DNA of 64,000 nucleotides from Trichuris trichiura (Eukaryota; Nematoda; Enoplea; Trichinellida; Trichuridae), in the NCBI GenBank assembly GCA_037903355.1, contig JBAJFE010000060.1, forward strand, positions 868,001 through 932,000, read 5' to 3'. Positions within the stretch are counted from its first letter, which is position 1. Every line of letters starts with the position of its first letter. The notes beneath the pieces were generated by a model. It saw only the letters and a program-made list of their open reading frames with translations, had not been told where the DNA came from and did no database searches. Made by a program: the position numbers and the translations under genes. Shown here piece after piece: positions 1 to 64,000 of this stretch.

Positions 1-185
1 AAGAGAAAATACAGAACAATGTGGATACCGTACGTTTCAGGAACTGCTCGTGTTCCGTCGTCAGCAATTTAATTTCGTGCTCCCCAACACTGCTGACGAC
101 GGAACACGAGCAGTTCCGAAACGTACGGTATCCACATTGTTCTGTATTTTCTCTTACAATTTGCTCATCCATCCGTTGGTAGGGC
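1..185. repeat. Foldback element with hammerhead-like core (family 2, left copy)
   Basis: Two long arms (about 1-66 and 92-157) are near-perfect inverted copies separated by about 25 nt, so the region can fold into one hairpin. The right arm has CTGACGA (93-99), a 5-bp helix II (GGAAC 101-105 with GTTCC 113-117), then GAAA (118-121) and the palindrome CGTACG. This is the order of hammerhead core motifs. The outer right edge (about 164-183, ending in atccatccgttggtag) is shared with the foldback at 43806-44177. The left outer arm runs off the window. Pairing for helix I is not evident. Confidence 0.7.
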
Positions 186-526
186 ATTTTGAAGTTTACT
201 TACATATACATCCAACAGGCCAAACCTGTGAACCAGAGGAACAACTAAGAAACAAATAATTAGTTCTAACTTTGGATTTGACTTAACTATTGAATTAAAA
301 TGCGTAAGATGCGCTAAGATACCAGTATTTATCAAGCCGACTAAATCAAACAGGTGACACGAAGGCCTCATCATTATATGGTCCCTAAAAGCAAATAGGT
401 AAGAATTTAGCTATTGAATTTTCCTTCCGTTGTTCGTCAATTCCTTAAGAAAGAAAATAGTTTTAGGGCTAAAGTAAATTCGCCATTTTCGTTGCAGCTT
501 CACGGAATGCGCAAACGCGTAAATTT
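186..526. other. Intergenic, nothing recognised
   Basis: AT-rich sequence between the foldback and the first DNase II gene. The short reading frames here have no recognisable content. Confidence 0.6.
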
Positions 527-536
527 GTATATATAA
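525..536 (+). promoter_or_regulatory. Probable TATA box of DNase II-like gene 1
   Basis: A TATATATAAG stretch lies about 42-50 nt before the ATG at 577. The paralogue at 3669 has a TATA element at nearly the same distance. That suggests a conserved short 5' UTR promoter, but this is inference from position and sequence only. Confidence 0.5.
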
Positions 537-576
537 GCAAATGCATCGCAGGTAATTTCAGTCGGCCGCGCCAGAA

Positions 577-1759
577 ATGAAAATATTCGTACTATTGTTA
601 CAATTTATCGTTTCTTGCTACGTTGAGCAAACTGATGCCGCAGCATTGCAATGCAAAAAAGATGATGGTACTGACATCAGCTGGTAACCATAAATTTTAC
701 TAAGAAATAGCCGCCAGACGATAGATTCTACTTTAGGGTAATATATTACCAAATTCCAAGCACCCAGACGGCTCAAGCCATTTATGCCGGTACAGATCCA
801 GGTTGGGAAGCAACTCCTTTGGATTTGACTAAAGCTGCTGGTTCAATTGGATCTCTGTTGACGCCGTTCTTTACTCAGGCCACAAAAGAAGACTACAATA
901 TAATTGCTTTCAGTAACTATCCACCCCTGTTCAGAAGATGTGTTGAGTGCGGGTCTAATACCAGAGGTTGGCTAATTAATAGTAGCAAACTTGTCGTCTC
1001 AGTCACATGAGCTTTTCCTTCAAGGTGTCCTTGGCTGGACGGATGATAACGGATGGTTCCTGTTTCATACTGTGGATAAGTGGCCTGATTTCAGCAAAAC
1101 AACTTTTGCAGCGCCCCCAGCGGGAAAAGCAAACCTTATCGTCTGTATTACTGCGCCTGTGACCACTTACGGATCGTTGGGTTAACTATGAAATGAATTA
1201 ACTTGACTTGAAGTTCATTGATTTTAATTGTTTGCAGGTACAGCTCTTGAGTATCAGGATCCAATGATATATTACTACATATCCGCCACAAAAGCACAAG
1301 CAAAGAATACTTTGGAAAGTATCCCATCCTTGAAGGCATTAACAGAAGGCTCAACACATGTCTACTCTCCGTTCACTATGAATTACAAGTTTACTATTGG
1401 GGGTGCTACTCAAACGCCTGTTTATATCATATCTAAGCTGTCGAAAGCATACCAAGGTATCGACTGGTCTATTGTTCTTTTCATACCTTCTACAGATGCA
1501 ATTTACTTTAGATGTCTATTCAAGTTATATGACAATGTTGCTGAAGCAGAATTTGCTTATGTGGAGCACCCCAGGAAGTAAACCATTATTGCCTAGCTAT
1601 TGCTCCGGCCCGTATAAAGTGGAAAATGTAAAGCCAAACTTTATCACTGTTAAAGATACGCTAGTCAGCAGAAGACAAGACACTTCCAACTGGGTTGCTT
1701 CGAAGGCACCCTCAGCCAGTGCTGTTTTCTGCGTTAGCATCACTCCTCGCACGGTATAA
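577..1759 (+). CDS. Secreted DNase II-like protein, probable pseudoenzyme (gene 1)
   Basis: Five exons: 577-683, 737-966, 1025-1180, 1238-1456, 1512-1759 (960 nt, 319 aa), with small GT-AG introns of 53-58 nt. Residues 1-21 form a signal peptide (hydrophobic FVLLLQFIV). The mature part follows the DNase II family in order: the N-terminal Cys and D-x-S-W, the TRGVLGWTDDNGW strand, the FHTVDKWPDF His motif, ALEYQDPMIY, and the C-terminal KQNLLMWSTPGSKPLLPS block. DNase II normally hydrolyses DNA in lysosomes or outside the cell by paired HxK-type motifs. Here the second motif (D-H-S-K-W in mammals) reads DTSNW, so both His and Lys are lost. The length is near the family's 350 aa. The gene converges with a paralogue at 3669-2449. 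A possible polyadenylation signal lies at 2039. A secreted non-catalytic role is inferred; such proteins are known in Trichinella. Confidence 0.88.
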
Positions 1760-2448
1760 TAACTTAAGCTTAACTTTTCTATTACTGAAAAGTGAAAGCC
1801 ATGCAATTTTAGCAAGCCGCAACCAGTCTTGCAAGCGGAGTTCTCTGCTTGGAGCACCAGAAAGTTCAGACGTTGTTCAGTACCATAGCAATCACTGCCG
1901 GAATCGATGAGTGCAAATAAGGAAAAATTTGTTTTTAAAACTTTGACTTCGAATAACATGCGATAATGATATTCTGTCGAAACCATATGCACTAAATTTT
2001 TTTAATTTATTTAACAGCTTCACTTTTGGCAGGTTGTTAATAAAACATCTCTTAACTCGTCGCCAGGCCCTGGCAAACTGCACATCTTAAGCCGCATTCA
2101 CAAAAAGCGCTCTATAAAAATTCACGAGAAAATCTATATGGTGACCTGTAGGAAAAAATTAAATGCTTCGCAAAATCAGCCTATCAAAGTGAATTGCCGC
2201 TAAATCGCGTTAGCGTCAATTTCAGTTTGGAAAGCAAAAAAGTAGAGTATGGCCAACTTTTTGACGCGGCCGAAAATTTGGATTGACTTTATTAATAAAC
2301 GACCTGAACACACGCTGCTGCATCGAAGAATGCAGGCACATCATTTGCAAGATTGAAGTTTTGCTTTGTTGGCCATTTCTTTGAAAATATCATGAACATT
2401 TTGATTTTGAAAGCACAGCACACCAGCGCCAACGTTCTTGCTCGGCTC
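1760..2448. other. Convergent intergenic region between the two DNase II genes
   Basis: No coding exon is seen. AATAAA for the plus-strand gene occurs at about 2039-2044. TTTATT at 2287-2292 reads as AATAAA for the minus-strand gene, so the two 3' UTRs probably come close together or overlap. Confidence 0.5.
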
Positions 2449-3669
2449 CTAAAGTTTACGAATTGGGAGAATATCCATTTCCGCGTTAATAGCTACCGTT
2501 CGATCCGCGTTGCTTATGCAAAACAGATCACTGCTTTTGGAAATTGCCCAACTTGAGGTATCCCATTCTCTTTTAATGGTAGTTTCCTTAGACGACTTAA
2601 GAACGATTTCTTTTGGATTCACGTTTTCAACTTTGTATTTTGACGTGCAACTGCTGGGTAAAAGCTTTGCTGACCTTTGCTCACTCCACACGAGCAGATT
2701 TCTTTTCAACACCGGCGCTAAGTAAGTTGAGTAAACGTCTGCAAGTCAGAAAAGTAGCTGTTGCTCCGTTTTTAGAAATGAATTTGAATCATTAACCTTG
2801 GCGTGCTACGTTGAGCTTGGAAATAATTCGGAACTTTAGAACTTTCATACTATCGGCTGATTCAAACTCACGATTCTTAACATACGGTGTGAATTTTGGC
2901 GTTGAAGGTTCAGTAAGTTTCTTGAGTGAATCTATTTTGTCTAGACTTTTGTCATCAGGCGCCTTTGAAACTTGGTATATAAAGGGGTCTTGATAATCCA
3001 TTAGCTCACCTGAAGTAAGCTTAGTCATTTCATCGTTTGTGAATGAGCTTCTTGGTGACAGCTAACCCCAAGAACTAAGCTCCTTTTTCGGAATAGTAAT
3101 ACAAACCAGCAGCGCTGCCATATCTGAGGAAGGAGGCTCGTATTTGCTTGAGTAAAAGTCTGGCCATTTGTTTACGGTGTGAGTTATCAGCCACCCGTTG
3201 CCATCTTTGTATACCAGTGCACCTACAAAACGTTGTAAAGGTCTCCAGCTTCTTTTTAAAATAATACTTGCCTTTAGTGTCGGATGCACATTGAATTGTC
3301 TCTCTGGCATGGGGAGGGAAATTGCTGTACGCGATTATATTGTGGTCAGCCATATTAGCACGCACTGATTCAATCATTTCTCCCACTGAAATATCGCTCT
3401 TGCTCAGGTCTACAGGATCATCTTCCCAGGCTGCCGAAGCGCTTCTAGAGTCATGGAGATAAGCTTCCACGGAAGAAGGTTTCTTGTACAAAATGCCCCT
3501 AATATGTAAAGTGACCGATCGGTGATTTTTGGAAAACGCAAAGTCCTCACCAGTCTGTGGGATTGGCAGCGGCAGCGGCTGCGGCTTGGGCACGGAAATT
3601 ACAGACAAGATCGCCCTGCTGCTCTGCATTTCTTATAAGAACGAAAAGTATGATTAGATGCAGCTTCAT
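2449..3669 (-). CDS. Secreted DNase II-like protein, probable pseudoenzyme (gene 2)
   Basis: Five exons on the minus strand: 3669-3551, 3498-3272, 3222-3067, 3009-2797, 2738-2449 (1005 nt, 334 aa). They begin with the signal peptide MKLHLIILFVLIRNAEQQG and a mature N-terminus with an alanine run. Exon boundaries and phases match gene 1 exactly, so the two are duplicates. The DNase II blocks are TKGALVYKDGNGW, ITHTVNKWPDF (first His kept), DYQDPFIY and RNLLVWSEQRSAKLLPS. The second catalytic motif reads DTSSW in place of D-H-S-K-W, so this copy too should lack nuclease activity. Intron 2 (3271-3223) must use a GC donor (AAAG|GCAAGT) to keep frame; gene 1 has GT at the same place. The C-terminus carries about 20 residues not seen in gene 1. 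A TATA element lies about 45 nt upstream of the ATG. Confidence 0.87.
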
Positions 3670-3705
3670 TGGGACAACTTTTTAATGAAAGTGAATGAAC
3701 GCTTG

Positions 3706-3718
3706 CAGTTTATATACC
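3706..3718 (-). promoter_or_regulatory. Probable TATA box of DNase II-like gene 2
   Basis: On the minus strand the sequence reads GGTATATAAACTG about 40-50 nt before the ATG at 3669. This mirrors the spacing in gene 1. Confidence 0.5.
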
Positions 3719-6368
3719 TTATCACAGAGTGACGCAAGGAGGCATCTGTTTGTTGTAAAAATGTGATTATGCTCATACGGAACCACCTGGACGCTTTTCT
3801 TAAGCCTAATACCTTTACGTAAGCATTGTAGTTAGTTTGAAGCTACAACAAGAAGCGCAAAATAAATAGTCAGTATTTTCTATTTCGCCATTGTGCTGTG
3901 ATTACGCTTGCAGAACAGACTTACCAGTTGTTTGCTTTAACGAAAAGTTCTGATGTAATCCTTCAATTGTTGGCAATTATCTGTTACGCAGTAGTATACG
4001 CAATTTCCAGGTGGTACATTGGTTGAAGCAAGCTAGTTTCCTGTCGGTAATTTACTAATATTTTCAGTATGTTTGAAAAAAGAACAAACTCGCTACGTGA
4101 CAAGTCGGCGGTGTATTTTGTTGGCGCGAGCTAACCTGCGTCAAGGATACTTCGGCTACGTGTGCAAATTCAATTTTTATCTCTAGCGTAACGATTGCAG
4201 CTGCGTGGAAGTAACCAAAATTTTTTTTCGAACTAAGCCATACTGCCAACATTGAACTCAACGTCATTGATCTGATTATTTCATAATGGAATTGTACTTA
4301 GTTTAGCTTAGCTAGCATTAAAATCCTGCGAATCTGCATTGTAGTTTACCGTACTCGCCTGCCCGACCATAAGTTGTTGCCGCTGGTCATGCAATCGTTG
4401 TCTAATTCGCTAGATTAATGCAAAACTTCCTAATGGATGTATGAAATGAACTTGTAAGACATGTAGTTGCCAGCGATTAACAGAAAAATTTTAAACTGCC
4501 ACTTCTCTAAGAGAAGGTGCGCTTCCTCCAGCGTGGCAAAAACTTTTCGTAAGGCCAGCTTATGTAGCTGTCGCGGCATGACAACTGCTCCATGAGCGAA
4601 AGCTTCTAATGCTAATATTATTGAGTTAACGTTGCCTAAAGACTACGGGCGTTTTTTTTCGCGCCAACCCAGCTCTACAGTAGCATAAAATAAAATCAGG
4701 TTCGTGATGTCATCGACTAAAAGTGACGTAACAAGCACTATTAAACGCTTCTCGGCGCTGGCCAATTCGTTCTTGAAAATTGGATTTTCTTTTTCTTTCC
4801 CCTCCACGCGTAGGGAATAAAGAATATTTGTTCATGTTTAGTCTTACGCTCTGCTGCTCTTTCGCTAATAATCGATGTCGCAACAAGCCATGACGTCAAG
4901 TTGCGTTCTAGGTGAACTTAATTTCACTTTTGGGTTACTGTAAATACTGGTTGAGAGGAAAACGTCCAGGAGAGGGAATTAAGATTCGGTCGCTTCTGTC
5001 CGAACACTATTTGCCAGAGGGCGACTTGAACAAAGGGAGACTGTTCGAGAGAAACTGGGCTAAGAGTCAACAGCAGAGTTACTTTCTCCTATTTTTGGGC
5101 TATTGTAAACTTTGTACTTTGAGGCCAATCGTACCTATTCAGTAGCCTCCCGTTTAAGCAACAATAGTACAAAAAAGCAAATTTATTTTAGTAAATCAGC
5201 TACGACCCGGCTGAAAGCGCTTTCAAGAGCGTATTAGCTACCAGGTCGTTAATGCTTCTCAAAAATGAAAGCAGTTTTGGATCGCAAGTCACCTGCGAAC
5301 GGGTACGAAAAATTGCCGAATTCTGCCTTCAAAAGCAGTAGCGCCAGGGCAGCCCAAGAATGTTTAAGCTGTCTCAACTTGAAGATGGATTACACTCTCA
5401 AAATAAGGAAAGTGCCACAATTATGGCAAAAACGGAACCATAGTCAAAAGAAAATTAATCAGAAAAATTAAAACCGGTTTTAAATGGAGTAGTAACCTGA
5501 ACATGTTTACTGCCTACGGTAGATTAGTCATTCTCTTTAATAAATTCGGTTGAGGGAAGTTTCAGCGTGTTAACAGTTGTGCTAATAATGACGAGTCTTT
5601 TTTTCAAGATTGCTAGTTTTCTGCGGAAGTTTTCCTACCGTATCATTGCACAAAACGGACGAAGCATTCAAGCGAGAGGGCTTTTACAAGAGCACAAATA
5701 TATAGCAGTGTCGCAGGTTATTGTAAAGCTTTTGTAAGCTGTGTTGAAATTCGTAGGAAAAGACGAATTCAAAGCTGTTCTGCCCAATAAAAAATAAGGG
5801 ACGCCAATGAGAACCTGCATACGTTTTAAGTACTGACAAGAGTTCTGTTTCTGCGAAGCTTTTAGAAGTTCAATTTCATAGCGGGAATGTGCAGTGCCTC
5901 CGCAAGTAAACAAGGCAAAAATTTGTTTTAAATAAGATTTCATAGGTTTTTAAAATTGATCTTATTCGCTTGAGCAACACGACAAGTCGTACTGTGTGCA
6001 TTATTAGGGACACAAAAAGCGTGTATATCGTCTGTTTCGCAAATGATCGAAAAATTAATTTTACAGAAAGGATCTTTGTGCTGAAGCTAAACTGTCTACT
6101 ATGGAGCTTTGGGAACAAGTTCTGACAGTCACGTAGAATCTAGCTAAATTTCGGATGGAAATATGCGTAAGAGAGCTGAAAAATGGCTCATGACTACCAC
6201 TGTAATTTTAATGTACTTGCTAGAAATAAACAGAAACCAAAAAAATGAAAATGGGTACCAGCAAAGCGTCGCTTAATAGCTTGCTTGACCTGCAAGTCGC
6301 AAGCAGAAGGGAACTCGAGATTAACAATAATGAATCAACATTGACAGATAGGGCAAAGAATTTCGGTT
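3719..6368. other. Intergenic, no gene recognised
   Basis: The stretch runs between the 5' end of DNase II-like gene 2 and the 3' end of snx-3. Short open frames such as 4912-5145 show no family signature and no plausible splice partners. Confidence 0.55.
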
Positions 6369-7038
6369 TTAAGGATTTCGTATTTTGCCCGGAACGTAGT
6401 TGCGGTCGACCAACTGTTCCTGCAAGAACATATGCATACATTTCTCGTTTTGTGCCAGCGGGTGTCCAGCCACTCTGCAAAAGAAAAGCAGTTAAACGGA
6501 TTGCGAAAGCACACGGAAACGCTGATAACTTGTTGATAAACTGTTCTAAGCCACGTCGACGTTCTTCAATGAAAGAGTCTTCGAAAATTCCGTCGTCACT
6601 ACGAAAAGGCAGTTGCCGTTTCAACGCTTTGCCCGGCAATGGCGGTACAACAACCTAAGCTCAATGGAACACAGTTAACAGTACAGATAAATCAAAATAA
6701 CTTAGCCACTTTGCTGTCCCGTTCCAGCTCATTGCGCAGCCATTCAAAATCGCTGTAACGGCGACGCACACTGGATTCTTTCAGTTTAAAAATTGGCAGA
6801 TTAGTCTGAAAGGTTATCTGGTCAAATTCTTAAAGTCCGCACGCCGCCCTGGCTGTCCCGAAAAGCTTGCAAATCTCACTTTCATTCGAACTTCGTAGTC
6901 GGTGTAACGATTTTTGCCAACTCCATGAGTAACAGCATTGCAAACTTCGATTTCGAGAAAGTTGGCCGGAGGTGCGTAGGCTTCGTCCAACGTTTGCCGC
7001 TTCGTAGGCAAACGCTGCGTGGCACTCAGCGTGGACAT
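6369..7038 (-). CDS. snx-3: Sorting nexin 3 (PX-domain protein)
   Basis: Four minus-strand exons: 7038-6880, 6805-6710, 6654-6530, 6474-6369 (486 nt, 161 aa; human SNX3 has 162). SNX3 binds phosphatidylinositol 3-phosphate on early endosomes and works with retromer in recycling cargo such as Wntless. The protein is almost wholly one PX domain. Visible features are [14 protein letters not shown] near the N-terminus, [19 protein letters not shown] (the PI3P-binding basic/Tyr motif), the [18 protein letters not shown] proline loop, and [20 protein letters not shown]. The C-terminal [17 protein letters not shown] is followed by a short tail. All introns are GT-AG and 49-76 nt long. Exon 4 joins in phase 2 (AA|A), restoring INKVAGHP. 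The plus-strand frame over 6245-6658 is only its shadow. Confidence 0.95.
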
Positions 7039-10000
7039 TCGGCCACGTACCAAGAAAAGCACCGAAGACTCAGAAATTTTCCCCACGAAACAGCAGAAGC
7101 CGAAAACCGTACACCTTTCCTCTCATTTACCACAATGATGCTCAGGTACAACTCACCCTTCGGTGCAAATGTTGATTTGTTTGGATAGCTCTAACGACTT
7201 TCACCGCTGTGACAAAAATAAGAGCAGAAATTTTAATTTTCGCTGCTAAACAAAATTATTGGAACCATCAGCCGTCCGCAGAAATGCCAGATCGATTCGC
7301 AGCAGCATTTCAGTGTTATCATGTATTGTAATAGCTATATCTCGCATGAAACTGCTAATTTGATAAATTGTTTTTCCTTTGCAATTCCTTTGCCTCAGGA
7401 ATGTAATGACGGCAGAGAGAAAGTCTTTTCGAGGCTTGATTTCGATACAAAGCAACTTTGCCACACTGCCGCCTTATTTTCGTGAATAAAAGCAAGCAAA
7501 CAGTGCTTCTTGCTCTTTACACTCAAAAAGATTGAGTGAAAAAATTTTAAAAGTTTATTAGTACGCCTTGAATAGAAGATGTTTCTCTGAACTGGAATCT
7601 TGCCGCGCTAACAAGGGATTAGCATTCTAAAGAATTAGTGCTTCAGGAAAAGCGCTTGGTAAGACGTGATTTCCGTATTGGGATGTTTAAAACTAGTACT
7701 TGCGTGTACTTTATTAGGTACAGTAATGTCTACTGCGGTTCAATAACTTTGCAACTGTAATATCTTGCCCACACGATGTTGCATAAGAGACGAACACTAT
7801 TTAAGATCTGCGCATGAATTAAAAGTGGCTTCTTCGTTCAATGTTCAGCTAATGCTGACTTCACCTTCAGTTTTCTCAGCTACGCGAGCCGTATTCTCTT
7901 ATGATTTGTAACTAAATTATTTTCCAAAATAAAATTTGTTTTTATCATGGATGATAAAAAAACTGAATTTTCAGAGATCTTTTGATTGGCTGGTTAGTCG
8001 GGGGCACCTACGGAACCAAGCAATAAAGGGATTTCCATTTACTTATACTAATCTCATTTTGAGCGACCGTTCGCGTCAAGCCTGTGCGGCAGAATAATTC
8101 AGTGGAACCTCACGTCACTTGATAATCATTTTTCAGTGGAAAGTAGAAAAGTTTTCAGTAAGTTATGGTTGAAATAATAATGTATTGAAAAAAAATTTTG
8201 CAATCATACTTTGAATCGAAAATTATTTACTGCTTAGTTAATGATCGATTCAGCATTTTTGTTGCTACAGTACGACATGTACCTGCTTTAAATTTAGGGA
8301 TAAGCGTTAGCGTTGAAAGGATGTATCCGCTTTTCCTGCAAGCCCGAAACTTTTTCTAGTTGAAACGTGGAGCACGTGTTCCTCATTACGTTTTAGTTAA
8401 TTCATTTTTTCCAATCGGGCTCAACTTCTTTTTTATTGTTTCACGAAGTAGCTCGTGGCAACGTGATAGAGGCGCGTAACAATCACCAAAGGTTATACAA
8501 AAACGTTTTGCGTTTTAGCAGTTTAAGGTGACGCTTTAATGCTTACTTTTTTGCGTTATGTTTTCATGGAGTTCTAATGCGTGCATCAAATGTTTGTTGC
8601 AGCAGTTAGGAGGGCGACTACACGAAGAGAAGTAAAGTTAATCGTTTAATTGTAGTTCGACCATCCTGCTAAGCACTAATGCAACCAATACATTTCGTTC
8701 TTCCATCTGAACGTAAGTACCTCTTCTGTTTATTTTGAAATTTTACACATTCTTTTTGCTTTATATTAGTTGCAGTTTACAACCTGCTAATGCTCAGTAA
8801 ATATTTCTGCTCTGTCGTAGGTTCAACAATTCAGTATCTCGAAGCTCAAATCCTCGTCCTCCGTAATTAACGTCCATTCATCATGAAATATTACAGTCCC
8901 GTATCAAGACATCACATATTCGAAGCTCAAATCTTCCGAATTGTATCCTTATGGCGGATACGGGCTTCCATTGTTGTTGGATTGTTGACCAATGATCTCC
9001 AAATTATGGTATGCTTGTTTATTTTTCCATACGAACAATTTTGCTTGTAAGCAGTATTGAGGGCAGCAGTACGTTCTGTAAGACTTGTTAAGTTGCTTCT
9101 TAAATAATTCTCAGGGAGCGACGACTTCTCGTCGTGGATAGCAAGCGAATGCTTCTCTGAAAGTATCTCATCGATAATGGTTGTTTTATGTAATATTGCA
9201 CGTGTAATGTATAGATTTTAAAATAGGACGTTTTAACGACCGAAAGTGGTCATGTATAAAGCCTTTTTTAATTTACTAAAACTCCAAAAAATATTTAAAA
9301 AAGGATTGGAAAATTTTTAAATTTATATCTGCTTTTTTAGTCTAAAGTCAGAGGGTGGTCTGTTTCCTTAAAATACGAAACTCCTGCTTGATCTCAATGC
9401 GCCCGTTTAAACCTATCACAGCATACTGTATTCTCTCTTCACGTAACCTGAAAACTGGATGGTATATTAAACAAGGTTTCGTCCGTAGAACGAAAACTAT
9501 AATACGTAGATGTTTGATGAGTCAGGTTGTTCTCCCTTATATGTCCTTTTATGTGAACAATTTTTTGAGGTCTCTTAAAGCTGGCCTTTAAGCGGTATGT
9601 GGTTTTTTGAGCTTTGTTGCTTAGAATATTGGCCATCGAACTATCTTTGTCACGACAATCGATCATACAAAAGGTTTCGCTGTTTCTCCAACTCAACCTT
9701 GACAGTGGCACTCCGCGGGCGCACGCATGTGCCGTAGGCGCTCAGTAAAAACAAACTGAATGCATTCGCGTATGGAATAGTTTATTGAAATCGAAAATGA
9801 GTATTGCCTTTGTTTTTTATTTGAAAAATAAAATCGCGCTTAATTATAATGTACATGAACTATAGACACATTGCGGTGCGTGCCTTGCCTTTGCCGTCAA
9901 CAGAGGGTGAATATCTTTTTTCCATATAATAGCATCGTAGCAGTTTCAGCGATTAACAGTCTTTCCTTTCCCGTTCCTTTATAGCAATCAATGGATTCTT

Positions 10001-10346
10001 CGTAAGTTGAAGGTGATCTCAAATGCTTGTCGGTATCCAGGCAACAAAATGTAGCCTAAATTGGTACCTTTTGGCTGTCAACTTTTCATCCAATCGTTCG
10101 CACTACGCCAATAATATTACGAGGCTTTATTTGTAGTCGCTTGTTCTAAAATCTAAGGCTGTGCAATACAAAGCCATGTCTATTCAATGAGCACAGTAGT
10201 CAAGCTTTGTGCGGCTAAAGGCCATTCGCATGTGTACTTGTTTTAATTGCATTGATTGGGTTTGAACTGCGGTTGTCTTTGCATGCTGAAACTTATTTAT
10301 TCAAAGCACCACTTCAGAGAGGTTGGCACATTGGCAGCGAACAAAA
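7039..10346. other. Divergent intergenic region, no gene recognised
   Basis: About 3.3 kb separates the divergent starts of snx-3 (minus) and trp-4 (plus), so both promoters should lie here. I see no coding exon. Around 8890-8935 the sequence (gtcccgtatcaagaca and following) resembles 44838-44875 next to a PLE-like foldback, which suggests a decayed copy of the same repeat. Confidence 0.5.
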
Positions 10347-13300
10347 ATGGAAAAAGGCAATTCTTCACCGGAAGGCGGAGAGCAGTCGTCACCCACAGCT
10401 GCCAAAGGAAGTTCAAAGAAATCGCCTGTGTCTAGAAACGGTACTCCCGTAGCCCAACGTGTCACATCCAAGGCTGCTCATAGAAACAGCAAAGATAAAA
10501 TGGTTCAAGCGAATAGACTATCAATACAAAGGGAAACGGGCAGTCAGTCTGTTGAAAATGCGAAGACAAGTAAGGATGGGTCATCGCAAGGTGAAGCGCC
10601 ATCAGCCCAAGAGGCAAACATCCAACAAGAAGAGCAAGCTGGAGAACTGAACGCGGGCGAACCGGAAGCTAGAAACACCGTTGTTAACGAACTTATCCCA
10701 TCCGTATACATGGCTGCCAGTTTGCCAATTGAAACGCGCATTCAACCTATGAGAATGTTGACTGGAAAAGTTGGCGATAGTCGTCCAACGACCAGGAGTG
10801 GCACACGACCGGATTTATCTAACGTATCTCATCCAATGGCTCCTCTGCCACCCGATTCTTGTCGAACGATGAAGAGAGTTTCAACGCACGTCGACTCGGG
10901 AACGGACAATCCAAAGTACGATCTGCTACGTCTCCATTCGCCGACGGGCGAGCCGGTTCCGAACGCGAACACAATCCTTTTTTGGATGCAGAATGGCGAA
11001 TGGGACAAAGTATGCCATCATCTGGCTAAGGCGGAAAAAGAATTTTTCAATTCCAATCTTACCGACGAGGTAAAAAGAGACACTATCTTTTTTTTGCTAT
11101 TTGGTTTATTTCTGTTCCATATTTCCCCACAAAGAAAGCAACTATCGACATGTCATTGAGTATGTCAATCTTTTAGAACGGCTGTACGCTATTGCAGCTT
11201 GCAGTTAAAGCGGATCAAAGTGACGCGGTGAGGCAACTCCTTCGTCTTAATGCTGACGTGAACGCAAAATCATTGGTGACATATATATTATCAAACTTTC
11301 GGATGACGTTATTGTTCAAGGACGATTTTTAGAGCGGAGATACGGCTATCCAAATAGCCGCCGAAAATGCGAAGGAAGAAATTATGGAACTTCTGCTGGA
11401 TCACGGAGCTAATCCATACGACAAAGATGTATTGTCTTTTGACCAAACGTGGAAGAAGAAATAGCATCTCTTCTTTTAGCCTTTAGGCAGAAGTCTGCTG
11501 CATAAGGTTGCACTCAGACCGCCGGATGTATCCTCCGCCTTAGTGGGACTTTTATTGAGGCAGCCGTACGAGGAGTCCAAAGAAGACCCAATCTTGGCAA
11601 TAGACAAAGTGTGACCTTCAAGGAACTTGAACGCCTTTGTTATATGCTCTTAATTTGATTAAGGATGGAAATATCCCTTTTCTTACGGCTTGTGAACAAG
11701 GCAACGCGACAGCTTGCAAAGAGCTTTTGGTTCGTTGTAAGGAAGAGCAGCTGAATGCTGTGAATCCAGTTAAGTCGACTTACAACGCAAAGCATAAGTT
11801 ATTTTTGAATCTTGCAGGCAACTGGCAATAGTCCATTGCATATTGCATGCTTGAACCGGAATGCCGAACTGCTTAGATTGCTTGTCGAGCAAAGCCCCAA
11901 TTGCAATGCTAAAAATGTGGGTGAAAAGTTTTTGCGTCACTATTGTTAGATTGGAAATTGTTTCTTTGTTTTGTTTTATTAGCTTGAAGGTCAGACGGCT
12001 CTTCACGTTGCCGCCAGTACAGGTGAGGAGCAATTGCTGCGTTTATTGTACAAGCTGAAGCCTGACCCGAACACTGGAGATAAGGTTAGCTTATGTGGAA
12101 GATATAGAGGATGTGCTGAGCGCTACAATTTCAGAATGACAAAACTCCGGTGCACATTGCGGCCGAATTAGGTTTGACGTCGACGGTGGAAATTTTGGCG
12201 GATAAATTCAAAGCTTCCATTTTGGCTAGGACAAAGGTATTCCGTTTGAGAACTTTTGGAATGCTTATTTTGGTTTTTGTAGGACGGAAGTACCCTTATG
12301 CATATTGCGGCAAGCCACGGTCACGACGAAACAGCTTTGGCTTTGCTGAAAAGAGGGGTTCCTCTGTTCATGCCAAATCGAGTTAACCTTTAATGGTTGT
12401 TTTCTTGTTTAAGTAATTTTCCGTTGCAGAATGGAGGCTTAGCGTTGCACAGCGCCGCTCGACTTGGCCACTTAGCTGTTGTTCGTGCATTGCTTAACAA
12501 AGGTGCTCCAATAGATTTCAAAACTAAGGTTCGTACGTCAAAATATAATTACCTACTGGCTTGTTTTAACGTAATTGGAATTTTAGAAAGGTTACACAGC
12601 CTTGCATGTTGCAGTTAAGGCTTGTCGACCAGAGGTAGTCGAATATTTACTCGGTTACGGCGCGGACGTTCACGCAAAAGGCGGTTCCTTGGATAAGACC
12701 CCACTACACTGCGCTGCTTCTTTGTCAGGAGCAAAAGCAGTCCAGTGCGCTGACATGTTAGTTAAAAGTGGAGCTGACGCCAATGCTTTACTTTTGGTTC
12801 AACGACGAAGGCTTGCATAATCACATTTGGATAGCGTTTTTTTTCAGAACGGCGAAACTGCCCTTCATTTAGCCTGTCGCACCGGCGACGAAGACATGGT
12901 CGACTTGCTGTTAGCTGAGGAAAGTAATCCTTCCATTGTTTCAAATGTAAGCACATTAAACTTAAGAAACCAAATTTTGTTTAAATTGGAACTGCCCGCG
13001 TTTCTTATTGCGCAGACGTATTTTGTCTTTTAGTATGGAGAAACGGCGCTGCATGTTGCAGTGAAAAATTGCTTCCTTACTATAACTAAGAAGCTGGTCG
13101 ACTTTGCTGGCAGCTCGAATGAAGAGAATGCCGTCAAACTGGTTCGTCTTCAAACGAACGTAAGCTCTTATGCCTTTTTTCCAAGTCCGCTTTGGTGGTT
13201 TGAAGCATGCAGTTGGTTTTGTAGAGGGCAGTACAGCTTCTTTTGCCAACTCGAGATGGCCAATCAGATTTCACTACCCGTTATAGTTTTGCGCCCTGAA

Positions 13301-16300
13301 GCCTAAGCTCAAGCTTAACATTAAACTTGTGGACACATACGCGGTATAGGGGCCATTATATATGTAGGTATGATTGGGCGTTACTGGGTTGAATAGATGA
13401 GTGAGTCGAGAGTCAAACTAGCCCTGTGGCCTAGGTTACACGGCTCTCCTGGATATGCCTTTCCGTGGTAGCGGAGCAGAGAAACCTGATTGGCCACAAG
13501 AAGCGGAGTTTTTGCTGTAAGAAAACATATGTAATTGAAAGGTATCCTTTATTTAGCAGCACTAAACGCATTACTCTTAAAAGGCGTCCCTCGCGATGCG
13601 TTTTAGTTCCTTTCGAATTTTTACCGCCATCGCTTAAAAGTTTAAGCTCATCAACTTTATAAGGTCATCATGGTTAGGAATTTTTTCATTGTTTGATCAT
13701 TTGGTATTGTATAGTATCTCTTCAGCTGTGTGTTGGCTTCTGTTTAAAGAGAAGGTTGATGGTATTACTACGAACATTGAGGCATGGAACAGATGCGATG
13801 GTTAATTCTTTTCAAAGCAGTTAGAAAGAGCGCACGTTCGTCTATGCCATAGTTTCTCAACCTTTTTTGCGCCAGGGCCCCCCTGGGCTTTGTCAGGGCC
13901 CACCAGGGCCCCCCTAGACTCGCCAGGGCCCCCAGATGGCGCAGGACGGTTTGGTCAACGCTGATTGGTCCTTTTTACTCTTACACGGACTGGACGCATG
14001 GCAGGCGCCCGTTGATCTTGTGTAGCGACCTTACAGTTATGTTTGACTGTTCGCAGTGGTCAAGCGAAAAGCGCATGCTTGTAGTTCACCTGATCTTCGC
14101 TCAGCACCTGCAACGTTGACTGGTGCTTCTTCCGCCGCGGAAAAGTTGCCGGAACTTGTCGTATCCGTTTTTTGCCTTTATTACTGTTCGCAAGAGCTTG
14201 GACTGCGTTCATAGAAAAGGGGCAATGCAATTCCTGTATATAGCTTTATGGCACCTTTATGTATCGCCAAATAAGCAAATGACTAATGCAACGACTGGAT
14301 TTGCCGCGACGAAACTAACTTCTGGACGTTCGGCTTGAAATTAGTGAGGCGCAGTCGCAGGTCTCCTCGCTTTGCTATTTGCAATCGGTTTCTCTTTTTC
14401 GTCAGGAGGTCCGCGACTACGCTAAACCCCCTTTCGGCCGGATATGTCGAAGGAAAGGCGATCAGCAATTTGCGCGCGATGTTCCATAAGCCTGGGTATG
14501 ATTCTGCAATGCCTCGTTGAAGCCAGAAGGCTTGGTAGCCATTCTTTAAAAATTTCACCTTTAATTCTTCGTTCGCCTGCAGTTCCACAAGTTCTTCCTG
14601 TAGTTCTAGCTCCGCGGCGTCCGCGGCTGAAAAGGGGTCAATTACCCAGCTTGGCACTTCCATGCCAAGAATATCCTCATACCGTGCGGAAAGATCATGG
14701 TGCAGCATGTCTAGGTGCTGGCAGTAGGCTTCGACATCGTCATCTTTGATCTCCACCTTTTCTTGCAAGGCGCAAAGGTTTGGAAACTGGCCTAGCTCTC
14801 TACGTGCCAAATTGCGCCTGAACAAAGGAAGTTTTCTGACGAACCCGCACACAGCGGCTTTTGTCGTGATTTGATTAAGTTCGTCTCCCTGGAGAAGAAG
14901 ATTCATCTCGTTGAACTTAAAATACAAATCTGCCAAGTAGGCTATGTCGGACTCACGTTTCTTCAGGTTTTCACACAAGGCATTGTCGTGGGAAGCGAAA
15001 AATTCTACAACCGCTTCGAAAAGGCAATAAAATCGCGTAAGACAGGCGCCCTTTGAAAGCCATCGCACCTCGGTGTGCAGGAGCAAACGACTGTATTCTG
15101 CGTCGCTTTCTTCGCACAACTGTCTGAACAACCTGTCATTGAGCGGACTGCTTTTGATTTTGTTGATCGCATTTATTACTAACCGTAACGAAGAATTCAG
15201 CCGATTGCTGAGACGCTTTGCTGCCAAATGTTCTCTGTGGATCACACAGTGAACCGCGACGATATCCGGCAGATTTGTTTTAAATGCGCAATGAAGCCAC
15301 GCTGCCTTCCCGTCATCGCCGGCGCTCCGTCAGTGGCTACTGCGGTTATATTTGAAAGCGGTATTTCTTTTTCCTCAAAGAAGTCTTTTAGGACGAGGAA
15401 AATCGATTCCCCTCTCGTGTCAGTTACCAATTCCTTCGCGAAAAGCATTTCCTGAACCACTTGCTCCGCTTTTATGAATCGCACATAGGCCAAAAGGAGA
15501 GCCTCATTGCCGGGTAGGATGGACTCGTCAAGTTGTAGCGAGAATTGCGTGGTTTTTAGAAACTCGCACAGCGTTTGCTCAACATCCGCAGCCATATCAT
15601 CGATACGACGCTGGACAGTGTCGTTACTGAGGGAAACCTTCTTGATTACGTCTGCAGCAGGTATATGTAATACTGTGTTAAGCACTTCACTTACTACTGG
15701 AATCAGAAGTTCTTCTCCGATGGTGTGCGCTTTACCGCTTTTCGCGATCAGCAAAGAAATATTACATGACGCAAGCAGGCCATCGTGCTCTTGCGTTCTC
15801 GACGTCGATGGAAGCGATCTATCCAATTTAGGGCGCCTGAGAAATCTTTCGTGGAGCGATTGAAAATACGCCAGATTCTTGTTGGCTTTATCTGGATGTA
15901 TATTGTGCAAATGTTTGACCATCTTACAGGGTCTCATCGACTCATTTGAAAACTTCCTCTCACATAACAGACACATCGGAGCCTTCATGTTACCAGGCGA
16001 CGCAACGAAACCATACTTCAGATATTCAGCATTGTACTGCCGGCACTTTTTCTTGCTTTCTGACATGATTCAATCTGTAAAAATTTATTTCTTCCAAATG
16101 GCGAATTGAGCGCACTGCAATTGCAGTTCCTTAGCCAATACTAACACTGTTGCAGTAGCAAACGTGAAATGACCACCGAAAGTCCGTTTTTCAAGACTTC
16201 TTTCCTCGCATTTGCTGGTGCGCAACTCCTGTTTTGTCTACTATACTTCCTTAGGAATAGAACTGATAACTGTTTTTAAATCACAACCTCAGGAACCGCG

Positions 16301-17704
16301 CCTACTTACTAGGTACCCGTTCCCTTCTATTGCATTTTTGATAAGGTTGTACAAACGATTTCACTTACGTGAGTCTGTGACGAAGGGCTAATACTGTAGC
16401 AGACGGTCACCACAAAATGACCACTTCGGCAGTCGAGTACAGCAACTAATACCAGCAATTCAACGGAGGAACGAAAGACCGAGACGACTGACTGACGCGC
16501 GCTCTCACTGGAACAGAAGATCTTGTCTGCTAGTGCTCACAGCTTTCTTGCTTTGGCCGCTCCTGTCGCGCCGCCTAGAATCCGCGTGAATAATAGAAAA
16601 GGATCACTACAAATGCTGTTTGTTCAGCGCATACCAGGGAGAAAGGAATGGTAGGGTACGCTTCTATGAGTTGGCGCCTTTATGAGTCGAGGGAAAAGGT
16701 AGAGAATGTGCGACGGAAAAGCCGTACGTACGGGAATATATTACCGGCTGCTATTGTGTTACGAACGATCGGATGGAATGAGTTGTTCTGTGTTGGGGAA
16801 TAGCCCCCAAACACAAGTCAGTAAGAGTGACTCGCGGCGCAGGCAATTATCAGCCTACGCACGGGCCATTATTCACTGCAGAGCAGGAATTTATACTTTG
16901 CGAACGCAGACGTTTCTCTTTTCTGTACTGTTCTCTCTCTCTCTTCGCGTGTGCCCGTTCAGATCAGTTGCTTGCTCTGCTGCGCTGCTTTTGTAATTAA
17001 ACTGTTCCAGCTTCGTGCCAGCCTGGAATATCTCATTTCCAACATTTTGAAATTCCGTTCACAAAAACTGAAGGGCACAGCGCTTCTTTGCACTGCACGA
17101 GAAAAATAGAATAACAAATTTTTATGGGTTGATAGAAGGGTGTGCAGATGGAACACTTTTCCGCGAACTGCTCCCTACCGAAAGGTCATGGGCTTTTTAG
17201 AAGCACGCCAAGCACAGAGACTTTTCAGAAGCATACCGGGCAAGAGGGAATGTAAAAGCATGTTTTTCATTGGCTCACAGAGAAGAAAGAAAACGTCAAA
17301 ACGTCCTGACTTCGCAATGGTACATTCTCTGTTGGGCTGTCAACGCCTTCTCATTAGTGAAAAATAGGCCCACCGTATTACTTTCCTACGCTACGTATTA
17401 CAGCTGAACTGCTGACTGGGACAATCTCTTGCGGCATTTTCTTCTAGGGCCCCCTCCAGGGCCCCCCTAAAATCTGCAAGGGCCCCCCAGGGGGGCCCCA
17501 GGGCCCCGGTTGAGAAACACTGGTCTATGCTTTGCTTAATATTATCACTTCATTCTAGTTTTGCTGTTCTAGTGCTTCAAAGCAGTGTTTAGGGAAACGT
17601 AATTTGACAATCACAAATAAAGTCTGTAAGTACGCTTAAAATTTACCAAATAATTATGTCATGCAATAGATCTATTCGTTTCTCACTGAAGTTTTCTGCT
17701 AGCA

Positions 17705-17785
<81 letters not shown>

Positions 17786-20700
17786 TTATCATTATCTATA
17801 GTTTTTCTCAGAGAAAAACCGCTTTGTAATGGTGTGACGTCCCATGGAAAGCATACTGAAGCTTTCAGGACGCTTCCGCTCCCGCCCTCAACGCAACGCG
17901 CATTCTGATGTCTTAATGCTGATATTATTATCAGCTGTAATGTTCAATGCGGTCAATTTCGTTCGATTCGAATTAATCCATTCCCGCTATCCTAAATCAA
18001 ATGCATAAACTGTGTGGCGTGGTTTTTCAACATACATACAAGGTAATCTTGTTGTTCTCGGAGTGAAATTAGTTATGATAGCCTAACTTAAAAATTTTTT
18101 GTATTTTTGAAAGGTTACTGTATTGAGGCGTTTTGATCTTCATGTTCTACTCAGGTGTTTTTAAACATGCTTTCGTTCTTAGGGAGTAAAGTGTGCCTGC
18201 AAGTGACGAAAAATAATCAGACAAGAAAGAGGATAGCAATAATGCTTAATTAAGTCGCTTTGATGGATTTAAACAGTCATTTTTGTGCTTCATTTTTTCG
18301 CTCACGATTAAGAACTGAGAATGCAACTTGGCCGTTTATTCAACAAAATTCAGTATAAGGCAAAGTATAGGTAGAATTTTATAAAAAGGAGACAATATTT
18401 TGTCAAAAGCGTACGGTTGACTCTTCCTGCGTGTTAATAGAATATGGCCGTTTAGACAGCACACACTGCTTTGCACTACGCTGCTGCTGTTGACCCTTCC
18501 GTATGGAGAAGAAAGGGCGACGACGTTACCGCTTCAAGTATATTGTTGGAACACGGCGCAGATATATCAGTCGTTACAAATACGGTGAAAAATTTTATTC
18601 CAATCGTCATTATCATTCATTTCTCAGGTTGGTTCACTTTTAGACTGGTGAGAATGTATTGCACTGTTTGGCAAAGTCAGGCAATCACAAAATATTTGCA
18701 TGCATCGTGGAAAAGGTTGGAATTGGCGGTATGCAAGTTGCTCTTAATAAGCAAAACAAGGTAATCGAGCACTTCGGGACGCGTTTTGCTCGTTGGTTGG
18801 TTTAAAAAATGAAAAGAAAGTTTAGAATGGAAGGTCACCGCTACTTGAGGCTTGCAGCAATGGCCACACGAAAATTGTGGAATTGCTTCTTCAACACAAC
18901 GCCCGAATTGACGTGTTCGACGAGGTTAGCGAAGAAGCTTTTTACGTTATCACTGCTCGCTTTGGTCTTATCGCTTTCGCCTAATAGAGTGGCAGAACAT
19001 CGTTGCATATGGCTGCCGAAAATGGTCACGTTGAGCTGTGCGATCTTTTAATTCGAAATAGGGCGTTTATCAACAGCAAAACGAAAAATGGATTCACGCC
19101 GCTACACTTTGCTGCCATGGAAGGCCATAAGGCTGTTGTGGAACTGCTTACCTTAAAGCACAACGCTCCCGTGGACGTTATAAATATGGTAGGAATGAAT
19201 TGGAATGAAATTTTGCTAGCAGTTGTTGCTTTTAGGAAAATCAAACACCATTGCACGTAGCAGCTCAGGCTGGTCAAATGGCTATATGCGCTTTTCTACT
19301 AAGCCAGGGCGCCGACGCCGCTGCCAGGGATGTTCACGGAAGAACGCCTCTCCATTTGGCTGCCGAAAATGATCACCCGCAAATTGTACAAATATTTCTT
19401 AAGAGCAACGTTGATCCCAGCTCATTAAGCGCCACGGTGAACAGCCGCGAACGTTACGGATCTTTACTGCTAATGCCATTTGTTCTCAGGACGTGAACGG
19501 ATTGACTTGCGCTCACATAGCTGCCATGAAAGGAAGTCTGGCTGTCATTAATAAATTAATGGCAATTGATAAGAATACCGTTACAATGGCAAAAACAAAG
19601 GTTTCTGCCTTCCTGCATTATATTATTTTAGACCGTCCATTTTTTCTATCTTTCTTAGGATACTGGATCAACAGCCTTGCATATGGCTTCCGCTGGTGGT
19701 CATAAGGACGTGGTTAAAGCGTTGCTTGCAGGTGGTGCGAGTCCGCTGGAAGAAACTCACGTGAGATCATAGCGCCTTTTCAAACGTTCTCCAAACAGTT
19801 ATAACGGGCTGTCTTCTTTCCTTCAGGACGGCATGTTAGCTTTACAGCTTGCGGCAAAGAATGGATGGACTGAAATCTTAGACGTGATCGATATGGAACT
19901 ATGGGGAAAGTGCAGCCAAAAGGCAATGATATTTTAAATCGAACTTTTGCTCATTCTGCTACTTTTGCGTAAATCGTAGGTGTTCGTGCGTACCTGCTTA
20001 TTCATAAGTTACAGTAAGTCAACGTAAACACCTCTGTGCAGGCTAACATAGAAAATGGACATGATTTACAAAGTTAGCAGCGTTTTTCCAATTCTTAACG
20101 CGGATAAAGTTTTTTTAAAGGATTTTTTAACTTTTCGCGACGAAATTCTGTTAGCGAATGGGTAAAGTTGCTTGGAAGTCAGAAAGGCAGTAACAAAGCA
20201 AAGTAAATTTTACCTTTTAAAAGCTGATGCTAACAATTACAATAAAAATTATTGTTTTCTTATTGAAGTATTAGATGAGATAGGTGGGAAAACATCAGTA
20301 GAGCTAAGATGATTCCGCTGTCGTAAGTCGTGCGCATTTTTGAAGTTTATAAAAAAAATGGAATCAGTCGTTATGTTAATTTTTAGTAGTCGCTTTTGAT
20401 TATGCGTTTTAAGGTGTAACTTTTTATAGACCGGATTGAATGCGTTGCATGTTGCCGCCTTTTATGGTCAGCGCGAATTCTCGCAGGCTATGTTGGGCAG
20501 CGTTTCGGCAACTTGCAAGTCGGCAGCGACAACCAAAGGAAACCAATTCTTAGGATCAGAGTTGGCTTTTGAGGTCAGAGGTGAACAAGTGCAGTGTCAG
20601 AGTTTTCTTAGGTTTTTCTTTAAAAAATAGTATTCCTTTACGCCTTTACACATGGCGGCCATGTCTGGCGACGAAGGTCTTGTTCGTATGCTACTTAACG

Positions 20701-23700
20701 TTCCCGGCGTTCAAGTCGATGTATCTACTGCTGTGATGGTTAGTAGTCGACTTAATGTGGTCAACCGAAAACTTAAATGCTATTTCTTCAAAGCATTTAA
20801 CTCCCCTCCATTTGGCAGCTCAGTCGGGTCACTTGGCGGTCGCTGGTCAGTTGCTGAGCAGGTCGACGTCACAAGTGCACATAAAAGACAACAAAGGACG
20901 AACGGCATTGCATTTAGCGGCTAGTAGAGGTCATTACGACATTATATCCTTACTGGTTTCCCAAGGATCTGACGTCAACAGCGACGATTTAGTATTTCTC
21001 TTTCTCCTGTTACTCCGCTGGCTTAGTGACGTCATAGATGTTAAGGAGGGATGGACGGCACTTCATTACGCAACCAATGCCGGTCATTTGGACGTTATAA
21101 AGTTTTTGATCGAAAGTGGCGCAGATCCAAGCAGCGAAAGCCTTTCTGGCAAAATTCCAATGTCTCTAGCCGCGGCCAATAACCATATAGAACCTTTGCG
21201 CTTCCTACTTCGACAGAAGCACAACACCTATCAGTTAGTGGAAGATAAGAAGGTATTGAATTCAACTTTTTTTACTTGCTTTTATTGCTCTATTAACATA
21301 CTGGCAGTAAGTCTATCTAATGGTAGCCTTATGCAGCGGAACAATTATGATCATTTTTAATTTGCCGTCGTTCGTGTATGAATATTAATTAGTGGGGCTC
21401 GTAATCCTGAAAATTAAAATCCCTAAAGTCGTCAACCTGAAGTGGCGCTTGCTTTTTAGCGCTTTTGCAGTTGCAGCTGTTCACATCTTCAGCGCATAAG
21501 GAATCCTCGTGCGCTGAAGACAGCAGCAGACGATTCCCGAAAACTTCGCGAAGTACACATTTCACGGGTCGAACTTCCGTAATAACATTGAGAACCTGTT
21601 ACACGATACTTACGCAAAGGCATGTTCCAAAGCGCGTAAAATCCCGAATTCCGATGCGTATATGGCCCTAAGCCTTCCGGTTTGCTTTGGCGAATTGTAA
21701 TAATTATGAGGTTATGCTAATTTCGTGTTTAAACTTTACTTAAGTACCATTTGCTTGCAGTTCCTGTTCGACATGATGGTATGCGGCAAAAAGTATGACA
21801 ACATTCCGTTGAAAGATTTCATATTGAATTCGCCGGCTCCAGTTGATACCGCTGTTCAGCTGAGCAGCTTCTATAGGTCGTTTGCCAACAAAGAAAAGGA
21901 AAGAACAAAAGACCTTAATAGCGTTGCGGAACTTTGCGAAAATATTGCCACCGAGCTGTTGTCCATTGCGGCGGCTGAACATAATCCGGCGCTCATTTTA
22001 AAAGCCCATAACAAACGTGGTCAACCGTTTATTGACGCGCTTATAGAGCATAATCAGAAGATTGTTGTTTCGCATCCGTCTGTTCAACGTTATTTAACGG
22101 AAGTGTGGAATGGCGGCATCACTTGGAGCTCTTGGAAATTAACTATGTTTTTTTTCCTCGTTTTAGTCTGCCCGCCGGCATGGTTCTTCTTCAGCTTACC
22201 TTTAAATTATCGAATTAATGAAGCGCCGGTGATCAAGTTCTCCTGCCATCTCGTCTCGCATATCCTTTTTACTTGGTTGCTTACAATGGAAACGCTGCGG
22301 GTATATCGACCATTGTATGAAATTACAAGTCCGGTTCCAACGCCAGTTGAATTCTTTCTTCTGCTTTGGTTGAGCGGAAAGCTAGTTGCCGAACTATCCC
22401 AAATGGATGGCTTCACGTCACGCTTTTCAAGCCTGTTTACTTTACTCTTCAGCAGCGTCGCTATGGTCATTCATATATTCGCGTTCATATATCCCATTGT
22501 TTTTATGAACAAAGCATCCGAAGACGAAAAGCTTTTATACACGCACACATTGCTGTACGTAAAGAATCAACTGTTCGCAGCGGTGCTTCTGGTCACTTTT
22601 ATGCACTATTTGGAATTCTTGACGGTGCATCATTTGTTTGGCCCGTGGGCAGTTATTATAAGAAATCTTATGTACGACTTGACTCGATTTTTGGTCATTA
22701 TGTTCTTGTTTATGACCGGTTTCACCGTACACGTTACATCCGTTTTCCAGCCGGCTTACGCTGTTCCCGACGGGGTGGGATCATTGGGTATGCCTGAACT
22801 GACGGATGTTGCTGAAATGATGTTTTTCTCCTTATTTGGCATGGTCAGCGTTGAGACGTTGCCTCCGGTCCATCTTACTCCTCCAGTTGCTCTCATTATT
22901 ATTAAGATGGTCTACGCAAGTTACTTAATCGTTACGGTTATTGTGCTTATCAATTTGTTGATTGCTATGATGTCCGACACGTATCAGCGAATCCAAGCTC
23001 AGTCGGATATTGAATGGAAATTTGGACGAGCAAAACTTATTAGAGAAATGAACAAAAAGTCTGCCGCTCCTGCTCCTGTCAATATACTTACTAAACTATT
23101 CATCACAGTGAAAGTTGCTTTGAAGAATAAGTGTAAGTATTGACTCGTTGCTGGAATAGGCTGATTCAATAAGCAAACCAACTTTTCATATGGCTTGCTC
23201 GCTTCAGCTTGGCTACAGGCATTTATAAATTTTGTTCAGGTATTCTTTGTACCGAAAAAGCCCAAGCGGATATGCTAATGGAAGAAAATGTCGATTCTTA
23301 CAATGCCTTCGAAAGCTGTGTCCGAGTACACGAAGAAAAAGCAAGTAAGTGATCACGCGCTAAGATGGTACCGTTCAGAACGTAGCTTTGAATTACCATC
23401 CTTAATTATCCTTTTTTAAACATACCGTATGACAAATTTTCCGCCGCATAAAAAAGGCTCATTCGAAGTGGTTCAAAAAAAAGGGTTCTCCTTTAACTAG
23501 TTAGAATGATGAAAGCGTCACTGCATTAATACTTTTGCCGCAGACGACTTTGATATAGTACAGTTTTGCGAACAGCCGTATGCCCTGTGACGTCATGATT
23601 TATTTTTTATTAATAAGCTTGTTTATCTCTTTTCAACTAAGTTATTTCTAATCTAGAGGACAACGCCTTTGTTTCCATTGAAACACCGACTCGGGAATCA

Positions 23701-23781
23701 GTGAACATAGACGACGTCATTAACTGGAAGCATGTGACCGAGTTGTACAAGAAATATCTTGGCGTTGTTCCAGAGGCTTAA
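10347..23781 (+). CDS. trp-4: TRPN/NOMPC mechanosensory channel (TRP-4 orthologue)
   Basis: 28 exons (5403 nt, 1800 aa): 10347-11069, 11177-11275, 11333-11428, 11480-11608, 11664-11768, 11818-11916, 11983-12084, 12135-12236, 12283-12381, 12430-12528, 12587-12796, 12848-12946, 13034-13159, 18456-18584, 18644-18760, 18826-18924, 18988-19188, 19236-19436, 19490-19600, 19659-19760, 19827-19922, 20430-20573, 20631-20738, 20794-20991, 21046-21252, 21761-23132, 23240-23344, 23657-23781. TRPN channels are gated by force through an ankyrin spring tethered to microtubules in sensory neurons. Exon 1 gives a charged, low-complexity N-terminus of 241 aa. Exons 2-25 give 29 ankyrin repeats, the family's number. 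Exon 26 holds the linker, six membrane segments, pore and TRP helix (WKFGRAKLI after LINLLIAMMSDTYQRIQAQS). All introns up to exon 26 are phase 0. Intron 21 needs a GC donor. Intron 13 carries a hAT transposon. Confidence 0.93.
13840..17530 (-). mobile_element. hAT transposon with 8-bp target-site duplication (BED/ZBED5-like)
   Basis: The element spans 13848-17522 (3675 bp), flanked by direct GTCTATGC copies at 13840-13847 and 17523-17530, the 8-bp duplication typical of hAT elements. The terminal inverted repeats are CATAGTTTCTCAACC at the left and CAGTGTTTCTCAACC (reverse complement) at the right, with two mismatches. Both ends continue into GGGCCC-rich, C-run subterminal repeats (13876-13934 and 17449-17508). 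The transposase lies on the minus strand at 16066-14283. The exact TSD suggests fairly recent insertion, although the ORF is broken. Confidence 0.93.
14283..16066 (-). pseudogene. hAT transposase, BED zinc-finger type, frameshifted
   Basis: The N-terminal half (16066-15242) starts MSESKKKCRQYNAEYLKYGF and has a BED-type zinc finger (MCLLCERKF...KHLHNIHPDK). It then has the central RNase H-like blocks (LQLDESILPGNEALLLAYVR, ATDGAPAMTGRQRGF). The C-terminal half (15245-14283) begins at IHREHLAAKRL and ends with the hATC dimerization block (AFPSTYPAERGFSVVADLLT). The halves are in different frames. Near 15272-15280, in an A-rich run after HLKQ, one base appears to be missing and a stop follows at 15242. 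The protein family matches vertebrate ZBED5/SCAND3-like hAT transposases. The copy is therefore probably inactive. Confidence 0.9.
17706..17785. repeat. (AAT)n microsatellite
   Basis: About 26 uninterrupted trinucleotide units of the TAA/AAT type within trp-4 intron 13, just outside the hAT element. Confidence 0.97.
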
Positions 23782-24685
23782 CTCATGGTCAAGCTGTGTT
23801 CATACTTTTACTACCCATTATGCATCTCCTTATTTGGCTTGGTGAGTATTGCTTGCTTTCATCTCCTTTGTCATTTACGATTGTAGCCTTATTGCTAACC
23901 GCGTTATTCAATGAAAAAGCCATCAATTAAGCTTTTGTCTAACGCCAGCGTATCACTTTCGCGTAAGTATACGCTACTTGGCAAGTGGGCTCTAACTCGT
24001 TTGCTCGCTTTTCAAGCAGTTACGGTAACGTTTTTGAAAATCAGGTACTGTTGTCAACGTTTATCTCTCGTGGGGAGTGAAGAATTGAGAAATTGTTCGA
24101 AAAGCGTTGAAAAGGCCCAAAGAGAATTTCTGTAATTTCTCAAAACGTCGAAATGTGCAATTTGCTTAAATTATTTGCTTAAAAGCGTCTTTAACGTTTC
24201 TCTAAAGTGTATGAATGGAAATGTCAACAGCACCTTCAATAGCAGCCGCGTTACAGTGGGTTAGAGTAGATCGCGTTGTTGTTGTATGCAAAGTCGGATA
24301 TCTCCTAATCCACATGCTTAAGTTTGTTTCCCTGTTGTCGAATGTTATCAAGTTTTTTTGAGTTAAAATTTGTGAACAGAAATAAGACAAATTTTAAATT
24401 TATTATTTCATTGCCCTCGTATTAGCATCTGAATACTGCCCTGTTTTACCTGGCGTCGAAATTCCTGCTCTGCTCATGTTTAGCATTGCCTTACTTTCTA
24501 AGTCGAAATCTCTGCTTTCGGTTGTACTATTGCGTTTGAAACTTCTCTGCTTGTTACTTGGATGAAAAATTGTTTGTTAAAACGACATCAACGTGTAAGC
24601 ATGTTCGATTCAGTTATACGCAGGACAGGTTTTTGTAGGCGGACTAATGTCAACAATTTATTATATGCTATTACAAAAACAGATT
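23782..24685. other. Convergent intergenic region between trp-4 and GluCl
   Basis: Both genes end here, trp-4 from the left and the chloride channel from the right. No further coding exon is recognised. Confidence 0.6.
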
Positions 24686-27600
24686 TCACACTAAGTATGC
24701 GGTCCAGTAAACGCAATTGAAAAAGAAGAATCCTATGGGAAAGACCAGTCTTGAAATAACGTCTATTCGTTTCGATCTTTCTTTGTACTTGACAAGCCAT
24801 AATCGGAGCCAAGTTAGCCAGCTACGTTTTTGAACGGCCTTCAATACGCCGGGCATTTTGCCTGAGGTAGTTGTATATTCGGAGAAATTGCCGAGCAAAG
24901 GCTTCTGCAATGAGAGTGCTTAATGTTATAATTTTTTAAACTTCCATAGCGCTTAACCTCAAAACCGCTGTAGCTTCTTTTCTTTTGCTCGGTTTGTTCG
25001 GCTTTGCATTCAGGGCATATTGCCTCTATAGGGTAGTTCTCAATGCCGTGATGTTGCGGCGGCGTGGCATGCGGCGGTTGCAGGGATGGCCGACCCATAT
25101 TTGGAGGAGGCACATTCATTGCGACGGAAGACCGTTGTTGCATCATCAATGGGAGCGTCATGGCAGGAATCCATCGATTGTCGCTCAGCAAACTCACCTT
25201 TTGTTTTTTGCGTTCCTTTTCAAGAAATTCAACCCTTCCCGCGTAGTTGACCAGCGCAAATTCAAGCAGGGCGCCAAATATGAAAGCTAAGCATATACCT
25301 ATCCAAACGTCGATAGCTTTGGTGTAGGAAACGGGAGGCAGCTTTGCATTAACGCCGGATGCTTGCGTAGTCATTGTCAATAGCGTAGTAACTCCAAGAC
25401 TAACACGAGCGGGCACAGCATCCTTATCAATCCAAAAGTTCACCCATGATACAACAACTAGCATGAAGCTGGGTATATACAAAGTAATGAGGTAGTAGCT
25501 GTACTCCCTTTTTAACGTCAGTATTGTTCTCAGACAGCTGTATTCTCCTGAAAATTTCAATTTCATTAATTAATGTTTGTGAAATTTAGTATCGTGATTC
25601 TTAATCTTTCGTAATTCAAAAGTATTGCAATTCATGTAAGCACATTGAATATCAGGAAAAAAATGACGAAAATTAAATAAATAAGTATTAAAGTAAGGGG
25701 TTAGGGTCGAAATCCCGAATAGGTGGAAAATGCACTGTAAAGCATGGCTTTGTGACAGTTTTGCATTAACATCTTCTAGGTAAGGAATGTATTTGAGTGG
25801 AGGCGTTGTTATACTGGTCTTTTTTCTTTTAGGTCACTAACTTCGAACATGAACAGTGTAATAACGCCTCTACTCAAATGCATTCCTTATCCAGAAGATG
25901 CCAATGCGCAGCTGCCAGATGGCCAAACTTTATAGTGCATTTTTGATTTATTCGGGATTTCAACCTTTAGATATTTTAACCGATACTGTAAAAAGAGAAA
26001 CGTCAAGAAGATGGGCGGGTTTTTAAGTCACCGTATTCTTTCCGAGCCTTTGTGCCTAAATAGTAAAGATACCACTGTTCGACGGTTAGCGAAGTAAGGT
26101 ATTTCCGCTGGGCAGTTCAATTTGGGAAGTTACTCTAACAGTGATGCAATTCTAATTTCCCTATATAGTTCATGGCTTTTGCCCAGCCGGCTTCTCTATA
26201 CACAGGAAGATGTTTTGACGCAACTAACATAGCAAATATTGACAATTAAAAGCTTCATGCAAATTTCGCCGATATTCACGGCTGTGTAAACTTGACGGAT
26301 AAGCTTTAAAAGAATAATACGATCAATTTACAAAGTTTCTGAGTGAACTGAGAATATGTTACTTTAAACTGCTATGTTGTATCCAGGTTAGGAAGCGTAC
26401 CTGTGTTTGTTTTGCTTGTGCAAAGTCCAGTGATGACGTCTTGAAGTTCAAAACTTGGCAGACTGTTTTTCATGCCATCTTTTAGCTGCACAGGCCCTTC
26501 GGCCTTCCATTTATATTCAATATCTTCGGTTGTATAGGCATCTTAAACAATCTTAGTATAAGGTCTTGAAAGCTCGCTTTATTAACGTGCTCTGCCCGCT
26601 ACCCAATTTTTTATTGTTTGTTTTGTTTTTTAAATATTATCAATAATAAAACTTGGTTTTGTAAAGGAAAAAAGGCATTAAAGGATGTTCTCTACTTGGC
26701 ACTAGTTGTCGCTTCTGAGCCTTCATTCATACATTAGAAAATAATGGAATTTTCTGTATCAGTATAGCTTGTAGCGTTAACTACGGAAGTGAGTCTTCTG
26801 AAGTGCTGCTGTCAATTAACGAAATCATATGCTTGTATTGCGTTTATTAAACCTAAGTTTAAATACAGCCTTCAGTTTTAAGATATCATTTGCTATTTTG
26901 TCTCCAATGTATTAGTTAATCTGTTTTGCCTATTTTGTAGGTTTGAATTCAGAATTCGGCCTTTTGCATTAATATTAATAGTTGGCTAATTAATCTTCTG
27001 TTTCACAACTTACAGCTCGCCAAGTCGATCAAACAAGTCTGTCGGTCCAATGGATAATACTCCAGGCTCATTGGGCATGACAAAACCATTGATAACCTGA
27101 AAAATAATCATCTTAACGCAAGTGAAGCTGTTATTGATTTAGGTGAGCGGTTTATCGATATTACGTTTGTCTATTGCTTATCCCGTTGACTGTTTTAAGC
27201 ATTATACCAAAGGGGTTGAAGGCTTGCTTTGTGTAAACTTTTCTAAGCTATAAACTAATGTATCCGCTTTACCTAACGCTATAGAGCATTTCTCCGTCCG
27301 GATATATTCGAATCATAACATTTGGCTTGTCGATCATATGTCTTCTAGCCTCTTTTTCGTTTTGGAAAAACGTATCCGGCATCCACACTTGCTGACTTTG
27401 GTCATTTGGGGTTAAAACAACAAATTTTGGCATTTCCGCACCGGCAGCGCCCATACTTTTATACGCGAGCCTACTATCAACCCACTGCTCGCGAAATGTA
27501 AACTGGACACTATATTCCTATGAATAAGATGAAATGGTTAGTACAGGGGCGAGCTTCTGTGACTTTTATTCATTGCAAGCTATCCGCAGCCGATCTGCTT

Positions 27601-30600
27601 TTGTCAAGAATGGTCGTTTTGAAAGATAGGAAGAAAAAACTTACCATGTTGACGTCGTCGATCTTGCTTATGCTTCGCATCATAATGTTAACATTAACAA
27701 TTACCGGTCCACCAGTATCTGCAATAGAAAACGTGCTAATGTCGTTTTCAAGAGCGAACGTGTAAGTTTTCCCCACCTTCTCTTAAATGCCTTTTTAAGA
27801 ACCCACTTAAATTACGGCATAGTTTCAAAGCGATGGAACGACATATTTTGCTTTAAAAATAAGGGGTTCATTTTTTCTCTCTTCATACGGGGTTTCTCTG
27901 TTTTTTAAAAATCCAGCGTACACGGTAATTAACCCCGTTTTTCAAAAAAACTTTTATTAATAACCAGAGCTTTCGGGCTTCGTCTTTGTCCGAAAGCTCT
28001 GGTTATTAATAAAAAATTTTTTTGAAGAACGGGGTTAATTACCGTGTGCGCTGGATTTTTAAAAAATATAGGTTTTGGTAATTTTTTTCAAGCGATACAA
28101 AATTTGATGGGTTATTTTCGACTTTACAGCTTATTCAGACGCGCAGAAATGTTTCGCTTAAGTAACTACGTTAAGTTACGGGTTGGCCGACTGGTTTGCT
28201 CTTTTTCTTTCCTTGCTGTTTTTTTGTTACGCGAAACGGATTGTGTATTCAGCTTGGAAAGGTTCGTGTATTTTCTGCTGTCTTTAGAGTTTTCTCATGT
28301 CGTAATCGAATGGGTTTCAAAATGGGGTTTGACTTTATGATTTAATTGCGAAATACGTTGGAATGCTTTAGTTCGTTCAATCCCCTTACCTTAATAAACA
28401 TAGAGGATACGTGCTATCAGAGCGGAAGAAATTGGCACTGCGGGTGCCTCAGCATTTGGTGAATGCCTATGTTCTCCAAACCCTAAACAGAGGTGCCTGC
28501 ATTGATTTCAAGATTGCCTTGCTTTAATTGGTTTTGAAACATTCTCTGTTAAAGGGAATAAAATAACGACTAGGCTGTAAATTTTTCGATTTCTCTTAAA
28601 TGGGCTCTACCAAAGAAGCAGCACCTCTTTATTAAGCCTAAAAGCCTAAGTGAAAAATGATTAATCGCATCAGCTTGTGCCAGTGGTTTTGACCATCTCA
28701 GGATTGGCTCGTCGACCACGGTGGCGGTTCTCACTCTTCAAAAGCACCCATTAGGCAGGAAAGACTTTTTCAATGGGGCGTGAGATGTTTCCCCTTCAAT
28801 GAGACGGTGAAGTCTCAGTAATAGCCGATGCGTTGTTTCATTGACGTAGGTTGGCAGGAAATGTTCTTGGGGCGATGAAAGTGTCGCGGCAAGTAATTTT
28901 AGCGTGAAAGCTGCTAACTCACATTTTTAGAAATGGTGTTGTCAATAATTTCTGCAGTCAGACCTTGAACGATTATTAATCCAAGTACCTGTCGTCGCTT
29001 AGCGTCAAAGATCAATCAGGTTTTCTCTGTTGCCTATCTTCACATCCAATTCAACTCTCCAAAAGTCATTTCAACTCAAATCGCTGCGGATAAGGAGGGC
29101 TTCACATCGAACAACTTTGGCAGATGACTGCGCTTAAGATCCGTTGATGGAACGTGAAAGCCCTCACCTTTACGTGATTGATAATCCCTGAGTCAGTTAT
29201 CCGATTAGCATATGCATAACTTAATGACTGTAATGAGAAGCTAGCGTAAATAATAGCCTAAAGCTTACATTAACTCTCCCTGTTGAGAATATGTAATACG
29301 CAAGTGTCAGGTAACCGTTTGGTTGCTATCAGAACAAGTTCACTTTTAAATGGGCCTATACCTTGACGTTGTGGCACCCATTGAAGACTCTCCTCAGTAG
29401 TGCGGGCAAGAGGATCGATGAGAACGTTTGTCGTAGACTGCTGTATACCTACCTGGAATGCTTGTATTCAATCCTCTGGGTCGTACTCTCCAATCGTAGC
29501 CGTTTAGCACTTTGTGAATGATCTCTTGTTCGGAAAGGGTGTGCGTGACGTTTATTTGTCTTCGTTCTCCAATTTTTCCCCGTCGAGACCTTTTAACTCG
29601 ATTGTGCGCTTCCGCTTCCTTCACGGTTGACTGGGCGGGCGCCAAAGGCCTGAAAAGACCATTTAATCGTTTTGCGCCAATTTCATTCACTGTTAATAGT
29701 GTGACGTCACCTTCGCAAAGGCGGGCAGTTCTTTATTGGGTTCCAATTTTAATGAATAGCAAATTTTAATAGATAGGCCCCGTTGCATTGAATCTGCGTA
29801 TGAAGAAAGCTCATGTTGGCTTTAGGTTTACGTGGGAAGGCTATTCAATTCATCGAACATTCATGAAGCTTTGGAATATAATTAATGACAGCGTCGCTGC
29901 TCAGGATTTCTTGAAGAGTGCGTGTGGCTGAAATTAGGTTTAGTAGCAGGGCTACACTGGAAAAATTATGCTTGGGAAGTACTTGAAATTGGAATGGCCT
30001 TAACCTTGTCCGGTCTTCAAAACGTTAGTCCCAATAAGTCAGTATTCATATTTCCTACTATATTCACTTCTCGACAATAACACGCCGATTGCACATCGAT
30101 CTCGACAAGGCGGATTAAGTTTAGATGTCTGCCTATTTTCCAAGCGAATCAAACATTTCCTCGACTATATGTCAACACAAGTGTACGTACTGCTAAGCGC
30201 ATGCGAAGGGGTCTAATTGTTCCCGCTTCTTCTGGGCAATTTTATGGTCCACTATGCGCTCTGTTGAAGTGTTCTTAATCGCTAAGAAGTGTCGAGGAAT
30301 TTGAAGGTGCTTACAGCTTGCGAAGTAAGATGAAAGTTTTGAAAACGAGCAAAGCCTAACAGCTTGCGCAGTAGGTTGAGCCTAAAGTTCAGCCTACCCG
30401 TTACGTCAAAGTGTGCCGCAGTTGGGACTCGCGCATTTCCCATCATGCTTGCACGCTACCACCTTAGGCTTGCGCGGCATGCTATGAAGTCTAGTGCCAA
30501 GTTGGTTTCGTCGATTCCAATGCCACCGGAACAGTTGGTTCATTTCAATCGAACAGTGGAGAGACCATTTGAGCAACTGCTCTTTTCCTGCTCGACTGAA

Positions 30601-33600
30601 ATGAGCTTTGCCGCTAGCTGACAGTTGGCCGCCTAAGCGGGACCAATTTTCCAACTGTAAATTCCAAGAGCGGAACAAGTGTTCTGCTTTTTCTGCTTTT
30701 CATAAGTGTTTTTTAAAAAATAGCTGACTTTCAATAACTCTGTTCAATATGCTTGAAATTATGTTGCTTAAATTTTTTTAAATTGACCAAATAGTGCTGA
30801 CGTTAATGCTTAGTTTGTTAGTTGCGAAGTTATTTTATTTTTTAGCTTCCTTTTCCTTACGAAGGTTTTTTTCGTCCTTATTTCCGGATCGGCTGATCAG
30901 CCTGAAACCTGTACGCTTAGATATTGCCGAAAATAAAAGCTTTTAGCACCTCTGATAAAGTAGTCTTCGAAAGAATTTTAATTATTATCAATCTCGCAGA
31001 CTTTGTGGAAATTGCCTTATCGTATTGAGAACTTTTCTTAATTGTCATTGGCCTTTCAGAAGCAGTCCAAGCACGCGCCAATATAAACGGGCAACATTGA
31101 TTTGACACGTTTCCATGGAGCTAAAAAACGCGTTCACTGTTTAAAACTTTAATGGACCTAAATTCAGGCCTTTGCGAAATATTGAATAAATGAACTTGGA
31201 AAATCGATAAAAGTACGCTTTTCGTTTAGTCGGAAAGTTTTGCCTTTTAATATTTTTTAGTTGGGGCATTGACGTTGGTTGGGTGAAAAAAAGATTGAGA
31301 CAGGTGACCAGACTGCCTTGTCTTGCGAATAGTCGCATTCCTTGCATAGCTTCGACGCTTGAGGAAAAAACTTCATTTCAGCATAGGCTTGTGGGCGTTC
31401 TCCTGCACTCAAGTTCATACTCATCAACGAAATGTCGAGTGGCTATGCCGTAATGAAACATAGCGCTTTGGATGGAAAGATTCCATTGAATTACCGTTAT
31501 GCTGGTCGCTTTTTTCAGAAAAAAATGCTTTTTCCATTGAGCACCGAAACTACGTTCAATAGCTTCTTTGTTGCTTTCTCAATAGAGAACCCATAGAAAA
31601 CGCTACAAAGTTTTTTTTATTTTTTAAACTAATTGCATTGCCTAAGGAAAGGTCGATTTTCACGTCATTTCACTCGAACATACTTAGTGTATCCTTCGTT
31701 GCAAACACGCGAACCTGCAATCTTGTACAGGTGCTTATAAGTTTTAGAATTTAACATGTTTCCCCTTAGCTGCGCTAAACGTAGCCCACGTCGTTAATCT
31801 TTAGCCCGCAGGTGCGACGTTGTTCCGCTGATGACAGATTTGAGCGGTCAGGATTACCTTAGCATTTAAAAAGTCATTGTACCCGCCTCTGTGGCGCTTC
31901 GTTGATTTCTCCCAAAGAAATTAAAGTCGGTTTGTTGTAATCTTATCTCATTCTGATTAAATTTACATATGCGAGAAAGGTATTTTCGATTAGTATGCAG
32001 ACTTTGTGCTCAACTTGACTTGCACCAGTCAAACGTTTGATTAGGAATGCATTTGAAATGTTAGCACGTAAGGCATTTAGCGCCTTCTTGGCATCCATAT
32101 AATTAAATATGAATTTTGGCAGAACGCTGGTGTTCGTCACTTGACTTATAGTTGGCTTAGATTACTTATACAGCTCGTATGCTCTGGGTAAACCCAAATC
32201 GTACGAAGAAAGAAGTAGAGGATGAATTGAATAATTTTATGGCGCTTCCGAGTTTCTGTTAGGCATCATTGACCATTGGCTCGTATGGAATAACAATTAG
32301 TGCTCATCCGCGTAAGGACATAGTCGGATGTTGTTGACCAAATGGCGACGTAGTGGTCGAGAGGAGGGAATCAACCAAAGTGGTTGTTCGCATGTCGCAA
32401 ATGCTGTCAACCCTCCCCAACTCACATCGTTCTAATGAGCAACTCGAAAAACTGGAGTTCGTGCTTATTGATTGCTTCTTGCCTCCAAGGTTAAATGTCA
32501 AAGACAACCACGCAACGTCGTAATGGGTCCTTTTATAAAATAGAAAAAAGCCATTGGTATAGCCTATGCTCTTAAGACTTTTTAAGAACACGCTTTTGGG
32601 CAACCTACGCCAACGTTGCAACTAAATGATTTTGAAGGTACTTTTTCAAAGTTGATAAAGAAAAGGATGCATTGGCAACGCGTCTGAACAATTGGCTTCG
32701 AGCTGAACTCTTCTCTTTAGATAAAGCGCTGGGAACAACCTGTTTTTTGAAACCATTCAACTTTTACCGTTCAGCTGTCAGCCGTCGTCGTCGTCGTACG
32801 AGTGCCATTGCCCTTAAAGCGGGTATTACTGGCTTGCGTCACAGATTTTTGGCAAGCTTCACTTTGGCCCTAATTTGAATTTTAAAATAGCTAAGCCTTA
32901 CTACGTAAGCCAAAATGAATTTCTAAAATTTTTTTGGCAAGATCGCCCATGGAGTGCGTTTCGCTTGGCCAGCACCCGATCGATTAGGCCCAAACAGAAT
33001 TAAATGATGAATTTGTTTCTTGTATATGCATACAGGCTTTTTGCCGCTTGGCGCCACGCGTAAAGTGGGTCTTTTGATATTAATTTTTCTACGCTCGAAA
33101 TACGTTGGGCACTATTCCAGCAAAGGATCAACGGACGGGACATGTTGGCAATAGCGCAGATTTGGTGTAAAAAGAATTTGCTCGATAATCATGGCTTACG
33201 GGCTGTTATCATTGGGTGCTTGAACAAGCGACAAAATACTTAATGAAATTGATTTAATATGTGCGATGCCACATGGATCACAACTTTGCCGCATCGGTTG
33301 GTAACCGTGCCAGTGGCATAAGTAAACAACTTGCTCAGGATTGAAGCAGGCAGCGGCAAAACCGTTGGCAACTTTTGAGTGCTGACGCAGGCGCGATGAA
33401 TTCGCGAATTGTCTCCCGATGAAGTGCGGGACAAAGGATGTGCCAAAATGCCATTACGTGGCTGTACAGCGACCGAGGGGAATTTTTCCTCAAACGCAAT
33501 GAAATGTCCGAGCAAACGCCCACGCGTTTTAACACTACGACTGCTTATGTATTTTATGCAAATGAATTTAGTTAAACCCAGTTTGCTGCTTGCCCAAAGT

Positions 33601-34742
33601 CTACCTTTCTTGCAAGTTCGAAACTTTCCGCTACTATTGCTTTTCGTCAAGTAATTACGTAACGCCATTGTGCTCCCCTCTGCAATCTTTTCCGTTTCCT
33701 AAGCCGTAGCTAAGTGCCAGCCAGAATTCTTAAAGCGATGTTTCTTCCGCCCTTTGGCGGGTTCAGTAGAAATTCGCCAAATTCCTCAGGATCGGCAGTG
33801 GCGACTAAGGAAGAAAAGAAAGCGGATGAGATAACCTTCCCCGTATCCTTTGAATTCTGAAGCTTTGTGATACGCAACGGGCGTGACGGCTGCTGAATCA
33901 CGTTCCGCCGTTCGAGCGGTGGCTGATCGGAATGGCTTCATTAAAGGGAGTCGTCTAGGTGAAATGTCGCGCGAAAATTTCACGGTTTTTGGTTTCGAGC
34001 GGAAGCAGGAAAATCGCAAAATTCTACCTGACTGACACGTACGCATTTTCAGCTGAAAACTTGAGATAACGAGCCAACTTAGTCCATTGAAGCTTTTCGT
34101 GCTTCCTTATCAAATACTCTAAGCATATCTAGGATATAGTGCTGAAAAGTTACCGAAATTTGATATTATGATGGCGATGGTCCTTAACCTTTTTAGAACT
34201 GGCCAAAAGGCTTTGTTTCGTACTCGCGATCTTAAGAATAATCGCGTCTTTTTTTCTTCACGACTCTTAGTGATTAACTGCCGGATATATGCAAATATTT
34301 TCTTAAACGTTTCTCCTTATGCATTTTCCTTAAGCACTTCCTCCTTTGAGCTCTCGGAACGTTCCTTGCGGGGCTTTGCCGGCATTAACCGGCTGCCTAC
34401 ACTTATTGGCAAGAGACGAGCAAAACGGGCGGTTTTTTTGAGGCCTTGGCTAAACGTACTTAAAAGAGTTAGTAGGGTGTTTTAGAAGACAAGCGAATTT
34501 CAAAGCCAAAATCCAGGTGAAAAGCTCCTGTTGAACTTAAGCCTGCCCGCTTTGGGACTTCCAAAAATGGCCGGAAAAAGCGGCTCTCATTTTTTACCCG
34601 CATATAACGGTTGAAGTACTTACTTGTAACTCGGGTTGCTGATCACCGAATGGGTCCAAACGACGAGTACCAAGGTGATCACTAGCAGAGCACGAAACCT
34701 GATGCCAATGTGAAGGAAGGTAGCGGCTCTTGGACGGTTCAT
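24686..34742 (-). CDS. Glutamate-gated chloride channel subunit (GluCl, AVR-14-like)
   Basis: Eight minus-strand exons: 34742-34624, 29649-29453, 27718-27645, 27517-27273, 27096-27014, 26541-26401, 25547-24958, 24904-24686 (1668 nt, 555 aa). GluCls are pentameric Cys-loop anion channels of invertebrate nerve and muscle and the main target of ivermectin. Exon 1 gives the signal peptide (hydrophobic ALLVITLVLVVW). The extracellular domain has VVNV-type strand IVNVNIMMRSISKIDD, FTFREQW, WMPDTFF and the Cys-loop CPMSLEYYPLDRQTC. The second Cys pair, C-TSKTNTGEYS-C, is diagnostic of GluCl/glycine-type channels. M2 carries the anion-selecting PARVSLGVTTLLTM. M3 keeps glycine in DVWIGICLAFIFG. A proline-rich M3-M4 loop precedes SKRIDVISR and M4. 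The last intron (24957-24905) is only 53 nt; the first is about 5 kb. Confidence 0.94.
25711..25972. repeat. Foldback element in GluCl intron 6
   Basis: Left arm about 25711-25815 and right arm about 25857-25972 are imperfect inverted copies. For example, atcccgaat pairs with attcgggat, and aaggaatgtatttgagt pairs with actcaaatgcattcctt. The loop is about 40 nt. No target-site duplication was established. It resembles a non-autonomous foldback or MITE with no coding capacity. Confidence 0.8.
27901..28067. repeat. Foldback with duplicated hammerhead-like segment (GluCl intron 2)
   Basis: Arms about 27901-27977 and 27987-28067 are almost perfect inverted copies, giving a stem near 77 bp. The inner arms contain CCGAAAGCTCTGG and its complement followed by an AT run (ttattaataa). 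They match the GAAAGCTCCGGA segment of the PLE 3' end at 56073-56086 and the foldback at 44673-44850. The outer part has aaccccgttttt, comparable with the cccgttgaaaa of the other copies. Confidence 0.75.
29650..34623 (-). other. GluCl intron 1 (about 5 kb)
   Basis: The signal-peptide exon ends TACAA|GTAAGT (34624) and exon 2 starts TTTTCAG|G (29649), joining in phase 2 to restore a Lys codon. I see no exon inside. Frames such as 33240-33668 and 30406-30678 have no recognised family and are treated as noise or decayed repeats. Confidence 0.7.
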
Positions 34743-37700
34743 GGCGCCGAATTTCTGAAATCCATAATTTTCATTATTCTTAGAAAGAGAATTGAGTAAC
34801 GAATTTGCATAAGCACGACTGCGTAGTAGGGATCACTAGAAGAGGGGCAGTAGACGAATTCTGTTGAATCTAATTAGTCCCTTTGAGCTGTAGGATCGAT
34901 CAGCTTCTGCGTGTTACCTTAGCAGATGTCATATAACATCACTGGCGTCAAATACTTCTTGCGCTGTTTACGCGCATACGTAAGGATCTGCTAAGTTCCA
35001 TGCCACCAGTCCGTATGATCATCGAAGACCGGCAGTTGCCGCTGCCTGAGATTCCTGCGTATCTCCTCCCCTCTAATTAGCATAAAGAGTGTATGTGCCT
35101 TAATTGGCTATCATTTTCATCAATAATTTCCTTTAGTGGAATTTACTGGCAGGACTAATGTTTTCCAACATTCTACTTACTACTCAGTCAAGTTGAGGCG
35201 GCATGCCATCCGTTGGTTTCATGGCGGAATAACTCATTTTGCTGAGATTATGAGTAGGATATGCGGACGACTTGAAAACGGCGTTCGATTCGACGACGTC
35301 GACTTCGCTTCCTAAGGTCAACCATTTTATCGTCTGCTTGATTACGCAATTGATAATCTTAACAAGAGTGCTACATGCGCTCCAGACACTATGCACTCAT
35401 CTGTTGACAGTGAGCTTTTGCATAATGCCTGAACACAGGATCAATTTTTCCACTCGTAGCCAATAAGATCTTCTGCCCCAACGGTAATCAATGGAGCAAA
35501 TCAATGTTGAACCCATTTTGATCGTAGCCAATTGCTGTAGAGTTCTTTGCACCATTCTGCGCTGGTTTTACTTTTTTAAAATGTCATTCGCGTATACGGT
35601 AAAAGCCGGCAAGTCTGGTGCCCAATGGAATAGCAGTGCCTGGTGCTAATTACTTTAAAAGCAAATTATTCTCATTAACCACCCCATTAAAGTTGTTCTT
35701 AGTTTTTCTTAGTTTTCCCATTCTATTGTTGCACCTTGCTTGTTCTGTACAGACGTTGAGAAATTTACTTCCTTTTTATTTAGCGTTATTTTTATTTCCT
35801 AATAAGTACACCTGATTCTTCGTACCGCATTGATTACCGCTGACCTGTAAGGTGTGTCGAATAATTTTAACGCGAATTAAATGTTCCCGTGCAGCTCATG
35901 CCAGAATCAATGGAATGACTTCAACATGTGCGTTTATAGAGTTGTTCATGTGCGCATGGCAAGCAACCTTGAATGGAGGTAAAAGTCGTCCATCATCCAT
36001 CATTGTATGCTATAACGTCGCCTGAAGTTGAAAAATGCAGTTTATCCCATTTGTTCAGTTTTCTTACTGGAAAAAAACTGATTTAAACGTGTAGTTTGTT
36101 GCGCGCAGACTTACCATATAAGGAAGTAACTCCATTAGATGCTTGGTAAGTACATCCAGTTGAACAGATCTGAATGGCGGGAGATCGGTAGAAACTTGAG
36201 AAGACCTAATAAAAAAAATTGCATAGCGAAAGCTGAGCTCACGCTTAAGATAAATGTGTAAGCCTTGGGTGTGCACATTCAATACTCGATAAATCGTTTG
36301 CTTAAGCTTCTCATTAATTTCTATTGAATTTATCATTTCAAGTTAAAGTTATTTAAGCTAGTTGGCTAAGTGGAAATATTTAAATTAACAGTCGACGGCT
36401 GACTGCTCAGGTTTGTCCCGTCGTGTTGCCAAAGGTAAATGCGTCAACGGTGAATAAACAGGAAATTTATTCATTGCCAAGCGGAAGCGTCCGTGAGCTG
36501 CGTTGCTTTGAAAATCCGACCTCTTCCAAGCTGCTGCTTTCAGTCGCGATTAAAAAGTGAATTTCCATTAAGCATTACTTATGTTTTTCGCAGCCTACAA
36601 ATTTTCCTATATTCAATAACCGACCTGCGATGGGAGCGCAAAAAGGTTTCATCTTTTCCAGCTAAGCTGACAATCGATAAAAATTGTTTCGATTGACATC
36701 ACATGCAAATTGCGCTTTAAAATTTAGCCATTAAGATCTTTAATTTCGCCGCGTTTTTAAAATGGCTTTCTGAATATGTTAGTCGTTATCGATACCAAAT
36801 TGTTTGATACTTGTTGCGACCAGTTTTTAAAGTTGCAGTACTTGCACTTCTTCGCGCGCTGGAAAGCGAATTCTTAGTACTACTTTAACAACAACCGAAA
36901 TTAGACTTGTTAAGTGCACTTCTAGTTTAGTCGCTCTCTAAGATATGCTTTTCAAATCATTCTTGTTGTACGTCTCGAAAATGAACAATTTTGTCTATTA
37001 AAATTGACGTCTAAGGCATTGTGCCTTCTGAAAGGAAATAGCAAAAATAATGCGCTTATCGCTTGGATAAATCAACTTTTTATAGCCAATGGAAGGCGGT
37101 TCAATTTCATACGTCGAAACCCATCTTTAGTTAGTCTAAAATATTTTGCATATTGGGCATTACTGTTAACGTAAAAGTTCATTCAGTTTATGTCGCAGTT
37201 AATTCATTCTTTGTGCCTTATAAAGTAAGTGCTCATTTGCGGTTTGAATTATGACCTTTTTTGTTTTGCTTGCAACAATTTGAGCATAGGAACTTCTCGC
37301 AGGGTTAAGGCTAACTGAAGTAAAAATATGCAAATACAATGCGTGATTATGCAGGCATGTGCGGTAAACTTAACATATTAAAATTTTTTAATGGCTTAGT
37401 CATCCTGTGGCACCAGTAGCGTTCGTTTGTTACAGCTGGCTTTTTGCTTAATCTTTTTAGCATATTAGATGGCATTATTTCACCTTTTTTACATTGTAGA
37501 TAAACTCTGAGTCAAGTAACTCCCACTTAGATATAATATAATTCTCTTAAATACAAACATACAGTTTGATATTATTTGTCAGGTTGATTAGAGTAAGCAA
37601 AGAAAATAGTTTAATTTTTTTTATTTCCATGAATGGGCGTAGCGTGTGATTTACGCTCGAGCAGTTTATTGAGCATTTGCCATGCATTTTAATTTTGCTC

Positions 37701-40266
37701 TGCTGAAATGGGACTTACGGCTAAATCCATTAGCGTACAAGTTTTTCGCGTTTTATGTGTAGTTTAGTTCATCGCGTCAAGTTAGGCTGCAAGACTTAAC
37801 GTGAATTGTGCGCTTAATGCTACTGTATTAATCTTTTTTTGAGAAGAGTTTTTGTTCAAGCGATAGTATGAATGAAAGTACGTTAGGACGTGCCAAACAG
37901 TCTTTGCTTACGTTTTTATGAAGTGAGTCGACCAATAGTTCATAAGATTGAACGGCGAATGAACCGACGTGACCAAATAGGAATGACAGCAAAGTCGGCA
38001 TGTTCTAATGATCTGTTTTCCAAGCTCGAACTTAATCAGAACGAAGTTGCTTCAAAGCAAGTTAATTCAACTTTAACGTCTCTTTGCAGCGGTATTACAA
38101 GTTGACTTTCCTTATCAAAGACGGATCATTAGTAACTGGTCCCTCCGCAATCAACGAAACGCAAAAGCCGTTCTGATTTATGCAAGAATGTGTTTACACT
38201 TTATCATTCAATTAAGTCATTCTGTTAACAACAATTTATGCAAAGTAGACGTATACGACAAGCAAAGGAATGAGGATACTTTTACTGTTATTGTTGAAAA
38301 TAGAAAATATAATGTCCTAATGGTTTTCGTGCAGCTTCAGCCTTTATCCAGCTTGTCCGTAAAGTCTTTCAATTCTCCATTGGAATAGAAGTAACACAGT
38401 TAGTAGATCAGAAAGGAAATCTGGAAAACTGATTAAAACTTTTATTGCACTTTAACAATTGATGGATTATTAAGGACATTGTGAGAAAGTCAATAGCCTG
38501 TAGCCATTATAAGCTCTTTTGTGCACATGATTTCTTGTGAGCACTGGATTTTCAGCACCCTTTTTAACATATTGTCTGTACTTTATGACCGAGGCCGCTG
38601 GGAAATGAAAGTGTTTTAAGATAGAAAGCTTATGCAACTTGAAGTGCTTCTGATCAAATGGAGCGAAGTCATTTGGCTTTCAGCGGTCGCGGCGGCCGCT
38701 ATGTTATTTTTTCCAAAATGTCTGCAATCATCTTAATGCAGAACTTGATTATCACAAATTGAAAAGTAGCCATTAGCGATTTGTCAAGAAAGCACTCGTA
38801 AGCCGTTCGATCCATGCTTGTACTTGTACTTTACTAATACTGAAAGCAGATCTATTCTCTTATTTGTTGCTGACAAATCTTTATGTTACGACTTCATACT
38901 TGTACTGTATCATATTGATGATCATCAAGTTTGTTGAAGACAAAGCGTTACTGTCTTCAACACAGCAAGTATGACTAATGCATTTTCTAAACTTATTAAT
39001 ATTACCTGTTAATCACTAATATCCCGACAAATTCCGCCAAAGATTATGGGACCTATTGATCATTAAAGAACTGTAGCAGACTGTTTCTATCGAACACTGT
39101 AAAGAATAGCACAGATGAATTATTTGCAATTTGTTTTGCATTGCTCCTGGTCAATTAAGCAGGCTATGCAAATTTATGTTATAATGCTAATCTATAGTGG
39201 CTGACGTCATCGTCTTTGACGACGACGGAGCGAAGTGAGTCCTGAAAGCTTCGTTCAAATTGGACTTATAATTAAGCGATCTCTTCTCTAAACTTTCAAG
39301 ATGCTTTTGAAATAAACCATGTTTTTCACTGATACTGATATGGCACATAGATTCGCGCTTTGATATGAATGCTCAAGGCCTACCGCACCAGCAATGAGCC
39401 CCGCTAGAAAAACTTATCAGATTACTAATCAAGCCTTATCTGAGCAATACCTCTTTAAGCACGGTTACGATCTTCCTCGTTCCGAGTATTCCTGCAACTA
39501 GTAGCTGCTCTGCAGAGGCAAATATATTTTCTATTAATTACATTACGTTTTCTTTTTAAGGTAACAATGCAGAAAATAACAGCGCGCAATAATCATATTT
39601 AATCTTTGATAGAAGCACATTTTCAAAGGATAGTGAATCATCAAGCGATGATGAATCATTCCTCGCCAGTCATAAAGTGTTTGCAGGCTAAGTATGCGCG
39701 TGTTACTTAGTAGCCTCGTTAGCTCCGACTTCTGGTCAAATTGAATTTGCATCGGAGTTTCGAAGTGCAGAATGGATTCTCGGTAATAATCAGACGCCAT
39801 TAGACGCCAAAGGGAACAATTTCCAAAGCCAAATTTTACCACGCGGCAAAGCGCTTTCGTCGAACCATTCAGCGAGGGGAACAAATTTCTTTTTCGTAGA
39901 GTCGTTCGGTAAAAAGTTTAAGCCCCGTCGGTAAGAAATTTTTCCCAAAATGCTTTGCGAATTAGCCGTTCAGGTCGATTAATAAGGCTGAATCGCATCG
40001 AACCGTAAAATTACCGACATTTTCAAAGCTCACCTAGCATTTGCAGGAAGCGTATGATGATATTAAAATATTTTTTCGAATCGGCGTTCAACTTAAAGCT
40101 AATAGACGTCACGTTTTAGTCATGCTTCAAAATGTTTGTTACGGTATTATTACTTTTAGGCAGCTTACGGTATGAAAGTCAGATTTAGTCATTTCTGTTT
40201 AAATAACTTCATTCAGCATAACGCTATGCATACAGCTGTGTAAGGCAGCAAACTGTTTCCATTATA
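34743..40266. other. Gene-poor region, nothing recognised
   Basis: AT-rich sequence without supported exons. Around 39205-39262 it reads gacgacgacggagc followed by tcctgaaagc, which resembles the core of the foldbacks at 1-185 and 43806-44177 and may be a decayed copy. Confidence 0.5.
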
Positions 40267-40618
40267 CAGTAGAACCCCCGATGTTGATCACCCCTATATG
40301 TTGACCGCCTCCCTAAGTTGACCGAATTTTGACCAGTTGATTTGTCCCCACATTAATAAGCGCAAGGACAACTTCTATACGTTGACCATCTCCGTAAGTG
40401 GGAAATTGACCTGTTCAGCCGTGAAGTGGTAGATGGATGCAATGCTAGTTTCTTCACTGTAAGTTGACCAGTCTGTTGAATGGACAACTTACAGTGGTTC
40501 AACTGTAATCTATTCAGCCGAGCCACTTGTACCCACAGCCTCCCTATGGTGATCACTTCCTATGCTGACCAGTTTTCCCCTATCCCTTGGGTGGTCAACT
40601 TATGGAGGTTCTACTGTA
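40265..40618. mobile_element. pogo/Tigger-like MITE with TA target duplication
   Basis: The element spans 40267-40616 (350 bp) flanked by TA. The ends are inverted repeats, CAGTAGAACCCCCGATGTTG at left and CAGTAGAACCTCCATAAGTT at right (reverse complement). They carry internal repeats of the TTGACCA / TGGTCAA motif. The TIR resembles Tc1-mariner/pogo superfamily ends. It has no coding capacity. Confidence 0.85.
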
Positions 40619-40984
40619 TTAATAATTTAAAGTATAAAGATGACATCACCTTACTGGTTGATAATTTAAAATAAGTTGGGAGCCTATTCGTGAGCCTTGA
40701 AGAGGAAAATGCAAAGGCTGATTGTAAAGAACATTAAGATTCCGGCAACTGACACATAGAAAATAAATGGAAAGGAACTGGAATCTGCAACAACCTATAC
40801 GCATGACGTCGCGTCAAGGTGAAACCGTCCCATGTTCAAATGCGCACGTCCTCGCTTTCAAGCGGACTCTCATCTTAAGGTGGCGCAAAAAAATTGCTTT
40901 ACTCATAAATAAGAAAATTTAACGATCTGAAGCAGCGGTAGATCTAACACGCACCGGTTCTACATCGCCACAGGACGTCTCTCA

Positions 40985-41690
40985 GGTAAACCTTGACGCG
41001 GCGTGAAAATGGATCGACGCCTGCCAGCTTGACTTTACAAGTGTTTAACGCAGAAAAACGTGTTGACGTCGCGTCAAGATGGTTTCTCGTTTGCCGGTTT
41101 GATGCTTGCAACGTTATGAATTTACAACGTTTTGACGCCGCGTCAAGATGGTTCGACGTCTGCCGGTTCGACGCTAGCACCGTTTTGACTTTACAACGTT
41201 TTGGCGCCGCGTCAAAATGGTTCGCCATCTCCCGGTTTGACGCTGGAAACGTTTTGACTTTACAGCGTTTTGACGCCGCGTCAAAATGGTTTGACGTCTG
41301 CCGGTTTGACGCTGGAAACGTTTTGACTTTACAACGTTTTGGCGCCGCGTCAAAATGGTTCGCCGTCTCCCGGTTTGACGCTGGAAACGTTTTGACTTTA
41401 CAACGTTTTGGCGCCGCGTCAAAATGGTTCGCCGTCTCCCGGTTTGACGTTGGAAACGTTTTGACTTTACAGCGTTTTGACGCCGCGTCAAAATGGTTCG
41501 CCGTCTTCCGGTTTGACGCTGGAAACGTTTCGACTGTACAATGTTTTGACTCTGCGTCAAGATGGTTTGCCGTCTGCCGGTTCGACGCTTCCAACGTTTC
41601 GAGTTTACAACGTTTTGACGCTGCGTCAAGATGGTTCGACGTCTGTCAGTTCGACGCTGGCAACGTTTTGACTTTTGTGTGACCAGTTGA
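40985..41690. repeat. 69-bp minisatellite, about 9-10 units
   Basis: Tandem units of 69 bp (23 codons) run through this region, with the core cgccgcgtcaaaatggttcg. Each unit is built from two related half-motifs around TTTGACGC / GCGTCAAA. Degenerate units lie at 40803-41090. Because 69 is a multiple of three and the unit has few stops, one plus frame and two minus frames stay open for 170-230 codons. I do not call a protein from these. Confidence 0.92.
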
Positions 41691-41800
41691 GCGTATTGAT
41701 CCTGCACAGTTTTTTCCTAATAATCGCTCATCTACTCGCTGGTAGAACGATTGTTTCGCTTGAATTACAGATACCAAGCAGGTAGAAACAGGAAAAGCCG
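41690..41800 (+). repeat. Solo arm of the family 2 foldback
   Basis: The sequence cgctcatctactcgctggtag, then ttcgcttgaattacagatacca and aggaaaagccgtaaaag, matches the right arm of the foldback at 44080-44165. No partner arm is seen, so this looks like a truncated copy. Confidence 0.65.
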
Positions 41801-41974
41801 TAAAAGTTCTAGAAGACTATGAAACTTCATCCCGTTACGAAGCATCCAGTTTTCAAGACTATTTAAATAAACTGATATCATTTTTAAAAAACAGTTGTTT
41901 TAACCGGGACCATACGTTTTCATGTTCGAATTGTTTTCTCATGCGGAGTACGTCTCGCTGAAAAACGAAAAGCT

Positions 41975-42040
41975 TTTAATGGAGGTCCGCAGCTTTCGAG
42001 CCGCGCGTAACCGGTCCTCAGCGGTACTAAAATTAATGTA
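41975..42040 (-). repeat. Degenerate hammerhead-like relic
   Basis: On the minus strand it reads accgCTGAGGA, a GC-rich stem, ctcGAAAGCTGCGGA. This parallels the PLE segment accgCTGATGA...GAAAGCTCCGGA at 56047-56085. Helix II is not cleanly paired, so this is a relic. Confidence 0.45.
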
Positions 42041-42435
42041 AATAGCAAATGCAATGTCGTCATTCAATCGGTTTAACGGTTTAAAACGAGTATTGTAAAG
42101 TTTTGTCTTTGAAGCTTCTCCGTCTGTCAACCGACTGCGACCCTTGTTGTGTACATGTTTTACTACTTTTCCATGTACATATTATTCTATTTTTCATAAT
42201 TTACTCCACTGTTCATTTCACGTATGTAGTATCCATTTGCCTTTTTTTCCATATATACTCATTCGTTTTACGTTTATTCCATCTTGTTCCATGTAAATTT
42301 ACGGTATCTATTTTTTAATATTTCCATGTAAGGTAATCCATTTTTTCACTTGTTCCCTGTGCTCGCGTACGCAATCAAATTAATCAGCAGCAATTGCAGC
42401 GCATGATAATGGTCGTCCATAATTCACCTATTTTC

Positions 42436-43069
42436 GCTCTTTAATTGGGGTTGTATGTTTCATTGCGTTTAATGTGCAGGACTTCATTAATTCGTCCTAA
42501 TCGTAAGTTACTTTCATAGCATAAAAGTTTTGGTTGAAAAAGCCGGTCACGTTGTCCTTCGTATTCCACTACAGCGGAGGATTGAATAGCTTTTTCCATG
42601 GTAGCACTTGGATCAAGTGTCGGTCTTCCATGTTGAGCGATTGGAGTGCTACAGTTGCTAAGAATGGTTTTTGCGTTATTGTAACTATTGCGCTTTTTGT
42701 ATGTGTTCATTAAACCTATGTTCCAGAGTATGTAATGCTTTTGTACGGGACTATAAGCTTTCATATTGGAATCTCTTTATAACGGATTCGATGTCCCGTT
42801 GAAACGTAGAATAAACAAACAGTTTTTTCTCTCTGGAGAAAAAAAACTGTTTGTTTATTCTACGTTTCAACGGGACATCGAATCCGTTATAAAGAGATTC
42901 CAATATGTTCCAGAGTATTGCCTGCTTCCTCAATGTGCACTCCTGAACAAGCACATTCGACTGCGTAAACTGAACCTGTTTTTCTATTTGCAAGCATTTT
43001 TGTTTTCTGACATCTTGATACACGAAATAAATTGAAAATAAAGGTAGTCACAATAAAATAGCACCGCAT
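42436..43069 (-). pseudogene. PLE 3' fragment (GIY-YIG endonuclease end), interrupted by a hairpin insert
   Basis: On the minus strand, 42985-42915 encodes SVYAVECACSGVHIEEAGNTLEH, the GIY-YIG domain start of a Penelope-like element. The continuation after the insert (42730-42441) encodes SYNNAKTILSNCSTPI, RPTLDPSATMEKAIQSSAVV and LLCYESNLRLGRINEVLHIK, matching the C-terminus of the PLE at 53.3-56.1 kb. YIGQTG is degraded to HIEEAG. Frameshifts and the 172-bp insert (42732-42903) destroy the frame. Only the 3' end remains, as expected for a 5'-truncated retroelement. Confidence 0.85.
42717..42918. mobile_element. 172-bp palindromic PLE-derived insert with 15-bp target duplication
   Basis: TATGTTCCAGAGTAT occurs at 42717-42731 and again at 42904-42918, flanking an insert of 172 bp. 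The insert has near-perfect arms (42766-42833 and 42837-42903) around a centre reading TCTCTGGAGA, plus 34 nt of single sequence at the left with gtacgggac. The right arm (ctgtttgtttatt, then caacgggacatcgaatccgt) resembles the PLE tail after its hammerhead-like core (ctgtttatatag, then aaacgggacacatccgt at 56088-56122). The palindrome centre corresponds to the CTCCGGAG of that core. Confidence 0.85.
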
Positions 43070-43805
43070 TAAGCCGCTTGAAACATGCGAAAGGCGAAAA
43101 CGTTTGGGTACCCTAATACCTCTAAGAATTTAGAATTAATGCATATGAAAAAGAAATTTTGATTCATACTTCATTGACAACTTATCACGCTAACAAAAGG
43201 ATTTACACATTACCGCTAATTGTAATTGCATATCTGTTTTAAAGAAGAAATCAAAAGTGTAGTGAAAGAAAAATAATTTACTTACTTTGTCTTCGGGAAC
43301 GTCGATATTAATGAAATTCGTCTTATTCCTGCCCCTCTGCAGAAATGAATTACAAGCATTTTATTGTTTAACCATATTTAATAAAGTTGTTTAACAACGT
43401 TCTGATAAAACATTCACCGAAACAAAAACGAGTTGGTCGGCTTTGTAAGCAGCGTCTTTTTCATTCTATTACTGTACTGAAAAAATAAGGACGAATGCAA
43501 AGACATTTTGCCGAAAAATTCATAGTTTCTTTCAGAAAAGCCAAAATATAAAGCTGTACTTCACCGCTGAGCTCTGTAACGAACGAAAACTGGAAAATAA
43601 AATGGCGCAAACCGAACAGTATACAGTCAGAAGGTAATAGTACACAAGGTGAGCGTAAATAATAAATATACCTTTTTAATTTTCCCAGCCATCTGAAAAA
43701 CTGATAGACCGGCGGGTATTGCCATATTTTAATACGAACAAAACGAAAAAGTACGGTGGTACTTACTTTACTTTCGGGATTGTCGCAACGTAAAAAGTGC
43801 TGTTC

Positions 43806-44177
43806 TCGTGGTTGTAAGGTTTTATACGGCTTTTCCCGTTTATTTTGTCTGTGCTAGTATCTGTAACTGAACGAAACAACTGCTCTACCAACGGATGGAT
43901 GAGCCGTTATTAAGAAAAAGTGTACAGGTATCAATGCACTCAACTTTTAATTTCAAAGCTTTGGAACAATGCAATGGAGCTCCGTCCTCCATCTCACTGA
44001 CGACGGAACTAGAGCATTCTGAAAGTACTGAAATTAAAAGTTAAGTGCATTGATACCTGTACAATTTTTCTTAATAACGGCTCATCCATCCGTTGGTAGA
44101 GTAGCTGTTTCGTTCAATTACAGATACCAGCACAGGCAAAATAAACGGGAAAAGCCGTAAAAGACCTTGCAACCATG
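43806..44177. repeat. Foldback element with about 150-bp arms (family 2)
   Basis: Left arm about 43806-43955 and right arm about 44029-44177 are inverted copies. Both contain the ccatccgttggtaga / tctaccaacggatgg block shared with 1-185. Between them lies ctcaCTGACGA (43997-44003), a weak stem GGAA/TTCT, then GAAA (44021-44024) and GTAC. This is the same motif order as in the window-start element. Inner arm sequence differs between the copies, so the family has conserved outer arms and a conserved core but a variable middle. Confidence 0.85.
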
Positions 44178-44302
44178 AAACAACAGCACGTTACGGCGCA
44201 TCCTATTTTCAAGAATTTTACAATGTTATTTTTATGCATCTCACCGTTTAATAGACCTCCAATCGACGCTCTGCAATAGAATAAAACGCATACAGATGCT
44301 AA

Positions 44303-44412
44303 TTTATTCAGCCGAGGCAGTTATACCCATAGTTCCAACAAGTTGACCACCCCCTATGTTGACCAGTTTTCCCCGGTCCCTTGGGTGGTCAACTTATGGG
44401 GGTTCTACTGTA
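44303..44412. mobile_element. Truncated copy of the pogo/Tigger-like MITE
   Basis: It matches the right third of the element at 40267-40616, from attcagccgag through tgaccagttttcccc and cccttgggtggtcaactta to ggttctactgTA. The left end is missing. Confidence 0.85.
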
Positions 44413-44461
44413 CTTTTCCACCTTTTGACATCACGACTATTTATAACACTACTGCACATAA

Positions 44462-44580
44462 AAGAGATGTACATGGATTTTTCCCGTTTTGCATTTGCCC
44501 ATAAAACGAGTTAAAAAAGTGAAAAGGCTTTAATGCAAAACAATGCAAAACGGAAAAAATCCATGTACATCTCTTCTATG
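44462..44580. repeat. Short foldback
   Basis: Arms agagatgtacatggattttt (from about 44464) and aaaaaatccatgtacatctc (to about 44574) flank a loop rich in cgttttgcat / atgcaaaacg. The stem is about 33 bp and there is no coding content. Confidence 0.75.
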
Positions 44581-44672
44581 ACAACCAAACCTGTTACAGA
44601 CCACACACCTGTATGACTGCACATAAAAAGTATTATACTTCAGTTTTTAACCTAATAATGGTCAGCGTAATT

Positions 44673-44850
44673 ATTTGGTTGCTTCTTTTTGTACGGATTT
44701 TTATGTCCCGTTGAAAAAACTTTTATTACTAAAATGTCCGGAGCGTTCGGGTCATTCGAGACCCGTCACCAGCGGTCTTAAGTTGTAAATATTGTAAAAA
44801 TCCGTACAAAAAGAAGCAACCAAATGAAATTATACGGTCCCGTACGAAGA
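44673..44850 (-). repeat. Foldback carrying PLE hammerhead-like core
   Basis: Arms of about 31 bp (from atttggttgcttctttttgt at 44673 and its complement to 44825) enclose a minus-strand segment nearly identical to the PLE 3' end. It reads tacaacttaagaccg, then CTGGTGA (44772-44766), helix II CGGGTC/GACCCG and GAACGCTCCGGA. The first core motif carries an A-to-G change and GAAA reads GAAC, so this copy should be catalytically dead. Downstream, tacggtcccgtacgaaga resembles sequence near 8890. Confidence 0.8.
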
Positions 44851-45029
44851 CACTATATCTTCAAAGCGTAATTATTATGCTAATTCAATGAGCAAATAGG
44901 CTAATAACTTACGGGCATTGCCTAAAATAAAAGCAATGCGCTTTTCCTAAGGACGTTTGTTAAGGTTGTATTCCAAAACGAAAACCCAATGCTTAACAAT
45001 ACTGTTTTGAAAATGCGATAACACAGACA

Positions 45030-45072
45030 TAAGGAATAAGAGATAAGGCTTTAGCCTTATCTCTTATTCTGA
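45030..45072. repeat. Small perfect hairpin
   Basis: gaataagagataaggct and agccttatctcttattc form a 17-bp stem with a 2-nt loop at about 45034-45069. Role unknown. Confidence 0.7.
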
Positions 45073-45828
45073 AGAGTCGAGTTGATAAATTTGACTATGT
45101 ACACTATTCTGAATCAGTGCCTGTTAACGGCACAAGCAAACGCTACTTCAGTTGTAACTCCTTCTTAGCTAAAGTAGAGATTAATAAAAGCCTTCGTAGT
45201 AATCTATTTTCATTATGAAAGCATATAAAGTGGCCATGCTTTAAAGATGACAAAAAATTAGGGAAACATTGAGAGCCATAAAGTCTGACTTCCAAATGCC
45301 TGAAATTTTTTAACGTATGCTAATTAACAGTTGGAGATGCAAATAATGTAGTTCGTTTTGAATATCCAACCAGTAAAAGAGCAAGCTCACGTACTTGACT
45401 ATTTGTACTGATACTTGAACAATTAGCCGCGTTTTGGCAGCACTCATAGGTCACATATAGTCCGCCTTTCAAGAAATATACCAACAGGATTATTTCAACC
45501 AGACTCAGAAGTCGAAGGAACAATTATTCTCTGTAAAACATAGCGTATTGGGCGGTATGCCTCTTATTAAAACTCACTGTCACAAAGTAGCGGTAAAATC
45601 TGAAAGCAACAAACAATGTTGGCTTAATAATTTTCAACGTATCCTTTACTTTTAGGACCCAACGATAAACAATAAACAAGTGGCTTTGCGCCGACAGGAT
45701 CCAAGTCTTACCAGTTTGGTAAAATCAGCAAATGCGCGCCAAACAGTAGCATACTAACTGCATTGGCGAGGAATGAAAAGTTACTCTTTTCTAATGAGAG
45801 GCAGACTTTGAAAGCCTTTTTTGTCAAG

Positions 45829-48800
45829 TTACTTTACGTCTGCGCCAGTTTTGAAGGTCGGTAAAAGTAAACCAAATTTAGATTGTACTTCCGCGAATGT
45901 CGCTCTTGCCAATCGGTAGCCTCCAATATGATCAGGATGGTGGTCAGTTGGCGTGTAGTTACGATTTGAAGATGAACGTATCTTCGAACCTGTAGGTCTC
46001 GTTCCGGCAAAATCGACGTAAAACATTCGCTGCAGAAGCTCATATACCATCAATGTAACACCGAATTGGGGGCTGCTTCGAAGAATGCGAGCCGTTGAAC
46101 CCTTCCAGAATGCGCCAAAACCCTCTTCCCGCCACACTTTGCGACAACAATCCAGCAAACCGGAATAATGAGTGGTCCCTGTTCGTTTAGCTACCTTAAC
46201 AAAATTAACTAAGCACAAAAAAGGCCAAAAGGTCAAAATACCTGCAGTCTTGTTTTCACAACATCAGGAGGTGTGCAAATTCCAGCAGCCGGCACGCCGG
46301 CAATAAATGCAGCGGAAAACAACGACCACGGGTCATTATGACCGTCAGCATCCGCAAACCACAACTTTGCATGAGCATATAAGGGAAAGTAAATGGCCGA
46401 AAAAGGGATATCGCGCAAGAAACAAGCGCTTGCTCCTTTATACAGACCAGTAAAGCCCAACTGACGACAAACGTTGACCAAACTTGGGAAACTGCCCGGC
46501 TGCATTTCGCCGGCCATTTGCATACGAATTTTTACAATTTCAACTGGATTTGTAAACATTACCTGCAAATCAATAACAGTTGCACACGGTAAAGCGTAGG
46601 AAAAACTTGCATACAGGCGCCAAACAAGTTCATTCGCTGTTACGTTACTTGCTACGTTTTTAACTGGTTCAAGTTTCGCTAAAGCTAGAATAGAATTTCA
46701 GCCTAAGTGTGCGGGCTGCACTTGAGCTACCATTTCCGTAAGATCGTCGGAGCTGCCGACTTCATCCGCAAAATTACAAGTCCGAATTTCATTATCACAA
46801 CTTTTAGCCTTAGCTAACAACAGCCCACCTAAATAAATGCAAATTATTAATTCGCGTACAGAATTGTATTATTAATGTGGAACTTTAAAAACTAGTCACT
46901 ACTATTCGTATTATCATGTAGGTTAAATAGGTGGTTGAAAAAATAATAATATCCCGTCCGAAAGCCTTTTGCAAGTTGTTGTGCATTTTACCGCCAAATG
47001 GATCACTCCTAATTGTTGCTTGCATAAAGTATAGAAAAGCATAACCGTCAGCCTTTCCATCTACGAAAGGTTAAAATGTGATTTCCTTATTCGGTCAGAG
47101 ACTAAGTGTTTTAGTATTTTAGTGACCGGCTGAGCTGCGTAGTCGAAACATACTGCACACCAAGGTACCTGACTCCTCAGTTACCGTCAGTTGCTGACGT
47201 GATTACAGCATAAATACCATTACATCTTCACTGAATTGGACAGCGTCAAGGTTCCAATGCAGTGGAATCACTATGCAAAAAATAAGGGAAAATATTAGAG
47301 GCGTAGCTAAAATATTTACGACATAATAACAAGAAAGAACAAACAAAAAGCCTTAGAAAGAAGAAATCTTACTTGAGAAGCGCCACCGCATCCGCCAGCA
47401 ACCACTTCCGCCCAAAAAGGAATTCTAGCTGCGTTGGTGAACTTGTCGCGAACAAAATCGTTGACAGTCAACTTGATAGCTTTTTCCGGCATGACGCCCG
47501 CCAATTGGGGAGCCAAGCCGCGGTACAAACCGAAAAATCCTTCGTGGCGAAGAACCATTCTAAAACAATTCCAACTGTTCGTGTACATAGGTTCGCCAAA
47601 TGAAAGCGATGTTCGCTGATTCTGCATACGCGTTTTGACCAAGTCAATGGGATATACAGCAGTGGCGCCCGTAGCGCCACCTAAGGAGCCAAGACCAAAT
47701 CTGTACAAACTTTCAGCGGTGACAATAAAGGCGCTACGCTCAGACGGTTTATCTACAGCTTTTACAGTAGCCAATGGGAACGAGTAGGCGGCCTTTTCAG
47801 GGGGAAAAGGATGAAGGCGCGTCAGGTCATTAAAGGTAACCTCTCTTCTGCCAGTATGCATCACCTCGGCAAAATTGAACAGTATTTCCACTTCCAAAGG
47901 AGTCAATTGAGCGTACTCTTTGGCAGCGTGCAAAAACTCTGGTTCGACTACCTTGAAAGGAGATTGACCTTAAGTGTAACGCAGCGCCAAGCGACAAAAG
48001 AACACTTACAGCTTTTTGTAGACTGCCTTTGGCGACAGCAAGGTAAATTCTTCTTACCAACTCAAGTTTGTCCAACAAACCATTAAAAGCCATAAACATT
48101 GGAAACGTAACTGACTGAATTCCGTGACGCTCAAAGAATTCGGCAAGATGCGAACGAACAAACTCGCTTAACATATGGCCTTTAGCATTGATCATTATTT
48201 GACAAAAATGAGCGGCAGATATTGCTCCTTTTTTGGCTTTGTCGAAACGTTGAAACCATTCCAACGCTTGCTCATGATGGAAGTCGTGTAGCAGTTGACA
48301 AAATTCCATATATCCCAATCTATTTTTTCTATCTTTTCCGAAGTAGCGGTCGATGAAGTTCGACTGAACATTCAGCGGTTCCCGTTGAATCGACTGTGTC
48401 AGAGAGATCAAATCAAAAAAATCTTCAAAGGATATTCTAGCCGGCCGCGTCTTGCTCCGATTGAACATTTCAAAAGCAGTCAAATAGAGAGCGTCAGGCC
48501 TACACAAAATCGATTCGTAATTCTAAAAAAGGAAACTATTTGATGACAAAACCAATTAGGATAAAGAGTTGAAGATAACATTGACGCGCTAATAAAACTG
48601 TTGTTAATTTTTATGCACAGCAATCAGAGTTCGGTGTCACAGCCTATCCTTTCCTAACAAATACCAAAAACCAATTCCGCACACTTTTAAAATGCCCGCA
48701 TAAGCACAAGCTAACTGCTCTTCAAACGCTACAACCTTTTCGAGTAATAATTGGATTATGGCACAGCATTTGTTCAGTTTATTAATAACTACAGATATAC

Positions 48801-51642
48801 GCGTACGGCAGACGGAAGAAGTCCGTGAAGAACTATCACAACGAAGCATTGCACTGTCACAAGAATCTGATGATGTCATTAAACTTACTCGTACAAGATT
48901 AGCGTAACTGAGTATAGTATTAAATAATAACAACGGTACAAACTGGAATATATACATCATAGGCAAAGTACGAAATATCTGTACTATTTTAACACGTTTT
49001 ATACCTTACTCAGACATTATATGGAACAGCAAATAATATTTAAACCACGTGCGAATCGCTTCTCGGTTGTGGAGAGTTTTCCCGTTTCAACTATGACGAC
49101 GCAAGCATACAGTGGCGACATCTGTAGAGCAAAAAGTTCTCTTTTTCGCTATACTGTGGTTGTGCTGTCCCTAAATTTTAGCTCAGGCTTAGGCTATGGC
49201 TCGTCACCATGTAGCCGACAAGTTACACGACCAAAGAAAGCAACGTTTCTCGCATCCTTATCGGTTATCGTGTTGTACCCTAAGCCTAAACCAACATGCA
49301 AGGAAAGGACAGGCGGCAAAGTAGCGAAAAAAGTAACCCATTTTGTCCCGTAGGTGTCGCTAGTGTAGGCTCGATTTAATACTTTGCCAGTTTGTCATTA
49401 GGCATTGTACAGAATGCGTAAGAAATGTGTAAAACACTAGGTGATCCATACATTGTCTGTAACATATATATGCGTCTCAAGCGAAGGAGAAACTTGAGTA
49501 TAGGGTATTCTAAGGAAACACTATGCAATGTACACTATTTAAATTGACAAAAGTTAGCAAGCATCACTAAACTGCAACGTAAAAAGAGGCCTAGTGGTGC
49601 TGGCAATCGTATGCATGCCACCAGTGAAATAAGTGTGACTTTTTATAAGATACTTAAAACCGCACAGCTTAACTGAGACGATATAGTACAACTGAGCCAA
49701 ATGTTTGCTACTGAAGCAACGTTGCGAATATGCTAATGACGAATCATGCAGGAGTCGGAAGTAGAGAGATTTTTAGAATAGAAGACATGTATGCTTAACG
49801 AGAAACAAACTGTATTCAAAAACTTGAAGTCTCACCGCCTCTGGTCATTACTACTTTGACTTACATATTTCTAATCTTACAAAAACCCTTTTTATCCTAA
49901 GAGTTGGTAGACGTATTCAAAAGTATGAAAGCGTTTTACCCATCACGGTTCCAAGTAAGTTTATTATTAGCATATATCCTTATTTATTTTGGTAATGGAT
50001 TATTTCCTATATACTGCAAATGGATTACCTTTTTTGCAGCAACAGTAATTTCTGCTCATTACGCTCATTTTCTCGCACCAACACAAGTCGTCCATAAACA
50101 GCTCATCTCTGCTTAAGCTCGCAAACCACAGAAAGGTGTGCTCACACTTTTGGCCAAACATACAATCGGATGGCACCCAAAATGACTCAGCCATGAGGGG
50201 TAACACAACGCATTCCAACACATCTAAAAATTTGTACATACTGAAAACGCAACAGATTTTGACTGTCCGTGCTAGCTAGCATCAACTCAACCTAACGAAG
50301 ACATTTTCTGTTGCCTTTTACAGGCAAAAGACGGTCAAAAAAAGATGATTTGAAGCTCATTGATTATGTACATCCTACGCATGGTTTAGAATTACAGCAA
50401 AATGTGGTTTTAAAGTACGAAAAGTTTAAGGGCATAAAAGTGACTCGCTAATATGCTTATGTTCCAACAGCGCTGACGTAACTAGCAAGTATTCGAAATG
50501 CTCTGCGCAAGCTCACCTATGTTCAATGTGCTACGTTAATTGCTAAAAAGCTACTAATTAATCCACTTTATACGTCAGACGTTCGCTTCTTGCCTACAGG
50601 CTAAAGCAATAGTTTCAACTGAACTCTGTCGAAGTTATTTCTTAAAATGAGCAATGTATTGCCAATCTTAAACTCGAAAAAAGCAGTGCATCAACAAAAT
50701 TCTCTAGTACAACACCATTCGATCATATTTGAGGGATTTAAGAGTGACCTGTATAGTGCGGTTTTCCTAAATCGCTCAAAAATTGTATTCTTTATTTTTT
50801 AAGGCTACTTCGGGACCTTAACCGTTGCATGTTGCGTGAAAACTAGCTAATTACTACGTAAAGACGCTGAAGCAGCATTGGACAGTGGCATATTGAAGGA
50901 ACAAGAAAACATTTTAAAAACAATGGCTTTTTTTGAATAAAATGTGCCCATTAAAAGATTAAGTAGTTGTATGTTCCAAATTTAAGATTGCAACAGCAGA
51001 AAAGCACAAACACTAGAATTTTTCGTTCTTGGCTATAAGACAGAACAGTAATAATGATGCTCAGGCACAGCTTACAGAACCGTTCCTACTTATCAAGACG
51101 AAAACGTAACTTTTAACTCAACGATTTTCTTATTGTGCACGCTTTTGCAATCGTTAAAACCCTAACGGAATGTTTTCATTTTGTAGCGTCAAAAAGTAGC
51201 CGGTCAGTTTGTAAAGCGGACAGAAGTAAAAACAACGCGCAACTAAGACGAAATGAACTTTTAGGCCCACAGTGTTCGCAATGTTCTGCGCTGACACGGG
51301 CGGGAAAAGATTAACCAAAGGAAAAAGGTTGTGGTCAAAACTTACGCTAAAATCTTCAAAAGATATGCGGCCGTCTTTGTCGCAATCCGCCGCCCGGGCG
51401 ACAACGGCTACAACAGCCGAATCGGTCTCGGATGTATTGTACAGTCCAAGAAAATGCTGGACAAACACTTCGGGCTGCATGAAGGTGCAATTGCCAACAT
51501 CATCCCGGGCGTAACGCTCGAATATCTCATGCAGATGCGATGAGTCCGCCGGCGTTGCTTCGAACCAATACTGATGGACCAAATCGGAAACAGACTTGTA
51601 ACCGAAGGGTATGTAACTTTTCACTCCAGCTGGCAGAGGCAT
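45829..51642 (-). CDS. aralar: Calcium-regulated mitochondrial aspartate/glutamate carrier (aralar/citrin, SLC25A12/13)
   Basis: Five minus-strand exons: 51642-51346, 48522-48010, 47951-47373, 46562-46242, 46194-45829 (2076 nt, 691 aa), all introns phase 0. It exchanges matrix aspartate for cytosolic glutamate across the inner mitochondrial membrane in the malate-aspartate shuttle, stimulated by Ca2+ at the outer face. The N-terminal half has EF-hands, one with the loop [12 protein letters not shown] at about residues 85-96. Next come [15 protein letters not shown] and FFEFH-type helices. The C-terminal half has three carrier repeats with signatures [20 protein letters not shown] and [10 protein letters not shown], plus the family tail DHIGGYR and KFGLLLP. 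The ATG at 51642 is the first in frame; an extra upstream exon cannot be excluded because the frame stays open to 51693. Intron 1 is 2.8 kb, with nothing recognised in it. Confidence 0.95.
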
Positions 51643-52131
51643 CCTACCTCCAATAAACGTACTGTTTTTCCTGTCGGTAGAGAGCGCTAACAAAAGTACA
51701 GTAACTTAAGTGTGCTCAGGTTCATCTTTGCAAAATTTGTTCTAATAATAAATAGAAAAAATGGATAATCCAGAAAGACTGAAAACTATTTTTCTTACTT
51801 ACTACCGCTAATTGGCATTAAATTTTATTTGCGTGGTCAGTTTTCAACTTTAACAACAATTTAACAGGAACTAACTGCTCAGGTGCTAATGAGTGTACTC
51901 AGTTTTGTACGAAATGTTTAGAATAACAAATATACACTTGAATTAAAAGCAGCAATGTAAGCGCGTCATTTTACTGCTAGTAAAATTTGACAGTAAACAA
52001 TTCGCGATAGAACGTCAGAAGTTCATTAGCGCCAGCTAAAGGAGACATCTATAGCGAGCAAAATTACTAATACGAAACAATACAATGGAAAGGATGGATA
52101 AGAGAAGAAGCACAGCTTCCGGCAAATATAA
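51643..52131. other. Short intergenic spacer
   Basis: 489 nt separate the end of the HMG-box gene from the start of the carrier, both on the minus strand. TTTATT at about 51825 reads as AATAAA for the upstream gene. No exon is seen. Confidence 0.6.
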
Positions 52132-55100
52132 TTAAGCGATTGGTGCAACGACCAACATGTTGTCCATACACTGCTTAAGGACTTCAAGGAAATCGGTCTT
52201 CAAATCAGGTACAATTTGCAAAAGCGATAACATCTGGTTGATGCTGACAAAAACGCTGTTCATAAACAAGTCTGTATGTGCGTTCGAATTCAAGTCTTGT
52301 CTGGTAGATTGCTGAACAATTGAAAGAGAAAACGTCATTTAGAAAAATGGACAAATTTGGAAACTAACCGATGCTATCATCTTGCCTGCCATTTGTTCAA
52401 AGAAATCGCTCATAAGCATAAGCATCGCGCACGTATCCAATGATGTTTGCCCAATTGCTGGTTGGTCATCGGACGTCTTTCGGGAATTTTTTCTCGGTTC
52501 CCTCTTTTTAAATGTACGCCACCACTTGAGCTTATCGCAAGCCACGTCCATGGGCTCCATAGGTTTTTCAAAACTGGCCGGATCGGGAGGAGGCAACGGA
52601 TATGAGGAGAAAAGCTCGGAAAAATCTATCTCATCCAACGAAGCAAAACCCAACACTTCTTCCTCTGTACCGTACTGCTCTTCTTCAATTTCCTTCCCGC
52701 TAGTAGGAGATAAATCAGCATCCATCTTAGCGGAAATACCCATTTTCGATTCAGCCTTCTCTTTACAGCCAACCTTCCATCGCTTAAAATGACAATGACG
52801 TAAGAGTAACAAATAAACATTAAGCTGACGTAAGCAAAGCATCACCATCAGCAGTGCTACGTCATCCTGGCAACATTAATGAATAAAAACACGTCCCATC
52901 GCATGTTTCACTTTGGAACTCCAATGCTTAAATTTTTATAAATGGGGAAATGGATTGCCTGAAGAATCAACCAGCCATAGCGTCAAAGGAAATAAATCTT
53001 TTAAAATGTTTAAAGCGATTAATGAGACAGGTTTTCGTAGAACCTAATTTCTTTGGCGAATCAACGTTGCTTAAAAGCTGTAAACACATTTTCTCAACGC
53101 TGCAACAGATCAGTTCCTTTCGCATTTGAAACTCGGAAAGACCGCAGCGCGAAAGGGACAAATAGTAGCCTCTGCAATTTGAAAACTTCAAAGTGAAAAA
53201 AATACTTTCCCCCGCAAACAAGGTAATAAAAAGCCTGAGCAGACTGGAACGGCCTACAACGCAAACCCATAAGCACATGCGCATACACAGACCTAATGAC
53301 TTTAGCCTTTAAAAAACGGCCATATTAGAAGGGACAAATATTTTGGACATTTGGAACATATACGTATCAAAGCGGGTCTTACACAAGGTCAACTAACTTT
53401 CCTACTGAAATGCAGAAATCAAGAAATCCTACCAAAGTGCTTCCACTTAAAATGGGGACAGTACATGGATAGTCAATCAAAAAGAATCCTATTTTCGGCT
53501 GGAATGTCTCTACTACGAAATGTTATACGGAGACACAGATACACACTATCGAGACTGCGAGAGGATTATAGTAGCACATTAGCGTTCCTCAGAAGCAGAC
53601 TACACAGAACACTTTACGAGAACCTGGTGAAGCATGCGGACCTTGCCACACGAACAGTTTGCTCATCACAAAAACAGGTACTAAAATCGAAATTTCATAG
53701 CATTCGAGACAATATTCCGACAACGTCTTCAAACCCTTACAGAAATATTCCACAAAGAACTCCTAGGTCACAGCTAAATTCAGCGATAATAAATCTCAGC
53801 TCATTCCCTCTAAGTGAAAATGAGAAGCATATATTAGAAAAAGGACTTAACTTCGTCCCAACACCAAAACAACCACCACTTCTCGACATCACTGCCTCAG
53901 TTGAAGACAGCCTATCTTCGACGGACACACAGAAAGCCACGCAGATCAAGAGTAATTTATCTACATTGATCCTAGGCCACCACTTCACTGCCACTTCGAA
54001 CCTAAGCCGATATGAGATTAACAGCTTATATAAACTTAGAAAGCAACCCAACAGAATTATAACCAAAGTAGATAAAGGGAATAGAATCGTCTTACTTGAC
54101 AGAAGCACCTACATCGAAAAGATGACAGCTATCTTGAACACCAGCAATTATACCCCTCTACCAACCGACCCTACAGAAGTTTCCCGAAAAAATCTCCGAT
54201 CTCTTCTCATTACATATGCCACAGAAACCAAAGAACCTGCTATCACGAAAATGACAACATATCTTAAGTTTGCATCGAACTTCAGACCCCCCGAGCTCTA
54301 TGGTCTCCCAAAAGTACACAAACCAGATATCCCGCCGAGACCGATAGTCTCCACAATTAACAGCATCACCACTGAACTCAGTAGATACTTAAGTAAGATC
54401 ATCAAACCTCTAACAGGCAAGGAACCATCCTTTCTCAAAAACAGCAAAACGCTCGTCAACGAAATAAGAAACTATTGTTTGGAACCCGACGAGATTTTAA
54501 TCAGCTATGATGTAAAAGACTTATTTCCCAGCATCCCAACATCAGACACCCTAGAAACATTAAACAATCTCCTCCACACGGACACAAATCTACCCAGCAG
54601 AACTAAATTAAATCCCTTTCACATTGTCAAACTGGTTTCGTTTTGCATGCAAGAAGGCAATTATTTCACTTTTGATAACAAGTTCTATAAACAATCTAAC
54701 GGAGTACCTATGGGAAGCCCCCTATCCCCTGTATTAGCGGAAATCTTTATGGAAAACTTTGAAAGACAAATGTTCAGAACTATAGACAGACACATAGCTC
54801 CACGCCTTTTTAAAAGATACGTAGACGACATCTTTGTCATTATAAAAGCTGGAAAAGAAGAACAATTTTTACAATTCCTCAACAACGTCCGTCCTAACCA
54901 AATAGTCTTCACAATGGAAAAAGAAGATAACAAAACTTTGCCCTTTCTAGACGCCTTAATTATTCGCTCAAGCGAAGGCCTTAAAACCAGAGTGTATAGG
55001 AAACCCACGCACACATATCAGTACCTTAATTTTTCATCACATCACCCACGATCAGTAATGCGTGGTATCCTCTTTGGAATGATAGACAGAGCATTCAACT

Positions 55101-57085
55101 TATGCAGTCCCGAATATCTTCAGCCAGAAATTAACTACATTAGAAAAATCTTCTACAAAAACGGTTATCCTAAATCCTTTATCAACCAAGTGCTCAACCA
55201 CAAGCTTCGCACACGTGAGTCTCCAGAGCAAAACACTCCGCACGACACTTGTCTGGTTATTCCTTATGTGGCAGGTTTAGGCGAAAAGATTGTCCAATTA
55301 GGAAAAAGATTAGGCTTCAGAGTCTTCTTCAAGAGTTCGCCCAACTTCAGGGCAATTCTTCGCACAGACAAAACTAAAATCCCCGCAAACAAAAAGACAG
55401 GATTAGTATACGCGGTTGAATGTTCTTGCTCAGGGATTTATATTGGTTAAACGGGAAACACCCTAGAGCATAGATTCAATAAACACATAAAAAAACTCAC
55501 AAGTTACAATAACGCGAAAGCCATACTTAACAATGGTACCAATCTAACCACACAGCGAGGCAGACCAATCGTGGACCCAAAAATTACAATGGAAAAAGCC
55601 AAACAAGCTTCTGCTGTAGTGGAACACGCGACGCAATGCACTCAACCACTCCACCCAAGAGTTTTATGTTACGAAAACATTTTACAGTTAAGAAGAATTA
55701 AAGAAGCATTATATATTAGACATAATACGACATACAACTGCGATCAAGGAGTGGACATAAGCGAGATTTGGACAAATATTGTGACGCGGTATAATTGTTG
55801 CACACTCATCAGATGAAATACAATAGCCGGGAAAGAAGAAAAAACAAATAATTAGAACAAACAGAAATGGACAAAACTGCAATATAAATGGAACAAAGAA
55901 AGAAAAAGAAAAAAAAGAAAAAAAGAAGTGCGCTGACAGACTCAAATACAAAAACCTACAAACAGAAGGCTTTAAAATACGCGCTTTAAAATCCTCAGAA
56001 TCGATAGATGGCACTCGCTGGCACAATTCATATTTACAACTTAAGACCGCTGATGATGGGTCTCGAATGACCCGAAAGCTCCGGAGTCTGTTTATATAGA
56101 AAACAAACGGGACACATCCGTAATAAATTTCTTCATCATGAAAATATTTTAACGTTTATACCTCCTTTTCAGTTTTGCTGAGTCGTTTCCACCCAGATGC
56201 CATTAGGGCACAGAAATTTGGAGTATTTAGCAATTCGGGAGATTCCACTTCCAGTCGCGCACATTCGGAATCAAACCAATTACGATAAGCACTACCACGC
56301 CTGGGACGTTTCAGATGAGATGTTTGAGGTAGAGCTGGCGATTTAACTTCTTCAGGCATAGCCGCAATAGGCATACTGGGAGATCCGGAAGAAACGGAAG
56401 CAATGGTCATTTCAAAGGCTAAATCTTTGCTGCTCGTCTTCTTGCTACGTTTGGCGGGCGGATGTTCTTTTTCTATTCCTGACGATGTTACCTTGAAGCG
56501 ATTTATTCCTGTTGGCTTTAACTTAATTTTAAATTGCCCGCTCGTCACCGGTTCCGCCGCCGGCAAGGGTGCCACGAATTCCGCCGGCTGAGCCATACTT
56601 GTCGACGGAGTAACATTTTCCTCAGCTTTTCTGTTTTCCTTTGCTTTCTGCCTTTCGGCAGTGCTTGCCTTCGAAGCAGACTTCGATTTCGGGGTGCTTC
56701 TCGCCTTTTTACGTTGCGGAGATGCGGGTCGGTCAATGGACGACAATTCCATAGTGCTTGCTTTACCTCGCTTCACCGGAAGCGTTACAAAGTCGTCGGA
56801 GAACCGCTTTTGCTTTCGAACACGTTTTCCAATTTCCATAGACGACCCAACAACATTTGAACGTCCTCTCGCGGAAGCACCTTCTGGCATTATGTCACTC
56901 TCTCTACAGTTTGTTGGTGTAACCAAGCTCTGTTCCATAACATGCGAAGGGGAAGCATTTTGCGGACCTTTCTCAGCAATATTATCAAGTAAAGCACACG
57001 AGGTAGCCTCGCTGACACTAGCGTCGCCTTTTTCGTTTGTCTTTTCGTCACGCATGCCTTCTCCTTCTGGATCAACCAGCGACAT
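52132..57085 (-). CDS. HMG-box protein, HMGXB4-like
   Basis: Three minus-strand exons: 57085-56162, 52782-52369, 52311-52132 (1518 nt, 505 aa), introns phase 0. Residues 1-250 are low complexity and basic with putative nuclear localisation patches (KRVRKQKR, RKKARSTPKSK, PPAKRSKK). An HMG box begins near residue 264 (RRGSAYRNWFDSECARLE, then NFCALMASGWKRLSKTEKE) and is interrupted by intron 1, finishing with RWKVGCKEKAESK. The C-terminal 90 residues (DTCAMLMLMSDFFEQMAGKM to DNMLVVAP) resemble the conserved helical end of HMGXB4, a DNA-binding nuclear protein linked to transcription regulation. That assignment is from remembered family pattern; the HMG box itself is clearer. Intron 1 (56161-52783) holds a Penelope-like element in the opposite direction. 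Confidence 0.8.
53351..55816 (+). pseudogene. PLE reverse transcriptase / GIY-YIG endonuclease with one nonsense codon
   Basis: An open frame of 699 codons runs to a TAA at 55448-55450 and then continues in the same frame to 55816 (821 codons in all). The first in-frame ATG is at 53465, so the true N-terminus may be lost or upstream. RT blocks in order are ITKVDKGNRIVLLDR, LYGLPKVHKPDIPPRPIVS, ISYDVKDLFPSIP, SNGVPMGSPLSPVLAEIFME, the catalytic RYVDDIFVI (YVDD at 54818-54829), and LPFLDALI with the thumb TRVYRKPTHT. The GIY-YIG domain reads GLVYAVECSCSGIYIG, then stop, then TGNTLEHRFNKH. The stop replaces the usual glutamine of YIGQTG (CAA to TAA). This single change should truncate the endonuclease while the RT stays intact. 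Confidence 0.9.
56041..56095 (+). ncRNA. Candidate hammerhead ribozyme motif at PLE 3' end
   Basis: CTGATGA at 56050-56056 is followed by a 5-bp helix II (GGGTC 56058-56062, GACCC 56069-56073), GAAA 56074-56077, the palindrome CTCCGGAG 56079-56086, and GTC 56086-56088. Hammerheads of this minimal type are established in Penelope-like elements of many animals. A single G (56078) sits extra beside the short helix III. I could not pair 56041-56049 with 56089 onward convincingly as helix I, so activity is uncertain. Confidence 0.5.
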
Positions 57086-58435
57086 TCTTTTAGCGCTTAG
57101 CAAAACAGCTTTAAATGCGTCTGCTCAATAATCAACAACAGCAGCAAGTAGTCCGCTACGAGAAATTCCAGACAAAATTCCACCTCAGCGTTTTGATTGA
57201 ACGGTTACACCGAACGAGTAATCTAAACGCAATGCAAAGTAATTTAAAGAAAATGCGAGTAAGGAAAAGATGAACTTGCAAGCGAGCGAAAATTTTGAGA
57301 TACAACTGTGCATTAATCCATTGCAAATGAAATAAACAAAACTGTAGGCGCACAAGCTAAACAAAACGCAGGTACCATTCGAGACTTTGCTTCCCTTTGC
57401 CTCTCACTTCAACCGCAACCATACGCAGAGTCCCCAAGCAAATTGTCCTTCGCTGCTGTACAAGCGTGACTTTTTTCGGACTATACTAAGCGCGCGAGAA
57501 TGTATTGCTACTCATTTACCGCGCACCTCCGTATAACCTTTTATTTTCTTAAACGCTTTCGTTAGGCTATTTGTTAATTAAATTTAGTCATAATTTACAT
57601 TTAATCCTGCGTTATTGCTCTGCTACTTGTCCGTTTTTCGGAGAAAAAATTACGACAGGAGCAATACAGTAGGATAAATGATGCGCAGGTAGAGTACGCT
57701 TTTATCTGCATTGCTAACAAAATTTCAAACCCGAATTTGTCATCAAGAAATGGCTCGTTCAATTTTGCAAGCCGTTTAGAGTATACCAAACTTTTCAAAA
57801 CATAAATTGCTTAAATTAAAGACCGCAGCAAAACAACCACACTATCGAGGCCTTAATGCTCAAAAGGGGAATGCGCAGCGCAACTTTAAGCAGGGCGCGA
57901 CAAGTACATAATCGCATTTACTTCGTAACAAGTATGGTGGCAAACTAGTAAGTAGCTGACGGTTATACGGGAAACACGGTGCTACCAGAGGCGGGAATAT
58001 TCATATAAAGTAAAACGCAACAAAAGCTAGAATCGGAAGCGGTACCGTTTTTGCCATGACGGAGCTAGCGGACAAGACAAGTACGATGTCGTATTCAAAT
58101 ATTGTTGGCAGTTGTAGTAAATAGAGAGAATATGAATGAGTGAGAGAAAGGGCGGTGGCGGCAAACATCCATTGACATTTTTCCAATTAAAGGTGTAGAA
58201 AAAAGAAAAAAATTATGCGCGCAGACAAAGGAGCATCGCTTGCCCATGAATGCGGTAGGCTTCGCTTTGGCACCACGTCTTCCCAACGGTAAGCAGCAAC
58301 AAAATGTGTTACGACGGATACTTGATGCACCGTCCTGTATTTTTTTTTAACGCGAGCTAATTCTTACAGCATGTCACCAACGGCAGTGTTAATAGGACTA
58401 TGTATGGTTAAAGAGCGAATGGAATTTTGACCCAT
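57086..58435. other. Intergenic, no gene recognised
   Basis: The stretch lies between the start of the HMG-box gene and the 3' end of cle-1, both minus strand. The HMG gene promoter should be here. No exon is supported. Confidence 0.55.
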
Positions 58436-61400
58436 TCAGAAAAGTTCTTCTAGCAAACGATGCTGATGCTTCCAGTAGTCACTGCTGCTAGCAAATGCCG
58501 ACATGTCGGTTGCGTCGTCCTTTAGCACAGGACCAAAGCGCTTTTTCGCCAGCCGCCTTTCCACATTTCCTTTACTCATATTCTAAAAGCAACAACATAA
58601 TAGCAAAAGACTAACAGGAGCAAATAAAATGCCCTACCTCGATGCAAAGAACGATGAAAGAGTTGTTACAAGGGAAATCTTGCTGTCCAAGAAGTGAAAA
58701 GTTTTCTAGCGACGAAGCCATGCCAGACTTTTTAGCACTGCTGCTCCTCCAAGCATCGCAGAACTTTCCGGACTTTCGCTTTCCTCTTGTCTCCGAACCG
58801 TGCCATACGTACTTAGAGGGCCTTTAATAGAGCGGGATACTTTGGGATAATGAAGTAAAGTTTGAAAAATTAACTATCTACCAAGTATTGTCAGTCATAA
58901 CGTTCTTCCTGTCGAAAGAATATATAGGAGTTTGCCGATTGAAGAATGCTCCTCCGTCGCGGAAGATATCTTCCATTGCGTTGAAAAGTGGCTCCCCCTA
59001 TGGGCGCATATTCGCCTTAACCAAGTCGATTGTCGTAGTTTTAAAACCGCTTACCCTCAAGTTGACCACGGGAGTTCGACGGTCCGAATGGTGTACTATC
59101 TTTTCCAGATCTTGCACTTGTGAGCTAACAAATGCTCGGAAAGTGGTGGTGAAACCGGCAGCTCGAGCTTGATGATAGCAAGCAAAGTCAGCGCCTCTAA
59201 CCCCTTGCATATCACCGGTAAATGGACCATTCAGAGCGACCAAATGGAGCTAAGCCAAAAAAAGCCATTTCCAAAACTTAACAAACTCACAAAGATGCAG
59301 ACATACCACTTCTCTTTTGCCGACGTCGTGCACCATAGGCGAAGGAGCTGCTGTGGGAGTAGGAGGCTCTGTGCGGGGGACAGTAGCGGCGGTTCCCTAA
59401 AGCAACTTTGCTTGATTAATTTACGTCTATCATTCGCCATATTCGGTCCTGTCTGATGAACGCTTACCGGAGATGGTCTTTCTTCCATTGACGACCGGAA
59501 TCCTTCAAGCTGAAGGAGGTGGCTTGAAACGTTAGCCCTTTTGGACGGCATAAGCGGTGCTTACCCTGATTTGTCGCCATCCGCCCTTCACTCTTATGAA
59601 TAGTTCTTCAGACGATAAGGAAAAGGCCATTGCGCCTACAGGAACCCTGTATGACGCGTAGAACATGTCCAAGTTGGTAGGATATACAAGCGTCTATGAA
59701 AGCAGTTGCCACTAAACATAGTGGAGTACAATTCCGACTTACGCCAAGGATAACGCTACTAGCACCGGTGCTTCTCTTCCATTCGTCATCCTGGGATCGA
59801 CTCTCGCTTGCCATGGATACACCCGGTGGTCCCGGGGGCCCAGGGGGTCCTGGATGTCCTGGATGCCCCGGTGGACCAGGTGAGCAAAGGCCTCTCTAAA
59901 CATTCAAAATTTACGCAGGCGCCCTAAAGCCCAAACTGCCGCGGACCGCTCTGTTGTCGGCATAGCCGTCTCGGTGGGCTCCTGGAACAATGTTGGACAA
60001 TCCGTCCTGCAAAAGCGATAAGCGTGTTCAAACCGACAGAGCTCAAAGGATTTACATTGCATAATATTGGTTGCGCTGGCTCTCCCGGTTGGCCCTGAAA
60101 ACACCAGTGTCGCTCAGCAAGAAAACAGCGAGACAGAGAACTACCGGATATCCGGGAAGACCTTGTTCACCCCTTTGTCCAGGGGGTCCCGGAGGTCCGG
60201 GAGGTCCAGGTGGGCCTGACGGTCCGGGTTGAACTTCGTACCTTGCTCGCTCCTGATAAAAGTTGTAAGATTAACGAACTGACCTCTCTCTGGACAGGGA
60301 GAGAGAGAGAGATAGACGAGGCAGGAAAAGAAGGAAGCGAAGCATAGTAGGCTTATAGGAGCAAATGGAGATAGGTTTCAGCTGGGAAAGAAGAGCAAAA
60401 GGGCCAAAAGTCCAAGCGAGCTTACATAACCGCGATTGTCATGTCCATCTGCCGGCCCACTTCCACCACTGTCTGGAAGTCTTGGTTCTCCCGGTTTACC
60501 CTATAGGCGACCACGACAAAGGGCTGTTAGCGATAGTGCGACAAAGGCAAAACGAGCAAACAAGAACGTATAAGACAAAGGCTTACCATTAGGCTGGTTA
60601 CCAACAAAAAAATCTGCCACAAAACACCAAAAACATAAAGCAAACCGTTTCAGCGAGACGATCACACATGCTACATATTTGGCAAACACTGAAACGGCCG
60701 TAGGCAGCTTTTGTTTTTAAAAATTAAGTCAGAATAATCTCAATATTCCCGTCCGAGTCAGTGAGCAATGTTGTCAGATATTTTTATGTATCAGTATGCG
60801 ATAAGATAATATACAATACCGGAAATCCTGGTGGACCGATCTCGCCTACTGGTCCAGGTGGTCCGGGCGGTCCGGGCATACCTCTGTCTCCCTTAAGAAC
60901 CAGACTTGGTATAGGCCGCTTCTATTGAGATCACCTACATGCTACCTACCTTTGGACCGGGAACCAAGTAGACAGCTTCTCCAGTTTGGGCAGTAAGGTC
61001 GGGACGGGAACCATGGGCTGGACTAACGCCATATTGCTTCAGCAAGTATTCCCGATCAACTCTCATGTCACATGGTTCTCCTTTTGCACCTTGTTCGCCC
61101 TGCAATGTCAATTGTGAATATTCATTACGTGTTGGAAGGAGAGACATGTATATACTTTGTCTCCCTTTGGACCTCCGCGAGCTGGTTCCCTAATCACACC
61201 ATCGCAAGAGCACTGAAAATAGAACAAAACAATCGTGAGCTATGCTCGCTCATTACTGAGCGACATACGACTCCTGGAGGTCCAGGCGGGCCAGGTTCTC
61301 CTGTATCGCCTTTTACAGAGGCGCCAGGTGGTCCAGGCTCTCCCTGAATACTCTCTCCTTTTTCTCCCTAGAAAGGGAATCTTCCTAATCGGCATGTATA

Positions 61401-61542
61401 GCTTAGTATCAGCTTACCGTTTGCCCTGGGGGACCTTGAGGTCCAGGAGGGCCTGGCGGACCTGCTGGCCCAGCCTCTCCAGCTGGTCCTGTATCCCCTT
61501 TGGGGCCTTCCGGGCCGGGTGGCCCCGGCTCGCCAGCCGCTT
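58436..61542 (-). CDS. cle-1: Collagen XV/XVIII (CLE-1 type), C-terminal part with endostatin
   Basis: Sixteen minus-strand exons: 61542-61418, 61343-61269, 61212-61156, 61099-60950, 60891-60820, 60500-60426, 60252-60145, 60094-60056, 59895-59743, 59693-59565, 59509-59468, 59396-59308 (approximate by one base), 59249-59055, 58997-58882, 58821-58638, 58582-58436; about 584 aa. It is a basement-membrane multiplexin. The first eight exons are interrupted Gly-X-Y blocks, one interruption holding Cys-rich CSCDG. The trimerization domain is at 59693-59468 ([17 protein letters not shown]). A Pro/Thr hinge leads to endostatin, [20 protein letters not shown] onward, with all four cysteines (DFAC, KFCDAW, FPCN, VLCIE). 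The first exon starts in phase 1, so the 5' part is missing from this model; no upstream exon was recognised to 64000. A separate last exon adds a 48-residue tail after endostatin. Confidence 0.93.
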
Positions 61543-64000
61543 CTACAAACAAAGTATGAAAAAGTCACTGTATCGCCTTTCCATTAGCTACTACACACAG
61601 CGACACAAGTAACTACGAAAATGTTTGCCACCTGACACGCAAGCAAACAAAGTTAAAATGCTTAGGTAATAAAAAAAACTCAATAGCTAAAATAAGAAAC
61701 CGTCACACCATAAAAAATCCTTTACGAGGCCGTAAATACATTGCGCAAGTATCCAACAGATAATATAAGTTTCCCAACGGGGTTATGTTTGATATGGTCC
61801 TTTATTTAGATTTCTCCTCTTCAGAACGCGTCAATTTCACTGACGCTTTAGACTACCGGTAAAGCTCTACGACAAGTCATATTCTCTCTACTTTATTTCC
61901 ATGCCATATTGTTAAAACTAAAATAAACTACGGCAAACGAAAATGACATGTGGTCGCGCATGACGTTGCTTAATGGAATGTCAGCTATGTCACAATGCCC
62001 TCTTACATCTTCCGCTCTTATGAGTTCAATAACTTCAATATTGTCTACCCTGTCATTGAAAAGTTAGGTTAATCGGCTGCTCGCATTAAGGTCCTTTGTC
62101 TTTCGCTAACTGCATTTAACACTGCCCTTCGATGCAATGGCGCCAACATGTCGGCTAAAATCTTTCGCCATTGACGACTTGGAGAATAATATCTTCTATA
62201 GACAATGACGCGGTCATAAAAAACCAGTCCGTGGACGCATTCGTAAACGAAAAGCTAGTTTTCCCGTTCCCGATGAAAAAGGAGCGGCCGATATGGCATA
62301 CTGGAAACTAAGTTGTTTCTTCCGGTTGTAATCGAGCAGCCGCAAGTTACTACATAGTTTTTTTTAAAAATAAAACATTGCAAACGCCGAGAATTTAACG
62401 AAAAAGAAAGACTCTGATACATATCGAAAGATAGGCAGACGACCGTTTTCATCGTCCGAGAAGTAAACAGACAAATCAAGATAAAAGGGATGGTAAATAA
62501 AAACGCAGTCTGATGCGGAAAAGAAAATATTCGCTTCGTTATAAGCGTACGCATACGCGAAAGCCCGAGGGCAAGTTGCCTTTAATTCCCGCTTAGGTTT
62601 GTTAACTTTACTACGGCATTTTCGACTTGCCTCTCTTTTTATAGCTGCTACAACCAACAACTCTTGCGAGCAGCGGCACGAACACTTAAACATTTTGGTC
62701 AGTTTTTCAAAATCCACACTTACAGCTAACTGATTTGTTAAAATAGAATGTAAACACAATTTGAGCAATGTTCGGGTAATGAATTTGCATAAAATGGCGA
62801 CTACGGGTAGTGAGTGACCACTAGATGGCCACGCAGGCAGTTGATAAAAACACCGTAAGAAGCCGAACGGCTCAGCGGCGACTAAAGCAGAACATCACAA
62901 AGACGGCTACGCTACTGAACGCTCTAACAATGACACAAAACCTGTACTCGGGATTGCACTGTCAGTTGCCAGCGCTGGGTCATCCCAGGCAAGTATTATG
63001 CTATCAACGTCGTTCCTTCTCCCAAAATAGGGTGGCCTTTGCTTGCGACCAATGGCAAACCTGTTGCTTGCCAAGCCTGCAGACATCGAAGCAAATTTGA
63101 AACACGACATGAAGAAGCAACGCAAAGCATTGCCCAACATTCTACGCTTTTTCAGCTATCACTACCTGCCTCTCAAGCGAACGTGTACAATACATGTGCT
63201 AAGCGCTTTCGCTTTGCTAAATGAAATTTAGCGGCTTCCATACCAGCATACACTAGCGCAAGCCAAATGAGTCAACGTTCCTTGAGTTGGGTTGACATCA
63301 GTCCAGCTATATCTATACAGCATTAGCCTATTTTACGTCGCATTCTGAGGCTGTATAAAAACGCAAGTGTTCACGCAATCTGAATATTAGAACCAGCATA
63401 GAAATAGGCGGAAAAATGTGCCGCGAATTCTGAAGTCGAATGGTTAAATGACAGCCGTCTGTCAAGTGAACAAGTCGAGTTGCCCAGGCAAGGCTGTGAA
63501 CTGGGCGACTGAAGCAGCTGGACATCTGTACACACTTTCATGATCACGTCCATGTGGAAACCTACAGCGCGTCCTTAGGACAACGATTGAACATAAAACT
63601 GGCAGATGAAATGTGGCCAGTTTGAAGAAAAAACTGCAACCCCGACGAAGGCCAGAAAAACATGGGCAGTGCTGGCCCGTCGAAATATTGACTGCAGACG
63701 CGCGCCGTTGGGCAAACACACATATGTCTCGTAACGGTGAGGCCATGCTTGGCAAAAGTATAACTACCGGCAAACTGCTGCAGATTTGACAGCTCAGGAG
63801 TTGGTTACGATAAAGAGAAGAAAGTACAGAGGCACACTGATAAGCCAACCGGAACTACATCGTCGTCAGGTAACCAGAACAATTAGTCACAATGGTTAAT
63901 TTGCATCCCGTCGACAAATGAGATGTTGGAGCAAGTTGGCCGATTGCACCATCGTCCGTGTTTTCAAAATCTTCTTTGACTAGGCACCTGCCAGCCGTTT
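61543..64000. other. Upstream of the cle-1 model, no exon recognised
   Basis: The N-terminal cle-1 exons (laminin-G/TSPN-like domain and more collagen) are expected to the right. I find no Gly-X-Y or TSPN block here. Frames at 62364-62768, 62825-63100 and 63462-63848 do not match any family I know. The 5' part may lie beyond the window, with this as intron. Confidence 0.5.

Follow-up and report, generated by a model that had tools for sequence, protein, structure and literature searches.

A 172-bp hairpin in the whipworm Trichuris trichiura is made up of two pLTR ends of a PLE placed head to head, one carrying a tail and the other starting near an ATG, with the target duplicated at the flanks, and it is a member of a large family of head-to-head PLE pLTR pairs. 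That the insert is a PLE product is close to certain. For its formation we favor, at a probability of roughly 0.65, a short PLE insertion primed from both strands of the target, with the cDNAs joined mid-way, over simple snap-back. The present study analyzes this insert in a 64,000-nucleotide stretch (the window), which is part of contig C47 of a 72.7-Mb genome; searches of its own genome used that assembly. The features concerned are as follows.

42378..42716, minus strand: older PLE, coding part on the downstream side of the insertion (..SYNNAKTILSN..), by PLE match
42717..42731, no strand: left target site duplication copy, TATGTTCCAGAGTAT, complementary to the native PLE codons of NTLEH
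42732..42761, minus strand: 30-nt tail, absent from the other end; in sense, 3' of the ATG (plus-strand CAT at 42762-42764)
42762..42833, minus strand: left arm, made of pLTR sequence whose sense strand is the minus strand
42831..42838, no strand: palindrome centre CTCTGGAG, an 8-bp overlap between the native sequences of both arms
42836..42903, plus strand: right arm, inverted tailless copy of the pLTR piece, by inverted-repeat comparison
42904..42918, no strand: right target site duplication copy, by exact repeat and minus-strand translation
42919..43015, minus strand: older PLE, coding part on the upstream side of the insertion (KTKMLANRKTGSVYAVECACSGVHIEEAG..), by PLE match and translation
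53306..55816, plus strand: fuller PLE with reverse transcriptase (PF00078) and GIY-YIG-like region, one in-frame stop at 55448-55450
56020..56150, plus strand: pLTR region of the fuller PLE with a tail-like end, CTGATGA at 56050 and then GACCCGAAAGCTCCGGAG (hammerhead-like, by eye)

The insert (42732-42903) lies between two exact copies of the 15-bp TATGTTCCAGAGTAT, at 42717-42731 and 42904-42918, whose starts are 187 bp apart. Most of it is filled by an inverted repeat with arms of 72 nt (42762-42833 and 42836-42907), 99% complementary and separated by a 2-nt spacer, which extends through the TATG of the right duplication up to 42907 and leaves the first 30 nt (42732-42761) unrepeated. The centre, CTCTGGAG at 42831-42838, coincides with a palindrome that reads CTCCGGAG at the same place in relatives such as L003 and L005. 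A sequence-only reading had described a PLE-tail palindrome with a 15-bp target duplication inside an older PLE, centred on a palindrome and with complementarity at its join, and the repeat, the arms, the centre and the host coding all agree with that description. The hairpin at 42795-42873 also matches the Rfam families MIR7504, mir-8517, MIR2275 and mir-1537, all below their gathering scores; this likeness to microRNA precursors is a likely source of false microRNA calls and could mislead annotation.

The insert lies in a degraded minus-strand PLE, with matches to the fuller PLE (53306-55816) at 43015-42932 and 42698-42378; the downstream coding is 52% identical to it over 107 residues. Minus-strand translation yields ..EEAGNTLEH for the right-hand flank plus repeat and TLEHRFNEHIQK for the left-hand repeat plus flank; the fuller copy reads TGNTLEHRFNKHIKK at the place matching the NTLEH repeat of the host. 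One copy of TATGTTCCAGAGTAT is thus native PLE coding and the other is the target duplication. The fuller PLE matches PF00078 across 53306-55450, and its stop codon sits within the GIY-YIG-like region; the letters GIYIG-TGNTLEHRF at about 55430-55480 recur in the host copy, and a 121-aa piece of this region had no Pfam match. Thirteen of the first 14 matches of its protein were from Trichuris suis or T. muris, the 14 being 42–64% identical over 48–96% of the query, and LOC134299269 of Anolis was 32% identical. The pLTR at 56020-56150 shares 42 nt at 86% with family member C16:344361. The arms of the insert are the pLTR of a PLE subfamily related, not identical, to that of the fuller copy.

There were several other repeats in the window. 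A second inverted repeat at 43806-44178 (two 157-nt arms with 91% complementarity and a 59-nt spacer) is by eye unlike the PLE family, with similar letters apparently present near 41690-41870, also by eye. Short inverted repeats occur at 44457-44580 (39 nt, 95%) and 44673-44825 (31 nt, 100%), and a minisatellite with a 69-bp unit occupies 41057-41675 (9 copies, 88% matches). Two overlapping minus-strand reading frames at 14283-16069 are a candidate hAT-type transposase, with one weak Dimer_Tnp_hAT match below cut-off.

Searches of the genome scored the best 40 of 198, of 961 and of 722 candidates. Among the best 40 of 198, the whole 202-bp query matched the site itself only, and other near-full-length matches were 69–75% identical; a second whole copy of the insert, for which a search had been proposed, was thus not seen, while a large family of related inverted pLTR pairs was. 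The outer 26-nt pattern occurred at 100 genome places with up to 2 mismatches (reversed control 0), and with up to 3 mismatches a 29-nt tail pattern occurred at 227 places and a core pattern at 199 (controls 0). A family sample, picked in part by the tail pattern, comprised 119 loci merged into 72 segments (154.5 kb) with 54 tail-out arm pairs. A flanking repeat scoring at least 10 was present in 42/54 pairs compared with 3/432 controls in which left and right flanks were mispaired; the 54 include three segmental duplicates (C1:4565880, C9:3638806, C9:3664394), kept in this count and dropped from the analyses of arm identity, duplication divergence, arm ends, primer marks and centre ownership. 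The 42 duplications measure 10–20 bp with 0–2 mismatches.

Many of the inserts contain only pLTR sequence, and lengths ran from about 106 to 310 bp among 39 measured. Others are far longer. At C16:344361 a PLE palindrome spans about 3 kb; its arms of 1.4 kb are 96.4% alike and about 130 nt apart, and its ends carry the 13-bp repeat GCCATTTTTATTT. C1:5049601 is a continuous palindrome of at least 1.49 kb (93.8% alike), and the arms of C2:4407189 extend at least 558 bp (97.7% alike). The 172-bp hairpin is thus the short end of a size range. It was also observed that the palindrome of about 3 kb is still present in the assembly. PLE coding lies between both arms in six members (C16:344361, C1:4805029, C1:5251845, C24:353697, C24:582500 and C24:792067), and the 53306-55816 reading frame matched 19/72 family segments (E ≤ 0.001), some of these matches being neighbors or hosts. 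As in the window, the insert at C16:906756 splits a PLE reading frame, between residues of about 174 and 183, and a one-armed copy at C2:2013656 does so near residue 651-653. Among 20 sites lacking a close partner arm, four have a single arm between exact repeats of 13–16 bp: C9:1350425, C2:2013656, C2:2103692 (an AT-rich repeat) and C7:2778300 (a repeat near the sequence end). These four were called from repeat identity with no shuffled control, and 14/20 sites showed no such repeat.

The most regular pattern concerned the two ends. With native positions numbered from the tail tip, every one of the 42 duplicated pairs (41 unique) has a tailed end that starts at native 1-13 and another end that starts at 29-55, and the tail, of a 30–40 bp class, is at one end only in 41/41 unique pairs. 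A check blind to the tail used the core pattern, with 100 of 199 core places listed, and gave 23 neighbor pairs within 800 bp, all 23 tail-out and one of them (C9:3665938) a segmental duplicate. By the tail pattern, with 100 of 227 places listed, 17 had one tail, six none and none two; C7:3775163 and C9:3821696, negative by pattern, have one tail by sequence, which brings the one-tailed pairs to 19/23. A tail was not seen in the remaining four, C1:5251845 by sequence and three by pattern alone, and none of the 17 pairs read as sequence was two-tailed. Within the family sample, the only two-tailed pair (C60:296800) has no convincing duplication, and there was one tailless pair, C1:5251845. The inner start is, in sense, at or slightly upstream of ..AATATGAAAAC, and the ATG with the tail reads MKTYSPVQKHYIF or a near variant in many relatives. 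The frame of the tail is open from this ATG over 13 codons in 28 aligned rows. A role as the start of the PLE reading frame was considered and is unproved: a motif search of 106 homologues gave no N-terminus of this type, and in no copy of the sample did the tail run on into the PLE reading frame.

Both junctions carry marks that resemble those of a primer. At the tailed end, where the tail tip was recognizable in 28/41 copies, the last target base is T in 21/28 and the last two are TT in 13/28; at the tailless end, the duplication starts with AA (TT on the would-be priming strand) in 16/41. Background frequencies in the flanks are 0.32 (T), 0.12 (TT) and 0.13 (AA), and boundary ambiguity may add to these marks. 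The arms differ from each other at 163/3597 positions (38 copies) and the duplications at 24/600 (41 copies); these are rough values, since poor duplications were screened out and some low arm identities stem from very short arms. Divergence of the arms is close to that of the duplications and they therefore began alike, which points to a single RNA or to several RNAs from a single locus. Had gene conversion acted between the arms, they would be closer than the duplications, which was not seen. At 50 of the 163 discordant sites both bases are common in other copies (a count without a null model), the partner arm is the nearest relative in 18/38 copies, and over a 37-column core no other right arm is nearer than the partner in 34/50. 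The two arms may also have had separate RNA templates.

The turn of the palindrome was analyzed in 39 unique inserts with a duplication score of at least 10 and a length under 700 bp, with 12 unique pairs falling outside. The last native position of an arm ranges from 68 to 218. At the join, the arms share 1–19 nt of native sequence in 15/39 and leave a native gap of 2–73 nt in 24/39. An overlap of at least 3 was found in 13/39 compared with 43/400 simulated blunt joins, and filler of at least 3 in 22/39 compared with 12/400, the latter count possibly inflated by subfamilies absent from the reference panel. Filler at C1:4805029 matches PLE residues 50-77, and the window copy is alone among the 39 in joining at CTCTGGAG. 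Allowing a difference of more than 8 nt, the tailed arm is longer in 10, the tailless arm in 9 and neither in 20; at more than 20 nt the tailed arm is longer in five and the tailless arm in one. The tailed arm is also longer in the long members C16:344361 and C2:4407189, and at C23:99050, outside the 39-insert set, it is the tailless arm that seems the longer, by about 65 nt. It was also noted that 30/78 arm ends, together with the end of the one-armed C9:1350425, fall within native 150-169, a stretch with a TGTGTG run that in sense closely precedes the hammerhead-like core. This might reflect an RNA end or a stop of reverse transcription, and short reference copies may exaggerate the clustering.

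Local alignment sets arm limits only loosely, and the central loop was therefore tested separately against the native sequence of each arm. The centre belonged to the tailless arm in 13, to the tailed arm in 13 and was undecided in 12 of 38 copies (at C40:1374947 no centre was found); with a score gap of at least 7 it belonged to the tailless arm in 11 and the tailed arm in 6. The centre of the window copy leans weakly to the tailed arm, 15 vs 12. Three unrelated sites (C7:6423040, C57:196300 and C49:389820) have a common turn, CCCGTT-TATTGT..ATCAACGGG, in which the left arms end at CCCGTT and the right arms continue natively (CCCGTTGAT..), and each site has separate variants in both arms. This turn is the reverse complement of a snap-back product and matches two cDNA ends joined through 4 bp (AACG/CGTT). 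At C57:196300 and C49:389820 arm lengths are near equal, yet the loop test gives the centre to the tailless arm.

These patterns are consistent with the following route. The PLE protein would cut the target strands 10–20 bp apart, and the 3' end at each cut would prime reverse transcription of PLE RNA, one cDNA beginning at the outer start and thus tailed, the other at the inner start and tailless. The short cDNAs, being alike, could then join by their 3' ends, either by pairing of a palindrome or microhomology (CTCTGGAG in this insert) or across filler, and fill-in would yield a palindrome with a target duplication. Such a product is probably dead on arrival. Priming from two strands is favored by the tailless-arm centres in 13/38 copies, since snap-back of a tailed cDNA leaves only a tailed-arm centre, and by the CGTT turn at three unrelated sites. 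It is also favored by joins with excess microhomology or filler, like those of end joining, by primer marks at both junctions together with the one-tail rule, and by a PLE of the anole that in vitro extends both strands with reverse transcription starts that bracket the tail (PMC11167929). Against it, the arms were alike at birth, which requires templates from a single RNA or a single locus, and arm-length differences over 20 nt fall 5 to 1 to the tailed arm, as in snap-back with a loop; such asymmetry could in part be later deletion or flipping of the palindrome centre. The anole assay, with no difference in start seen between strands, would also allow two-tailed and no-tail pairs; C60:296800 and C1:5251845 are one of each, the former lacking a convincing duplication. 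Since one-armed copies with an exact flanking repeat exist, priming at both ends is not obligatory.

An alternative explanation, which we consider rather improbable for the family as a whole, is snap-back self-priming, in which a tailed, target-primed cDNA folds at a palindrome or microhomology, copies itself back to near the inner start and joins the other target end. This was in essence the idea of the sequence-only reading and is close to the self-priming of rotifer PLEs, where the proposed template is antisense (PMC3846280). It predicts directly that the arms began alike, and it agrees with turns that often lie at complementary sequence (CTCTGGAG here), with the 5 to 1 excess of longer tailed arms beyond 20 nt, and with self-priming as proposed for Adineta vaga PLEs (PMC3846280). 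It would not account for the centre belonging to the tailless arm in 13/38 copies, clearly so in 11, for back-copying that stops near the second reverse transcription start (native 29-55), or for a T-ended primer mark at both junctions. Snap-back is possible for copies in which both arms end at one palindrome, such as that of the window, or in which the tailed arm is much longer. Priming across the palindrome, as originally suggested, may apply to the window copy, with its 15 vs 12 lean to the tailed arm, and fails for at least 11/38 copies.

The hairpin had also been taken as proof that a tiny hairpin is mobile. A mobile hairpin could be an independent unit whose transcript goes back into the genome in palindromic form. 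In favor of such a unit are the numerous palindromes flanked by target duplications and the one CGTT join common to three unrelated sites, but arm ends range over native 68-218 in 39 inserts with turns that mostly differ, the three CGTT-join sites differ by variants in both arms, no second copy of the whole insert was found among the best 40 of 198 candidates, and longer members contain PLE coding. This explanation is very improbable and the proof of mobility does not stand; the hairpins look newly made by PLE retrotransposition, with no sign that a hairpin moved again. Retrozymes carry direct repeats with hammerhead ribozymes, and a retrozyme-like element with ends set by ribozyme cleavage would fit the CTGAAGA, stem II and GAAA-like letters that can be picked out by eye in the pLTR, but the arms are inverted, not direct (23/23 tail-out, with 100 of 199 core places listed), and only 5/78 arm ends are near the predicted site (native 105-118). 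The breakpoint that had been predicted to be shared at the cleavage position was used by the palindrome join in 1/39 inserts and by those 5/78 arm ends. Rfam hammerhead models gave no match in the window (E ≤ 1) or in 13 loci or the pLTR stretch (E ≤ 10), and cleavage-driven ends seem even less probable than a mobile hairpin. A foldback or MITE-type DNA transposon would share inverted repeats and flanking duplications, but with a one-sided tail, unequal ends, duplications of 10–20 bp rather than a fixed length and PLE coding in members, we regard it as scarcely credible.

The structure is known in kind from rotifer PLEs. Penelope elements of Adineta vaga have inverted pLTRs with an optional 31-bp tail on one, palindromes at junctions, target duplications that include ones of 8, 9 and 10 bp, and sequence without a PLE reading frame carried between pLTRs (PMC3846280). 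The whipworm insert likewise has inverted pLTRs and a tail of about 31 bp. It differs in that the A. vaga copies described are few and mostly bear a reading frame or captured sequence, compared with 227 tail places and many pLTR-only copies in the whipworm, in whipworm duplications of 10–20 bp, and in that self-priming was proposed for A. vaga whereas priming on both strands fits the whipworm better (PMC3846280). To the known structure the whipworm set adds the one-tail rule, a centre from either arm, the appearance of end joining, and two junctions that look target-primed. In vitro, the Poseidon PLE PAc from Anolis carolinensis cuts and extends the two target strands with a preference for ATT. 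It has two reverse transcription starts that bracket the tail and a hammerhead near the start of its reading frame, and no difference in start was reported between the strands, with later steps of insertion yet to be validated (PMC11167929). The bracketing starts resemble those of the whipworm PLE, but PAc has no strand difference in start, whereas each duplicated whipworm pair has one start of each kind, and the main text of that report is silent on inverted copies (PMC11167929).

A comparison can also be drawn with L1. Twin priming of L1 occurs when both target strands prime on the RNA, producing an inverted insertion, and there the second primer lands inside the RNA so that the halves differ. 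Whipworm primers, in contrast, would begin at the same RNA end, and the halves repeat each other. Two-strand priming as an account of inverted PLE copies was not found in the literature searched, a weak observation as few subscription papers were covered.

It is possible, though we put this forward tentatively, that a PLE dimer sits in tandem on one RNA, with one reverse transcriptase per subunit and each primed by one target strand. If so, the tail would be the spacing between two enzymes on the RNA, which would explain the one-tail rule, the 30–40 nt offset, the likeness of the arms and a centre from either arm, and head-to-head insertion would be a regular outcome of PLE transposition. The many relatives of the hairpin suggest that PLEs often start copying from both broken strands at once. 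For how PLE insertion is completed, and why one-tailed head-to-head copies are frequent, the rotifer work offers self-priming (PMC3846280). The many tiny two-ended insertions in the whipworm genome record both reverse transcription starts and the join between them, and with these the question of completion becomes one that can be addressed by counting.
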